From an uncultured Fidelibacterota bacterium (GTDB taxonomy: Bacteria; Fidelibacterota; Marinisomatia; Marinisomatales; Marinisomataceae): 64,000 bases of DNA. A program made the position numbers and the translations under genes. This document shows, piece after piece, positions 1 through 64,000 of the stretch. The stretch lies in the NCBI GenBank assembly GCA_902526795.1, contig CABZMF010000004.1, forward strand, positions 1 to 64,000. The letters run 5' to 3'. Positions within the stretch are counted from its first letter, which is position 1; each line of letters begins with the position of its first letter. The notes beneath the pieces were generated by a model. The model saw only the letters and a program-made list of their open reading frames with translations. It was not told where the DNA came from and searched no databases.

Positions 1-1
1 C

Positions 2-571
2 ACAGATCTTGGTGCTGCAACTACTTACCAAATTATCAATGGTCCCGATGCAGGAGATTATATTAGAATGCCAAAATCTATTTTTACTTCTGCAGATATG
101 ATTGATGCAGTATTCAATGAATGGCAAAATCATGATCCTGTTCCATATGATAAGTTTGATGGCAAAATGGTCGATGGAAGAAATGGTACAGTATTTTATA
201 CTTTGAGACCTGATTTAAGTTACAATCCTCAAGTAAAAACTTGGAAATATCTTAGACAAAGTAAATGGAATGTAAGACAAGGTGGTCAATCTGGTGCTGA
301 ATCAATTTTTAAAATGGTGAATGAAATTAGAGATGAATTAGGATCAACCGAACATTTTGTATGTATGGTTTCAAACACTGGTCAACCATTTAACGAGTAT
401 GTATTTGTTTCAGGACATGATACTCTTTCAGAAGCTTTAGATCAATCAGCTTTTTTTGCTTTACTTGCAGAGCTAAATAACAGAATGCCTAATTGGGAAT
501 CTGTTTGGGGTCAAAGCGCTTGGAATGGAGAAAGTCAAGTATCTTTACATAGACCTGACTTGAGTAATTAA
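2..571 (+). CDS. hypothetical protein, 5'-partial (frame stays open to the left window edge)
   Basis: Upstream of the listed M at 68 the frame is open to base 2 (TDLGAATTYQIINGPDAGDYIR-MPKS...), so the M at 68 is probably internal. Confidence 0.7.
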   Translation, partial: TDLGAATTYQIINGPDAGDYIRMPKSIFTSADMIDAVFNEWQNHDPVPYDKFDGKMVDGRNGTVFYTLRPDLSYNPQVKTWKYLRQSKWNVRQGGQSGAESIFKMVNEIRDELGSTEHFVCMVSNTGQPFNEYVFVSGHDTLSEALDQSAFFALLAELNNRMPNWESVWGQSAWNGESQVSLHRPDLSN

Positions 572-582
572 TATTATAAATT

Positions 583-624
583 AAAAGAGCCTTTCAATTA
601 TTTTATTGCAAGGCTCTTTTTTTT
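583..624 (+). terminator. rho-independent terminator
   Basis: 11-bp inverted repeat AAAAGAGCCTT / AAGGCTCTTTT followed by a T run. Confidence 0.85.
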
Positions 625-639
625 CCTAAATTATAAATC

Positions 640-1599
640 ATGAAAAGAAGAAATTTTATAAAAGCAGGAGTTGCTGGAATAGCCGCTCCTATTTTTTTAT
701 CAGAAAATAAGTATATGAAAGTAAATAAAAATAATCCAATTGTAATTTCAACTTGGAATCATGGTATGACTGCAAATGAAGCTTCTATTAAGGTTTTAGG
801 AAAAAATGGATCTGCGTTAGATGCCGTAGAACAGGGTGTGAGAGTTACAGAAGCAGATGCAGAAAATCAATCAGTTGGTCTTGGAGGTAGACCAGATAGC
901 GAAGGAAATGTTACTTTAGATGCATGTATCATGGATTCGAATGGAAATGCTGGAGCGGTTGGTTTTTTACAAAATATTAAACATCCTATTTCTGTTGCTC
1001 GAAGAGTAATGGAAACTACAGACCATGTAATGCTTGCTGGTAAAGGAGCACTTAAATTTGCACTAGAAAACGGTTTTTCAAAAGAAGATTTACTTACTGA
1101 AAAATCTAAAAAAGGTTGGTTAGAATGGAAAAAAAATAACAAAATCAAAGATGCATGGGGCCCAAACGATGATCATGACACAATTACATCTCTTGCTCAA
1201 GATAATGATGGAAATTTAGCAGGCGCGTGCACGACAAGCGGTCTTGCTTACAAACTACATGGTCGAGTTGGAGATAGTCCTATTATTGGTGCGGGAATGT
1301 ATGTTGATAATGAGATTGGGGCTGCGGGAGCTACAGGCGTAGGTGAGCTGGTAATGAAAACATGTGGAAGTTTTTTAGTTGTAGAATTAATGCGTCAGGG
1401 ATTTTCAGCTATGGAAGCTTGCAATGAGGCAGTAAATCGCATTGTAAAACAAGAAGGTGGTAAAACAAAGCTTCAAGTTGGATATATTGCATTAGGTAAA
1501 GATGGAAGCATTGGATACGCCTCTATTCAAGAAGGTTTTCAGTATGCGTTGTATAAAAATGGAAATAATAAATTATTTGACGTTAAAGGCATTTTCTGA
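640..1599 (+). CDS. N(4)-(beta-N-acetylglucosaminyl)-L-asparaginase (glycosylasparaginase), Tat-like signal
   Basis: MKRRNFIKAG signal; NDDHDTITSLAQD around the catalytic Thr; GATGVGE motif. Confidence 0.88.
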   Translation: MKRRNFIKAGVAGIAAPIFLSENKYMKVNKNNPIVISTWNHGMTANEASIKVLGKNGSALDAVEQGVRVTEADAENQSVGLGGRPDSEGNVTLDACIMDSNGNAGAVGFLQNIKHPISVARRVMETTDHVMLAGKGALKFALENGFSKEDLLTEKSKKGWLEWKKNNKIKDAWGPNDDHDTITSLAQDNDGNLAGACTTSGLAYKLHGRVGDSPIIGAGMYVDNEIGAAGATGVGELVMKTCGSFLVVELMRQGFSAMEACNEAVNRIVKQEGGKTKLQVGYIALGKDGSIGYASIQEGFQYALYKNGNNKLFDVKGIF

Positions 1600-1661
1600 T
1601 AAACTAAAGCCTTATAAATTAAAAAATACATATACAAACTTTTTAATTATTAGGACTAAAA

Positions 1662-2297
1662 ATGATTGATAAGATAAAAAAATTTTTGTTAACACCCATT
1701 AAGGTTACTTATAAGAATAGGGCAGATTATACACCTATTGAAAATTTCATATTAAACCCAATAATTTTAGCATTATTAGTATTTTTTATTACATTCCAGG
1801 CATTTTCCTTAAATGATGAACCACAACCAACTCAGTCCGATACAGCACTTAGTAATGCAATGATATATTTTGAAAGAGGAGATTTTGATAATGCTGTTCT
1901 ACAATTAGAAAGTGTGTTAGATAATTATTCTGGTTCAAAAGCTGCTCATCAAGCAAAGTTTTATCTTGGAAGAACTGCATTTATAAACGGTAATAAGGAT
2001 AAAGCTTTAGTTTTTCTTTCTGAAAGTGTTTCAAAAGTTAGATATGACAATCTTAAAAAAGAAGGCTATATAATGCTTGCAGAACTCAAAAATGATGTAA
2101 AAATGTTTGATAGAGCTATGAAGTATACTTCTTCCGAAAATGAACTTAAATATATATCCATATTAAAAGCTAAAAAATTAGCGCAAAATGGTCAAATCGA
2201 CCAATCAACAATGATATTAGATTCGTTAAATATTGATAATCCCGTTTATAATGATTTTTACGAAGAGGTTTATGGTTATGTATTGAGTATTAGTTAA
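1662..2297 (+). CDS. TPR-like membrane-anchored protein
   Basis: N-terminal TM segment, then TPR-like repeats (AMIYFERGDFDNAVLQLESVLDNY). Confidence 0.65.
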   Translation: MIDKIKKFLLTPIKVTYKNRADYTPIENFILNPIILALLVFFITFQAFSLNDEPQPTQSDTALSNAMIYFERGDFDNAVLQLESVLDNYSGSKAAHQAKFYLGRTAFINGNKDKALVFLSESVSKVRYDNLKKEGYIMLAELKNDVKMFDRAMKYTSSENELKYISILKAKKLAQNGQIDQSTMILDSLNIDNPVYNDFYEEVYGYVLSIS

Positions 2298-2302
2298 GAT
2301 AC

Positions 2303-2331
2303 TTGTCAAAACGATTTAAATTAGATATATT
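2303..2331 (+). promoter_or_regulatory. sigma70-like promoter of the nusA-infB operon
   Basis: TTGTCA (2303-2308), 17-nt spacer, TATATT (2326-2331). Confidence 0.6.
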
Positions 2332-2340
2332 CCAGTGAAT

Positions 2341-2366
2341 AAAATGGGCTACGGCCCATTTTTGTT
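2341..2366 (+). terminator. leader terminator/attenuator with C(UACG)G tetraloop
   Basis: AAAATGGGC-TACG-GCCCATTTT then T-rich; lies between the predicted promoter and the nusA ATG at 2393. Confidence 0.7.
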
Positions 2367-2392
2367 ATGGTGAAAAAAATTGAAAGGTCAGT

Positions 2393-3769
2393 ATGATTAA
2401 TAGAGATTTAATTGAAATTTTTATTGAGTTAGCCAGAGAGAAAAATATTGAGAGGTCTGAGCTTGGCACAATTATTGAGCAGCTGTTTTTGTTTATTATT
2501 GAGAAAGAAACTGGTGAATCAGATAATTGTAGTGTAATTGTTAACCTTGATAAAGGTGAAATTGAAATTTATGTTGAAAAAACCATTGTTAAAGAAGTAG
2601 ATGATGATCACTTTGATATAACTTTAGAAAGAGCAATTGAGTTAGAACCGGATCTTTCTGGTGAACTTAAATTAGGGGATACATTCGTTGAAGTTATTGA
2701 TCCTGCCAGATTTGGTAGAAGGCTTGTAGCAAATGCTAGACAGTTTTTAAATAAAAGAACTCGCGAAGTTCAACAACAGTATATTTACGAAGATTATGTT
2801 CAGAGAATTGGCGAAGTTATAATTGGTACCGTTCACCAAGTACACAGGGAAAATACCTTTGTTAACATTGAACAAACCGAATTAAGAATGCCTAGAAATG
2901 AGCAAATATTTTCTGAAAGATTTAGAAGAGGAGACACCATAAGAGCTTTAGTTAAATCAGTTGAAGTAACTCCAAAAGGTCCAGATATTTTGATTTCAAG
3001 AAGCGATGATCTTTTCTTATATAAATTATTTGAGATGGAAGTACCTGAAATTGAAGATGGAATAATTGAAATAAAGGGAATTGCAAGAAAGCCTGGAGAA
3101 AGAAGTAAAATTATTGTTCATTCTGTTGATAAAAGAATTGATGCTGTAGGTGCTTGTGTAGGAATGAGAGGTAGTAGAATTCAATCGGTTGTGAGAGAAC
3201 TTAATAATGAAAAAATTGATATAGTTAATTTTACTGAAAGGTCAGAGGTTTTTTTAACAAGAGCGTTATCGCCCGCAAAACCTGTTGATTTATACATTGA
3301 TGATGATAGAAAGTATTGTGTTGCAATTTTTGATAAAGGTGGACTTGAAAATGCAGTTGGTAGAAGTGGTGTTAATATAAATTTAGCTTCAAAATTAACT
3401 GGATTTACAATTGATGCATATACAAAAGCTGAATATGATGAAGTTTTAATTAATCAAAAAACTACAATTGAATCTTTAGATGGCATAACTAAAACATTAA
3501 GTAATAAACTTGCAAAATTAGAAATTTTATCCGTTGCTGATTATTTAAATACAAAAAAATATGTTTTAAAAGATGAGTTAGAACTTAATGAAAAAGAAAT
3601 TAAATCCATTAGCGATGCTGTGAACTTATTTATTGAAATAACGCACTCAAAAGATAAAGAAGATGATCAAATACCATTTGATAAGCAAAAAACCGACGAA
3701 ATACTATCAGAACAGCAAAATGATGAAGAGGTATTAATAAAAGAAAAAGATAATGAGGATTTGGATTAA
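2393..3769 (+). CDS. nusA: transcription termination/antitermination factor NusA
   Basis: S1/KH organisation; RKPGERSKIIVHS, GACVGMRGSRIQSVVRELNNEKIDIV. Confidence 0.97.
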   Translation: MINRDLIEIFIELAREKNIERSELGTIIEQLFLFIIEKETGESDNCSVIVNLDKGEIEIYVEKTIVKEVDDDHFDITLERAIELEPDLSGELKLGDTFVEVIDPARFGRRLVANARQFLNKRTREVQQQYIYEDYVQRIGEVIIGTVHQVHRENTFVNIEQTELRMPRNEQIFSERFRRGDTIRALVKSVEVTPKGPDILISRSDDLFLYKLFEMEVPEIEDGIIEIKGIARKPGERSKIIVHSVDKRIDAVGACVGMRGSRIQSVVRELNNEKIDIVNFTERSEVFLTRALSPAKPVDLYIDDDRKYCVAIFDKGGLENAVGRSGVNINLASKLTGFTIDAYTKAEYDEVLINQKTTIESLDGITKTLSNKLAKLEILSVADYLNTKKYVLKDELELNEKEIKSISDAVNLFIEITHSKDKEDDQIPFDKQKTDEILSEQQNDEEVLIKEKDNEDLD

Positions 3770-3772
3770 TAT

Positions 3773-6127
3773 ATGTCTGATTCAATTAGAATATTTCAAT
3801 TAGCAAAAGAACTTAACATATCTCATAATGATATACTCGATTTTTTAAAATCAAAAGATATATCTGTTTCAAGTCATATGTCTCCTATTGATGGTAAGAC
3901 TCAACAAATAGTATATACTGAGTTTGCAAAAGATCGTCAATCAGCAGAACGAGATAGAAAAGAACAGGTAAGAAAAGAAATTCATGACTCTAAAGTTGTA
4001 ATGAAAACCAGATCTGTTAAAAAATTTAAAATTATGTCTGTACAAGATCAGCGAAAAGCTGAAAAGAAAAAAACTGTTTTGGAAAATGAAAAAGAAGAGA
4101 AATCTACAGACAATAAAAAAGATACTAAAAAAACTTCTTTAGTAGAAAAAAAACCCAAGAAAAAATTAAGAAAAATTTCACTTAGAGAACCAGAGAAGAA
4201 AGAAGATAAAAAACAATTAAAAAAACATAAAGATGAACTAAAAAAAGATAGTTCCGCTGTTAAAAGGTTAAAAAAAACCCTTGCTTCGATAGATTCAGGT
4301 CCAAAAAAGAAATCTTATAAGAAATCCAAAAAAGATTTAATAAATGAAGATGGTAATCAAAAAAGAACAATCGAGTTAGCAGAATATGCTAGTATAGATG
4401 AAATAGCAAAAGTACTGGATGTTCCTACAAGCGAGGTCATCGGTAAATGTCTTCAAATGGGTATTTTGGCCACAGTCAATCAAAGACTCGATTGGGATGT
4501 AATTGAATTAATTGCAGGTGAATATGATGTGGAATTAAATAAATACGAAGAAGTTGTTGATGATTTATTTGTCACCACACATACTGCAGAAGAGCTTTCA
4601 GAAGCAATAGATAGAGCACCTGTTGTAACTATCATGGGTCACGTAGACCATGGTAAAACTTCTATATTGGATTACATTCGTGAAACTAAGGTCGCTGCTG
4701 GTGAGTCCGGTGGTATAACTCAGCGAGTAGGAGCTTATCAGGTTTTACACAATGAAAATAAAATTACTTTTTTAGATACACCTGGACATGAAGCTTTCAC
4801 TGCAATGCGATCAAGAGGTGCACAATCAACTGATATTGTTATATTAGTTGTTGCTGCAGATGACAGTGTTATGCCTCAAACTATTGAGGCAATTAACCAC
4901 GCTAAAGCTGCTGAAGTACCAATAATTGTAGCAATAAATAAAGTTGATAAACAAGGCTCAAATCCAGACGTTGTTAAAAGAGAATTATCAGAAAAGGATG
5001 TTTTAGTTGAAGATTGGGGAGGTAAAATACAATCTGTAAATACCTCTGCAAAAACAGGTGAAGGAATTGATGCCTTAATGGAAGCAATTTTATTGGAAGC
5101 TGAAGTATTAAATTTAAAAGCGAATGAAAATATTGATTGTAAAGGAATTGTCATCGATTCAAAGTTAGATAAGGGTTTAGGTCCTGTTGCTACTGTTCTT
5201 ATTCAAAAAGGAACACTAAAAATTGGAACTCCTTTCATTTGTAATAATTTTCCTGGTAAAGTCAGAGCAATCATGAATGAAAGAAATGAAAGAATTAGAG
5301 AAGCAAAACCTTCAGATGCGGTTCAAATTTTAGGTTTTGATCAAGTACCTCAATCCGGAGATATATTTGCTGAGGTTGAAAACGAATCAGATTTGAAGAA
5401 AATTGCAAATGAAAGACAAAGAATTAAAAGAGAAATAGATCTACAAATGGTACAGAAAACATCTTTAGATAGTATTTCAGCACAAATTAAGGAAGGTGAT
5501 ATTAATAATTTAAATATTATTATTAAGGCAGATTCAGATGGATCTATTGAGGCATTAATTCAAAGCATTGAAAAAATTAATAATGATGAAGTTGGTGTTG
5601 ATATTGTTCATAAGGGCGTAGGAAATGTAACTGAATCAGATGTATTGTTAGCACAGGCTTCTCAAGCTATTATAATAGGCTTTGGTGTTCAAATTCCTTC
5701 TAATACGAAATTATTAGCAAGTCAAAACAATGTAGAAATTAGAGCATATAGTATAATTTATCAAATTGTTGAAGACGTAAAAATGGCTGTTGAAGGACTT
5801 CTTAAACCAGATATGGTTGAGGAAGTTATTGGTGTTGCAATAGTAAAAGAGTCGTTTAAAATACCAAAAATTGGATTTATTGCAGGTTCTCAAGTCGAAT
5901 CTGGTAAAATTACACGTGATTGTTTTGTAAGATTAATTCGTGAAGAAGAAGAGTTAGTTTCAAAAGGCTCAATTATTTCACTTAAACGCTTTAAAGATGA
6001 CGTTGCATCGGTCGATTCAGGTATGGAATGCGGAATATCAGTCGAGGGTGTTAAAAAGTATTTTGAAGGTGATAGAATCGTTGCCTATAAAATAAATGAA
6101 ATTAAGAGAACATTAGCAGACAGTTGA
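3773..6127 (+). CDS. infB: translation initiation factor IF-2
   Basis: Lys-rich N-term; G motifs [20 protein letters not shown]. Confidence 0.98.
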
Positions 6128-6471
6128 ATAATAAACCGTTTTCAAGATCAGAAAGAGTATCACAAGAAGTTTTAAAAACCATTAACGATATTTTAACTCG
6201 CGAAATGGATTTAAGAAAATATGGTTTTATAACTTTTTCATCCGTTAAAATGACATCTGATTTAAAGCATGCTAATCTTTACTATAGCATAATTAACCCA
6301 ACAAAAAAAATTGAAGTTATAAATGAAGAACTAAATTTATTAATTCCTGTCTTTAGAAAATTTTTATCATCTTCATTAAATTTGAGATCAACCCCAACAT
6401 TAAAATTTTTTTATGATGATTCTTTTGAGCAATTTGAAAAAATTGATAAACTAATTAAAGATATAGATTAA
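6124..6471 (+). CDS. rbfA: ribosome-binding factor A (TTG start overlapping infB stop)
   Basis: Position and RbfA-like sequence (SRSERVSQEVLKTINDIL...). Confidence 0.88.
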   Translation: MNNKPFSRSERVSQEVLKTINDILTREMDLRKYGFITFSSVKMTSDLKHANLYYSIINPTKKIEVINEELNLLIPVFRKFLSSSLNLRSTPTLKFFYDDSFEQFEKIDKLIKDID

Positions 6472-6472
6472 T

Positions 6473-7114
6473 ATGATTTTCAATATTTATAAACCTAAAG
6501 ATTTTTCATCCTTTTCTTTAGTTAAAAAGGTTAAACGTATAACGAGAGAAAAAGTTGGACATTCTGGAACTTTAGACCCCTTTGCTGATGGAGTTTTGGT
6601 TCTCGGTGTTGGAAAATCTACAAAAAAGTTATCAAATATTATTCAATTTGATAAAATCTATGAAGGTGTAATAAAACTAGGAGAAAAAACTGATTCTATG
6701 GATCTAACCGGTAATATTATTGAAAAAAAGAAAGTTTCAAAAATCACATCTAAGTCTTTAAAAAATTGTTCTGATAAATTTGTTGGCGAGTATTTACAAA
6801 GAACACCAATGTATTCTGCAAGAAAAATTAATGGAGTTCGACTATATAAGCTTGCAAGAAAAAATATTGAAATAAAAACAAATCCAAAGCTAATTAAGAT
6901 AAAAAGTTTAAATATTCAAAAGATAAATGAAAAAAGTTTAAAAATTGTTGTGGAGTGTTCATCTGGTACTTATATAAGAGTTTTAGCGGAAGATATTGCA
7001 CATTACTTTGGTACTGTTGGGCATTTAATAAGCCTTACTCGATTAAGTGTTGGGGACTATAGCTTGAACGAATCTATAACAATTGAACATTTCGAGGAAA
7101 CATGGAAATCATAA
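6473..7114 (+). CDS. truB: tRNA pseudouridine(55) synthase
   Basis: GHSGTLDPFADGVLVLGVG catalytic motif; SSGTYIRVLAEDI. Confidence 0.96.
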   Translation: MIFNIYKPKDFSSFSLVKKVKRITREKVGHSGTLDPFADGVLVLGVGKSTKKLSNIIQFDKIYEGVIKLGEKTDSMDLTGNIIEKKKVSKITSKSLKNCSDKFVGEYLQRTPMYSARKINGVRLYKLARKNIEIKTNPKLIKIKSLNIQKINEKSLKIVVECSSGTYIRVLAEDIAHYFGTVGHLISLTRLSVGDYSLNESITIEHFEETWKS

Positions 7115-8052
7115 CTTCTATTAATGATTTTAAGAAATTAAAAAGCTCAGTTATAACTGTAGGTAATTACGATGGAATTCATAAAGGACACCACGACGTT
7201 CTTACTTATATTGTTAAAGAAGGTAAAAAGAGAAATATTCCTTCATGTTTAATCACATTTGATCCAAATCCATTTTACGTGCTATCAAATAAGACAATTC
7301 CTATTAATCTCCAAAGTAAAGATTTGAAATTAAAAGCTTTGGAAGAGTTAGGCTTAGATAAAGTATTAATAATACCCTTTACGAAAAATTTTTCTTTGAT
7401 GAGTGCAAATATTTTTGCGCAAACAGTTATAAAGGATTTATTTAACCCAGAATTAATCTCTGTAGGCACAAATCACTATTTTGGACATAATAAAAAAGGT
7501 GATTTATCTTACTTAAAGATATTTTGTCAAGAAAATAACATACAGCTTCATGTGCCAGAAATGATTGAAAGAGAAGGAAATACAATATCTAGTAGTTTAA
7601 TAAGATCTTTAATTTTAGATGGTGATATAAGTAAAGTATATAATTTTTTAGGAAGATTTTATGGATTTAATGCTACAATTGTTTCAGGCTCAAATCGTGG
7701 AAAAACAATGAATTATCCTACTGCAAATTTTATTCCAACATCGGAAAAACAACTGCTGCCTGGAACAGGAGTTTACCTTTCAAGAGTATTTTTAGAGGGA
7801 AAAACTTATTTTGGAATGACAAATGCGGGTGTAAGACCAACTTTCAATGAAAAAAAATTTGTTATGGAAGTTCACATTTTATCTGATAAATTCGGCAGTC
7901 TATACGATAAACAATTTTATATTGAATTTATAGATAAAATTCGAAATGAAATAAAGTTTGATAATAAAGAATTACTTATCAAACAAATTGAAAAAGATAA
8001 AGAAGTATGTATCAAACTGATAGATAACTTCAAGGAGAAATATGAAATATAG
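7102..8052 (+). CDS. ribF: bifunctional riboflavin kinase/FAD synthetase
   Basis: VGNYDGIHKGH; GSNRGKTMNYPTANF riboflavin kinase motif. Confidence 0.96.
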   Translation: MEIITSINDFKKLKSSVITVGNYDGIHKGHHDVLTYIVKEGKKRNIPSCLITFDPNPFYVLSNKTIPINLQSKDLKLKALEELGLDKVLIIPFTKNFSLMSANIFAQTVIKDLFNPELISVGTNHYFGHNKKGDLSYLKIFCQENNIQLHVPEMIEREGNTISSSLIRSLILDGDISKVYNFLGRFYGFNATIVSGSNRGKTMNYPTANFIPTSEKQLLPGTGVYLSRVFLEGKTYFGMTNAGVRPTFNEKKFVMEVHILSDKFGSLYDKQFYIEFIDKIRNEIKFDNKELLIKQIEKDKEVCIKLIDNFKEKYEI

Positions 8053-8311
8053 TAAAGAAACAAGTACACTTCTTCAAGACGTCGGTCTTGATGCAAAAAA
8101 TGTCGGGAGTAGCGAAGCGCAAATTGCTCTTCTCACTGATCGAATTAGATCATTGACAGAACATGTAAAGATGCATAAGAAAGATGTTCATTCAAAGCAT
8201 GGTTTAGTTAAGTTAGTGTCACAGCGAAAAAAGCTATTGAAATATTTAAGAAAAACTAAACTAGATAGTTATGATGAACTAATTAATAAACTATCAATAA
8301 GAGGAAAATGA
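8042..8311 (+). CDS. rpsO: 30S ribosomal protein S15
   Basis: GSSEAQIALLTDRIRSLTEHVKMHKKDVHSKHGL. Confidence 0.97.
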   Translation: MKYSKETSTLLQDVGLDAKNVGSSEAQIALLTDRIRSLTEHVKMHKKDVHSKHGLVKLVSQRKKLLKYLRKTKLDSYDELINKLSIRGK

Positions 8312-10398
8312 AGAAGAAAATGATTAAAGTAGAAAAAAATATAGCGGGAAGACCGCTTAAAATTGAATCTGGACAGGTTGCTAGACAGGCAGGAGGTTCA
8401 GTCATGATTAGTTATGGTGAAACATTAATATTAGCAACAGTTTGTTGCTCAAGTGAGCCTAGAGAAGGTATAGACTTTCTTCCAATGCAGGTTGAATACA
8501 GAGAAAAACATTATGCGGGCGGAAAAATACCTGGAGGTTTCTTTAAAAGAGAGGCAAAGCCTACTGATGCTGAGGTATTAACTTCACGTTTAACAGATAG
8601 ACCAATTAGACCTCTAATACCTAAGAATTATAGACATGAGTTACAAATTATGCTCACGACCATGTCTTACGATGGCATTAACACGCCAGATGTTGTAGCA
8701 GCAATTGGTGCTTCTGCAGCTTTATTGTTGTCACCTGTACCATTTGATGGTCCTATTGCTTCTGTTAAAGTTGGATTAATTGATGGAGAATATGTTTTAA
8801 ATCCTACTTTTGAGCAAATGGAGTCATCTAATTTAGATCTAATGGTTACTGGTAAAAAAGATAAAATTTGTATGATTGAAGGTGGTTCAAATTTTGTTTC
8901 TGAAAAAACAATTTTGGAAGCACTTGATGTAGCAATGGAAGGAATCAATGAGATTGTTGATCTTCAAATGGAATTTTCAGATCATTTTGATAATTCATAT
9001 GAAATTGTTGATACAAAAATTTTAACCGATGAATTAGAAAAATCACTTGAAGAAAACTTTTCTGAGAAAATTGAAAAAATATTTGAGCTAGATACTAAGC
9101 AAGCAAGAGATGATGAATTTAATGCAATTCAAAAAAATGCATTAGAGCCATTCGTTGAAGATGAAGTATTGTATCCAGAGGTGAAAAGTTATATTAAAAA
9201 TATGTTTAAGAAAGTAGTAAGAAAAACTGTTTTGGATAAAAAAGTCAGAGTTGATGGTAGAGGTTTAGAAGATATTAGAGATATAAATATTGTTCCATCT
9301 CTTCTACCAAGAGTTCACGGATCTGCTCTCTTTACTAGAGGTGAGACACAGTCAATTGCTGCATTAACCCTTGGATCAAGTAGAGATGAACAAATTATTG
9401 ATTCAATGGCTAGTGATTATAAAAAATCATTCTTACTTCATTACAACTTTCCTCCATATTGTGTAGGAGAGACTGGAAGAATTGGTTTCACTAACAGGCG
9501 AGAAATTGGACATGGTCATTTAGCTGAAAGATCTCTGAAGCCTATATTACCTTCATTAGAAGAATTTCCGTACACAATTCGTATTGTTTCAGAGATTACA
9601 GAATCAAACGGATCTTCTTCAATGGCTTCCGTTTGTGGAGGTTCTTTAGCTATGATGAACGCAGGTGTGCCAATAAAAGGACATGTGGCAGGTATTGCTA
9701 TGGGCTTGATAATGGATGACGAAGACAATTATGCAGTATTAAGTGATATACTTGGTACAGAGGATTTCCTAGGTGATATGGACTTTAAAGTAGCTGGTAC
9801 TAAAGATGGCATAAGTGCAATTCAGTTAGATTTAAAAGTTCCTGGTCTTTCTATGGATGTCTTATCTAACGCCTTAGAACAGGCAAACAAAGGAAGATTG
9901 CATATACTTGATGAGATGTATAAAGCAATAGATAAACCCAATGCATTATCACCATATGCACCACAAATTGAATCCTTCCAAATTCCCAAAGATAAAATTG
10001 GTGCTTTAATTGGGCCAGGCGGCAAAAATATTAAAGCTCTTCAAGAAAATGCAGGATGTGTCATAAATATAGATGATGATGGAACAGTAAGTGTATCTGC
10101 AGAAGACAAAGCTAAACTAGATAATGCAATAACACAGATAAAAGCTGTTGTATTAGATCCAGAAGTTGGAACTGTGTTCGATGGAAAAGTAACAAAAATT
10201 CTTGATTTTGGAGCTTTTGTTGAATTTGCCCCTGGAAGAGAGGGTTTAGTTCATATATCTCATTTAGCATGGGAACGTGTTAATAAAGTTGAAGATGTGC
10301 TATCAGAGGGAGATAAGGTAAAAATAAAACTTTTCGAAATTGATAAGCAGGGCCGTTTAAATTTTAGTATAAAATTACTAACTGAAAAACCTGAGTAG
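8308..10398 (+). CDS. pnp: polyribonucleotide nucleotidyltransferase
   Basis: Tandem RNase PH domains, KH (IGPGGKNIKALQE), S1. Confidence 0.98.
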   Translation: MKKKMIKVEKNIAGRPLKIESGQVARQAGGSVMISYGETLILATVCCSSEPREGIDFLPMQVEYREKHYAGGKIPGGFFKREAKPTDAEVLTSRLTDRPIRPLIPKNYRHELQIMLTTMSYDGINTPDVVAAIGASAALLLSPVPFDGPIASVKVGLIDGEYVLNPTFEQMESSNLDLMVTGKKDKICMIEGGSNFVSEKTILEALDVAMEGINEIVDLQMEFSDHFDNSYEIVDTKILTDELEKSLEENFSEKIEKIFELDTKQARDDEFNAIQKNALEPFVEDEVLYPEVKSYIKNMFKKVVRKTVLDKKVRVDGRGLEDIRDINIVPSLLPRVHGSALFTRGETQSIAALTLGSSRDEQIIDSMASDYKKSFLLHYNFPPYCVGETGRIGFTNRREIGHGHLAERSLKPILPSLEEFPYTIRIVSEITESNGSSSMASVCGGSLAMMNAGVPIKGHVAGIAMGLIMDDEDNYAVLSDILGTEDFLGDMDFKVAGTKDGISAIQLDLKVPGLSMDVLSNALEQANKGRLHILDEMYKAIDKPNALSPYAPQIESFQIPKDKIGALIGPGGKNIKALQENAGCVINIDDDGTVSVSAEDKAKLDNAITQIKAVVLDPEVGTVFDGKVTKILDFGAFVEFAPGREGLVHISHLAWERVNKVEDVLSEGDKVKIKLFEIDKQGRLNFSIKLLTEKPE

Positions 10399-10406
10399 TT
10401 GTTATA

Positions 10407-11504
10407 ATGAAAATTGGTATTCCTAAAGAAATTATTTCTCAAGAATATCGTGTTTCGGTTAATCCTGAAACAGCAAAGATGCTTCTTCAGGCTTCACACC
10501 ATGTATTTATAGAAACTGGTGCTGGTGTTGGCAGTGGTTATCGAGATAAAAACTATGAAGAAATTGGCTGTGAGGTTGTTTCTACAGCTGCTGAGGTTTT
10601 TGATCGTTCTGAACTCATAGTAAAAGTAAAAGAACCTTCTTTTGACGAAGTTGAGATGCTTGCTAATAAAGTAATATTTACATATTTACACCTTAGTTCT
10701 TCAAAAGAATTAACTCATAAATTGCTTGAACATAATGTTACTGGGCTTGCGTACGAAACAGTTGTAATCAATAATCAAACTCCTATGCTTAAACCAATGA
10801 GTGAAATTGCTGGTAGGTTAGCATTGCTTGACAGTATAGAATTATTAAAAAAGAGTAAAGGTGGTAAGGGTAAGCTTATTGCAGGTACAAGTTTGGCAGA
10901 ACCAGCAAATGTTTTAGTAATTGGAGGGGGAATTGTAGGGTTAAATGCTATGCAAATGAGCATAGGTCTCGGTGCCAATACAACTTTACTAGATTTAAAT
11001 AACGATTTATTAAAAGAAATCAAAAATAATTATCCACAAGTGAATGTTGCAGAATCTAGCGAACAAGTTATAAAAAACTTGTTGCCTATTATGGATATTG
11101 TTGTTGGCTCTGTACTTAAACCAGGAGGTAAGCCACCAATGGTAATTACTAAAGATATGTTAAGTTTAATGGAACCAAAATCTATATTATCCGATGTTTC
11201 TGTAGATCAAGGTGGATGTTTTGAAACATCTAGACCCACAACACACGATAATCCAACATATACAATTGATGATATTATTCATTATTGTGTAAGAAATATT
11301 CCCTCTGCTGTTCCATTTACAGCAACAAATGCACTAAATGAAGCTACTAAACCATTTATATTAAAATTTGCAAATTCTGGTTTAGATGGCTTATTGAATG
11401 ATGATAAACTCTTGATGGCCTTAAATACTTTTAAAGGTCAATTAACAAATAAAGAAGTAGCTATAGCTCATTCTTTAGAATTTTCAGATCTTAAAGAAAT
11501 TTAA
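10407..11504 (+). CDS. ald: alanine dehydrogenase
   Basis: MKIGIPKEIISQEYRVSVNPETA; GGGIVGLNA Rossmann motif. Confidence 0.96.
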   Translation: MKIGIPKEIISQEYRVSVNPETAKMLLQASHHVFIETGAGVGSGYRDKNYEEIGCEVVSTAAEVFDRSELIVKVKEPSFDEVEMLANKVIFTYLHLSSSKELTHKLLEHNVTGLAYETVVINNQTPMLKPMSEIAGRLALLDSIELLKKSKGGKGKLIAGTSLAEPANVLVIGGGIVGLNAMQMSIGLGANTTLLDLNNDLLKEIKNNYPQVNVAESSEQVIKNLLPIMDIVVGSVLKPGGKPPMVITKDMLSLMEPKSILSDVSVDQGGCFETSRPTTHDNPTYTIDDIIHYCVRNIPSAVPFTATNALNEATKPFILKFANSGLDGLLNDDKLLMALNTFKGQLTNKEVAIAHSLEFSDLKEI

Positions 11505-11566
11505 ATTCTTCAATTTACATCATTAAAGTATCACTTTAACCATTTTTTTTATATATTATTAGAGTT

Positions 11567-11914
11567 ATGCTTGAATCAAATACAAAACTATATTATAGTA
11601 TTAAAGAAGTAAGTGAAATGACTGAATTAAAGCCATATGTTTTGAGATACTGGGAATCTGAATTTCCAACCTTAAAACCATCAAAAAATAAGGCAGGAAA
11701 TAGAACTTATAAACAAAGAGATATTAAAGTTATCCTTGATATTAAGAAATTACTTTATGATAAAAAGTTTACCATAAAAGGAGCAGTTAGAGAGCTTAAA
11801 AATAAATCTATTGAACCAATTAATGATAGAAAATTATCAAATACACAGGTTTCTGCTTTAAATGAAATTAAAAATGAGTTAAAAAATATTTTAAATTTAC
11901 TAAATAGACATTAA
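11567..11914 (+). CDS. MerR-family transcriptional regulator
   Basis: YYSIKEVSEMTELKPYVLRYWESEFPTLKPSKNKAGNRTYKQRDI. Confidence 0.9.
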   Translation: MLESNTKLYYSIKEVSEMTELKPYVLRYWESEFPTLKPSKNKAGNRTYKQRDIKVILDIKKLLYDKKFTIKGAVRELKNKSIEPINDRKLSNTQVSALNEIKNELKNILNLLNRH

Positions 11915-11941
11915 GGGTAAGAGTCTATTATGGTAGCCACC

Positions 11942-11972
11942 AAAGCCTCTCATTTATTGAGAGGCTTTTTTA
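11942..11972 (+). terminator. rho-independent terminator
   Basis: AAAGCCTCTC-atttatt-GAGAGGCTTT plus T run. Confidence 0.85.
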
Positions 11973-12053
11973 TTTAATTTAATAATCTTTTATTGTTAAT
12001 TTTCTTTATGTATATACGCCATAAAAAAAGATTTTTTCCAACAAAGGATAATT

Positions 12054-12191
12054 GTGCGTATTTTTAATACAGTATTTATAGTTGTAGGTATATTTTTTGC
12101 TTCTTTTTTAATACCTGTTATAGGAGCTGTTGTATCTATACCTATGAGTTTACTAGGAGGATATTTATATTACAATTATGATAAAAATTAA
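12054..12191 (+). CDS. 45-aa hydrophobic microprotein (GTG start), overlapping msrA start
   Basis: VRIFNTVFIVVGIFFASFLIPVIGAVVSIPMSLLGGYLYYNYDKN*; below the ORF-track length cutoff; 14-nt overlap with the ATG at 12178. Confidence 0.45.
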   Translation: MRIFNTVFIVVGIFFASFLIPVIGAVVSIPMSLLGGYLYYNYDKN

Positions 12192-12720
12192 AACATATAT
12201 AATAGTTATTATTTCAATAATGGGGTTAGTTATGGCGAGTGACAATGATAATAAAAAAGCCGTTTTTGCAGCGGGTTGTTTTTGGGGTGTAGAATCTACA
12301 TTCCAACAAATGGATGGAGTTAAATCTACTTCTGTTGGTTATACAGGGGGTAAGGTTAAAAATCCGTCATATGAGCTTGTATGTACTGGTTTAACCGGAC
12401 ATGCTGAGGCTGTTGAAGTAGAATACGATCCAAATATCATATCATTTGATAAATTAGTTGATACCTTTTTCCTACTTCATGATCCAACTACTATGAATCG
12501 TCAAGGGCCAGACATTGGAACGCAATATCGCTCAGCTGCATATTTTTCAGATGAAAAAGAAAAACTCATAATTGAAAATAAAATAAATTCACTAAATGAG
12601 TCTGGAAAATTTAAATCAAAAATAGTTACAGAAATTGAAGAAATTGCAGAATTCTATGATGCAGAAGATTATCACCAAGATTATTACAAAAAAAGAGGAA
12701 TTGACGGATGTGCACTCTAA
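12178..12720 (+). CDS. msrA: peptide-methionine (S)-S-oxide reductase MsrA, exported form
   Basis: AAGCFWGVESTFQQMDGVKSTSVGYTGG; N-terminal signal-like segment. Confidence 0.96.
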   Translation: MIKIKTYIIVIISIMGLVMASDNDNKKAVFAAGCFWGVESTFQQMDGVKSTSVGYTGGKVKNPSYELVCTGLTGHAEAVEVEYDPNIISFDKLVDTFFLLHDPTTMNRQGPDIGTQYRSAAYFSDEKEKLIIENKINSLNESGKFKSKIVTEIEEIAEFYDAEDYHQDYYKKRGIDGCAL

Positions 12721-12733
12721 GGGAGGATAAAAA

Positions 12734-13255
12734 ATGATAAATAAAAAATATGCTTATGTACTTGCTGTTCTATTGTTGTTTGTTTTTACAACTGATTTAA
12801 ATGGACAGTTTAGAAGAAAAAAAGTAAAACTTAGTCAAACAAACAAGATTGAAGAGTTCATAAATGATTATATACAAGATCCATTTATGGTTGAACACAT
12901 TCAATCACTTCAGTCTGAGTTAGTTAAAATTGGATTTGAAATTCTTCCTCCTGAAACTGATGGAGATATGGAAGTATTGATAAACTTTGAGGACTTTAAT
13001 TTTGATCCATACTATGGCTCCACAGCAGATCCTAAAACATCTCATATTATTTTTAGAGATCCTAAAACAAAAAAGGTATTAGCGAAGTTCCAAGCTAATC
13101 AAGTGCTTGCTGATGATGAATATAGTGGTCCAATGACTAATGCTTTTGGGAGCACAACTTCAAACAATATGGGATATGGTACATCTACAGATCAACCAAT
13201 TGACGTTAATGCAATAATTCTTGATTGGATGAAGCAAGTTAAGAACTTCTATTAA
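12734..13255 (+). CDS. hypothetical secreted protein
   Basis: Signal peptide-like N-term; intact ORF between msrA and leuS. Confidence 0.6.
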   Translation: MINKKYAYVLAVLLLFVFTTDLNGQFRRKKVKLSQTNKIEEFINDYIQDPFMVEHIQSLQSELVKIGFEILPPETDGDMEVLINFEDFNFDPYYGSTADPKTSHIIFRDPKTKKVLAKFQANQVLADDEYSGPMTNAFGSTTSNNMGYGTSTDQPIDVNAIILDWMKQVKNFY

Positions 13256-13257
13256 AT

Positions 13258-15699
13258 TTGAGTTATAATCATAAATCTATAGAGAGTAAATGGCAAAAAT
13301 TTTGGTTAGAAAATCAAACTTTTAAGTCTGAAGATGCATCCAGTAGTAAACCTAAGTATTATGTTCTTGATATGTTTCCATATCCTTCAGGTGCAGGTCT
13401 TCATGTTGGTCATGCTCTAGGATATGTAGCAACGGACATTGTTGCGCGCTATAAGCGCATGAAAGGCTTTAATGTTCTCCATCCAATGGGTTGGGATGCA
13501 TTTGGTCTACCAGCAGAGCAATATGCTATCAAAACAGGTACTCATCCTAAAGTAACAACTCAACAAAATGTAGAAAACTTTAAAAAACAAATAAACAGTC
13601 TGGGTTTTTCATATGATTGGTCAAAAGAAATAAATACTACAGATCCAGGGTATTACAAATGGACTCAGTGGATATTTATGCAACTTTTTAAAAAAGGTTT
13701 GGCATTTGAACAAGAAGTTGCTGTTAACTGGTGTCCTGAATTGAAAACTGTTCTTGCTAACGAAGAAGTAGTTAATGGAAAATCTGATATTGGGGGTCAC
13801 CCTGTAATAAGACTTCCAATGAAGCAGTGGATATTAAAAATTACAGATTATGCAGAGTCGCTTTTAAACGGATTAGATGATTTAGATTGGCCAGAAAATA
13901 TAAAAGAACTTCAAAAAAACTGGATTGGTAGATCTGAAGGTGTTGAATTAGGTTTTAAAATTGATGGTAGTAACGATTTAATAAATGTATATACTACAAG
14001 ACCTGATACACTTTTTGGAGCATCTTATATGGTTTTAGCTCCAGAACATACATTAATTCATTCATTAGTTTCAAATAAACAAAGAGAAGAGGTGGAGTCA
14101 TATATTGAAAAAACTAAAAAGAAATCTGACTTTGATAGAACAGAAATTAACAAAGATAAAACTGGTGTTTTTACAGGCTCGTATGCAATAAATCCATTTA
14201 CTAGAGAAAAAATTGAAATTTGGATAGCTGATTATGTATTAATTAGTTATGGAACAGGAGCAATCATGGCAGTTCCTGGACACGATGAAAGAGATTGGGA
14301 TTTTGCATCTAAATACAATCTTCCTATCGTTGAAGTTGTTGAAGGGGGAGATGTATCTAAAGCAGCATTCACTGCAAGAGGTAATTCAAAAATTATAAAT
14401 TCCTCGAACGAAAAAACCTTATCATTAGATGGTTTGAGTGTAGATAAAGCTATTAAAAAGGCAATTTTATATATCGAGAAAAATTCAATTGGAAAAGCTA
14501 CAGTAAATTACAAACTAAGAGATTGGTTGTTTTCTAGACAAAGATATTGGGGAGAACCTTTTCCGTTGATTCACAAAGATGATGCAGTAGAATTAGTTCC
14601 AGAAAAAGATTTGCCTGTAATGCTTCCTGAAGTTGAAAATTATAAACCATCAGATGATGGTAAGTCTCCATTATCTTTAATTGATAATTGGGTTGAAGTA
14701 AAAGATAAAAATGCAAATATTATTGGACTTAGAGAAACTAATACTATGCCACAATGGGCAGGATCATGTTGGTATTTTTTAAGATTCACTGATCCAGACA
14801 ACACAAATGAAGCTTGGTCAAAAGAAAATGAAAACTATTGGATGCCAGTAGATTTGTACATAGGTGGACAAGAACATGCAGTACTTCATTTATTGTATTC
14901 AAGATTTTGGCATCATGTTTTATATGATTTAGGTTTGGTTTCTTCAAAAGAACCATTCAAAAAATTATATAATCAAGGAATGATTTTGGGGGATGATGGT
15001 ACAAAAATGAGTAAGTCTCGAGATAACGTAATAAATCCTGAGGAAATTATGGATAAATATGGTTCTGATTCAATGAGACTGTACGAAATGTTTATGGGTC
15101 CTTTAAATAAATCAAAACCTTGGAGTACAAAAGGTTTACAAGGTTGCTATAGATTTTTAAATAAATTATGGTCAATTATCGTTAATGAAAATGGCGATTT
15201 GTCTTCAAAAATTGTCGATAAAGATGAAGAAGATAAAGATACGCTATTTCTACATCATCAGACTATTAAAAAATTGGCTGATGATATCGAAAACTTGCAT
15301 TTTAATACTGCAGTATCTCAACTCATGATTTATTGCAATCATTTACAAAAATGTAATACAATCTCTAAAAAGCTTATTGAGGAACTAGTTATAATATCAA
15401 GCCCGTTTGTACCACATCTTTCTGAAGAGTTTTGGAGTTTATTAGGTCATTCTGAAACTATTACATATCAGTCGTGGCCACAATTTGATGATAATTTATT
15501 ACAATTAGATAAAGTTACAGTAATCGTTCAGGTAAACGGTAAGCTTAGAGCTAACATAAATATTCCAAAAGATTCAGTAGAAAAAGATGTTGTAACAGAA
15601 GCACTTTCAATTGATAATGTAGATAAATATACTTCAGATGGCGATATTGTAAAAACAATTTATGTTCCAAACAGATTACTGAATTTTGTTGTAAAGTAA
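13258..15699 (+). CDS. leuS: leucyl-tRNA synthetase (TTG start)
   Basis: MFPYPSGAGLHVGHALGYVATDIVARYKRMKG; KMSKSRDNV. Confidence 0.98.
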   Translation: MSYNHKSIESKWQKFWLENQTFKSEDASSSKPKYYVLDMFPYPSGAGLHVGHALGYVATDIVARYKRMKGFNVLHPMGWDAFGLPAEQYAIKTGTHPKVTTQQNVENFKKQINSLGFSYDWSKEINTTDPGYYKWTQWIFMQLFKKGLAFEQEVAVNWCPELKTVLANEEVVNGKSDIGGHPVIRLPMKQWILKITDYAESLLNGLDDLDWPENIKELQKNWIGRSEGVELGFKIDGSNDLINVYTTRPDTLFGASYMVLAPEHTLIHSLVSNKQREEVESYIEKTKKKSDFDRTEINKDKTGVFTGSYAINPFTREKIEIWIADYVLISYGTGAIMAVPGHDERDWDFASKYNLPIVEVVEGGDVSKAAFTARGNSKIINSSNEKTLSLDGLSVDKAIKKAILYIEKNSIGKATVNYKLRDWLFSRQRYWGEPFPLIHKDDAVELVPEKDLPVMLPEVENYKPSDDGKSPLSLIDNWVEVKDKNANIIGLRETNTMPQWAGSCWYFLRFTDPDNTNEAWSKENENYWMPVDLYIGGQEHAVLHLLYSRFWHHVLYDLGLVSSKEPFKKLYNQGMILGDDGTKMSKSRDNVINPEEIMDKYGSDSMRLYEMFMGPLNKSKPWSTKGLQGCYRFLNKLWSIIVNENGDLSSKIVDKDEEDKDTLFLHHQTIKKLADDIENLHFNTAVSQLMIYCNHLQKCNTISKKLIEELVIISSPFVPHLSEEFWSLLGHSETITYQSWPQFDDNLLQLDKVTVIVQVNGKLRANINIPKDSVEKDVVTEALSIDNVDKYTSDGDIVKTIYVPNRLLNFVVK

Positions 15700-16347
15700 A
15701 TCAGTACCTTTGGACATAATCCAGATTGTACCAAGCAAGCTTAATACAGCAATTTTTTGATAGGTAGCGTGAAGTGTTAATGCTTCTATAGATTTCCATG
15801 GAGGAGGGCCTATCTCAAGAAATATTATATATCCTAAAACGATCATTGAGCACGTTAATATGGAGTAAGTAACGTATTTAAGGCCTTTAGAGTAAAAAAG
15901 ATAACCGTATATGCTTAAAGTTACAAAAGAGCAATTAAACACCGAATTTGCGAATAAAATATGAAGAAAATATAAAGAAGGTACATCTGCAGGAGTTATA
16001 ATAACTCCGAGTAAACTTATAGATCCTATTGCAGCAGAAATCTTAGCTAAAATAGTTACTTTCGGTTTATCACTTTTAAAATAATCTGCGGCATTGTATA
16101 AAAAATAGAACGCTCCAAACACTTGAATAAGCATACCAAGTATGAAAAAAGATAGAGATATCGTATTATCGTCACCAGAATGACTTGTAGTTCTTCCTAA
16201 ATCGCTAATAAAATTAGAAAAGAAATTATAGTAGGGTGTTTGTTTATTTATGTAATTACCACCACCATAAAAAATCGCTGCAGTAGTAAGACTAGCGAGG
16301 AAGGATAGAATAAATCTTCTTGTATTTTTTCCTAAGTTTTTTCTCAT
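15676..16347 (-). CDS. multi-TM membrane protein, DUF998-like
   Basis: Six or so hydrophobic helices; NFISDLGRT near the N-term as in DUF998-type proteins. Confidence 0.6.
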   Translation of the reverse strand: MRKNLGKNTRRFILSFLASLTTAAIFYGGGNYINKQTPYYNFFSNFISDLGRTTSHSGDDNTISLSFFILGMLIQVFGAFYFLYNAADYFKSDKPKVTILAKISAAIGSISLLGVIITPADVPSLYFLHILFANSVFNCSFVTLSIYGYLFYSKGLKYVTYSILTCSMIVLGYIIFLEIGPPPWKSIEALTLHATYQKIAVLSLLGTIWIMSKGTDLLYNKIQ

Positions 16348-16415
16348 ATATATCTAATTATACATAATCTTTATTATGCGTAAATAACTGATAAACAGCT
16401 ATGTTACAGCATATT

Positions 16416-18752
16416 TTAACTTAAATATAGTTTTTCTTGGACGCTAATGAATATTTGCCTTATATCGTCAATATCGCCTAGTTTTATCCTAGCATTTTTA
16501 ATTGTTTGATACTTTAAATTAATTAGTTTAGGAAGTTTCTCATTATCGAGTTCTTTAAAGCCATGATTTATATATTGATCTAATATAAAATGAGCAAATT
16601 CTTTCTTTTTATCTAAAAAGTTTAACTTTGACTTAGCATAATTTGCTCTTTCTTTTCTTGTTTTTGGTAGAGAGTTAAATGATATATAGGATAAAACATC
16701 ATATATATCACTATCAACAGCTTTTATTATTTCTCTTAATTCTTCAAGTTGTGATTCAGAATATCCGTTTTTATTAAGAACATCTAACAATTCACTTCGT
16801 GTATCAGGTTTTGACCATAAAACTCTTAAATCTTGCTCTGATTTAAATAATTTTGGTAAATCTTGAAAGAGTAATTTGACAAATTGTTCTGCAGTTATTG
16901 GTCGACCTTCACTATCCCAAAATGAGGTTTGTTTGGTCACTTGCAGTTCACGTACATTATCTTCACTTAGCTGAATTTGAAGCTTTACTTTTGGCTCTTC
17001 ATCTTCAGTAGTTGAAGGGTCTTTGTCAACAATAATAGGGTCATTAGGTGTTGCTGACGAAGTTGGCTCTGGTTCCATTGGTTCCCCGTCCCATTCAGGA
17101 TCTAGAAAATGCTTATAAGCACCTTCATAATCAAAAATAGTAAAGTAATTTTTATCATCAAATAATCGTGTTCCTCTTCCTATGATCTGCTTGAATTCTA
17201 TCATTGAATTTACTGGACGCATTAAGACAATATTCTTTAGTTCAGGACAGTCTACTCCCGTACTTAATTTTTGTGAGGTTGTTAAAATGGTTGGATATTT
17301 TTTTTCATTATCCTGAAAGTCTCTTAGATGTTGCTCTCCTAACGCTCCTTCATCTGCTGTGACACGATGACAAAAATCAGAGTGTGGATTTGGATTTAAT
17401 TGATTAACCAAATTGCGTACTAAAGCTGCATGATCTTGAGTTGCACAAAAAATAATAGTTTTATCAAGCGGATTCATTTCTTTTAAGAATTCTTTCACCC
17501 TAAATGCTTCACGTTCTTTGATGACAATATTGCGATTAAAATCTGATTCCGTATAAAGCTTACCTTCTTCTACTTCTCCTTCAACTACGGCATTTTCCCC
17601 AGTGTGAATATACTGGTCAATATTGCTATGAATTTGACGCACTTTAAACGGAGTTAAGTATCCATCATTAATACCATCTTTTAAGGAATAAGTATAGATA
17701 GGCTCCCCAAAATAAGCATACGTATCAATATTATCCGTACGCTTCGGAGTTGCAGTCAATCCTAATTGCACTGCTGAACTAAAGTATTGCATAATAGCAC
17801 GCCAATTACTTTCATCACTTGCCCCACCACGATGACACTCATCAATGATAATAAAATCAAAGAAATCTTCAGGATACTGGCCAAAAAATGGGGTGTCATT
17901 TTCTCCTGACATAAAGGTTTGAAAGATAGTAAAAAAGATACTACCATTGGTTGGTACTTTTCCTTGAGAACGAATTTCACCTGGACGAATGCGTACCAAG
18001 GCATCATCCTCAAAAGCAGAAAAGGAATTATACGCTTGATCTGCTAGCAAATTACGGTCAGCCAAAAATAAGATGCGAGGTAAACGCTTTCCGTCTTCCT
18101 GAAGATTCCAGCGCTTATTAAATAATTTCCAAGCAATTTGGAAAGCAATTGCAGTTTTCCCAGTCCCAGTAGCCAAGGTTAATAACATACGTTTTTTTCC
18201 ATTGGAAATAGCTTGCAAGGCACGATCTATTGCAATTTGTTGATAATATCTTGGTGACCAAGTACCATTCTTATTTTCAAATGGTACGGTACTAAATTCT
18301 TCTCGCCACTTAGTTGCTTGTGGATTTAACGCTTTTTCTGCACCAAAAGTATTATTCCATAATTCTTCAGGAGTGGGAAAACGATCTACATCTCCCTCTT
18401 TTCCAGTATCCATATCCATGGCATAGATTTTTTTTCCATTGGTTGCATAAGTAAAACGAATTTGAAGCTTGGTTGCATAATTTTTTGCTTGAGATACGCC
18501 TGCAGTGTAATCCAATGATGCTTTTTTCGCTTCTATGACTGCTAAGGGTGTATTTTTATACTCTAAGACATAGTCTGCATCCAGTTTTGTTGCACGCTGA
18601 TTATTATGGCCAACAAGCCTTCCAATAGATATAGGAACCTCTTCTCTAATACGTGCACCATCTTTGCTCCATCCAGCCTCAATTAACTTAGGTAAGATAA
18701 AATTAGTTCGAGTTTCTTGCTCGTTACGTACCCAGCTTTTATCTCTAGTCAT
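16416..18752 (-). CDS. hsdR: type I restriction endonuclease subunit R
   Basis: N-terminal nuclease (DYVLEYKNTPLAVIEAKK); ATGTGKT; DECHRGG; LTATPKRTDN; IGRGTRLF. Confidence 0.96.
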   Translation of the reverse strand: MTRDKSWVRNEQETRTNFILPKLIEAGWSKDGARIREEVPISIGRLVGHNNQRATKLDADYVLEYKNTPLAVIEAKKASLDYTAGVSQAKNYATKLQIRFTYATNGKKIYAMDMDTGKEGDVDRFPTPEELWNNTFGAEKALNPQATKWREEFSTVPFENKNGTWSPRYYQQIAIDRALQAISNGKKRMLLTLATGTGKTAIAFQIAWKLFNKRWNLQEDGKRLPRILFLADRNLLADQAYNSFSAFEDDALVRIRPGEIRSQGKVPTNGSIFFTIFQTFMSGENDTPFFGQYPEDFFDFIIIDECHRGGASDESNWRAIMQYFSSAVQLGLTATPKRTDNIDTYAYFGEPIYTYSLKDGINDGYLTPFKVRQIHSNIDQYIHTGENAVVEGEVEEGKLYTESDFNRNIVIKEREAFRVKEFLKEMNPLDKTIIFCATQDHAALVRNLVNQLNPNPHSDFCHRVTADEGALGEQHLRDFQDNEKKYPTILTTSQKLSTGVDCPELKNIVLMRPVNSMIEFKQIIGRGTRLFDDKNYFTIFDYEGAYKHFLDPEWDGEPMEPEPTSSATPNDPIIVDKDPSTTEDEEPKVKLQIQLSEDNVRELQVTKQTSFWDSEGRPITAEQFVKLLFQDLPKLFKSEQDLRVLWSKPDTRSELLDVLNKNGYSESQLEELREIIKAVDSDIYDVLSYISFNSLPKTRKERANYAKSKLNFLDKKKEFAHFILDQYINHGFKELDNEKLPKLINLKYQTIKNARIKLGDIDDIRQIFISVQEKLYLS

Positions 18753-19897
18753 AATTCTCCATTGAAGGCTTTTTCTAGAATGGATTGTTTAAGTTTATCT
18801 AGGGCATCTAGTTCTTGTTGGTAGTTATACTGAAGTTTTTTAGTATCAGATTTAATCTTAGCTGAATTGATTGCAATCTCATTTTGTTTTTCAATGGATA
18901 ATGGAAATCTAATTGAAAAATTATTTTGCAGTTTTAATCTTGAGAGCTCTGTTTGACCACTTGAACCTTGACCACTTTTTTGAATCTGTTTTTCTAAATT
19001 TATGATTGCAAATCCAAAATATTTTAGTACAAAAAATTTAGGTTTAGGTCTTAATACTGTCACATGAGTATCAATCGTAGCTCTTTCTTTTGGTAGATTA
19101 ATTATTTGTGCTACTCTTCCTAGTGTTCCAACTCCAGTTGAGTTTACTAAAACATCTCCCTCAATAATAATTCTTTCAATATTAACTGGTTTTGCATCAT
19201 TATTGTGTTTTCTGGATAATGAGAAGTCAACTTTATGATTTCTTATGCATTTTTGGTTTATAACAGTTAAGCCATCATCACCGTCGATATATTTTGGTGC
19301 AATTCCTCTTTTTATCATAGTACAAACTTCGCCCAAATTCTTTATTGTCCAGTCATCACCTTCTTGACTTAACATTTCATTCAATTTACTCTGAAATAAA
19401 TCCTCCGCATTCTGAATATTCTGCTCCACATTTTGAATCGCTTTTTCAACTCGTTCCATGCAGGTATCAAGTTTTTTTACAATACGTTTTTGCTCATCAA
19501 GAGAATCAACAAATTTAAATTTCATTTTTCTAAAATTCTTAACGTCTAGATTTTTTTGAGCAGTTCCTCTACCAAGATTATAAATATCTTTTGATCTATG
19601 AAGTAGTTGATATCCAAGAAAGTCATTTAATAGATTATACTCTTTTTTTGATGACAATGAGAGACCACTATCATTGAGAAAAAACTTTCCTGAAACAAAT
19701 CTGGTACAATTTTCGGACATTCCAAATCTTGAAACAATAAATACACTCTCACGATTGAATTTATCAATATAAAATGTTTTTCCTCCTCCCCCATAAACTG
19801 GGTACTCGCTACCTGCGTCCCTCTTTCGAGTAACCCTCGTACCATATTCTATATCACAAAGAGAATCAAGCGCAACTGATCTTAATCTATGTTTCAT
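18749..19897 (-). CDS. hsdS: type I RM specificity subunit S, two TRDs
   Basis: Two target-recognition domains separated by helical conserved regions (EQKRIVKKLD; LDKLKQSILEKAFNGEL); 4-nt overlaps with hsdR and hsdM. Confidence 0.94.
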   Translation of the reverse strand: MKHRLRSVALDSLCDIEYGTRVTRKRDAGSEYPVYGGGGKTFYIDKFNRESVFIVSRFGMSENCTRFVSGKFFLNDSGLSLSSKKEYNLLNDFLGYQLLHRSKDIYNLGRGTAQKNLDVKNFRKMKFKFVDSLDEQKRIVKKLDTCMERVEKAIQNVEQNIQNAEDLFQSKLNEMLSQEGDDWTIKNLGEVCTMIKRGIAPKYIDGDDGLTVINQKCIRNHKVDFSLSRKHNNDAKPVNIERIIIEGDVLVNSTGVGTLGRVAQIINLPKERATIDTHVTVLRPKPKFFVLKYFGFAIINLEKQIQKSGQGSSGQTELSRLKLQNNFSIRFPLSIEKQNEIAINSAKIKSDTKKLQYNYQQELDALDKLKQSILEKAFNGEL

Positions 19898-21345
19898 AAA
19901 ATCTTCTCAATCTCTTTTAAAATTGATTGATTTTCCTTATCTAAAGATCTCATTTCTTCTAAAAGCTCATTTGGACTTCTCAGTGGTGCTTCTTCGGGAA
20001 GATTTGGATTTGAAACCCCTAAATCACAGGTTTCTGTATTAACGGTATCGATGGAAAGATTCCAGGAACGTTCGGTTTCAGGTTTTGACTCTTGTTGAGA
20101 TAAAAATTCTTGAAAGTCTTTACTATTTAACGGATTGGTTTTTCCAAGACTTCTGCCTGGATCTAACTGATAATACCAGATTGATTTGGTTGGTGTTCCT
20201 TTTTTAAAGAAAAGAACTACTGTTTTCACACCAGTGCCAGGAAAGGTTCCTTTAGGCATATCTAGTACCATTTCTAAGTTACAGGTTTCAAGCAGGTGTT
20301 TACGTAAGGAAACTGATGCATTATCCGTATTAGATAAGAAGGTGTTTTTAATGACGATTCCTGCACGTCCATTCTGTTTTAAAATTTTGATAAAATGCTG
20401 TAAAAATAAAAACGCTGTTTCACTGGTTTTAATATCAAAGTTTTGTTGAATTTCAGGGCGTTCTTTTCCCCCAAACGGAGGATTAGCTAAAATAATATCA
20501 AATCGATCCTTTTCCTGAAAATCACGAATGTTTTCATTTAATGTATTGGTATGTAATAGGTTTGGAGCTTCAATCCCATGAAGAATCATATTCATGACCC
20601 CAATTATATAAGCTAGGTTCTTTTTTTCTTTTCCATAAAAAGTACTATCCTGCAAGATACTCATTTCTTGGGTATTGGATATTTTTGGTTTTAAATATTT
20701 ATATGATTCACAAAGAAAGCCTGCTGAACCAACTGCACCATCATAAATGGTTTCACCAATAGAAGGCTTAACAGTATCAATAATAGCCTTAATTAATGGA
20801 CGAGTGGTATAAAATTGTCCTCCATTTCTTCCCGCATTACCCATATTAGCAATTTTAGATTCATAGAGCGTGCTTAATTCATCTTTTTCCTCCAATGAGT
20901 TAAAACTTAATGCGTCTGCAGCTTCTAAAATTTCACGCAGGTTATATCCACTATTAATCTTGTTTTTAATTTCAGAAAATATTTCTCCTATCTTGTATTG
21001 AATGGTTCTAGGATTATCAGTCTCTTCCTTGAATTTTGCTAAATATGGAAAAAGCTCGTTATCAACAAAATTAATGAGATCTTCTCCCGTACGAGCATTA
21101 TTAAAATCAATGCTCCCATCTTCTTTTTTTGGAACAGCCCAAGAGGACCAACAATAAGGCTCCTCCATTAAAAAATTATATGATTTACCTTCTAAAGCAG
21201 CAGTGTCAGCTTTTTCATTTTCTAAATTGTCTAAATAACGTAAAAATAAGACCCAAGAGGTTTGTTCTGTATAATCTAATTCGCTATCAGCTCCCGCATC
21301 TCTATACAAGACATTATCAATGTTTTTGAAAGTGTTTACAAACAT
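19894..21345 (-). CDS. hsdM: type I RM methyltransferase subunit M
   Basis: LDYTEQTSWVLFLRYLDNLE; NAGRNGGQFYTTRPLIKAI; NPPFGG. Start uncertain: in-frame ATG at 21384 is separated by one TAG codon. Confidence 0.95.
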   Translation of the reverse strand: MFVNTFKNIDNVLYRDAGADSELDYTEQTSWVLFLRYLDNLENEKADTAALEGKSYNFLMEEPYCWSSWAVPKKEDGSIDFNNARTGEDLINFVDNELFPYLAKFKEETDNPRTIQYKIGEIFSEIKNKINSGYNLREILEAADALSFNSLEEKDELSTLYESKIANMGNAGRNGGQFYTTRPLIKAIIDTVKPSIGETIYDGAVGSAGFLCESYKYLKPKISNTQEMSILQDSTFYGKEKKNLAYIIGVMNMILHGIEAPNLLHTNTLNENIRDFQEKDRFDIILANPPFGGKERPEIQQNFDIKTSETAFLFLQHFIKILKQNGRAGIVIKNTFLSNTDNASVSLRKHLLETCNLEMVLDMPKGTFPGTGVKTVVLFFKKGTPTKSIWYYQLDPGRSLGKTNPLNSKDFQEFLSQQESKPETERSWNLSIDTVNTETCDLGVSNPNLPEEAPLRSPNELLEEMRSLDKENQSILKEIEKIL

Positions 21346-21376
21346 GCGCTAAATTTCTTTTAGTTTAAAATTGACT

Positions 21377-24300
21377 TTACTCATCTAAAAATTTATTAAT
21401 TTGTTCTGTCAAATCTGTTCCAAGAAAATACTCTTCTACTAGTTTCCACTTTTCTTTGGAAGAGAACTTAGATGCGAAGAAATATGTCATCAAATTAATT
21501 GAGGATTCAAATCTGCTATAAACATCTGATGCAATTTCATTAGTATAGAAATCGTCAAGGGCTGTTAGCCTCAAACGATTTGGATCATTTATTCTTATAA
21601 ATATTTTAGGATCCGTTCCACCTTTCGCTTCAAAAGTTGCAAGGTCAAAAAATTCGAGCATTTGTGCAATTTGAATAAATATTTTATCTTTTGGAGAAGA
21701 AATATTGATGTATTTGGAAACGCTACTTTCGTATTGTTCAGTATTACCCATCAAGAGGTTGAACCAAGTAGAAAAAGTTTTTTTTGTTTTATAAATATTT
21801 TTATTACACCTAAAAACCTGAGTATCATTTTGTCCAAATATACCAATCTTTCTATCATCATAATTATTTTTTGTTTCTAAAAATGCATTATTTAATACTT
21901 TACCACCAGAAGTCCATTGATAAGATGTCTTTGGACGAACTTTAAAAATGGTCAAAATTTCTTCAATGCCCATATAAAAATTTTTATTTCTACCTGGCAA
22001 TGCTTTTGAGACCTTATTTCTAAACTCTTTTCTTGTAAAGTAAGATCCCTGAAAAGATATAAAAACTGAAAGTAAGACGTCCCAAACCTCTTCAAACTCA
22101 TCAATTATATCATCTCTTAATAAATCATTATTAAAGTTAATTTCTAGTCTTTGAATTGGTATTGGTTGATTGTTATTATCAAAATCTCTACCGACAAATA
22201 ATTCTTTTTGATAAAAATTTCTTTTCATAGATGCAAAGTTAATTTTTCTAAATTCGTTTATCTCTTCCCACATTTTATCAAGTTTAATAAGATAAATTGC
22301 GTTTGAAGATCCAGGAGTGGTAATTGTGGTCTTTCTTCCAAATCTATCAATACTGGTTGTAGTATTTTCTGGCTTAGACTTTTCTAATAAATGAATGTAT
22401 TTAGAATATTTCTTGTTAAAAATTTTTTCTATGTTTTGTGGTACTTCAGCGTAAACTGTTCCAAATAATCTTTTTGGCCTTGCTAAGACAACTGGAAATC
22501 CTCTCTTATTAACAAAATCCTTTTCGATCATCATCAGACAACTTTGAATTTTATTTTCTAGAACACCATTTTGATTACTTTGATCTCCAAAAATGTGAGA
22601 AAAATCATTTGTGCTGGCAAGCATATTTGGTTTTTTTTCGTTTAAGTCATAAAGCTTTAATATTTTGCCTAAAATCCATTTAATTTGATACTGTTTTATT
22701 GATGAAAGACCAAATAGCACTTTACTATACTGTAAATCATTTTCGTTAAAGAAAGTAACAGCTTTACCTGATATATTTTTATCTCTAGCTGCTCTACCAA
22801 TCTCTTGAATATAGTCAGCTAAACCACCAGAAGGAGCATGATGATATACTTGCTGTATATCGCTTATATCGACACCCATTCCAAATGCTTTTGACGCTAA
22901 AACAACCGAAATTTTATTATTCTTAAAATCATCTTGAACTTCTTTTTTAAAATTTTTATTTGCTATTCTTGAATGAAATGGTCTCGATTTAGTACCATAA
23001 TCAATATTTTCAAGTAAAGTCATTGTATCATTTATATGTGTTGTAAAAGGAAAATAGGCTATCGCCTTGGTGTTTGAATCTATAAGACTTTTGATATGAT
23101 CTACAGTCTTAATCTGCTTTTCATCCTTATAGCTTCCTTTAGGATTAAAATGATGATGTTCAAATTCTATATCATCTCTTTTTGCTATACCAATATATTT
23201 TCCATTTAAACCAGGATCCATATTGAGACTTGAAATTGTCTCAAATGCTATGTCATCATTTCCCCCATAAACGGCAGTTGCTGTTAATGCTATTATAGGA
23301 AAATCTATAGAATTACCATCCTGATCAACATAATATTTTTTAAGCTTGTTTAAATGCGTGCCTAAATACCAATAATCAACCCTAAAACCTCTTCCCCAAG
23401 TTGATACAAGGTGGGCTTCATCAATAGCCATTAGTCCAATTTTTCTTTCACCAATAAAAAAATCAATACTATAAGACAAAAGAAGTTCTGGTGACATGTA
23501 AACAATGTCATAAGTTCCATTTTTTATATCTTCAATACGATCTTCTCGCTCAATTGGAGAAAGGTCAGAGTTTAAAAAAGTTGCATTATCTACATTTCTT
23601 AAGTTTTTAAGATTTTCAACCTGGTCGTACATTAATGACTTTAAAGGGGAAATTATAATTGTTATAAAACCTTTTTTTCCTAGATAAATCGCAGGAAGTT
23701 GAAAGAAAAGCGACTTTCCCGCTCCTGTTGGTGCAGTAACAAAAATATCATTAAATTTTTCATTGTTAAGAGCCTTTTCAGACTGCTGAAGAATATCCTC
23801 ACAAATTATATCTTGCTTTATTTTAATTGTATTATTTGAACCTGTGTCCGGGTTACTATAAAAAATCACATCTCTAAATTCAGAACTATTCCAATGTTTT
23901 TTAAGAATTTCGGATAATTCCTCTCTAGGCTCAATTATATCTTTATCTTGAGATTCGGTATAGAAATTAATTTTTATATCAATTTCATTAAAAATCTGAA
24001 CTATTCTATGTAATTGAATTTTATGGTGCTCATGAAAATTACTAGTGATTTGATAATTTAGTTGTTCAGGAGATTCAAAATTATAAATTGAAAATAAAAT
24101 TTCGTTATATAGTTCATTATTTGACATTGAAATTTTGTTGTAGTTTTTATCCGATTCAATAAAGTCGAAAACCGAATTATCAAAAATATAATTATAAAAT
24201 TCTATATTTTTGTAATCTTCAACATTTGAAAAAATAAGTGATTTATAGTTTACAAAGTTTATTTTTGTTGACTCATTTTTGGAAAAACCAAAAATAGATT

Positions 24301-24751
24301 CAAAATTATCGCTTGCAAAATCCATGGTTCTTATTTCAGATGATATTTCTTTTTCGAAATCTGGAAAAATCTCATTGGTTGGATTTATTATTGAAGTCGG
24401 AAAAAAATCATTATTTATAAATATTACCTCACATTCTAAATCGTTAAGTTTAATATCTGCTACAAGCACTTCTTCAAAGGAGCAAAAATTTAATCCAACA
24501 ATATCTGATAAAAAACTTCTAGCAATGTTTTTCCTGGTTTTTTTATTATTTAATTGAGCAAGATCTAATTCCCCCTCCTTGCAAAAGTCATTAAAGTTAT
24601 TTATTGCATTTATGTGTGAGGATAAGTGGTTATAAAATGTAAACGAAAAACCTTTAAAAATAAACAAAACATCACTTTCAAAATCTGAATCTGAAATTAT
24701 CTTATCTAAGAATTTTTGTTGTATTTTTTCAAGTAGTATATTTTTTACCAT
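21377..24751 (-). CDS. large RecQ-like DEAH helicase with extended N- and C-terminal regions
   Basis: APTGAGKSLFFQLPAIYL; MAIDEAHLVSTWGRGFR; ALTATA; YIQEIGRAARD. Confidence 0.9.
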   Translation of the reverse strand: MVKNILLEKIQQKFLDKIISDSDFESDVLFIFKGFSFTFYNHLSSHINAINNFNDFCKEGELDLAQLNNKKTRKNIARSFLSDIVGLNFCSFEEVLVADIKLNDLECEVIFINNDFFPTSIINPTNEIFPDFEKEISSEIRTMDFASDNFESIFGFSKNESTKINFVNYKSLIFSNVEDYKNIEFYNYIFDNSVFDFIESDKNYNKISMSNNELYNEILFSIYNFESPEQLNYQITSNFHEHHKIQLHRIVQIFNEIDIKINFYTESQDKDIIEPREELSEILKKHWNSSEFRDVIFYSNPDTGSNNTIKIKQDIICEDILQQSEKALNNEKFNDIFVTAPTGAGKSLFFQLPAIYLGKKGFITIIISPLKSLMYDQVENLKNLRNVDNATFLNSDLSPIEREDRIEDIKNGTYDIVYMSPELLLSYSIDFFIGERKIGLMAIDEAHLVSTWGRGFRVDYWYLGTHLNKLKKYYVDQDGNSIDFPIIALTATAVYGGNDDIAFETISSLNMDPGLNGKYIGIAKRDDIEFEHHHFNPKGSYKDEKQIKTVDHIKSLIDSNTKAIAYFPFTTHINDTMTLLENIDYGTKSRPFHSRIANKNFKKEVQDDFKNNKISVVLASKAFGMGVDISDIQQVYHHAPSGGLADYIQEIGRAARDKNISGKAVTFFNENDLQYSKVLFGLSSIKQYQIKWILGKILKLYDLNEKKPNMLASTNDFSHIFGDQSNQNGVLENKIQSCLMMIEKDFVNKRGFPVVLARPKRLFGTVYAEVPQNIEKIFNKKYSKYIHLLEKSKPENTTTSIDRFGRKTTITTPGSSNAIYLIKLDKMWEEINEFRKINFASMKRNFYQKELFVGRDFDNNNQPIPIQRLEINFNNDLLRDDIIDEFEEVWDVLLSVFISFQGSYFTRKEFRNKVSKALPGRNKNFYMGIEEILTIFKVRPKTSYQWTSGGKVLNNAFLETKNNYDDRKIGIFGQNDTQVFRCNKNIYKTKKTFSTWFNLLMGNTEQYESSVSKYINISSPKDKIFIQIAQMLEFFDLATFEAKGGTDPKIFIRINDPNRLRLTALDDFYTNEIASDVYSRFESSINLMTYFFASKFSSKEKWKLVEEYFLGTDLTEQINKFLDE

Positions 24752-24782
24752 TTGATATTAATTAATTTAAAAAAAATCACTT

Positions 24783-24977
24783 TTAAAATTCGTCATTTTT
24801 GTATTTATTTACACCAGATATCTCATCTGCTATATCACCAAATAAAACCCATGAAAAAAAGAAACACAGCCAAATAGCTATAAAACCAAACCAAAAGCCT
24901 TCTACCTGCATTAAATCAGGCCAGAAAAAGAATATTCCACCTAATAGCAATATAAATAGTGTGTTGAAGCAGCCCAT
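24783..24977 (-). CDS. 64-aa two-TM protein in the helicase operon
   Basis: MGCFNTLFILLLGGIFFFWPDLMQVEGFWFGFIAIWLCFFFSWVLFGD...; start overlaps the upstream stop (TAATG). Confidence 0.65.
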   Translation of the reverse strand: MGCFNTLFILLLGGIFFFWPDLMQVEGFWFGFIAIWLCFFFSWVLFGDIADEISGVNKYKNDEF

Positions 24978-27900
24978 TAAAGAATTCGCTGGCCTTTAAA
25001 TAATTCAACCTTTTCATTGTAGTTTTCTTTCCATTCAATAATCTGACTTACACAGCTTTGAAGGTTATCTCTTATTTGATTATTCCAAAACCTTTTGACA
25101 TCCCAACCTTGCTCAATCATTTTCAAATTTCTTATTCTATCTTTCGTAATTAGCTCACCTTTTTCATCGCTATGAAATGAATGACCGTCACATTCAATAT
25201 TAAGTTTTCTATCATTTTTTTGATCGAATACAGCTAAATCCAGCTTATATTGATCCACCTGAAATTGAGGAACAGCATAAATTTCATTTTTAGCAAGCTC
25301 TTCGTAGAGTAAAACCTCCCATTCTGTGTAATTAACATTCAACTCTCTAACATAGTTATGAGGGTATTTTTTTGTCCTAAATGAAGGTATTTTTTCTTTT
25401 TTGACTACTCTTTCACCAAGATTATTAACATACTTGGTTAGGTTTGACAATTCTTCATGGGCAAAATTCATACAATCTTCTTTATTTCCAACAATCCATA
25501 ATGCAGCACGAGCTCTTGTTATAGCAACATTAAAGAGGTTTGGTTTAAAAAAATTCATTACGTTTGCATCAACATTTTTTGTAACTACTGTTGAAAAGAA
25601 CATTATATCCCTCTCATCTCCTTGAAATAAATGAACCGTATTAACACTTCCATTTCTTTCATCAATAAACCAATTATATAGATTTTCATTACTATTTATA
25701 TCTTTTAAAATTTGATTTGCTTGAGCCCTATAAGGAGTTACAATACCTATTGAACCTTCATAATTATTATCTTTTAAATTATTAAGCTCTGATAATATAG
25801 CTTTAGATTCCTCAATATTTATTAAAGAACGATTATTTGAAGGCCTTTTAGATTGTCCTTTAATATTAATCCACCTTACAACGCTTTCATTTTCAACCAA
25901 CTTCAAGTTACTATAACTTGTTGCAACTCTAAGACTTCCTCCATAAAAATAATTATTTGAAAAGTTAATTATATCCTTGTGGCTTCTAAAATGATCTAAA
26001 AGATGGGTTTTTTTGCCTTGATTACACTTACTATCTGCAATCTTGAAAAGTGAATTTTGTGAATAAGACCAAATACTTTCATTTTCTAATAAATCAAAAC
26101 TTTCGAGTAGATTTAAATCTTCTTTAGGTGATATACCAGATATATGTTTTAGTTGCTGTTCGTCTCCAATTATAACAGCTCTTTTACTTCTAAAAAGTAG
26201 AGGTAAGACTGAAGCAATATCATTTTGACTAGCTTCATCTATGACTAAAAGATCAAATTGATTGGCTTGAAATGGTATTTTACTTTTTGCTGATAAAGAA
26301 GTAACAGACCAGCAAGGTGCTATTTTCATAACTTTATTTAAATGTTTATTAAATTGAGCTGCTAACCTTCTGTCGTTTATTTGTTGTCCATCTGAAATGT
26401 TACTGTCTTCTAAAAGCCCTAATATAGTCAAAAATTCCTGAATTTCTTTTCTTATTTCCTTATTGAATGTTGAACTTCTTACTTTTGTAAAAAACTCCCA
26501 TATATCTTTAGATGTATAAATTTTCTGTTCTTTTAAATTCATAATTTTTTTTGTTAAGTCAAAACTATCTTCATTTTTGTCAAGGAAATTGAGGAGATCT
26601 AAATAAGTAACAAGGTCAATATAAATATCAATATCATTATATTTTTTTAAAATTTTTTGTTTTGTAAGTAAAAGATTTTCTTGATTTAATTTTATATTAA
26701 TTTTTTTGTCAGAAACACTATTGAAAATTTCCTGAAAATTTTTGACGTGCTTTTTAATATTTTCAATTTCTTTTTTTTCTAAAAAATGAAATGAAAGATT
26801 TTTATAATCAAAATCTTTCCAGAAATCAATATTTTTATGTAATGATTTTATTAAATCATAATTTTTTTCATGATTTTTATAAAACTTGTATTTTCTAATC
26901 GGAATAATAGAATTTGATTTATTAAAGTTATTTAGTTTGGCGAGAATTTGAATAAAAGCCTCTTCATCAAAAGCAATTTCTTTAAAAAATCTTTTAAAAA
27001 ATCCATGTTCTTTTTTGGGTAGGTTTTCATTTAAAAATTTAAGAGCTTTTTGAGTATGATATTTTCCACTAGAAATAAATTTCTTTCTTCTTTTTGGATA
27101 TTCAATAGAAATTTCTTCATAATCTTTAACAATTTTATTTTTTAAAGCTTTTAATTTTTTAAGGTTTGTTTTAAAGTTTAAATCACTATTAATGCTTTGA
27201 ATTTTTTTATCAATTTCTTTATTAGAGTTATTATAATCTTTTAAAATTTGTTCATACTTTTCATTAATTTTCAAAACTTTATTTCTCAATGACGTATCAA
27301 GTTCTTCAATATTTTTTATTTCATCATCAATATTTTTTAGCTTTTTCATGCTTCTTTGAAGTTTTCTTTTTACTGAATCATTTGGAGCATTATTTATTAC
27401 GTTTTCACAATAGCTCTTTAATTTTGAGTACCTTTTTTGTTTCGAAAGATGAAGAAGTACTGGAGTTTGGCTTTCTTTGTTAGTCCTATCAATAACGACA
27501 TCAACAGCCTGGTTGTTTTTACTACTAAATAATACAGTAGTGTTATTATAAATTGAATTAATTAATAATGAAGATACTACTTGGCTTTTACCAGTGCCAG
27601 GTGGTCCGGAAATAACACTTAGATTGGATGTAAGCGCATTCTTAACTGCTGAAAGTTGCTCATCATTTAAATTAACAGGCTGAATTGTATTAAAACTATT
27701 TACCATTCTTGATTTATTTAAATTTTCAGTATTATATATCCAATCATATAAAGCTGTACCTTTAATTTGATCGGTAGACATTTTTGATAAGCTTTGAAGC
27801 TCAGATTCTAACCCTCTAGTAAACTTACTTTGCTCCATGCCAGTATAAATTGCACAATTTATAATCTTATCTTCATAATCTATCTCACTTAACTTTAAAT

Positions 27901-28666
27901 CACTTTTGTAAATATCAAAATCCTCTTCCCAAGGCCAGTCATATCTTTCGGATATAATATTTTGCAACATCTCATTTAATATTTCAACATTATCTGAATT
28001 TGTATGTAATTCAATCATAGTGCTTATATCATTCATTTGCTCCAAAATGGATGCATTATTTGAAGATTTAATGATATGTTCAAAAAAATCTGCATTTAAC
28101 CTTATATCCGTCAACAAATTGCTTTCATTATCAATTGAAATTATAAATAGTGGTCTTAATAGATAGTAATAATCGCCTTTTTTAGATTTAATTTTATTCA
28201 TGTAAATAGGATAACCTATACATTCTTGTTTTGGGCCACCTCTTTGATTATAAGCTCTTTGAGAATTGGAAATTGAACTTTTTAATCTAGAATATTCTTC
28301 ATTATCCAAATTATCTAAAAAATTAAAATTTTCGTCCTCAGTATTAAAACTGGAAAGTTGAGTATATTGTAAATTATAATTACTTCTAGCAAAAACAGAA
28401 AGTTTAAGTTGTTCTCTGGATAAACAATTAATAAAATATTTTGTTATTTTGCTTAACTGAGGATCTACATTTACTTGATTGTCAGATGAAGAAATATTTT
28501 TCTTGTATTTCCATTTGTAAGAATTATCCCTTTCAAGAACATCTTTTACTTCTCTTCTATAAAGGATACTGTTAACTGTGCTGGTATCAACGTTTAATTG
28601 ATAAGCTATATCTTTGGCTTTTATAGGTCCTTGTTTTTTAACGATATCTTTTATTTGCTCAATCAT
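24977..28666 (-). CDS. N-terminal HTH + SF1 (COG1112/AAA_11-AAA_12-like) helicase + C-terminal Vsr/DUF559-like nuclease
   Basis: HTH-like MIEQIKDIVKKQGPIKAKDIAYQLNVDTSTVNSILYRREV; SGPPGTGKSQV; LLVIDEASQND; FQGDERDIMFFSTV; NVAITRARAALWIVGN; nuclease-like KLDLAVFD...LNIECDGHSFH...QGWDVKRFW. Confidence 0.88.
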   Translation of the reverse strand: MIEQIKDIVKKQGPIKAKDIAYQLNVDTSTVNSILYRREVKDVLERDNSYKWKYKKNISSSDNQVNVDPQLSKITKYFINCLSREQLKLSVFARSNYNLQYTQLSSFNTEDENFNFLDNLDNEEYSRLKSSISNSQRAYNQRGGPKQECIGYPIYMNKIKSKKGDYYYLLRPLFIISIDNESNLLTDIRLNADFFEHIIKSSNNASILEQMNDISTMIELHTNSDNVEILNEMLQNIISERYDWPWEEDFDIYKSDLKLSEIDYEDKIINCAIYTGMEQSKFTRGLESELQSLSKMSTDQIKGTALYDWIYNTENLNKSRMVNSFNTIQPVNLNDEQLSAVKNALTSNLSVISGPPGTGKSQVVSSLLINSIYNNTTVLFSSKNNQAVDVVIDRTNKESQTPVLLHLSKQKRYSKLKSYCENVINNAPNDSVKRKLQRSMKKLKNIDDEIKNIEELDTSLRNKVLKINEKYEQILKDYNNSNKEIDKKIQSINSDLNFKTNLKKLKALKNKIVKDYEEISIEYPKRRKKFISSGKYHTQKALKFLNENLPKKEHGFFKRFFKEIAFDEEAFIQILAKLNNFNKSNSIIPIRKYKFYKNHEKNYDLIKSLHKNIDFWKDFDYKNLSFHFLEKKEIENIKKHVKNFQEIFNSVSDKKINIKLNQENLLLTKQKILKKYNDIDIYIDLVTYLDLLNFLDKNEDSFDLTKKIMNLKEQKIYTSKDIWEFFTKVRSSTFNKEIRKEIQEFLTILGLLEDSNISDGQQINDRRLAAQFNKHLNKVMKIAPCWSVTSLSAKSKIPFQANQFDLLVIDEASQNDIASVLPLLFRSKRAVIIGDEQQLKHISGISPKEDLNLLESFDLLENESIWSYSQNSLFKIADSKCNQGKKTHLLDHFRSHKDIINFSNNYFYGGSLRVATSYSNLKLVENESVVRWINIKGQSKRPSNNRSLINIEESKAILSELNNLKDNNYEGSIGIVTPYRAQANQILKDINSNENLYNWFIDERNGSVNTVHLFQGDERDIMFFSTVVTKNVDANVMNFFKPNLFNVAITRARAALWIVGNKEDCMNFAHEELSNLTKYVNNLGERVVKKEKIPSFRTKKYPHNYVRELNVNYTEWEVLLYEELAKNEIYAVPQFQVDQYKLDLAVFDQKNDRKLNIECDGHSFHSDEKGELITKDRIRNLKMIEQGWDVKRFWNNQIRDNLQSCVSQIIEWKENYNEKVELFKGQRIL

Positions 28667-28705
28667 AATACAATTTTTTAAAAATATGGTTAAAAAAAGA
28701 ATATA

Positions 28706-28978
28706 TCACGCAATATTTCTAATTGTGTATCCGATAAAGTGTCTCATATCAATTTGTACCAATACAAAATCTGAATCATAAAGAGAAAAACAATGATTAC
28801 ATCCAATATGGTATGTTTCGTGCATTTCTCCATCTTTTACCCTTTCATTATCAAATGAAAAAAAGTATAAACTATACATCTTCATTGGAAGATTACAGAT
28901 CATGCATGTGTTATTGTGATAAATTTGTTCTATTTTTTTGTATTCTTTTGAATTTGGATTAAATAAATGTAGTTTCAT
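28706..28978 (-). CDS. small Cys-rich, probable zinc-binding protein
   Basis: CMICNLP ... HIGCNHC pattern; intact ORF. Confidence 0.5.
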   Translation of the reverse strand: MKLHLFNPNSKEYKKIEQIYHNNTCMICNLPMKMYSLYFFSFDNERVKDGEMHETYHIGCNHCFSLYDSDFVLVQIDMRHFIGYTIRNIA

Positions 28979-29121
28979 ATAGGCATTCCTTTCCCTGTTT
29001 TATTTTTGATTAAAGGTTTACGGAGAATTGGTGATAAAAATCAGAAATATCTCACTAATAAATAAATATTTTTAAAAATTAAAATCAAGTTTTTTTAATA
29101 TATTTCCTTTTTCTTAAGCTT

Positions 29122-29364
29122 TTAATCAACTTTATAGCAAGTAATCAACATATTATTTTGAACTACAGCATGATATCGTTTTCCAAATGGTAATTTTACT
29201 ATTTTGGAGGAAGATTTGAATGTTTTAAATGCTTTGCTTTCATAGTCGTGCATCATATCTTGCATTTTATTTAATACATCATAACGACAATAAGTACATT
29301 CAGATTTTAACACTCGTTCAAAAAATCGTTCCATAAAATGTTCGGTCACAATTATACTACTCAT
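29122..29364 (-). CDS. small hypothetical protein (start revised to MSSIIVTEHFMERFFERV)
   Basis: ORF extends to 29415, but the ATG at 29364 gives the 8-nt overlap ATGAGTAG with the upstream stop; more parsimonious than a 59-nt overlap. Confidence 0.5.
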   Translation of the reverse strand: MSSIIVTEHFMERFFERVLKSECTYCRYDVLNKMQDMMHDYESKAFKTFKSSSKIVKLPFGKRYHAVVQNNMLITCYKVD

Positions 29365-30001
29365 TACTACCCACCTCTCTTTCAAGTATATTTTGTAAAT
29401 GGGTTGATCGTACATTCCAATACCAATGACGCATCAAACTATGTTGTTTTTCTTTTTGAAATTGTTTTCGCCAATCGATAAAATGTCTTTGCTTTTTCTT
29501 TTTACGAAAACAACTATTATGGTGATAGTCAAATCCTGCACTTCGTCGCATCATTGACATAGCACCAGTAAAACTAATATAAAAGTCCTGATCCTTATCT
29601 TGTGGTGTTAATATCAGCTTATTTGATAAATGACGACGCTTGCTTAGTCTAGTAGTACAGTTTGAGCAAAAATATCCTTCACAATTACAATGAATAAACC
29701 AGTAGCTTCCTTCATCGGGAAATTCTCTGCAAAATTTACTATTCACTTTACGTACCATAGAATTCATTTCATATTCCCAATCGCTTAATCGACCATAAAA
29801 GTCATGGCATTTATGACATTGATAAATCTCCTCAAAGCGTTTTAAGGGAATATCTTCTTTAAAGCGCTGTCCAAAAGGATAATAAACAGTAAAACGCTCC
29901 ATAGCATACGAGAAGTCTATGGTGATGAGTTTGTAAGATGGGTCGGGATAATCGTTGTACCACAACTTCTTACTTCCCAGCCCATAATTATATGTTTTCA
30001 T
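29357..30001 (-). CDS. Cys-rich protein, probable zinc fingers
   Basis: CHKCHDFYG, CNCEGYFCSNC; strong SD AAGGAGG before the ATG. Confidence 0.6.
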   Translation of the reverse strand: MKTYNYGLGSKKLWYNDYPDPSYKLITIDFSYAMERFTVYYPFGQRFKEDIPLKRFEEIYQCHKCHDFYGRLSDWEYEMNSMVRKVNSKFCREFPDEGSYWFIHCNCEGYFCSNCTTRLSKRRHLSNKLILTPQDKDQDFYISFTGAMSMMRRSAGFDYHHNSCFRKKKKQRHFIDWRKQFQKEKQHSLMRHWYWNVRSTHLQNILEREVGSNE

Positions 30002-30047
30002 GATGTACCTCCTTAATTCATATTAATTCAATACATCAGGTGTTAAA

Positions 30048-30165
30048 TGAAAAAGCCCTCATCAGAGGGCTTCAGATATTTTCAGCATTGCTGCTCATCT
30101 GTCACTTGACAAACCACCGTGGCCTATGCTCGGTTGGTGGGATTTTTCCCGTCCTGATGATAACA
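30048..30165 (-). ncRNA. candidate structured RNA / attenuator leader upstream of the 29357-30001 gene
   Basis: GC-rich island in AT-rich intergenic DNA with serial hairpins (GGGA-AAAA-TCCC; CCACC/GGTGG; TGTC-AAGT-GACA; CAGAT[..CAGC-ATT-GCTG..]ATCTG) ending in a terminator on the - strand. Confidence 0.5.
30049..30072 (-). terminator. rho-independent terminator (minus strand)
   Basis: AAGCCCTC-TGAT-GAGGGCTT followed by TTT on the - strand. Confidence 0.75.
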
Positions 30166-30201
30166 TAATTTAATATTATTTATCTTTTTTTCAAATAATA
30201 T

Positions 30202-30645
30202 TTAAGCATTTTTCCAATACTTAATAGATTTTTGACCAACAAGCTTCTCAATATTTGGAATGGATGTTATTTCTTTTTTTACTTTATCAGCCTCAATATC
30301 ACCTACAATGAGTCTAACCGATTTTATCATTCTAGTAATTCTTTTTAGATTATGGTTATTAACGTTTTTCCAATGATTATTTCTTTTTAAAAACGAAATA
30401 TACCAATAAGCTGATTGTAATATTGCCTCTCTAACATTCTTATCGCTTGTTAAGCTATCAATCTGTTGTTCTGATTCAATGAAATATTTATTTGATGACC
30501 AGAAACTCGGTTCTGCTAAAGGAAAAACTATTTGTATAAAATCATGATTTGCTTCAATCTCGTTATCTGAAAACTTATATATATCACTTAACATTCTTCC
30601 TTTATGATCACAGCTTTCATTCAATAAAAAAGATTTAAAATTCAT
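30202..30645 (-). CDS. opioid growth factor receptor (OGFr_N)-like conserved-region protein
   Basis: DHKGRMLSDIYKFSDNEIEANHDFIQIVFPLAEPS resembles the OGFr_N signature (H-D-[FY]-I-Q-x-[LV]-F-P-L). Confidence 0.65.
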   Translation of the reverse strand: MNFKSFLLNESCDHKGRMLSDIYKFSDNEIEANHDFIQIVFPLAEPSFWSSNKYFIESEQQIDSLTSDKNVREAILQSAYWYISFLKRNNHWKNVNNHNLKRITRMIKSVRLIVGDIEADKVKKEITSIPNIEKLVGQKSIKYWKNA

Positions 30646-30731
30646 TTTAAAATTTAATAAGGAACAATTAAGTATTTAATAGATATGTATATAAGAGAAA
30701 GAATTCTGAGGATAACTCAAAAGGAGCTTTA

Positions 30732-31118
30732 ATGCTAACAAATCTATATATCTTTCTTGCCTTCTACTCTTCTGATTTAAATGATAATCAACGTATTGAT
30801 AGAGATGGTATGATTGAACGAACCTATTACTTGCAACAATACCTAAAAGAAGATCAAATTTCTTTTTCAGAAGCCTTTAGAGCTGCACGAAAAGAATTAG
30901 GTCCAGGTAAAATTTTTAAGTGGAATAATCGATACTTTACTACCAATTTTTATTATGAAACCATAATTGTTATTGCAGATGAAGTTGTGGATATCAATAA
31001 AAAAGATAAAACTTATAATTCAAAAGAAAAATTAGGAGATGTTGTTGCAGTAAGATCTTATAAGCATAGTGATAAATACGAGATTAACTATACGTTTTTA
31101 AATAAAATCGCCAAATAA
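30732..31118 (+). CDS. protein with SFxxAFxAARxELGPGxxFxWNxxxYxTN motif
   Basis: ISFSEAFRAARKELGPGKIFKWNNRYFTTNFYYE; paralogous to 32495-32998. Confidence 0.65.
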   Translation: MLTNLYIFLAFYSSDLNDNQRIDRDGMIERTYYLQQYLKEDQISFSEAFRAARKELGPGKIFKWNNRYFTTNFYYETIIVIADEVVDINKKDKTYNSKEKLGDVVAVRSYKHSDKYEINYTFLNKIAK

Positions 31119-31120
31119 TA

Positions 31121-32116
31121 CTATAATAGCTTTTTAATTTGCGCAGCAGCTTCTAAAACACCTTGCTCAGCACTCCTTGGCTCCCATCCAAGGATATTCT
31201 TGGCATTATTTGAATGATAAATTCTTGTAATATCAATATCTGCTGTTAAATGCCTTACCTGTTTATCATAGATCGCATATAACTTAACAAGAAATGATGG
31301 AAGTTCAATTCTTGGTGCATTATATCCATTTTCTCTTAATAATTTGGCTAGTTCTGGAAACCAAATATGTCTGGTAGATGCTATAAATCGTTTTCCTACT
31401 GCCCTGTCATCTGTCATAGCTTGCACATGCAAGTCAGCAATACATTTAATATGAACAATATTAATACAAATATTAGCAGCAAATGGCAATGATCCATCAA
31501 TCATGCGCTTGACCACTAAATTCGATGTTCCAACATCATTAGATAAAGATTCTCCTACAACCAGTGAAGGATTAATAGCTACAACCTGCATATCGGTTTT
31601 GTCTTTATTCTTTTCCATAAAATCCCATAAGAACCTTTCAGCTTTGGTTTTACTAGTTTGGTATGGTGCTACATTCATGCTTAAATCAGTCCAATCAGTA
31701 TCATCATACTCATTTTTGTGATTAGAGCCACCTACAGCTGCAACAGAGGAAGTCATTACAAAACGTTTGATATTATTCTTTAAAGCAGCTTCAAGGCACC
31801 TTCTAATACCATCTACAGCGGGTTTTACCACTACATCATAGTTATTAGAGTGACTTGTGGGGATTGGTGAAGCAATATGTTGCACATAGTCGCACCCCGC
31901 AACAGCTTCATTCCATCCATCATCTTTTAATAAATCCAGCTCACAAAACTCAAGCATGCCTGCTGTGGATACCTCCTTTTCCACTGCATCAATGACTTCT
32001 TGTTTACGATCTAATGAACGTAAGGATGTTCTTACTTTATAGCCATCTTGTATGAGTTTGGAGATTAAATGAAGGGAAATGAATCCAGAACCGCCGCTAA
32101 CAAAAACTTTTTTCAC
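31121..32116 (-). CDS. NAD-dependent epimerase/dihydroflavonol-reductase-like extended SDR
   Basis: VFVSGGSGFISLHLISKLIQDGYKVR; YQTSKTKAE. Confidence 0.9.
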   Translation of the reverse strand: MKKVFVSGGSGFISLHLISKLIQDGYKVRTSLRSLDRKQEVIDAVEKEVSTAGMLEFCELDLLKDDGWNEAVAGCDYVQHIASPIPTSHSNNYDVVVKPAVDGIRRCLEAALKNNIKRFVMTSSVAAVGGSNHKNEYDDTDWTDLSMNVAPYQTSKTKAERFLWDFMEKNKDKTDMQVVAINPSLVVGESLSNDVGTSNLVVKRMIDGSLPFAANICINIVHIKCIADLHVQAMTDDRAVGKRFIASTRHIWFPELAKLLRENGYNAPRIELPSFLVKLYAIYDKQVRHLTADIDITRIYHSNNAKNILGWEPRSAEQGVLEAAAQIKKLL

Positions 32117-32121
32117 AATAG

Positions 32122-32403
32122 TTATTCAGGCTTTGGAAACCAAATCATTACCATTTGGAAAATGATTATAAAAGAATGAAATGCTAAAATAAATATTTTT
32201 TTAGTATGGAAAGCTACTGACATGTGTGAAAAAAAGAAGAATAATCCAACTGAAATGCAAAAAATAGAACAGAAAGCTTTTGCTATATTTCTTACTTTAT
32301 CTCCTCTATTAATGGCAGCTCTTAAGCCTTGAGCTAAATTAAAAGCGAGAACAGTCATTATTGCCCATACTAGGAAATAAATCATTAGTGGTGAAAAATC
32401 CAT
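32122..32403 (-). CDS. small integral membrane protein
   Basis: Three hydrophobic segments. Confidence 0.5.
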   Translation of the reverse strand: MDFSPLMIYFLVWAIMTVLAFNLAQGLRAAINRGDKVRNIAKAFCSIFCISVGLFFFFSHMSVAFHTKKIFILAFHSFIIIFQMVMIWFPKPE

Positions 32404-32494
32404 CCAATAAGATAAAAAATAAAAAAATAATTGGAAACCATTTTAAAATAATTCGGTATACAAGATATGAAAGAGACATTAAGAGGCATAACAA

Positions 32495-32998
32495 ATGGAG
32501 TTAAAAAATATGTATAATAATGTTGAAAAATTCGTAGTAGCAGGTGTAATTTTATGTATCGGTTCTTTGTTTTTCCTAATGGATCAATCCAAAGAAGTAG
32601 AACTATACAATAATATCTCAGAAAGCTTAAGCAATGAAGGCACTGTGGATGTAGAGATTACCTCGAATGTTAATAACACCAATGTAGGTAATTCAGTCAA
32701 TGATGAAGCCATGACTACTGAAGCAGTGCCGACGTTAACTAGTGTTGAACCACTTGAAGAAATTGCAACTACTCCTGTTCTCTCTTTTAATAAAGCATTT
32801 TTAGCTGCTAGAACTGAATTAGGTCCTGGTAATACATTTGAATGGAATGGAAATCTTTATTCTACAAATTATGCTGATGAAGTATTTGAAGTTTATCAAC
32901 ATGAAGTAGCTGTAGAAGATATATTAATTGATGAGACTGATCCACAACTTAGTCAAGTCGACGAAGACGAAAGTCTTGCTTTAAGTAACATAAAATAG
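32495..32998 (+). CDS. membrane-anchored protein with SFNKAFxAARTELGPGxTFEWNGNLYxTN motif
   Basis: TM near N-term; C-terminal motif shared with 30732-31118. Confidence 0.65.
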   Translation: MELKNMYNNVEKFVVAGVILCIGSLFFLMDQSKEVELYNNISESLSNEGTVDVEITSNVNNTNVGNSVNDEAMTTEAVPTLTSVEPLEEIATTPVLSFNKAFLAARTELGPGNTFEWNGNLYSTNYADEVFEVYQHEVAVEDILIDETDPQLSQVDEDESLALSNIK

Positions 32999-33023
32999 TT
33001 ATCTCAACTTACCTTGTGTACAA

Positions 33024-33055
33024 AAAAAAGGCGCCAAGTCGAAGGCGCCTTTTTT
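33024..33055. terminator. bidirectional rho-independent terminator
   Basis: 12-bp perfect inverted repeat AAAAAAGGCGCC-aagtcgaa-GGCGCCTTTTTT between convergent genes. Confidence 0.9.
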
Positions 33056-33060
33056 ATTTA

Positions 33061-33465
33061 TTAAACCTCTGGAACAGGCATATCACTACCAAAGATTTTT
33101 TTCAAATCTGAAAAACCACCAATAGGCACACCATCAACAAAGATTTGAGGTACAAAAAAATCCTCAATTCCAATTTCTTTCAGCTTACGTTTTGATATAT
33201 TGTAATCTTCTACGTCTACCTCAAAAAAAGTAATTTCTTCTTCATTAAGTAACTGCTTTGCACCTTTACAAAAACCACACCAAGTTGCAGTAAATATTGT
33301 TACTGCAGCATTTTCAAAGTCTTTTTCAACAATTGTTTCTTTAGTGAATGTTGGATTCTCATTCAAAATAACAATTGCTTTACGTATATCTTGTTCAACA
33401 ATTTTCTCTTGAACAAAAACAGCAAGTAAAATTACAATTAATACAGATAAGATAGTCTTCTTCAC
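33061..33465 (-). CDS. membrane-anchored glutaredoxin-like protein
   Basis: TATWCGFCKGAKQLL; VPQIFVDGVPIGGFSDL. Confidence 0.85.
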   Translation of the reverse strand: MKKTILSVLIVILLAVFVQEKIVEQDIRKAIVILNENPTFTKETIVEKDFENAAVTIFTATWCGFCKGAKQLLNEEEITFFEVDVEDYNISKRKLKEIGIEDFFVPQIFVDGVPIGGFSDLKKIFGSDMPVPEV

Positions 33466-33504
33466 ATTTTTCCCCTTAAAATGATTGATAATATAATCAT
33501 TAAT

Positions 33505-33870
33505 TTATTCTTCAGTAAGAAAAATCAAAGCCATTAAAAATAATACAAAAGGATACATTGTACCGCTTGAAATAAAAGCACTTCCAGCAACAAAATACTT
33601 CATGTAACTCGCTCCTAGCATAACTACTGCGATCATAGCTGATCCAAGTAATTGAAATCTATAAAATTGAATTCCTATGATAAGAAAGATAGGCCCTATT
33701 ATTTCGAATAATACAACCAAATATCGAAGAAATTCAGGTAATTGCTTTACCAAGCCTCCAATTTCTGAAACGGGTAACTTATTAATACCAGCTTTAAAAA
33801 TGATAGCAGCTAATACTAAACGCGCTATAAATAGAACAAATGCTCTATAATATGTTATATCTATATTCAA
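33505..33870 (-). CDS. DoxX-family membrane protein
   Basis: Four-TM pattern; LVLAAIIFKAGINKL. Confidence 0.65.
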   Translation of the reverse strand: MNIDITYYRAFVLFIARLVLAAIIFKAGINKLPVSEIGGLVKQLPEFLRYLVVLFEIIGPIFLIIGIQFYRFQLLGSAMIAVVMLGASYMKYFVAGSAFISSGTMYPFVLFLMALIFLTEE

Positions 33871-33872
33871 AA

Positions 33873-34100
33873 TTATAATGTTAAATGTGTTCCATCACAA
33901 TATGGCGCATTTTTAGATTGTTTACAACCGCAAAGTGCTACTTCTTTTGAAATATCTGACTTAAAAACAATAGGCTTATAATCAGTTTTTTTATGACTTC
34001 CATCGCAAAATGGTTGACCTTCAGATTCTTTGCATTGACACCAGGCGTAATTTTTATCTTTCTTGATTTCTATTAAATGGGGTTCTTTTGTATTGATCAT
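33873..34100 (-). CDS. CDGSH iron-sulfur domain protein (two CDGSH motifs)
   Basis: CQCKESEGQPFCDGSH and CGCKQSKNAPYCDGTH. Confidence 0.93.
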   Translation of the reverse strand: MINTKEPHLIEIKKDKNYAWCQCKESEGQPFCDGSHKKTDYKPIVFKSDISKEVALCGCKQSKNAPYCDGTHLTL

Positions 34101-34118
34101 TTTAATTTCCTTTCTTCT

Positions 34119-34430
34119 TTAAATATTAACATGTTCTCCACTACAAAATGGAACATTATCTGATTTTTTGCAACCACACAAGCTTACCTCAACATCTTTT
34201 TCAGCTTTAAATAAGACGGGATTCTTATCGCTTTGCTCAATCAATCTTTGTAACTCAAATGCATTTGAAATAAGATTTTTCTCAACTAAAGCATCAACAA
34301 TTGTATCAAATTTTTGTTTTAGTTTGCTATGACTGCCGTCGCAAAATGGTTGATTTTTTGATTCTGAACATTCGCACCATGCGTAGTTTTTATCTTTTTT
34401 AAGTTTTACTAAATGTGGTTTATTTTTCAT
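34119..34430 (-). CDS. CDGSH iron-sulfur domain protein with inter-motif insertion (start revised)
   Basis: CECSESKNQPFCDGSH and CGCKKSDNVPFCSGEH; ATG at 34430 (MKNKPHLVKLKKDKNYAWC) matches the paralog start better than 34487. Confidence 0.9.
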   Translation of the reverse strand: MKNKPHLVKLKKDKNYAWCECSESKNQPFCDGSHSKLKQKFDTIVDALVEKNLISNAFELQRLIEQSDKNPVLFKAEKDVEVSLCGCKKSDNVPFCSGEHVNI

Positions 34431-34480
34431 ATTTTTTCCTTTTAAAAAATGATATGAAAAATTATTAAGTAATATTAAAT

Positions 34481-34511
34481 TTGACAAGTAGGCACTATTT
34501 ATTAATATAGT
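34481..34511 (+). promoter_or_regulatory. possible promoter/operator between hxlR-type gene and CDGSH operon
   Basis: Consensus TTGACA (34481-34486), TATAGT (34506-34511) at 19-nt spacing; ACTAT-N8-ATAGT dyad (34494-34511). Confidence 0.4.
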
Positions 34512-34529
34512 AACAAAAAGAGGACTATA

Positions 34530-34871
34530 ATGAAAGAAAAACTTTGTTTTGAAGATATATGCGGTTGTACTGTTGAATCATGTCCTATCACCTATTCAAT
34601 GAGTATGATAGGTGGAAAATGGAGACCAATTATTATCATGAGAATCTCCCAAAAAATAAATAGATTTGGTATATTGCACCGTGGCATCGATGGAATAAGC
34701 AAAAATATGTTAACTAGAGAATTAAGGGACTTAGAAAAGAATAATATAATTTCTAGAAAAATATTTGCAGAAATTCCTCCTAGGGTTGAATACTCATTAA
34801 CTAAAAAGGGTAAATCATTGGTTCCTGTTCTTGATAAATTGAATGATTGGGCATTAAGCTATATAAGTTAA
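34530..34871 (+). CDS. HxlR-family transcriptional regulator with four-Cys N-terminus
   Basis: SCPITYSMSMIGGKWRPIIIMRI; winged-helix HxlR pattern; C-x5-C-x-C-x4-C at N-term. Confidence 0.9.
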   Translation: MKEKLCFEDICGCTVESCPITYSMSMIGGKWRPIIIMRISQKINRFGILHRGIDGISKNMLTRELRDLEKNNIISRKIFAEIPPRVEYSLTKKGKSLVPVLDKLNDWALSYIS

Positions 34872-34883
34872 TTTTTTTAGAAA

Positions 34884-36038
34884 TTATTCTTCTTCATTAT
34901 CTGCTTCTAATGATTCGATTACTGGTGTAACATCAACTGGAACGCTTTCCATATCCATTAAATCCTCTGGTTGACCTTGTAATTTTTGAAGATTCCTTAC
35001 TGACGGTTTTAACCTAGCATTATATGAAGATACAGAAGAATTATATGCTTTTCCCAAAGACAAAATTTTACTACCTACTGCTTGGTATTTATCCTCATAA
35101 ATTTTAAGACGATCAGTCAAATCTTTAGCAATTTGAATTGCTTGATTAGCATTGGTACTTAATTGAAACTGTCTCCAGGCTTCAGATACTAAACTTAACA
35201 ATGGCAACAATGACAATGGAGATACTACAAATACCTTTTTATCAGCACCATCTAAAAAGAGTTTACCATCATGTTTTAATGCCATTTGATACGCTGGTTC
35301 ACTACCAATAAACATCACAACAAATTCTATAGGACCATCAAATTGTTTGTGATATTCTTGTTTCGATAAATTGCGCATAAGTGTTCTACAATTATTAGCA
35401 TGTTTCTCCTCTAAAACTTTTCGTTGAGATTTATCAGTAGAATCCATTGCTTGATCAAAAGCTTCGAGTGATAATTTAGAATCAATTGGAATCTTTCCAC
35501 CTCCTGGTAGATTAATAACCATATCAGGAATACTTCTATTTCCTGTCGAAGCTTGTTCAACAAAATCTATATATTTAATCATACCTGCTTTTTCAACTAA
35601 ATTTCTTAGAATTGTTTCTCCCAAATCTCCAGTATCAGAGCTTGAAGTAAGGGCTCTACTTAGGCTTTCGGTAGTACCAATTAAATCTTTTAACTTTTCA
35701 TCAAGTTTACCTTTATCTTCAACACGATCTTTTTCTACTTCAGAAATATTTTTTTGTAAATCTTCTAAGGTTTTTTTTACAGGATTTAAAGTAAGATCAA
35801 GATCTTTTTTATATCCATCCCAATCTTTCTTTTGAAGCTCAGCATTTTGTTTTAATACTTCATCTAATGCTTTTTTTGCTGCATCTACAGCAATATTACT
35901 GGCTCGTTCATTAAGTAAATCTGCCCTATCTTCTGATGATTTAGGCATATTAATAGATAATCTATATAAATAATATCCAATTAGTCCTAAAACGACTACA
36001 AAGAGAAAAATAAGGAGTGGTATAATAGGATTTTCCAT
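34884..36038 (-). CDS. rmuC: DNA recombination protein RmuC
   Basis: TM + coiled coil + RmuC domain (DMVINLPGGGKIPIDSKLSLEAF). Confidence 0.92.
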   Translation of the reverse strand: MENPIIPLLIFLFVVVLGLIGYYLYRLSINMPKSSEDRADLLNERASNIAVDAAKKALDEVLKQNAELQKKDWDGYKKDLDLTLNPVKKTLEDLQKNISEVEKDRVEDKGKLDEKLKDLIGTTESLSRALTSSSDTGDLGETILRNLVEKAGMIKYIDFVEQASTGNRSIPDMVINLPGGGKIPIDSKLSLEAFDQAMDSTDKSQRKVLEEKHANNCRTLMRNLSKQEYHKQFDGPIEFVVMFIGSEPAYQMALKHDGKLFLDGADKKVFVVSPLSLLPLLSLVSEAWRQFQLSTNANQAIQIAKDLTDRLKIYEDKYQAVGSKILSLGKAYNSSVSSYNARLKPSVRNLQKLQGQPEDLMDMESVPVDVTPVIESLEADNEEE

Positions 36039-36044
36039 TAAATA

Positions 36045-36437
36045 CTAATCTTGACGAATTCCACCAATATAAGATTTTACAATTGGAGGTGACATTGGCT
36101 TAAGCTTTTCTTTAAATGCTTCACTGATTTCACCTAAAACCGTAATTTTTTTAATAGTAAATAACTCTCTAAATCTTAAATTTATTGGAGAACCAATTAA
36201 CTTATTTCCTAATTCTTCCCAAACTTGAGAATTTTCAAATACTTCTATGAGAGTACCAGTTTTATCCTCTTTATTCAAATACCATTCAAAACGAAGTATT
36301 CCATCATCCTTTAGATTGAAAAAAGTTGATGCGTGTTCATCTCTTATAAAATCTTTTACTACATTATTTTCAACCTTATATGAAACATCTATAACAACTG
36401 TAGTTTGATTACTCTTTTTATTTAATTCTGTTTTCAT
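36045..36437 (-). CDS. hypothetical protein, possibly ABM-like
   Basis: LRFEWYLNKEDKTGTLIEVFENSQVWEE resembles ABM-type fold sequences; weak. Confidence 0.45.
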   Translation of the reverse strand: MKTELNKKSNQTTVVIDVSYKVENNVVKDFIRDEHASTFFNLKDDGILRFEWYLNKEDKTGTLIEVFENSQVWEELGNKLIGSPINLRFRELFTIKKITVLGEISEAFKEKLKPMSPPIVKSYIGGIRQD

Positions 36438-36502
36438 AAAACCGCCTTTGAAATTATTTTTTGAAAATTTTGAATTATTAAACTTTTCCTATATTAGAAT
36501 AT

Positions 36503-37144
36503 TTATTCATCAACAAAAAGAAGATTATCAGGTTTTCTTACCTTTGTTTTATGTTGATATTGATCATCCTTTGATCTATAACCAACTGGTAATAATACCA
36601 CAGAAGTTAGATTTTGAGATTTTAATCCTAAAATATTATCAAACTCATCTGACTTAAACCCTTCCATTGGACAGGAATCAATTCTCATATCGGCACAACC
36701 AACCATAAGTTGACCTAATGCTATATAACATTGTTTTTTGAGCCATTCTGTTTGTTTTTGCTCATTCATACCTAAAATACTTTTTTTGGCTCCTGATGCG
36801 TAGCTTTCAGTACTTTTTCTACTATAATTGTCATCTTTTGCCCTCAAAAGATGAAATTGCTCAATCATAATATCAATATCACTTTCAAAAACTTCTTTCA
36901 AGCTACAAAAAACAAATAAATGTGAGCAATCAGCAATTTGATTTTGATTATACGCAGCGGGAAGAAGTTTATTTTTTAACTTGTTGTCTGTTATAATAAA
37001 TATTTTATAAAACTGAAGACCCCATGAAGAAGGTGATAGCTTTACAATTTCTTTAAGTTTTTTTATATCTCTGTCTGAAACGACACGATTTGTATCAAAT
37101 TTTGTTGTTGCATACCTCCAATTTAGGCTGTCAACTAAGCTCAT
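36503..37144 (-). CDS. nitroreductase-family NAD(P)H oxidoreductase
   Basis: RYATTKFDTNRVVSDRDIKKLKEIVKLSPSSWGLQFYKIFII. Confidence 0.9.
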   Translation of the reverse strand: MSLVDSLNWRYATTKFDTNRVVSDRDIKKLKEIVKLSPSSWGLQFYKIFIITDNKLKNKLLPAAYNQNQIADCSHLFVFCSLKEVFESDIDIMIEQFHLLRAKDDNYSRKSTESYASGAKKSILGMNEQKQTEWLKKQCYIALGQLMVGCADMRIDSCPMEGFKSDEFDNILGLKSQNLTSVVLLPVGYRSKDDQYQHKTKVRKPDNLLFVDE

Positions 37145-38241
37145 TTTACTATTATCTCTTTTGATTGTAGTGGCAATTGAATTTCCATATTTATTCCGGC
37201 AATAATGACATCATGTTTGGATTGTGATTTAAAATGCTTTAATGATCTTTTAACAATAATATTATCTTTATCTGGAATAATATGAATTAGCGCTAACATT
37301 CCTAAATCAATTTCATTTAATTTACTTAAAAGTCCTGGCCTATTATCATAATCAATTAAATTAGCATGATAATCATTAATATCCTTAAAAATTTCACCAA
37401 TTCTTTCATTACCTAAGCGATAAGCTGACTCACTAACTTTTGTGCTTACTTCTTCAATTATAGCCTCATGAACTAATAAATCGGTACCATTGATAAAATT
37501 ATAATTTTCCATCACATCAGTATCTCCAGATATAACTACAGACCTATCTTCTGCAATAATTCTATATCCTACTGCACCATGAATAGGACCGTGAGGAACT
37601 ACAAAAGCAAAAACTTTGATATTATTATCCTCAAAAACTAATAGTTCAGAATCAGGCATTGGAAAGATTTTAGCTATCAAAAGTCCATTTTCTGGCTTAA
37701 AGAACTCTGCACCATGGTGAGTTGTTCGATGTTCACGATCTGGCAAATACGCAAGATTAAATCCGTCTACTACATTTTGAATTTCTTTTCCTGCTCCATA
37801 AACAGGAAGCGAAGATGTTCTTCCTCTTCCCCAAGATGCTAAAACAAGCTCTCCTAAACTACCAATATGATCAGAATGTGTATGTGTTATAAAAACGGCC
37901 TCTATATAAGCAGCTTCTAATGTCCCTTGAGAAACAAAATTAGCTGTGGATCGCGCTCCAGCATCAAATACATAATTTTTGTTATTAATGGATATAACTA
38001 CGCTTTGTTGTGCGATATGGGGTGTTAACGGTGAACTTACTCCTGTAAATACTACTCTAAGTATATCTTCTTCGTTATCAGGAACTACTGTCAATATTTC
38101 AACCTGATTATCAAAAAAATTTTGTTTGATAGTTTCGAAATTGAAATATAAAACAACTATTGTTGTTAAAATCATTATAGCTAACAAAATTACAATAACG
38201 TATTTTAAAACGCTTTTTTCAGACATGTTTTCGATATTCAT
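37141..38241 (-). CDS. MBL-fold hydrolase, RNase Z/arylsulfatase-like, N-terminal TM
   Basis: VFITHTHSDHIGSLGEL; VVISGDTDV. Confidence 0.88.
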   Translation of the reverse strand: MNIENMSEKSVLKYVIVILLAIMILTTIVVLYFNFETIKQNFFDNQVEILTVVPDNEEDILRVVFTGVSSPLTPHIAQQSVVISINNKNYVFDAGARSTANFVSQGTLEAAYIEAVFITHTHSDHIGSLGELVLASWGRGRTSSLPVYGAGKEIQNVVDGFNLAYLPDREHRTTHHGAEFFKPENGLLIAKIFPMPDSELLVFEDNNIKVFAFVVPHGPIHGAVGYRIIAEDRSVVISGDTDVMENYNFINGTDLLVHEAIIEEVSTKVSESAYRLGNERIGEIFKDINDYHANLIDYDNRPGLLSKLNEIDLGMLALIHIIPDKDNIIVKRSLKHFKSQSKHDVIIAGINMEIQLPLQSKEIIVK

Positions 38242-38244
38242 AAA

Positions 38245-38556
38245 CTACTTTTCAACAAAGTCTTTTAGCCATTTTTCATAATCTTTATCAACATTTAGAG
38301 TTTCAATCGTTGATATTTCAGGAATTTCATAATTATGCAGCTCTTTGATAGTCTTATATGCTTTTTTCTCAAGATTTTTAGTTGTTTTTACTAAAAGAAT
38401 TACTTCTCTTGATTCAGTTATTCTACCATCCACTACATACTTTGAGCGCATTCTGGGTATCATATTAACGCATGCAGCAAGCTTATTATTGAGCAATGTA
38501 TTCGCTATGAGCTTCATAGTTTTATGACTATCTGTAGTGGTTTTAATGATTATCAT
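38245..38556 (-). CDS. cutA: divalent cation tolerance protein CutA
   Basis: LLNNKLAACVNMIPRMRSKYVVDGRI; YEIPEI. Confidence 0.94.
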   Translation of the reverse strand: MIIIKTTTDSHKTMKLIANTLLNNKLAACVNMIPRMRSKYVVDGRITESREVILLVKTTKNLEKKAYKTIKELHNYEIPEISTIETLNVDKDYEKWLKDFVEK

Positions 38557-40343
38557 TATTTGCTATCTACCCAAGAATAAATAATATCTTCGAGGATATC
38601 CATTGTTACACTTCCATTCTTCAATACCACATCATGAAATTCTTGAATTGAAAATTTGCTACCTAACGTTTCTTCTGCATAGGCTCTAAGCTCTTGTACT
38701 TTAATCATACCAATTTTATATGAAACAGCTTGTCCTGGCCAAACAATATGACGTTCTACCATCCCAATGCAGTCTCCTTCCGGATTTGCAGTATTATTCA
38801 TATAATAATCAATACCTTTTTCTCTAGACCATTTGTAGTGATGAACTCCTGTATCAACAACAAGCCTACAAGCTCTCCAAAGCTCTCCAGAAAGTCTACC
38901 AAAATCAGAATATGGATCTTTATAAAGACCAATCTCTTTTGGAAGAGTTTCAGAATATAAAGCCCAACCTTCAGCATATACACTGTAGCCACCATACTTT
39001 CTAAAACTTGGCATATCTTCTACTTCTAATTGAATGGATATTTGCATGTGATGTCCTGGAATAGCTTCATGATATGCTAAATTTTCTAGTTTGTAAATTG
39101 GCATATCTCGCATTCTATAAAGGTTCGCATAATATGTACCTGGCCTGCTGCCGTCCGCTTGACCTCTTTGGTAAAATGCAATCCCTGCAGAAGCTTCTCT
39201 ATATGCCTCAACTGCTTTTACTTGTAAAGGAATTGATGGTAAACCATAAAATAACTCATCAATACGATTAGCTAATGTATCTACAACTACCTGTACTTGA
39301 TCTAAATACATTTTTCTGCCTTCAGGTCCTTCAGGAAAGTAAAATTGGTCATCTTCTCTCATAAAATCAAAAAAATCTTTCAAAGAACCATCAAAATTTA
39401 CTTTTTCCATAATTTCATAAATCTCTCCATGAATTCTGTCAACTTCTTTAAGACCAATCTCATGAATCTCTTCTGCAGTTAAACCTAGAGTTGTGTATCC
39501 ATCTAAAGTGTGTTGATAGTATTCAGCACCATCATCATATTTCCAAACTCCATGATTATTGTCTGCTAAATTTTGCTGCTCTTTAAGAAAATCTATGAGC
39601 TTTCTATATGAATAATTTACTATTGTAACAAGTACAGCTTCTGCTTCGCTTTGATAACGTAATTTTTGTGCATCAGATATATCTAGAGCATTGAGTTTAT
39701 TCATGAAATCATTATAAATAACATTTTTTACATCTGTTTCTTCAAATGGGTAACCAGATATTATATTTTCTGATGTTTTAATTGCCTGCGGAAAAACAAA
39801 TGCAGGTGCAATTTTTCTAACATCTTGTCTAAGTTTTAATTGAAGAATTAAATCATCCATTAATGGCTCTATATTTCGTAACCTTCCGATGTAATCTTTA
39901 ACATCTTGCTCTTCGTCGATCTTATGATAATTAATTAAAAACGAAGGTATACTAGAATGTTTTCCTCCTCTGTGAGTAATCATGTAACTATGAAAAATAA
40001 AGTTATCGTTATCAATAGTTCTTTGTAGCCTTTTTTCCATTAGACGGTAGCTAATCTTTGTGCTTTCATCCAGCTTATTATAATCAATATTTTCTTTTAA
40101 ATAAGCTAGGTCACTAATAGCCTGCTTGGCTTTTCTTCTTGAATGTTGCCATGTAATGTCATCCCATTGATCGTAATTTGATTTATAACCTAAGGATGCT
40201 TGAAATTCTGGACTATCTATCACCCTATCTTGAAAGATAGATTCAAAAAATTGACGAGCCTGTTTTACCTCTGATTCATCTACATTTGATGCACACGAAA
40301 AAAGTATAAATGGTACTATAAAAATAAATAATTTTTTAAACAT
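38556..40343 (-). CDS. DUF885-family lipoprotein (putative metallopeptidase)
   Basis: Lipobox LFSCAS; YHEAIPGHHMQ; YAEGWALYSE. Confidence 0.93.
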   Translation of the reverse strand: MFKKLFIFIVPFILFSCASNVDESEVKQARQFFESIFQDRVIDSPEFQASLGYKSNYDQWDDITWQHSRRKAKQAISDLAYLKENIDYNKLDESTKISYRLMEKRLQRTIDNDNFIFHSYMITHRGGKHSSIPSFLINYHKIDEEQDVKDYIGRLRNIEPLMDDLILQLKLRQDVRKIAPAFVFPQAIKTSENIISGYPFEETDVKNVIYNDFMNKLNALDISDAQKLRYQSEAEAVLVTIVNYSYRKLIDFLKEQQNLADNNHGVWKYDDGAEYYQHTLDGYTTLGLTAEEIHEIGLKEVDRIHGEIYEIMEKVNFDGSLKDFFDFMREDDQFYFPEGPEGRKMYLDQVQVVVDTLANRIDELFYGLPSIPLQVKAVEAYREASAGIAFYQRGQADGSRPGTYYANLYRMRDMPIYKLENLAYHEAIPGHHMQISIQLEVEDMPSFRKYGGYSVYAEGWALYSETLPKEIGLYKDPYSDFGRLSGELWRACRLVVDTGVHHYKWSREKGIDYYMNNTANPEGDCIGMVERHIVWPGQAVSYKIGMIKVQELRAYAEETLGSKFSIQEFHDVVLKNGSVTMDILEDIIYSWVDSK

Positions 40344-40364
40344 TATATTTCCTGTAAAATCGAA

Positions 40365-41234
40365 TTAATTTAATAATAATTCTGCTGACAGTACGGTGTT
40401 TTCTACTAACATGGCAATTGTCATTGGACCAACACCTTTTGGCACCGGTGTTAACGAACTAGCTTTGCCTAAAACACTTTCTTGGTCAATGTCACCAACA
40501 ATTTTTGATTTTCCATTTCTTTCTACTCTATTTATGCCAACATCTACAAGACAAGCTCCCTCCTTTATGTAAGATGCATCTACAAATTCTGGCGACCCAA
40601 GTGCAGCTATTAAAATGTCTGCTTGCTTAGAAAAAAATTTCAAATCTTTAGTGCCACTGTGACAAAGTGTTACAGTTGCATTTCCTATTTTTTTTAGACT
40701 AGTTAATATTGAAATTGGCCTACCAACAATATTACTTCTTCCAATAACTACTACATGCTTACCATTAAGGTCTATATTAAAATGTTTTAATATGTAAATG
40801 ATACCTTTTGGAGTACATGGAATAAATCGTGGTTTTCCGATTGATAATAATCCAGCATTTTCAGGATGAAAACCATCAACATCTTTTGTAGGGTCTATTG
40901 CATTTAAAACATTTTCACTATTAACATGCTTTGGGAGTGGTAATTGAAGTAATATTCCATGAAAATCGTTATTGCTATTAAGATCTTGAATTAAAGATAA
41001 TAGTTCTTTCTCTGAAACGTTCTCATCTAGACGAAATAAATTAGTTTTTAATCCCAACGAATCAAATTTCTTTGTTTTATTTCTTACATAAATTTCAGAG
41101 GCTGGATTATTTCCAACTAAAACTGCAGCTAAACCTGGAGTAATATTTTTATCTTTTAAGTAATTAATTCTGTCTTCAAGACTTTTATAAAGAGCTTTAC
41201 TAGCATCTAAACCAGACAATATAGCAGTATCCAT
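40365..41234 (-). CDS. folD: methylenetetrahydrofolate dehydrogenase/cyclohydrolase
   Basis: LQLPLPKHV; VVIGRSNIVGRP; PVPKGVGPMTIAML. Confidence 0.97.
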   Translation of the reverse strand: MDTAILSGLDASKALYKSLEDRINYLKDKNITPGLAAVLVGNNPASEIYVRNKTKKFDSLGLKTNLFRLDENVSEKELLSLIQDLNSNNDFHGILLQLPLPKHVNSENVLNAIDPTKDVDGFHPENAGLLSIGKPRFIPCTPKGIIYILKHFNIDLNGKHVVVIGRSNIVGRPISILTSLKKIGNATVTLCHSGTKDLKFFSKQADILIAALGSPEFVDASYIKEGACLVDVGINRVERNGKSKIVGDIDQESVLGKASSLTPVPKGVGPMTIAMLVENTVLSAELLLN

Positions 41235-41247
41235 TACAATATCTCCA

Positions 41248-41541
41248 TTATTCTGTAATTTCTTCTATGCGCTCAATTAATGATTTTACCTTAGATTCAA
41301 CCTCACCCTTGAAAGAATATTCTCCTCTCCTAGCGCCAAATAATTCATCTGAAATATTCATGGCGGCTAATATTGCAATTTTTGATGCATTCATAGATGA
41401 TGGCACTGACTTTTGAACCTCATGCATCTTTTTATCTACATAAGATGCTACTTCCCTAATATATTCTTCGTTTGACGAAGCTCTTATAGGATACTCTTGT
41501 CCAAAGATTCTTACATTAACTAATTTTTTATTTGATTCCAT
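41248..41541 (-). CDS. zapA: cell division protein ZapA
   Basis: VNVRIFGQEYPIRASSNEEYIREVASYVDKKM. Confidence 0.88.
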   Translation of the reverse strand: MESNKKLVNVRIFGQEYPIRASSNEEYIREVASYVDKKMHEVQKSVPSSMNASKIAILAAMNISDELFGARRGEYSFKGEVESKVKSLIERIEEITE

Positions 41542-41549
41542 TTTTACCT

Positions 41550-43931
41550 CTAATTATCTCTTAGTTTAGCGTTAAATTTTTTAGATATGATAGTTATAAT
41601 ATCAGTAATAATAAGATTTACATCGTTATCTTCAAGTGTTTTCTTAGATGATTGAAAGCTCAGTGAAAATAAAACATCTTTGAATGATTTATCTTTCTCT
41701 GATTGATAAATATCTACCGGAGTTACATTTTGAAGCAAAGATTGATTAACTGATTTCATTGTTTTAACTACATCACCAACTCGAATACTGCTGTCCATTT
41801 TAAAATTTAAATCTCTTTGAACGATTGGGAATACTACAATATCTTCCACTTTAGTACTATAAGTACCATAGTCAGTAAAGATTTCTGTATCTACATCTAA
41901 CACTACAACTTCATGCTTATGAGATATATCTAATTGTTTTAGTAATGAATCTTTTATTATACCTATACCACCTAATATTTGTTTTTTACCATCGATAATA
42001 GAGAAATATGGATGACAATAATGATGTTTCTTTTCTAAAAATTTAACTTTAAAACCAAGTCGTTTTTCTTCAAAAATATTAGCTGCAACTCCTTTTAAGA
42101 ATGCAAAAGAAGCAGGAATAGAATTAAAATGCACGTTTTTAACAAAAATATCCCCATGAACTAAGCAAGACAAACTACTTTTTTGAGATATATCCTCTAA
42201 CTTATCTGACTTTCCTTCAAAGATAGTTCCATATTCATAAATCAATGTATTTGAGCATCCGTTACGATAATTAAAATCTAAATTTTTTAATAATCCTGTA
42301 TGAAGAGTTGTTCTCATAGCATTCATTTTTTCAGAAGATGGATTAATAACGCTAACAGCATCTTTTCCGAATAATTTAACTTCTTCAAAGTCTTCCAATG
42401 AATTATTGTAAGATTGACGGAATCCTATTGATGATAAATGATGTTTTAATGAAGAAATAGTAGACTCTTCATCATTTGCATATTGCATAATCGAAGAATA
42501 GTTAAATGAAGATTTAATATTTTCATAACCATAGCATCTAAAAACTTCTTCGATAAGATCTGTTTCAACTATTAAATCAGTTCTAAATGTAGGTATAGAA
42601 CAATTCCAACCAGTTTTTGTTTTCTTGGTATCTATTTGAAGTCCATTTAATAATGATTCCACTTCTTCTGAAGGAATATCTTGTCCTGCATATTTCAGAA
42701 GCTTCTCCGATGATAAATCAATGTAAGTATTATCTAAACTCATTGAGCATTCATCTGTAATCACAGATTCTAAAGTACCTTGAGCAACTTCTTGAATTAA
42801 TTGAACAATCATATTGAACGCTTCTACAGCAGAGTTTGGGTCCGTACCTCTCTCAAATCTTCTAGATGCCTCAGATAATAAATTTAATTTTTTAGAACCT
42901 TTTCTTATAACAACTGGATCAAAATAAGCACTTTCAATTAATACCTCAGTAGTTGCATCGGTTACAGAACTATCCAATCCACCCATAATACCAGCTAAAC
43001 CAACGGTATTTTTTGTATCTGTTATTATAAGATGATCCTTACTTAATTCATATGTTTCTTCGTCCAGGGCTTTAAATTTTTCACCATTTTTTGCCCAAGA
43101 AACCTTTATTGCAGGTTTTGCAAACTTTTTGAGATCAAAGATGTGAGTTGGATGTCCAATTTCCAATAGCATAAAATTGGATATATCAACAAGGTTATTG
43201 ATACTCTTCTGACCAACTGATTTTAAATATTCTGTAAGCCATTTTGGTGATGGTCCAACTTTAACACCCTTCATTGTACCTGCTATATAACGTGTACAAC
43301 CTCCTCTTTTATCTAATTCGACCTTAATAATGTTTTTGGACTGAGGATTTAATTTTACGCTATTTATAGGAGTTTTTAGTTTAGTTCCGACAATCGCTGC
43401 TACTTCCCTTGCTATTCCTCTATGACTAAGTCCAAAAGCCTTATCAGGTGTTACTTCAACATCAATAGCATTGAATAATGGCCCTAAAACTTCTCTAATA
43501 GGTGTTCCCACCTTAAAAGATTCATCTAAAACCATGATACCGTCATGTTCTTCAGAAATTCCAAGTTCTTTTTCAGAACAAATCATTCCAAAGCTTTCTA
43601 TGCCTCTTATCTTAGCTTTTCCTATTTTAAAATCACCTGGAAGAACAGCTCCAACTTTTGCAAAAACTATTTTTTGACCAGCATCCACGTTCGAAGCTCC
43701 ACAAATAACGTTATATGTACCCGAACCATCTAACACAGAACATAATTTAAGCTTATCAGCATTTGGGTGCTTGTCTGCTTTTAAAACTTCTCCAACAACT
43801 AAATGCTCAAGTGAATCAAAATCTGAAACTACCTCAGACTCAAATCCTCTCATAGTTAACTTTTCAGCAAGCTCAGTAGCAGTTAAATCAAAGTCAACGA
43901 ACCTTTTTAGCCAGTTTAGTGAAACTTTCAT
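41550..43931 (-). CDS. pheT: phenylalanyl-tRNA synthetase beta subunit
   Basis: MKVSLNWLKRFVDFDLTATELAEKLTMRGFE; tRNA-binding domain. Confidence 0.98.
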   Translation of the reverse strand: MKVSLNWLKRFVDFDLTATELAEKLTMRGFESEVVSDFDSLEHLVVGEVLKADKHPNADKLKLCSVLDGSGTYNVICGASNVDAGQKIVFAKVGAVLPGDFKIGKAKIRGIESFGMICSEKELGISEEHDGIMVLDESFKVGTPIREVLGPLFNAIDVEVTPDKAFGLSHRGIAREVAAIVGTKLKTPINSVKLNPQSKNIIKVELDKRGGCTRYIAGTMKGVKVGPSPKWLTEYLKSVGQKSINNLVDISNFMLLEIGHPTHIFDLKKFAKPAIKVSWAKNGEKFKALDEETYELSKDHLIITDTKNTVGLAGIMGGLDSSVTDATTEVLIESAYFDPVVIRKGSKKLNLLSEASRRFERGTDPNSAVEAFNMIVQLIQEVAQGTLESVITDECSMSLDNTYIDLSSEKLLKYAGQDIPSEEVESLLNGLQIDTKKTKTGWNCSIPTFRTDLIVETDLIEEVFRCYGYENIKSSFNYSSIMQYANDEESTISSLKHHLSSIGFRQSYNNSLEDFEEVKLFGKDAVSVINPSSEKMNAMRTTLHTGLLKNLDFNYRNGCSNTLIYEYGTIFEGKSDKLEDISQKSSLSCLVHGDIFVKNVHFNSIPASFAFLKGVAANIFEEKRLGFKVKFLEKKHHYCHPYFSIIDGKKQILGGIGIIKDSLLKQLDISHKHEVVVLDVDTEIFTDYGTYSTKVEDIVVFPIVQRDLNFKMDSSIRVGDVVKTMKSVNQSLLQNVTPVDIYQSEKDKSFKDVLFSLSFQSSKKTLEDNDVNLIITDIITIISKKFNAKLRDN

Positions 43932-44911
43932 TAAAACTGCTCCAAGAAACGTTTATCATTCTGATAAAATAACCTAATATCTTTAATTCCATATTTAATC
44001 ATGGCAATTCTTTCAATTCCCATACCAAAGGCGAAGCCTTGATATTTTTTGTTATCATAACCTACATTAGATAAAACATTTGGATTGACCATACCACAAC
44101 CCAAAATTTCCATCCATTGATCTAATTTACTGTTCCAAATATCTACTTCAGCGCTGGGTTCAGTAAACGGAAAATAACTCGGTCTAAATCGCATTTTTGT
44201 ATCTTTACCAAACATTTCTCGAACAAAATACTCTAAGGTTCCTTTCATCTCGGCAAATGAGGAGGTTTCATTAACTACTAATCCCTCTACTTGATTAAAT
44301 AAACAAAAACTTTTGTAGCTTACTGCCTCATTTCTAAACACTCTACCACAACATATGTGTCTTAGAGGCGGATCTTGATTTTCCATTAAATGAATTTGAA
44401 CATTTGAAGTATGTGTTCTTAATACAGCATTAGGGTTTACAAAAAATGTATCTTGCATATCTCTGGCTGGATGATGTTTTGGAACATTAAGCGCTTCAAA
44501 ATTATGATAATCATCATCGATTTCAGGCCCGTAAGCAACAGAAAATCCAATTGATTGAAAAATAGATTTTATTTCTGAAGTAATTTGTTCTAAAGGATGG
44601 ATACTACCATTAGGTAAACTATATCCTGGTAATGAAAAATCTGTATCGTTAGAAGAAGAATTTTCATTATTATTCCCTAACGCATCTTGATATAAATTAG
44701 TTAATTGATTTTTAAGAATATTTAATTCTTTACCAAAGCGAGGTTTTTCATTAGCAGGTAGCTTATTGAATTCTTCAAATAGTGATGCAAGCTTTCCATT
44801 TCTACCTAAATATTTAATACGAAAATTTTCTAGTTCTTGTGAAGTTTTTGACTTTGATAATTCTTTTGAAAATGATGTCTTTAATCCTTTGATGGTTTTA
44901 TTTAATGACAT
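43931..44911 (-). CDS. pheS: phenylalanyl-tRNA synthetase alpha subunit
   Basis: HPARDMQDTFF; GFAFGMGIERIAMIKYGI. Confidence 0.98.
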   Translation of the reverse strand: MSLNKTIKGLKTSFSKELSKSKTSQELENFRIKYLGRNGKLASLFEEFNKLPANEKPRFGKELNILKNQLTNLYQDALGNNNENSSSNDTDFSLPGYSLPNGSIHPLEQITSEIKSIFQSIGFSVAYGPEIDDDYHNFEALNVPKHHPARDMQDTFFVNPNAVLRTHTSNVQIHLMENQDPPLRHICCGRVFRNEAVSYKSFCLFNQVEGLVVNETSSFAEMKGTLEYFVREMFGKDTKMRFRPSYFPFTEPSAEVDIWNSKLDQWMEILGCGMVNPNVLSNVGYDNKKYQGFAFGMGIERIAMIKYGIKDIRLFYQNDKRFLEQF

Positions 44912-44919
44912 CTTATATT

Positions 44920-45270
44920 TTATTTTTTCTTTAAGTATTTAACAAGGTCTTCAAAGACAGTTGGGTTATTAACAGCTAAATCTGCTAATACCTTTCTATC
45001 CAGACCGACCCCTTTCTCCTTCAATAAATGTACAAAATTTGAATAGGATAAACCATTTAATCTTGATGCAGCGTTTATTCTTACGATCCACAATCTTCTA
45101 AACTGGCGTTTTTTCTGTCTTCTATCTCTATAAGCATAAAGACCTGCTTTTGTAACTGCATCTTTAGCTGCTTTAAAATTTCTACTTCTAGCACCAAAAT
45201 AACCTTTTGCTAGCTTTACAATTTTACGGTGTCTTCTATGTCTTGGAACTGAACTATTTGATCTTGGCAT
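44920..45270 (-). CDS. rplT: 50S ribosomal protein L20
   Basis: [27 protein letters not shown]. Confidence 0.98.
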
Positions 45271-45271
45271 C

Positions 45272-45475
45272 TTAACTTCCTGCCTTTGCCATCATTTTTT
45301 TCATACGTTTTTCAAAAGATGGAGCTACTACTGTAGCTTTTTTAGCAGCACGTTTTACATCTTTATCTCTGCGAATAAGCATGTGACTATGTCCAGCTTT
45401 GTTACGTTTCAGTTTACCTGAACCAGTAACTTTAAATCTTTTTGAAACGCTTTTTCTTGTTTTTTGTTTTGGCAT
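45272..45475 (-). CDS. rpmI: 50S ribosomal protein L35
   Basis: [31 protein letters not shown]. Confidence 0.97.
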
Positions 45476-45484
45476 ATTTATTTT

Positions 45485-45994
45485 CTATTTCGGGGCTAAT
45501 ATTATAGATTTTTTTCTTCCAGTCAAAGGAGAATCTTTTTCTAATTCAGCATGCTCGCTTAAGGTCGATAAAACACGTTGCATGAGCTCTTGACCTAAAT
45601 CTTGGCGAGACATTTCTCTACCTCTGTACATTAAGGTTAATTTGAGCTTATAACCTTCCGCTAAAAACTTTTTACCCATCTTTAATTTATTGTCAAGATC
45701 ATGATCACCAATATTTGGTCTCATTCTTAATTCCTTGACTTTAATAACTTGTTGTTTTTTCTTGCTTTGTTGAGCTTTTTTCTTTTCTTCATACTTAAAC
45801 TTTCCAAAATCCATTATCTTACAAACTGGTGGTTTAGCATTCGGGGATATTTCAACCAAATCTAATCCAGCATCTTGAGCTTTTAAAATCGCCTCTTTAA
45901 CGCTTACAACCCCAATTTGCTCTTTGTTCTGACTTATAAGTCTTACCTCGTCAGCATAAATTCTTTCATTTACTCTAATTTTCTGTTTTTTAAT
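45485..45994 (-). CDS. infC: translation initiation factor IF-3 (probable AUU start)
   Basis: IRVNERIYADEVRLIS; SD AAAGGAGAG six nt before ATT at 45994-45992. ORF track uses ATG at 46021, which lies inside thrS. Confidence 0.9.
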   Translation of the reverse strand: MKKQKIRVNERIYADEVRLISQNKEQIGVVSVKEAILKAQDAGLDLVEISPNAKPPVCKIMDFGKFKYEEKKKAQQSKKKQQVIKVKELRMRPNIGDHDLDNKLKMGKKFLAEGYKLKLTLMYRGREMSRQDLGQELMQRVLSTLSEHAELEKDSPLTGRKKSIILAPK

Positions 45995-47930
45995 TCGATA
46001 CTCTCCTTTCGTTAATTTCAATCAATATTTCATTCAAAAAATGATTTAAAGATAATTCTTTTTGCTCTTTGATAAATCTTCTTCTTATTGTTAAAGTTTT
46101 ATTTTCTAATTCTTTTTCGCCAACAATTATCATAATATTAATTTTTTGCATTTCTGCATCTCTAATTTTTGATCCGATTTTTTCGGATCTATTATCAAAA
46201 GATACTCTAACACCTTTTGTTCTAATATTCTTTGTTACTTCATCAGCGTATTCATTATATTTATCTGAAACAGGAAGTACAATAACTTGCTTGGGAGCAA
46301 GCCATAAAGGAAAATTTCCACCAAAATGTTCTATTAAAAATCCTATAAATCGTTCATGCGTCCCTAGAGGAGCTCTGTGAATACATAACGGAGTCTTTGA
46401 AGTACCATCTTTGTCAGTATAGGACAAATCAAATCTTTCTGGAATAGCAAAATCAACTTGATTTGTTGCAAGAGTAAATTCTCTACCAATTGAACTCCAG
46501 ACTTGAACATCAATTTTTGGTCCATAAAAAGCTGCATCACCAACAGATTCAACAAATTTTAAATTAGCTCCTTTAAGTGCTTTTCTTACGTCATCTTCAG
46601 TTTTTTTCCAAAGAGTAGGGTTATCAATAAACTTTTCACCCAAACCATCAGGATCATGCAGGCTTAGTCTCATTTCATACTTTTCAATTCCAAAAATTTT
46701 AAAATATTCCATATAAAGATTACATACACCTATAAACTCTTCTTTAAATTGTTCTGAAGTGCAATAAATATGGCCATCATTCATTTGCATACTTCTAACA
46801 CGCATTAAACCAAATAATTCACCGGATTTTTCATATCTGTAGCAAGTTCCGTATTCAGATATTCTATAAGGCAGATCTCTATAACTTTTAGGTGTGTTTG
46901 CAAAAATTTTATGATGGTACGGGCAATTCATGGGTTTCATATAGTAATCTATTCCATCGACATCCATTGGTGAAAACATACTCGAAACATAATGTTCTAA
47001 ATGACCAGACTTTGAAAATAAATCTCCTTTTGTTAGGTGAGGCGTTTTAACTCTTAAATACCCACCAGCTGTTTCTTTTTCTTTGGCCAATGTTTCAAGT
47101 TCGTCTATTAAAACTGTACCAGAAGGAGTCCAAAGTGGTAAACCAGGCCCTACTTCTTCATCAAAGAAAAATAAATCCAATTCTTTTCCTATTTTTCTAT
47201 GATCACGCTTTTTTTGTTCCTCTAACATTAAAAGATATTTTTTTAAGTCTTTACTATTTTTAAATGAAGTTCCATATACTCTTTGAAGGGTTTGATTCTT
47301 TTCATCTCCCCTCCAATAAGCAGCAGATAAAGATAAAAGTTTAAAATTCCTTATTACGCCAGTTGAAGGTACATGAGGCCCCCTACAAAGATCTGTAAAC
47401 TCTCCTTGTGAATAAAACTTAATAATTTCGTTGTCTCCAAGATCATTAATTATTTCAACTTTATAATTTTCATTAATTTCTTCAAAATAGCCTATTGCCT
47501 CTTTCTTAGACTTCACTTCATGAGTTATTTGGAGATTTTCATCTGAAATTTTTTTCATTTCTGCTTCAATTTTTAATAAGTCTTGTTCTAAAAAAGGTTT
47601 TTTGACATCAAAATCATAATAAAATCTATTATCTAAGTATGGACCAATTGTTACTTTTGTTTTTGGAAATAATCTTTTTACTGCTTGAGCCATTAAATGT
47701 GCTGTACTATGCAATAAAACATTGTGACCATCTTTACTTTTTGCATCCATAAATTGCACTTCGCAATCATTGAATAATGGAGAAGATAAATCAGTTAGCA
47801 AGCCATCTACTTTACAAATAATTGATTCTTTAGAAATTCCTCTAATTTCATCCATAATTTGGAGAGGGGTTATTCCTTGAGAAAAATTCTGAGCACCTAA
47901 ACCTTTTATATTTATTGAAATTTTGCTCAC
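45990..47930 (-). CDS. thrS: threonyl-tRNA synthetase
   Basis: TGS domain; MNCPYHHKIF; class II motifs. Confidence 0.98.
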   Translation of the reverse strand: MSKISINIKGLGAQNFSQGITPLQIMDEIRGISKESIICKVDGLLTDLSSPLFNDCEVQFMDAKSKDGHNVLLHSTAHLMAQAVKRLFPKTKVTIGPYLDNRFYYDFDVKKPFLEQDLLKIEAEMKKISDENLQITHEVKSKKEAIGYFEEINENYKVEIINDLGDNEIIKFYSQGEFTDLCRGPHVPSTGVIRNFKLLSLSAAYWRGDEKNQTLQRVYGTSFKNSKDLKKYLLMLEEQKKRDHRKIGKELDLFFFDEEVGPGLPLWTPSGTVLIDELETLAKEKETAGGYLRVKTPHLTKGDLFSKSGHLEHYVSSMFSPMDVDGIDYYMKPMNCPYHHKIFANTPKSYRDLPYRISEYGTCYRYEKSGELFGLMRVRSMQMNDGHIYCTSEQFKEEFIGVCNLYMEYFKIFGIEKYEMRLSLHDPDGLGEKFIDNPTLWKKTEDDVRKALKGANLKFVESVGDAAFYGPKIDVQVWSSIGREFTLATNQVDFAIPERFDLSYTDKDGTSKTPLCIHRAPLGTHERFIGFLIEHFGGNFPLWLAPKQVIVLPVSDKYNEYADEVTKNIRTKGVRVSFDNRSEKIGSKIRDAEMQKINIMIIVGEKELENKTLTIRRRFIKEQKELSLNHFLNEILIEINERRVSN

Positions 47931-48643
47931 AAGGCTGAACTATCGATTAAAAATACTGCCATTGTAAAAAAACCAACCATACCTGCTACACCTAGTCGAT
48001 GTCTTCGTACTAAGGCTTTTTCACGTTCTGTTAAATCTGTTCCATTAAGTTCTGAAGCAAAAACTTGCTCTTGTTTTGAATCATAAAATTTTGCATAAAA
48101 TTGGTCTAACCAATGCATTCCTTGTTCGCAATTGGTATCATTAGAATCACAATATGTGAGGAAAACAGACTCACCAGTCCCAGGAATTGGTCTAACATTC
48201 TTTGTACCCAATTTCATTCTCTCAAATTCGTCTTGTAAAAGCTCAAATTCCTCTACCTCTTTTTTATCAAAATCAAAATTTTGAAGTTCATTAGTTATAT
48301 ACAAAAATTGAGATTGTGGATACAAACTTATAGTATAAATTCGATTATCAGTGGGTAATGAAATTACTGCAGGAAAGGTTCGTTCTGTCGATTGCAAAGG
48401 AGAATTCCAAACATATACTTCGGCTACTGCTGCATTAGAATATATATTAATTGAAGCTTCATTCCTCGACAAAGATCTATAATTTTCCTGCCAATTATCA
48501 CTTGATGGATTTTCTGCTTCTATATCCTGAGTACTTTGAGAAAGAGTAATATTTATTAAAATTACCAAGCTTAAGAACGTTTTTAAAAATTTCATTAAAG
48601 AAAATTTAATATAGATGTGTTCAAAAAGATATGTTTTTATCAT
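47927..48643 (-). CDS. hypothetical membrane/secreted protein
   Basis: Signal-like N-term, C-terminal TM; overlaps thrS start. Confidence 0.55.
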   Translation of the reverse strand: MIKTYLFEHIYIKFSLMKFLKTFLSLVILINITLSQSTQDIEAENPSSDNWQENYRSLSRNEASINIYSNAAVAEVYVWNSPLQSTERTFPAVISLPTDNRIYTISLYPQSQFLYITNELQNFDFDKKEVEEFELLQDEFERMKLGTKNVRPIPGTGESVFLTYCDSNDTNCEQGMHWLDQFYAKFYDSKQEQVFASELNGTDLTEREKALVRRHRLGVAGMVGFFTMAVFLIDSSAL

Positions 48644-49092
48644 CTGAAAGAAATGACTTCTTGCTCAAAGGCAAAACAAGTAATCCACCTATCAAAATAC
48701 TCTTCAGCTCTGTATCTGCCATATTGCGAAACTAATATTTCAAAAATATCATAATTTTTACTTTCAATATAAGGATCAGCAATGAACATATATGTTAAAT
48801 TTCCATCTTCATTTGGCTCTTCAGGTACTAAAAATTTTAAACTATTATAAACTTCGACATCTTGTCTTTTTATAGCTGGCATAATAACGGTTTTTGTTAG
48901 CATTTCGAACTGACCAGCTCTCTGAGGTAAAATATAATTTAAAGCAACCATGGTTTTTCCATTTTTGGCATAAACAGAATTTACTGCTTCATTATTTTCT
49001 TCTGGATCGACAACCTCATTATTTCCAATTGAAAATGGAACGACACATGATGATAGGATAAGAACAAAACTTGTTATAAACATTTTTTTCAT
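48640..49092 (-). CDS. hypothetical lipoprotein
   Basis: Lipobox-like LILSSCVV. Confidence 0.55.
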   Translation of the reverse strand: MKKMFITSFVLILSSCVVPFSIGNNEVVDPEENNEAVNSVYAKNGKTMVALNYILPQRAGQFEMLTKTVIMPAIKRQDVEVYNSLKFLVPEEPNEDGNLTYMFIADPYIESKNYDIFEILVSQYGRYRAEEYFDRWITCFAFEQEVISFR

Positions 49093-49094
49093 AA

Positions 49095-51308
49095 CTAGAA
49101 TAAGTATTGGAATTTAATAAAAAACTGTCTCTCATTTTCTCTTAATTTTGAAAACATCCCATCTTGAGACTCCAAAAGATCATTTATACCAACATATAGT
49201 GCGCTGAAAGCACTTGGTTGATATGTTACCATAGGTTCAATAAACCAAGTATTTGAATAATCACTATATTGTATCTTTGTCCTCAAAGATACATTAGATG
49301 AAAATGCATGTTTTACAGATGATTTAAGTAAGTATCCGTAATAATAATTGCTTACATCCTCATATTCAAAACCTAAACCAAAATCTGTTTGGTTTGATGG
49401 TCTATAATTTAGTCTTACATTAAAACTATTTTCAGTTCCAATTTCAGGTATTTCCAAATATCTTATTATTCTGCCTCCGTGATTCACACCAGCCCTAATA
49501 TTAATTTTTTTATTTAACTGAGAATCAAATCCAAATCTAATTTCATTATCTCCGTTAAATTGTATGCCTTTAAAATTTTCATTTTGAGATTCAAGATCCC
49601 AATAAAAATTAAATCCATTATTTAACTTATAATCTCCTTCTAGCTCAATCTCATGTCTTTTTACCAAACCACCAAAATTTTCTTTGTGAGTCAATTCAAA
49701 TTTATAATCTGACTTAAGTAGTTTAGGATGGTTTTCATGAAAGATACTCTTTCCTCTAGAAACTTTAATCCATTTTGTATTATTATTTTGCTCAAAACCA
49801 TTACTCGTTCTAAAACCAGGAGATCTAAATCTGGCCACAATTCCCCTACTATCAGTTCTTGACCATTGGCTTATCCCAATACCCAGAGCGGAACCATTGA
49901 TCTCCTCTCCATCAAATGCTTTTGAATATCTTCCATCATTAAATGTTTGAATATCTTCATCATCAGCTACATATTCTAGATTATTTGATTCATTATGAAC
50001 CGATACAGCACCATGTATGGTCACATGAATATTATAACCAGGATGATAGTGGAAGTCGATACCGCTTGTAGTCATATCACCCCCAGAATCAAAATCTCTG
50101 TTAGAAATAAACGCACCAATTGAACTTCCATATTTCAACATTTGTTTGAGGCGAAATATATTATTAGTAGCTTTTCCCATTGAAACAATAGTGCTACTTT
50201 CTTCAAATGGTAAAAGCAAAAGAGATGAATCATCTCTTGCTGAAATTACGCCGTAAGATGTTTTTCCAATTTTACCAGTATACTTACCTATGATTGAAGG
50301 ATCATTTATCGTCCTCGAATAAAAAAGGTTTAAAAATCCTCTTTCTGACTGAAAATTTAAAAGCTCGGAACCTTCGCTAAAAAATGGTCTTCTTTCTGGA
50401 AAATATAATGCATTAACGGAATTAATATCATTTCTTATGTCATCTGATTCAATTTGACTGAAATCAGGGTTGATAGCAATTTCAAATAAATCAACTGATG
50501 AAACTGGGTATTTAATAAATAAAGAAGTTTCATCTGAACTAAAAGATTCATTATTTATAAAATTGTCAGAAAAGCCACCAACTAAAGCAGGTATATAACT
50601 TGGTTTTACTTTATCTAATTTGGGAGGATAAATAGCCTTTAAATATCCAAGTTGACATGTTTGACATTCAATTCCATCTACTTTATTAGCCCACCAAACA
50701 AATCTTGTTATTTCATCATCAAGAGTAAAACCTCTACCAAACGTAATTCTCCAATCTTGTTTTTCAGCTAAAGAATATCGAATGCTAGAAAATGGAATGG
50801 CAAATTCAGCTTGATACCTATCATCAAAAATAGTTACTGCAGTATCATAGATTATATCAAGTGATTGATCCCAACCAAAACCAGCCCTACCATCAATTTG
50901 TGCATTACTTGCACTCACACCAATGCCGTAAATAAGTGATTCATCATCAAAAGCATCAATTTGGATAAATACTCTGTCATCTCTACGGTTTAAATTATCT
51001 CTTTTGGTAACAGAATATCTTAAATCATCTTTATTCACAAACGCTGTAAATGCTACATATAAAAATTTATCATCGTAGACAATTTTAGCCTCAGTTCTTA
51101 GCTCTGAAGGTTGATCCTGAAAAATTCCAGAACCAGTAAAATTTGTAGCAATTTGCGCTTCAGACCATACTTTTTCATTAAGGTTTCCATCAATTTTAAT
51201 TTTATCGGTTATTTTATTTGAATTGTAAACAGGTCTCTCGGTTAAATCCTTAATTGATTGACCAAAAGCTGTAGAAATTAAAATAAATATAATAAATAAA
51301 GATTTCAT
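49095..51308 (-). CDS. DUF5916 outer-membrane protein with CBM9-like N-domain
   Basis: KIDGNLNEKVWSEAQIATNFTGSGIFQDQPSELRTEAKIVYDDKFLYVAF. Confidence 0.85.
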   Translation of the reverse strand: MKSLFIIFILISTAFGQSIKDLTERPVYNSNKITDKIKIDGNLNEKVWSEAQIATNFTGSGIFQDQPSELRTEAKIVYDDKFLYVAFTAFVNKDDLRYSVTKRDNLNRRDDRVFIQIDAFDDESLIYGIGVSASNAQIDGRAGFGWDQSLDIIYDTAVTIFDDRYQAEFAIPFSSIRYSLAEKQDWRITFGRGFTLDDEITRFVWWANKVDGIECQTCQLGYLKAIYPPKLDKVKPSYIPALVGGFSDNFINNESFSSDETSLFIKYPVSSVDLFEIAINPDFSQIESDDIRNDINSVNALYFPERRPFFSEGSELLNFQSERGFLNLFYSRTINDPSIIGKYTGKIGKTSYGVISARDDSSLLLLPFEESSTIVSMGKATNNIFRLKQMLKYGSSIGAFISNRDFDSGGDMTTSGIDFHYHPGYNIHVTIHGAVSVHNESNNLEYVADDEDIQTFNDGRYSKAFDGEEINGSALGIGISQWSRTDSRGIVARFRSPGFRTSNGFEQNNNTKWIKVSRGKSIFHENHPKLLKSDYKFELTHKENFGGLVKRHEIELEGDYKLNNGFNFYWDLESQNENFKGIQFNGDNEIRFGFDSQLNKKINIRAGVNHGGRIIRYLEIPEIGTENSFNVRLNYRPSNQTDFGLGFEYEDVSNYYYGYLLKSSVKHAFSSNVSLRTKIQYSDYSNTWFIEPMVTYQPSAFSALYVGINDLLESQDGMFSKLRENERQFFIKFQYLF

Positions 51309-51392
51309 TCGATTGTAATTATAACTAAAAAAAAATTTAAAAAATATACTAATTATTTGAAAAAAATAATTTGAAATTATTCACTAAAAAAA

Positions 51393-51422
51393 GAACGCCC
51401 GAATGACAGAGATCGGGCGTTC
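51393..51422 (-). terminator. rho-independent terminator downstream of TonB receptor
   Basis: GAACGCCCGA / TCGGGCGTTC inverted repeat with T run on the - strand. Confidence 0.85.
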
Positions 51423-51466
51423 AGGTACTTTAAAAGGCCTAAGAGTAAAATGCAATGAAGACAACC

Positions 51467-53650
51467 TTAAAAAGTATAATCAACTCCTAAATTGAAGCTA
51501 CGTGGCATTGTTGGTCTTGCGCCATAAGGACGTCTTGCAGCAACACCATCATCATCCATGAAATTATTTACGCCAAGTGATAGGGTAATATTGTCTTGAA
51601 GAGCATATCTCATGCCAAGATCAATTATTGTGATTGCGTCAGTTGCATCTGAACCTGAAATACTTCCAGAACCTGCAACTGTTCTCATTTCTGATGTTTG
51701 CTTCAAACTTATATTTGCAGAAATTTTGTCAACAATCAATCCAAGATTTATAGAAACCATAGTATCTGGAAGGTATGGTAATTCATCTCCCTTTGATACA
51801 TCTCCCCAAAATCCGTCAAAAGATTCTTGAAATTCAGAATTAGTACTAGTAAATGCTAACTCTAGTGGCAATTGAAGTCTATCATTATCGACTAAAAGTC
51901 TTCTTAGATAAAGTTCAAATCCTGAAATATCAACAGCACCACCATTAAAGAGTTCATCTGTACCACCTCCAGAAGCAGCTGTATCTGCTCCAAGAAGGTT
52001 ATCATAACTATTCATAAATAGAGTGAATTCTAGACTATTTAAACCTTTATTAGATTTAAATCCAATCTCAGTATTCATACTAGTTTCTGGGTCTACTGCT
52101 TTATCAGTTACACCAGATGTTCCTGGTCCAGGAGGAGCAAAACCCTTATGAATTCCAAGTGAAACAGTTTGAAATTCATTAATTGTATATTCTACACCAA
52201 CACCTGGAACTATAACATCCATAGTATGTTCTCTCTCTGATGGAGCTTCAGATCTATCAGGATCTGTTTTGCCCCAATCATCTCTCATAACTGTGATTTC
52301 TTCATACCTAGCACCAGCAGTAATCGTCATTGCTCCGGTTGTAAATCTATCCTCAACAAAAAGAGCAGTTGCTTCAGCAGAATCAATTCTATTTGAATCT
52401 GAACCCTTTGTTGCTTGAGTTGTCAATACTAATTGGCCGCTTTGCATTCCATAGCGGTCTTCCCACTGGAATCTGTCCATTTCGTCATTGTGGACTCTTA
52501 CACCAGCTTGAATGTCGTGTCCACCAGTTCTAACATTTAATACTGCTTGTAAACCGGAAGAATAATATTCTCTATTATTCGCTTTAATCCTATAAGCGTC
52601 ATCTGCACTGTTTTGTGCATTCATTAGCGCATAGAATTCATTCCATCCGTCAGCAGTTGTTTTTGTAATTGAACTTAAGCTCATGCCATTTACTTTATTT
52701 AACTTATACCAGTTTCTGGCAAAATCGTTACTATATCCGACTACAGCTAAACTCATATTATCACTAAGCTTTGCAGCATATGACAACATAACTTGTGAAT
52801 GATCAGCGTCAAATTCATCTAAAGCAGTTGCTCTATATCTACGTAATGGATTATCGCTAAAATCACTATCTGTTAAACCTAGGTAGGTTTCATCTGATAA
52901 TTCGTCAGTCATAGAATATTTAAATTCTAAAGCATGTGACTCACTGAAACTATATCTTAATTTTGTCATAAAATCAGTCTTAGAATATCCAGTGTCTCCC
53001 CCGCCATCAAGCTCTTTAAAACCATCTGTTTTGTCTGAATAAAGTTCAATTAAGTAAGCAAAGTTACCTAAAACATCTCCAGATCTAACTTGTAATAATG
53101 TTTTACCAAAACTTCCAAGATCTAATGAAACAGAATTGTGTTTTGAAGTAGGAATTGGTGTTGAAATATAATTTAAAGAACCACCTGTAGTGAAAGGACC
53201 GTGTTTAATTTGTGTAGATCCTTTTCTTACTTCGATGGACTCCATTCTACCCGCTGTTGGTGAATAATAAGCAGCTGGAGAAGCATATGGAGCTGGAGCA
53301 ATTAAAACACCATCTTCCATCACATTAAGCTTTTCCATTCTTAAAGAACCAGTTCCTCTTACACCAATATTAGGTCTCAATCCTAAACCATCTTCTTCTG
53401 AAATATATACACCAGGAATTCTACCAACAATTCGGTGAATATCTGTGTATCTAAATTGATCTAACTCAGATTTACTAACCACATCACTTGGTTCAGCATT
53501 TCTTAAGAACATTCCTGAAGTAATACTTTTTGATTCTGCTAGAACTTCAACAGCATCTAAAGCAATTGGTTTAGTTGAATCTGATTCAGCTACAACATTT
53601 TGTGCGTATGTAATATTTAATATAAATAAACATAGTATCAGTTTTCTCAT
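51467..53650 (-). CDS. FecA-like TonB-dependent receptor
   Basis: Plug GRIPGVYISEEDGLGLRPNIGVRGTGSLRMEKLNVMEDG; terminal beta-strand NLGVDYTF. Confidence 0.93.
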   Translation of the reverse strand: MRKLILCLFILNITYAQNVVAESDSTKPIALDAVEVLAESKSITSGMFLRNAEPSDVVSKSELDQFRYTDIHRIVGRIPGVYISEEDGLGLRPNIGVRGTGSLRMEKLNVMEDGVLIAPAPYASPAAYYSPTAGRMESIEVRKGSTQIKHGPFTTGGSLNYISTPIPTSKHNSVSLDLGSFGKTLLQVRSGDVLGNFAYLIELYSDKTDGFKELDGGGDTGYSKTDFMTKLRYSFSESHALEFKYSMTDELSDETYLGLTDSDFSDNPLRRYRATALDEFDADHSQVMLSYAAKLSDNMSLAVVGYSNDFARNWYKLNKVNGMSLSSITKTTADGWNEFYALMNAQNSADDAYRIKANNREYYSSGLQAVLNVRTGGHDIQAGVRVHNDEMDRFQWEDRYGMQSGQLVLTTQATKGSDSNRIDSAEATALFVEDRFTTGAMTITAGARYEEITVMRDDWGKTDPDRSEAPSEREHTMDVIVPGVGVEYTINEFQTVSLGIHKGFAPPGPGTSGVTDKAVDPETSMNTEIGFKSNKGLNSLEFTLFMNSYDNLLGADTAASGGGTDELFNGGAVDISGFELYLRRLLVDNDRLQLPLELAFTSTNSEFQESFDGFWGDVSKGDELPYLPDTMVSINLGLIVDKISANISLKQTSEMRTVAGSGSISGSDATDAITIIDLGMRYALQDNITLSLGVNNFMDDDGVAARRPYGARPTMPRSFNLGVDYTF

Positions 53651-53682
53651 TTGTCTCTCCTATTATTGAGATTGTGTCGCAA

Positions 53683-53711
53683 ATTATAAAGAGAAAAAAA
53701 TATAAATACAA
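53683..53711 (-). promoter_or_regulatory. candidate promoter of the TonB receptor
   Basis: TATAAT at 53688-53683 (- strand), 17-nt spacer, weak -35 TTGTAT. Confidence 0.5.
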
Positions 53712-53715
53712 GTAC

Positions 53716-53736
53716 TATTGAGATTTAATCTCAATA
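53716..53736. promoter_or_regulatory. Fur-family-like 7-1-7 operator
   Basis: Perfect 21-bp palindrome TATTGAGATT-T-AATCTCAATA; extra half-site TATTGAGATT at 53664-53673. Confidence 0.6.
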
Positions 53737-53740
53737 ACGA

Positions 53741-54772
53741 TTATTTATAGAGGAAGTCTGATACAAAAATATTTGTATTTCTTGGGTTTAGGGCATCTCT
53801 ATTTGAAGAAAAAACAAGTTTTTTTCCATCTTTTGAAAAAACGGGGAATGAATCAAATGTTTTATTATTAGTTAGTCTTATTAATTTTTTAGTAGAAATA
53901 TTAATCATATATAATTCAAAATTACTTCCAAATGCATTGTAATCTTCCCTCCAATCATCCATATTTGAAGAAAATACAATATGCTTACCATCTGGGTGCC
54001 ACGATGGTGCCCAATTTGTTGCACCATTATTTGTTAATCTTTTTTTATTTGTTCCGTCTCTTTTAGCTACGTAAATATCCAAAGGAACTGATTCAATAAA
54101 TTTTTTATCTAAATTATTCTTCCACTTGTTTTTTTCCTCTTCATTTGATGGATACCAAGCTCTCCAGACAATTCTATCACCCTCTGGAGAATAAAATGCT
54201 CCACCATCATAACCATATTCTGAGGTAATCTGAATGATATTTTCACCGTTGTAATCCATTTCAAAAAGATTTATGTCACCATTCCTAAGTGATGTGAATA
54301 TTACCTTCTCTTCATTTGGGTGAATTGTAGTTTCAGCATTATATCCTGGATAATTTGTTAATTGTACAACTTCTCCATTTTCATACCTAAATATTTCATA
54401 GTCTCTAAGTGGCCAAATATATTTTCGAGGATTTGGATCTTTATAAATTTCAGGGCAGTCCTGCCCCAAATGCATTGTTGAAGAAAAGAAAATGTATTTA
54501 TCGTTTAAAGAGTAATATGCGCAAGTAAATGCACCATCATAAAGAGGAAATTCGGTAAAATTTTTTCCATCTATATCAACAATATATAGCTTATCGCACT
54601 CATTATTATTTCTTTTTGACTGAAACACAACCTTAGAATCGTCAGCGTTAAAGTAGGCTTCACCATTGTCACCTTCAAATGAAAGTTGTGTTACATTTTC
54701 TAGACGAAAATTAACAGGATTTTCACAGCCGAATAATAGTAGAATTAATGCTATAAATCTAAAATTGGACAT
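53741..54772 (-). CDS. TolB/PD40 beta-propeller lipoprotein
   Basis: Repeated PD40-type motifs (HPDGKHIVFSSN; SKDGKKLVFSSNRD). Confidence 0.88.
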   Translation of the reverse strand: MSNFRFIALILLLFGCENPVNFRLENVTQLSFEGDNGEAYFNADDSKVVFQSKRNNNECDKLYIVDIDGKNFTEFPLYDGAFTCAYYSLNDKYIFFSSTMHLGQDCPEIYKDPNPRKYIWPLRDYEIFRYENGEVVQLTNYPGYNAETTIHPNEEKVIFTSLRNGDINLFEMDYNGENIIQITSEYGYDGGAFYSPEGDRIVWRAWYPSNEEEKNKWKNNLDKKFIESVPLDIYVAKRDGTNKKRLTNNGATNWAPSWHPDGKHIVFSSNMDDWREDYNAFGSNFELYMINISTKKLIRLTNNKTFDSFPVFSKDGKKLVFSSNRDALNPRNTNIFVSDFLYK

Positions 54773-56042
54773 CGATTTTTAACTCTTCATCATTTCTTAA
54801 GATTGTTGCTTGAGCTTTTGATCCAGGTTCAATTTTTGATAGTATTTCCATATATTTGTATATATCATCTACTACAATATTTTGAATTTTGATAATAACA
54901 TCGCCATCCTTCATCCCTGAATTTTTAGCAGGTCTGTTATCTAAAACAGCATCAATTTTTAAACCAGAGCCTTGGTAAGCATAATCCGGCATGACACCGA
55001 ATGAAACTTTCATTCTTGCAGGTGTTCTTTCCGACTCTTCCTCAAGCTTTGGTAATGCTTTAAATTCTAATCTATCGCTTCTATTAGCTGCATTATCTAT
55101 AACCTGCTCTGCTAAATCAGAAATAAGCTTTAAACCTTCGTAATTAACTAAATCTGCTTCATCTCTAGGCGTATGGTAATCTTTATGTATTCCTGTAAAA
55201 AAGAATAATGATGGAATATCTTTTCTGTAAAAATTATAATGATCAGAACGAGAAAATAAACTTCTTACTCCACTAGCTGTATGTTCATAGCTTGTGACAT
55301 TTAATTCACTTTGGTCAAAAAATGGCTTTAAAGTCTCGCTAAAGCCATTAGCTGTAGGAACCCCACCAATATAAACATTTTTATTTTCATCTAATCTTCC
55401 AATCATATCCAAATTAACCATCAGTTGTACTTTTTCTAAATCTACTGTTGGATTTTCAGCATAAAACTTCGAACCTAATAAACCTAATTCTTCACCACCA
55501 AAAAGAATGAAAACTAAGGTTCTTTTATGATTCTTTGTTTCAGCATATTTCTCAAACAACTCAAGCACCATTGCTGTTCCTGAAGCGTTATCATCTGCTC
55601 CATTATTTATATTGTCAAAAAATAACTTACGACCTTTTGGTGGGTTTGCAGTTGTATCATAATGACCACCAATAATAACATATTCGTTTTGAAGTAATGG
55701 ATCATTTCCAGGTAAAACTCCTATAACATTATGAGTTAATGCAGTTTCTTGAGTTCTCCTATTGATGATTACTTCAAAATCTTGAACGTCCACAGATGAA
55801 GATGATTTTTGAAATAAATTAACCATATATTCTTTTGCTAACTTATCCCCTTTACTACCTGGACTTCTACCGCCTAATTTATCAGATGCCAAATAACCAA
55901 CACGTAATTTAAAATCTTCAACAGTCGTTTCTGATTGAGTTTTTTTAGGTGTTGTAAAATCTAGAAAATTTGAAGAGTTAGAACTGCAACCTATTAAAAA
56001 TAATATTAAAAATATTAAACTTCTCATAAAAATTCCTTTCAT
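54759..56042 (-). CDS. M28-family peptidase with C-terminal PDZ domain
   Basis: GGHYDT, NNGADDNASGTAM, FGGEELGLLGS; PDZ SGMKDGDVIIKIQN. Confidence 0.94.
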   Translation of the reverse strand: MKGIFMRSLIFLILFLIGCSSNSSNFLDFTTPKKTQSETTVEDFKLRVGYLASDKLGGRSPGSKGDKLAKEYMVNLFQKSSSSVDVQDFEVIINRRTQETALTHNVIGVLPGNDPLLQNEYVIIGGHYDTTANPPKGRKLFFDNINNGADDNASGTAMVLELFEKYAETKNHKRTLVFILFGGEELGLLGSKFYAENPTVDLEKVQLMVNLDMIGRLDENKNVYIGGVPTANGFSETLKPFFDQSELNVTSYEHTASGVRSLFSRSDHYNFYRKDIPSLFFFTGIHKDYHTPRDEADLVNYEGLKLISDLAEQVIDNAANRSDRLEFKALPKLEEESERTPARMKVSFGVMPDYAYQGSGLKIDAVLDNRPAKNSGMKDGDVIIKIQNIVVDDIYKYMEILSKIEPGSKAQATILRNDEELKIDVQF

Positions 56043-56656
56043 TAGAATAGATAACCTATAAGAACGTAACTTAACGCAAAAATAATAGTAAGGACTATAA
56101 TAAAGGTATTAAAATGTTTATCCATTATTGCTTTTATTGGTTCACCAAAAAATTTAATTAATAATCCGATTATTATGAATCTACCACCTCTTCCAAGTAT
56201 TGAGGCAATAATAAAAACTGGAAGGTTTATTTGAAAAACCCCTGCTGTTATTGAAAAAACCTTATAAGGTATTGGAGTAAATGCTGCAGTAAATATTACT
56301 AAGAAATTATGTGCATCGTATTGTGCTCCAACATTATCAAATACTTCTGAAGTAAATCCTGGAATTATACGAAAAAAGAAATTTGCAATAGCTGTAAGAT
56401 CTCCGTTGGGTGTGTACCATAAGAAATAACCAATAATAAAACCGAAAATACCTCCTAATACTGAACCGAATGTACACATAAAGACATAGTACATTGATTT
56501 CTTAATCTTACCTAAACACAGGGCCATTAACAAAGGATCAGCTGGAACGGGGAAAAATGAAGATTCAGAAAATGCAACTAGAAATAAAACTAAAGTACCA
56601 TATGCACTCTCAGCCCAAGATAAGACCCATTTGTAAAGATCTTTTAATGGGTTCAT
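56042..56656 (-). CDS. DedA/YqaA-type VTT-domain membrane protein
   Basis: FSESSFFPVPADPLLMALCLG; TPIPYKVFSITAGVFQIN. Confidence 0.88.
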   Translation of the reverse strand: MNPLKDLYKWVLSWAESAYGTLVLFLVAFSESSFFPVPADPLLMALCLGKIKKSMYYVFMCTFGSVLGGIFGFIIGYFLWYTPNGDLTAIANFFFRIIPGFTSEVFDNVGAQYDAHNFLVIFTAAFTPIPYKVFSITAGVFQINLPVFIIASILGRGGRFIIIGLLIKFFGEPIKAIMDKHFNTFIIVLTIIFALSYVLIGYLF

Positions 56657-56659
56657 AAA

Positions 56660-59600
56660 CTATCTGATTTTTACCATTTTTTTGGCTTTGATGAATTGAC
56701 CACCGTTTGGATTTTTAGGTGTATACATTTGATAGAAGTATACTCCTGAACTTACTTCATCTCCTGTATCATTTGTTCCATCCCACACTACAGTGTAGTA
56801 ACCAGGACTTTTATCTTCGTCAACAAGAGTTCTAATAATTTGACCTCTAATATTAAATATTTTAATAACAACATTTTGATCAGTTGGAACATCATATTCA
56901 ATCGTTGTAAAGCTAGTAAAAGGATTTGGATAACTTTGCTTTAACTCAAGAACATCAGGAATCAATTGTCTTCCATCAACTCTTAATTTACCGCCAACAG
57001 CAGCTGCAACATTAAATGATTGTCCATCTGTAGCAATAACGTTCCATGAACCTTCGGTTACTGTTACAGTATCTGTTTGAGCAATTAAGTCTTCCAAAGC
57101 CCATGTTCTAAAGTTATCTGAAGTATAATTTGTCATAGATAAAAATTCTAAACCTTGATATCCAATCATACGGTATTGAACATCATCACCGTCAACATCT
57201 TGAGCAGGCTCCCATTCAAATCTAATTGAATCAGCAACATTCTCAGGAGTTATGTACAATGTTCTAAAGTCCGTTCCTGGAATATATTCACCACTTCCAA
57301 TTAAAAATTCGCCAATTGATCCAAATGCAGAAGGAGGATCATTCACTGGATTTACGGTAGCATTAAATGATACTGATGTCGAGTCAATACCACCATTTAA
57401 AACTCCTCCGTCATCCTTAACTGTAACAGTAATTAAAGAAGTTCCAAATTTATTTTCATTTGGGATTAAAGCTAGTTGTTCAGAACCAGATTCAAGTATA
57501 TTAACTTCTGAAAATAACTCAGTATTATCTGCTAAAGCTGTAATAGTTATGTTTTGAGGATTAACATCTCCTCCATATGAAATACCAGTTAAAGTAAGGA
57601 CAAATTCAGTATCTTCAAAAAACTCAACGTCAGATGGAACATCAACTGTAGGTGCTTGATTAGGTGCTAATATAGGTTTTACTTTGATTTCGGATGAAAA
57701 TGGTCCTTCTTGACCATTTATTTCAACAGCAAGTTTGTAATAATAAAAAATGTTACTATTTAAATTTGAATCGGAAAAATCAATGCCTGGATAATCAACA
57801 CTGGTTAGGAAATTTGAACTACTTGGAGAAAATCCTTCTTCTATATCTCTATAAATATTCACTCTAGTTGTTGAATCTCCAATTAATTCCCATGTTAGAG
57901 TAACACTACCTTCTGATGGGACAGTGTAAGTAACAGTTGGTGCTTCACCTTGCACATTGCCTGAAGGATTGACAACAAAAAGGCCTTCATCAATTCCTGT
58001 AACTGCAATTACTCCACTTGGATAAAAAGGATAATTACTCCACGTTCCATTAAAGGAAGTACTATTGTTTGAAGGGTATACGTCAAAAAAGGCAGATTCA
58101 GTTGGAGAAGTTATATTTGATATATCTAATACTCTTAATCCGCTTGTATAGTGAGACATAAATACCTTATCACCAATAATATAGTTATTATGATCGATTG
58201 AAGGTGTAGGACCTAAATACGTTGTTTCGACCACGGGATTACTTAGATCTTCAACATTCCAAATTAAAGTTCTGGTATTACTATAAGCGTTACTATTTTC
58301 ATCTAATTCATCATTAACAATAAAATATCTATGGTCCTCTGTTAACCAACCTTGGTGAGTATAGTAATTATCATAACTTCCTAGGCCAATTGTTTTTGCA
58401 CCAGATGAGTCCTCTGATTTTGTACTTAAATCTGCAATCCAAACATTAGTTTCATTTGAACCAAAACAAATCTCTTTACCAACATAATTTGAATCTGGAC
58501 CATTATAAACTACACATTGAACATCATGCGAATATCCGGTACCGTTTCTACCAGTATTTGGATCAGAAACACAAGCCGCTTTTGAAGGAATGGATGGAGT
58601 AGAAATATCAACAATATGCAGTCCTCCGGGACCACAAGTTTGAGTACCAACAGCATATGCATATCCAGTATCTTCATTAATAAAAATATTGTGTGCATTT
58701 CCAAAACCACTATAATAGGCAGTATTTGAAAATGTTGTTGGAGAGGATATGTTTCTCAATTCTGTTAAATCAAATACCTGCATACCATGTCCACTAGCTT
58801 CTGAAACAATAAATACGTGATTTTGATAAACTTTCAAATCTCTCCAAGAAGAGTTATTCGTCTGAGTTGGTAATCTTCCTAAATAAATAGGATTTTCTGG
58901 GTTAGAAATATCAACAAATGAAGTTCCGTTACTCATACCTACTAATGCATACTCTTTATTGGTTTGAGGATCTGTCCAACCCCATATATCATTTAAAGAG
59001 GTTGAATTAGAACCACCAATTTCTGTTTTATCCATATAAGACATTAAATCGATTTGATTACATTCAAATTGACCTGCAAAGCCATTTACACATTCAATTT
59101 TATCTTTAATTGAAACTATTTCACTTGCAGTAGAAAAGCTTTCATTCACAGTTCTATTGCTTTTATCATTACTATAAACGTGAAATTGATTAGCATAATA
59201 ATCTCCAGCTAATAAAAAATCATCGGTCATTAGAACACTTCTTCCAAAATAATTTTCGGGAGAATCAGAAACAATTTCACCATTGTATTCAAAACTTTCA
59301 GAATTCTTTAGAGAAAAATTATAAATTGTTTTTTGATTGAAAGTTGATATCGATATCTCATTATTTGATTCAGAAAACTTATAACCAAAGTGAGAATTAT
59401 CTGAAATATTATTGGGTTGTAATTCGTAAGGATTTGTCCATGAATTACCGTTTAAATTATTAGAATTACGTACAAAAGGATAAACAAAAACTTTACCTTT
59501 ACCATTGTCATAATTCAAAGCAGCAACATACAAATTTTTGTCTCCTACATATACTGATTCACCAAATTTATGATAGTCTGAAGTAGTATTTGAATCATCA

Positions 59601-60373
59601 CTCTTATGTTGCTCATTATGATTATGATCAATTGGATTAGGAATAACAGAACTTGATGAAATACCACCATTAAATTCAATTAAGTGAACATAATCTTTTA
59701 AAGACCCAATTAATAATTTACCATTATTAAAAGAAGTTGATATTCCAAAACCAAACTTATCTGATCCTTCTGCATAACACCCTTCAACATCTCCTAAATT
59801 TCTTACGTCAATTGAATGGATCGGTTTAGAATTATTCTTTAAATTTGAGTTATTTAAGGAATAAACATAAACTAATCCATCATTATAAAATGGTGATGAG
59901 ATAGATAAATAATCATCTGACAAAGCAACACTGTATCCAAACTTATGAGGAAAACCCTTATTTTCAAAAGAGGTAGGATTAGTAAATACTCTATCTATTT
60001 CCCAAACTTCATTTATTTTTTTAAATAAAAAAGCTGCACCATGACCATTATTATATCCTGGAGAACCAACTAGTAAATAATTATTTGAAATATCTAAACT
60101 AAAACCAAAATCATCTCCCGGCATAGGATTTGGTGAATTTAATTCTCTTACTTTTGTTAATACACCTGCATCATCTACATTATAAATATCAATTGCTCTA
60201 GGAGTTAAAGAAGAAAAGGTTTTAGCAATAACTAAATTGTTATTTGAAAAAGACATTGGTACAGAACGACCTCTACTAAGTAATTCGGCAGAGTGGTTCT
60301 TTCCAAGTGAACCAGCAAAAACACTACTTATGAATATTAAAATTAAAAATATTTTATATTGATTTCTAAACAT
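56660..60373 (-). CDS. choice-of-anchor-B family secreted protein with FnIII-like region and T9SS type A sorting domain
   Basis: LNDIWGWTDPQTNKEYALVGMSNGTSFVDISNPENPIYLGRLPT; C-term QSYPNPFTSFTTIEYDVP...GVYFYQM. Confidence 0.93.
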   Translation of the reverse strand: MFRNQYKIFLILIFISSVFAGSLGKNHSAELLSRGRSVPMSFSNNNLVIAKTFSSLTPRAIDIYNVDDAGVLTKVRELNSPNPMPGDDFGFSLDISNNYLLVGSPGYNNGHGAAFLFKKINEVWEIDRVFTNPTSFENKGFPHKFGYSVALSDDYLSISSPFYNDGLVYVYSLNNSNLKNNSKPIHSIDVRNLGDVEGCYAEGSDKFGFGISTSFNNGKLLIGSLKDYVHLIEFNGGISSSSVIPNPIDHNHNEQHKSDDSNTTSDYHKFGESVYVGDKNLYVAALNYDNGKGKVFVYPFVRNSNNLNGNSWTNPYELQPNNISDNSHFGYKFSESNNEISISTFNQKTIYNFSLKNSESFEYNGEIVSDSPENYFGRSVLMTDDFLLAGDYYANQFHVYSNDKSNRTVNESFSTASEIVSIKDKIECVNGFAGQFECNQIDLMSYMDKTEIGGSNSTSLNDIWGWTDPQTNKEYALVGMSNGTSFVDISNPENPIYLGRLPTQTNNSSWRDLKVYQNHVFIVSEASGHGMQVFDLTELRNISSPTTFSNTAYYSGFGNAHNIFINEDTGYAYAVGTQTCGPGGLHIVDISTPSIPSKAACVSDPNTGRNGTGYSHDVQCVVYNGPDSNYVGKEICFGSNETNVWIADLSTKSEDSSGAKTIGLGSYDNYYTHQGWLTEDHRYFIVNDELDENSNAYSNTRTLIWNVEDLSNPVVETTYLGPTPSIDHNNYIIGDKVFMSHYTSGLRVLDISNITSPTESAFFDVYPSNNSTSFNGTWSNYPFYPSGVIAVTGIDEGLFVVNPSGNVQGEAPTVTYTVPSEGSVTLTWELIGDSTTRVNIYRDIEEGFSPSSSNFLTSVDYPGIDFSDSNLNSNIFYYYKLAVEINGQEGPFSSEIKVKPILAPNQAPTVDVPSDVEFFEDTEFVLTLTGISYGGDVNPQNITITALADNTELFSEVNILESGSEQLALIPNENKFGTSLITVTVKDDGGVLNGGIDSTSVSFNATVNPVNDPPSAFGSIGEFLIGSGEYIPGTDFRTLYITPENVADSIRFEWEPAQDVDGDDVQYRMIGYQGLEFLSMTNYTSDNFRTWALEDLIAQTDTVTVTEGSWNVIATDGQSFNVAAAVGGKLRVDGRQLIPDVLELKQSYPNPFTSFTTIEYDVPTDQNVVIKIFNIRGQIIRTLVDEDKSPGYYTVVWDGTNDTGDEVSSGVYFYQMYTPKNPNGGQFIKAKKMVKIR

Positions 60374-60423
60374 GATCTTGGAGATAAAGTATAATAATAA
60401 AAAGTAAAAATTAGAATCTATTT

Positions 60424-60987
60424 TTAAGATAAATCTTTTATTGATTCGTCAAGAAATAGTGATTTATCTACTGCAGAAAAAAATTCACTAAAAAACTCCA
60501 TTGATCTTTTTCTCTGACCACCACCAAAATTAACTCTTAGTGAAGACGTATATGGTTCTGTATCATTAATCGCTTTAATAGTAACTGTTGCAGAAAGTTT
60601 ATAGTCTTTGACTACCACTTTTTCTCCGCCGTCTCCTCCCTTTCCAGAAGTTTGATCTCCATCTGTGGCTACAAACCACCATATCGCGGCTATAATAGCA
60701 AGAACGCCAAGAGCTTTTTCAGCATCTGATGGTTCTTTTTGCTTAGGTTTTTCAATTTTGCTGGCGGTTATCAAACCAAACTCTTCATTCAACGTATCTA
60801 TGGTAAACCCTAGATCTTGAAATGCACCAATGGTCGACTGCATTAGCTTTTTTGAATTTATATCGTACTCTCTCGTTTCAACTGCTCTTTGAGCTGCGGT
60901 TGATTTTTTTGATGATCCAACGGACGATGCACAGCTTGTCGAAAGAAAAATAAATAAAAAAGAGTGTATTACAACTTTCTTAAACAT
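60424..60987 (-). CDS. hypothetical lipoprotein, paralog of 60991-61488
   Basis: Lipobox; shared ETREYDINSKKLMQSTIGAFQDLGFTIDTLNEEFGLITASK. Confidence 0.7.
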   Translation of the reverse strand: MFKKVVIHSFLFIFLSTSCASSVGSSKKSTAAQRAVETREYDINSKKLMQSTIGAFQDLGFTIDTLNEEFGLITASKIEKPKQKEPSDAEKALGVLAIIAAIWWFVATDGDQTSGKGGDGGEKVVVKDYKLSATVTIKAINDTEPYTSSLRVNFGGGQRKRSMEFFSEFFSAVDKSLFLDESIKDLS

Positions 60988-60990
60988 TTA

Positions 60991-61488
60991 TCAGTTTATT
61001 GTTTGATCTAAAAATAATGATTTATCTAATGCTGCAAAGAAGCTCTTAAAAAATAAATCAGAAAATTTTATGTCACTGCCTTCAAAATTAACTCTCAAAG
61101 ATGACAAAAATGGATTTATCGAAATTTCCTTTACAGTGATGGTTGCAGATAATGTCAAAGGTGCAATTATTACATCACTATTATCTTCAAATCCAGTTAA
61201 AGCTCTTAAAAATGCCTCAAATGGACTTTCTTCAAGATTTGTTCTTGCAGTAGTTGTGCCCTTTGTTTTGCTAGCTGTAATCAAACCAAATTCAGCGTTT
61301 AAAACATCAATAGTGTAACCTAAATCTTGAAACGTACCAATAGAAGCTGTAATAAGTTCTTTTGTTGAAACATTGTATTCTCTAGTTTCAGTTGCCCTTT
61401 TCACTGCTGTAGTTCGTTCTGGCATCATTGATGCACAACCATTGAAAATTAAACCTATTGATAAGGCTAAAAATAGATTTTTGTTCAT
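60991..61488 (-). CDS. hypothetical lipoprotein, paralog of 60424-60987
   Basis: Lipobox; shared ETREYNVSTKELITASIGTFQDLGYTIDVLNAEFGLITASK. Confidence 0.7.
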   Translation of the reverse strand: MNKNLFLALSIGLIFNGCASMMPERTTAVKRATETREYNVSTKELITASIGTFQDLGYTIDVLNAEFGLITASKTKGTTTARTNLEESPFEAFLRALTGFEDNSDVIIAPLTLSATITVKEISINPFLSSLRVNFEGSDIKFSDLFFKSFFAALDKSLFLDQTIN

Positions 61489-61493
61489 CTTTC

Positions 61494-61898
61494 TTAGTAT
61501 TTTATGCTTTGATATTTAAAGTCAGTCAAAATACCATCTGCATTTAATTTTACTATCAAAGTAAGATTTTTACTTGAATTTGATGATTTCGAACGGCCTC
61601 CACCAAAAATACCAAAAAAATTACCACTCGAACCAACTCCAGCTCCAGAAATACTTGATGATTCAGATTCTTGTGATATTTTATCATAAGTCCATGCCTC
61701 TCCGCCATCTTTGGTACTTGTTACTAAATTTGGAGAGCCAAGTAAGGATACAACTTGAGATGAGCTCATTCCTTTTTTTAATTGAGTTTGAACCTTACCT
61801 AAAGTAAAGTCATTAGATTCTGCAGGAGCAGTTGGTGCTTGCATCGCACAACCCGTAAAAACGAATGATAAAAATAATACAATAGTTAGTTTTTTCAT
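61494..61898 (-). CDS. SmpA/OmlA(BamE)-like lipoprotein
   Basis: Lipobox TGCAM; VQTQLKKGMSSSQVVSLLGSPNLV...EAWTYDK. Confidence 0.7.
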   Translation of the reverse strand: MKKLTIVLFLSFVFTGCAMQAPTAPAESNDFTLGKVQTQLKKGMSSSQVVSLLGSPNLVTSTKDGGEAWTYDKISQESESSSISGAGVGSSGNFFGIFGGGRSKSSNSSKNLTLIVKLNADGILTDFKYQSIKY

Positions 61899-61980
61899 TT
61901 TTTTCCTCTCTATTTTGTTATTTTTAATTATACATTAAAAATAATCTGCTAGTTCCCATTATAGTAAAATATCTTTTGAT

Positions 61981-62664
61981 TTATGTAGCACTATTAATTA
62001 CTTCTTTCTTATATAAACTCATCAATTTATGATAGGTTGAGCCAACTTTTCCATCACTTATATCAATATTATCAATTTTTACTACTGGAATTAAATCTCT
62101 ATTAGCTGATGCGATGAAGGCTTCACTAAAATTTTTAATATCATTGATTAAAATTGATTCTTCCAAAAATTTTATTTGATGATTGTGCATAATTTTAATC
62201 AAATTTTTTCGAGTTACGCTTCCTAAAATTCTACCATCAGCTTTTGGTGTTAAAATCACATCACCTTTAATTGCAAAAAAAGAAAAAGTCGTTCCTTCTA
62301 AGATAGAACCATTACTTGTAAATAACACTTCATCAAATTCTCCATTTTTAACATGTAGTTGTTGAGCTTTAACTCCACCATAATAAGTGTATGGTGTCTT
62401 TATTTCAGCATCTATTCTTTCGTATTCATACAATCCAAGAGAAATGCCATTTTTATATGAACTAATAGGATACACTTTTATTGGTGATGTAATAATAAAT
62501 AAATCGACATAACTTGATGAAGTTAATCCAGAATTATCGTCAGGTACTGTTCCTGCAAGAATGATCATTACATTACATTCATTTTTTGTAAGGTCATTTT
62601 TTTTCAAGGTTTCAAATACTAAAGATTTGATATCTTCCTTTGAAAATGAAATATTCATCTTCAT
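61981..62664 (-). CDS. class-IV (BCAT/DAAT-like) aminotransferase, C-terminal fragment
   Basis: GSILEGTTFSFFAIKGDVILTPKADGRILGSVTR. Confidence 0.8.
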   Translation of the reverse strand: MKMNISFSKEDIKSLVFETLKKNDLTKNECNVMIILAGTVPDDNSGLTSSSYVDLFIITSPIKVYPISSYKNGISLGLYEYERIDAEIKTPYTYYGGVKAQQLHVKNGEFDEVLFTSNGSILEGTTFSFFAIKGDVILTPKADGRILGSVTRKNLIKIMHNHQIKFLEESILINDIKNFSEAFIASANRDLIPVVKIDNIDISDGKVGSTYHKLMSLYKKEVINSAT

Positions 62665-62849
62665 ATCTTTGCATTTGAAAAAACTCTATTGATATGATCT
62701 TCGAGAAAAACTGGTTTACCATTATTGACAGTTTTAAAGAAGGTAAAGACTTGATATCCCCTTGCAATACTTAAAAAATTACTTCTTACATTTAAAGAAA
62801 CTTCTTCTGAAGGAATAAATTTATCTCTTGAAAATGATATTAGGCTCAT
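62661..62849 (-). pseudogene. class-IV aminotransferase, N-terminal fragment (frame-separated from 61981-62664)
   Basis: SIARGYQVFTFFKTVNNGKPVFLEDHINRVFSNAK then TGA; continuation in the -1 frame. Confidence 0.7.
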
Positions 62850-62943
62850 TGCTTTATGAATGTGATTTTAGTTTTTTTGTTCCACTTTTTCTATTAATCT
62901 AATTTATTTAAAATAAAGTTTAATATGACTTATATTTTAAAAT

Positions 62944-64000
62944 ATGAAAATACTGATATACTTTACGCTATTAATTATTTTTGCTTGCAGTGATAGTGCT
63001 AAAGAAGAATCGAATACCTCTAAACCATTTTCCAATGAAATCCATATAGATGATGACTTTTATTTTGAAAAAGGAATCTATCAGGTTGTTGACAATGTTT
63101 ATGTTGCTATCGGTTACGGGTTGGCGAATTCCATATTAATTGTTGGTGATACAGGTAATATTATCATTGATACTACGGAGGATCCTGAACTAGGAAAACA
63201 GATTAATTTAGAGTTTAAGAAGATTTCAAATCTTCCTAATAAAGCTATCATATATACTCATTCTCATGTTGATCATTGGAGAGGTGCACCTGGTTTTTTT
63301 GAAGAAGAAACTAAAGTATATGCACACTCAAGTTTTCAAAAAGGTTTTTTTGATCAAAACAATTTACTTAGACCAATTTTGACTGAAAGAGGTATGAAAC
63401 AATTTGGTCATTTTCTTCCAGAAAATCTTAAACGAGGTCATGGATTAGGCTTTACTTTAAATTTTGACTTTGAACAACCTTCGGTTATATACCCAACCAA
63501 CTTTTTTGATGAACAAACTAGTCAGTTATCAGTCGGAGGCATTGATTTAGAAATTCAACACACTCCAGGAGAAACCGATGATCAAATTATAATTTATTAC
63601 CCTGATAAAAATGTAGTTATTAGTGGAGATAATTACTATATGCGCTTTCCAAATCTATATACAATTAGAGGTACATCTTACAGAGATACAAAAAGTTGGT
63701 ACAAATCTGTTGATGCAATGAGATCATATAAACCCGAATTTTTAATAAGTTGTCATGGACCTTATCTGTCAGGTCAGCAAGTCATTGAGGATCGTCTAAT
63801 AATTTATCGTGATGCAATTCAATATATTCATGACTATGCAATTCGAGGAGCAAATCTTGGAAAAACTCCGGATGAACTTGTTGAAGAATTTGAATATCCT
63901 TCATTTTTCTTAGATAACTATGATTTACAAGAAAAATATGGAAAAGTATCATGGAGTATAAGAAATGTATATAATGGATATCTTGGGTTCTTTGATGGTA
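62944..64000 (+). CDS. alkylsulfatase-like MBL-fold lipoprotein, 3'-partial
   Basis: MKILIYFTLLIIFACSDS; IIYTHSHVDHWRGAPGFF; PGETDDQIIIYYPDKNVVISGDNYY; open at the right window edge. Confidence 0.8.
   Translation, partial: MKILIYFTLLIIFACSDSAKEESNTSKPFSNEIHIDDDFYFEKGIYQVVDNVYVAIGYGLANSILIVGDTGNIIIDTTEDPELGKQINLEFKKISNLPNKAIIYTHSHVDHWRGAPGFFEEETKVYAHSSFQKGFFDQNNLLRPILTERGMKQFGHFLPENLKRGHGLGFTLNFDFEQPSVIYPTNFFDEQTSQLSVGGIDLEIQHTPGETDDQIIIYYPDKNVVISGDNYYMRFPNLYTIRGTSYRDTKSWYKSVDAMRSYKPEFLISCHGPYLSGQQVIEDRLIIYRDAIQYIHDYAIRGANLGKTPDELVEEFEYPSFFLDNYDLQEKYGKVSWSIRNVYNGYLGFFDG

Follow-up and report, generated by a model that had tools for sequence, protein, structure and literature searches.

A mobile bacterial helicase-nuclease with a Z-alpha-related winged helix in a variable genomic site

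Results

Layout of the helicase-nuclease gene

The window, that is, the whole 64,000-nucleotide stretch of DNA analyzed here, contains an ORF on the minus strand (24977 to 28666) that starts with ATG and encodes 1,229 amino acids in a single intact frame without internal stop. A first-pass annotation had proposed an N-terminal HTH, a split SF1 helicase, and a C-terminal Vsr/DUF559-like nuclease for the encoded protein, and this three-part architecture was borne out by Pfam, by AF2 modeling, and by the alignment of relatives. From the N terminus, the gene reads as a Z-alpha-like winged helix (wHTH), an N domain, the split SF1 helicase, and a Vsr/MTES_1575 nuclease, all encoded on the minus strand. 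The Z-alpha-class winged helix occupies residues 1 to 56 (28499 to 28666) and is followed by an alpha/beta domain at residues 66 to 320 (27707 to 28471). The first helicase portion (residues 330 to 395; 27482 to 27679) comprises the Q motif, Walker A, and motif Ia. An insertion of Lys-rich, coiled-coil-like sequence lies between helicase motifs I and II (residues 396 to 779; 26330 to 27481) and separates it from the DEASQ motif and the second helicase half (residues 780 to 1066; 25469 to 26329), and the nuclease lies at residues 1102 to 1214 (25025 to 25363).

The helicase core is UPF1/DNA2/Sen1-like and matched the Pfam models AAA_11 (residues 332 to 495, 3.7e-22) and AAA_12 (residues 871 to 1062, 1.8e-33). 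All SF1 motifs are conserved across the relatives that we aligned. Walker A (GPPGTGKS, residues 354 to 361) and DEASQ (residues 810 to 814) lie 450 residues apart, in agreement with the proposed split by a long insertion. In nearly all orthologs this interval measures 335 to 350 residues, and the window copy is thus about 100 residues longer in its insertion. The C terminus matched MTES_1575 at residues 1119 to 1210 (E 2.7e-13, exceeding the curated cut-off) as well as DUF559 (2.8e-7), as expected for a Vsr-like PD-(D/E)XK nuclease. Within its core, all orthologs extending into this region share D1143, E1158, and R1192, and D1160 and H1165 are kept in nearly all (72 orthologs). A profile of the family nuclease also matched 3hrl, an endonuclease-like protein of solved structure, at 2.8e-9.

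Between the winged helix and the helicase, a region of about 270 amino acids (residues ∼66 to 335) was predicted as alpha/beta with a pLDDT of 85 and contains positions conserved in the family. It gave neither a sequence match nor a credible fold match in the PDB. The analysis thereby marks out a conserved domain (residues 66 to 320) without a solved relative.

The gene sits in a variable hotspot and stands alone

The helicase-nuclease gene lies upstream of genes for a RecQ-like helicase and for a type I restriction-modification (RM) system, hsdM-hsdS-hsdR, all on the minus strand. The RecQ-like gene begins 225 bp downstream of it, and hsdM follows 31 bp past the RecQ-like gene. A scan for promoters and terminators ahead of the RecQ-like gene returned nothing above chance. 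Comparison with congeners placed all of these genes, together with small ORFs, in a variable segment (16348 to 30731) bounded by leuS/15676-16347 on one side and, on the side of the epimerase and rmuC genes, by the gene at 31121 to 32116. The same site is empty in one congener (L119) and carries other cassettes in five: a DndB-like gene with an MrcB_N-nuclease gene (L120), C5 methylases (Dcm; L121 and L124), a D12 adenine methylase (Dam; L122), and an N4/N6 methylase (L123). The genus-wide site thus shows the pattern of a defense hotspot, and none of the same-genus genomes searched yielded the helicase-nuclease gene.

The first-pass annotation had linked the HTH to the adjoining RM system as a possible reader of HsdM-methylated DNA. 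Across about 90 related loci, however, only 2 had any RecQ hit and a handful had Hsd genes, and no partner cluster common to most of them was found. The RM cassettes that occupy this site in congeners, moreover, are different ones. These observations speak against the methylation link, although a reader function of some kind for the wHTH is plausible. We therefore rejected RecQ and HsdMSR as obligate partners and conclude that the helicase-nuclease is a stand-alone gene, not tied to the adjoining type I RM or RecQ genes. Some relatives lie beside GmrSD (L037), McrBC (L073), or type I RM (L046) genes, in a tally of neighbors made without a random-region control.

Other genes of the segment have features of their own. 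The RecQ-like SF2 helicase (21377 to 24751, 1,124 amino acids) matched the PADLOC model C3a193 ("poss. alt. Cas3") with 523 bits. Its relatives on Firmicutes plasmids adjoin type I RM genes (L016) and a sigma-70-like gene, the latter being fused in L017 to a DpnI_C (Dam-replacing HTH) domain. Just upstream of the helicase-nuclease gene, a Cys-rich ORF of 90 amino acids (28706 to 28978) recurs at 93% identity in a congener whose hotspot cassette is a different one (L123:6565-6837), and its movement is thus independent of the helicase-nuclease. An ORF of 147 amino acids at 30202 to 30645 matched OGFr_N, a family whose name comes from a eukaryotic receptor, above the cut-off (1.5e-5).

A mobile family in which the winged helix can be exchanged

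As a single query, the window protein found no relatives in the genome and viral collections. These were reached with an alignment built around a relative from a Rhizobium plasmid and then with viral orthologs. Searching the genome collection in this way yielded 133 relatives, and we retained 80 of them. The family, of about 75 relatives, spans many bacterial phyla and is represented in several archaea, and full-length orthologs occur on the prophage-like contigs L023 and L025. Its tree mixes phyla, for example grouping Flavobacteriales with Moranbacteria and Paenibacillus with Saccharicenans, and this mixing points to horizontal movement of the family. The exact place of the window copy in this tree is unsure because of its long branch.

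The wHTH is present in 54 aligned members, the window copy included. In five more relatives (L042, L050, L062, L099, and L102), the wHTH is encoded upstream but in a different frame, apparently because the gene is broken or was misassembled. No wHTH is present in archaeal, Gastranaerophilales, and some other relatives, so the enzyme can evidently do without it. In two Bacteroidales relatives (L094:8008-11352 and L095:9662-13009), a WYL domain replaces the N-terminal wHTH, exchanging the presumed sensor of the same helicase-nuclease. Searches of plasmids, phages, and viral sequences with the 62-residue wHTH revealed no further architectures.

A more distant wHTH-SF1-Vsr relative is encoded on Rhizobium plasmids (L002:11224-21520 and L003) in a set of five genes that also features coiled-coil proteins, DUF2357, and a PDC-M26A-like protein; the L003 gene is disrupted by an IS21 element. 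Given this distance, the other gene set, and the PDC-M26A-like partner, we rejected the five-gene locus as an instance of the same system.

The winged helix is related to Z-alpha domains

The AF2 model of residues 1 to 62 (mean pLDDT of 90) is a winged helix, as the annotated HTH implied, with helices at residues 2 to 12, 17 to 24, and 28 to 35 and a wing at residues 44 to 46 and 52 to 54. Its elements follow the a1-b1-a2-a3-b2-b3 order of Z-alpha. We built a profile from the wHTHs of 40 members and searched it against all PDB sequences. The best matches were CyHV-3 ORF112 (4.5e-9), PKZ (1.3e-8), and ADAR1 (4.9e-6), followed by poxvirus E3 (8.6e-5) and ZBP1 (1.8e-4). The top of the ranking was almost exclusively Z-alpha, with PscE (7.5e-4) as the single non-Z exception, and ordinary bacterial wHTHs first appeared at 0.016 to 0.02. 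In a Foldseek search with the AF2 model, ranks 1 to 8 were all Z-alpha/Z-beta domains (TM 0.74 to 0.78, 24 to 33% identity). One of these is the second Z domain of ZBP1, whose structure was determined bound to Z-DNA (3eyi; 32% identity, TM 0.76). The Foldseek E-values were weak (0.0045 at best), as they are for any 60-residue wHTH.

As a specificity control, we searched 244 genomes of the phylum with the wHTH profile and obtained matches in just 2 of them at 1e-4, so the profile does not pick up ordinary wHTHs. Likewise, the wHTH of an HxlR protein encoded in the window gave no Z-alpha match. Taken singly, the window wHTH reached Z-alpha at E 0.4 to 0.6 only and had no match to Pfam z-alpha, but 6 of its 10 PDB matches were Z-alpha domains. 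Across the 40 wHTHs, Pfam z-alpha matched 22 (best, 1.7e-5) and HTH_24 matched 28, and members also matched general HTH_24/MarR models. The N terminus had been annotated as HARE-like. That assignment gained no support: the window protein had no HARE-HTH match at E≤1, the family is absent from the 25 Pfam families listed (of 80) for the wHTH members, and the PDB profile search indicated Z-alpha instead.

Residues important for recognition of the Z-form are N173, Y177, P192, P193, and W195 (PMC11298590), which map to N32, Y36, S49, Y50, and W52 of the window copy. The segment holding the equivalents of ADAR1 N173, Y177, and W195 spans residues 32 to 52 (28511 to 28573, minus strand). Among the 54 wHTH members, W52 is invariant, N32 is kept in 46, Y36 in 38, and all three together in 35. 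A basic residue occupies position 28, the equivalent of K169, in 50 of the 54; the window copy has T there. The P192-P193 pair is absent, the window copy having S49-Y50 and the aligned family no PP; the second Z domain of ZBP1 likewise aligns without the pair. A relationship of this wHTH family to Z-alpha is therefore well supported, and its members are candidate binders of the Z-form.

Comparison with known defense systems and Z-alpha domains

The best PADLOC match of the protein was MkoC (219 bits; 172 bits for segment 780 to 1085 singly), and PDC-S37 and Hhe also matched across the helicase and nuclease. Like MkoC of type II Mokosh (PDLC03924), it is a single large protein with an SF1 RNA-helicase-like core, and the two can be aligned for the greater part of MkoC. 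The C terminus of MkoC is a PLD domain, whereas the window protein ends in the Vsr-like nuclease and has no PLD match in Pfam; its N-terminal part singly gave no match to MkoC. With Hhe (DUF4011-SF1-Vsr) and PADLOC PDC-S37 it shares the order of the second SF1 half followed by a Vsr-like nuclease, but it had no DUF4011 match at E≤1 and scored 127 bits against Hhe, for which the NCBIfam cut-off is 2,000. The lack of a PLD thus places the helicase-nuclease outside Mokosh, and the lack of DUF4011 places it outside Hhe. Giant proteins combining an SF-I helicase, a Vsr REase (MTES_1575), a wHTH, and HEPN have been described previously (Anantharaman 2013, PMC3710099). They share with the window protein the fusion of an MTES_1575 nuclease to an SF-I helicase and a wHTH, but the latter lacks HEPN and transglutaminase, and its wHTH is N terminal and of the Z-alpha class.

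The wHTH resembles the Z-alpha domains of ADAR1, ZBP1, PKZ, ORF112, and E3 in fold, in profile similarity, and in the N173/Y177/W195 equivalents. Unlike these eukaryotic and viral domains, whose Z binding it may share, it lacks P192-P193 and sits on a bacterial helicase-nuclease. The bacterial Z-alpha-like domains assayed by Romero 2024 are likewise bacterial wHTHs with a Z-alpha fold and did not bind the Z-form; they carry Ser and Asn in place of N173 and Y177, both of which this family keeps (PMC11298590).

All 40 wHTHs also matched the C-terminal ∼65 residues (positions 616 to 683) of the PADLOC model of ZorC, with a best value of 1.8e-12; L044 and L023 are among them, and the window copy matched at 0.0012. 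ZorC of type I Zorya is otherwise different, having an EH signature and no such helicase or nuclease and working with ZorABD. Judging from these profile matches, the C-terminal domain of ZorC appears to be homologous to the Z-alpha-like wHTH, a lead toward a wHTH module common to several defense systems. A search for ZorC within the phylum gave no matches, and its controls were silent as well.

Discussion

We propose that the gene probably encodes a helicase-nuclease of the Mokosh/Hhe type that works by itself, most likely against phages or plasmids, and in which a Z-alpha-class wHTH serves as a reader of nucleic-acid shape. The SF1 motor would load on nucleic acid that is foreign or aberrant, or move along it, and cutting would fall to the Vsr-like nuclease tethered to the motor. 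The wHTH, replaceable by WYL, would direct the motor and nuclease to their site of action by reading the shape of the nucleic acid and not a methylated RM site. That shape may be a left-handed or strongly underwound duplex arising from phage replication or transcription. It is the genomic context that points to defense, and two other roles for the protein fit it poorly. A UPF1/DNA2/Sen1-like core could belong to a housekeeping helicase-nuclease that repairs DNA or RNA, but the absence of the gene from the other congeners searched, the taxonomically scrambled tree, the orthologs on prophage-like contigs, and the placement in a variable hotspot make this most improbable. Scarcely better placed is a composite restriction system made of the helicase-nuclease, the RecQ-like helicase, and HsdMSR. 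Adjacency on one strand would suit it, and the RecQ-like family adjoins type I RM on an Enterococcus faecium plasmid too, but the rarity of RecQ and Hsd genes at related loci and the lack of a common partner cluster largely refute it.

A closer competitor concerns the wHTH itself, which could be an ordinary B-DNA-binding or autoregulatory domain with mere Z-alpha ancestry, the defense helicase-nuclease sensing ends or stalled forks through its helicase. We regard this explanation as quite possible, if short of probable. It accounts for the missing proline pair, for the larger number of members matched by HTH_24 than by z-alpha, and for the existence of relatives without a wHTH, and it agrees with the failure of the earlier assayed bacterial domains to bind the Z-form. 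Those domains, however, lacked N173 and Y177, and a ZBP1 domain solved with Z-DNA also does without the proline pair. The invariant W52, the near-invariant N32, the basic residue that most members have at the site equivalent to K169, and both PDB rankings favor Z-alpha over an ordinary wHTH. The further claim that these are true bacterial Z-alpha domains, with which a widespread anti-phage helicase-nuclease (perhaps also ZorC) senses invader nucleic acid that is in the Z-form or strongly underwound, is in our judgment rather unlikely on present evidence.

Z-alpha function is known from animals and eukaryotic viruses, almost always in an antiviral setting. The open-licence papers searched contained no report of such a wHTH as Z-alpha in a bacterial defense protein. 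As gauged from those papers, three things appear to be new, namely, that the reader is of Z-alpha identity and keeps the key residues, that the family is a distinct one, and that the gene lies in a hotspot. If these wHTHs do sense the Z-form, the sensing by animal ADAR1, ZBP1, and PKZ would have a prokaryotic counterpart or origin in antivirus defense. A large bacterial family that keeps N173, Y177, and W195 on a helicase-nuclease, in a restriction hotspot and with a domain in common with ZorC, provides a concrete object for testing left-handed nucleic-acid sensing in bacterial immunity.
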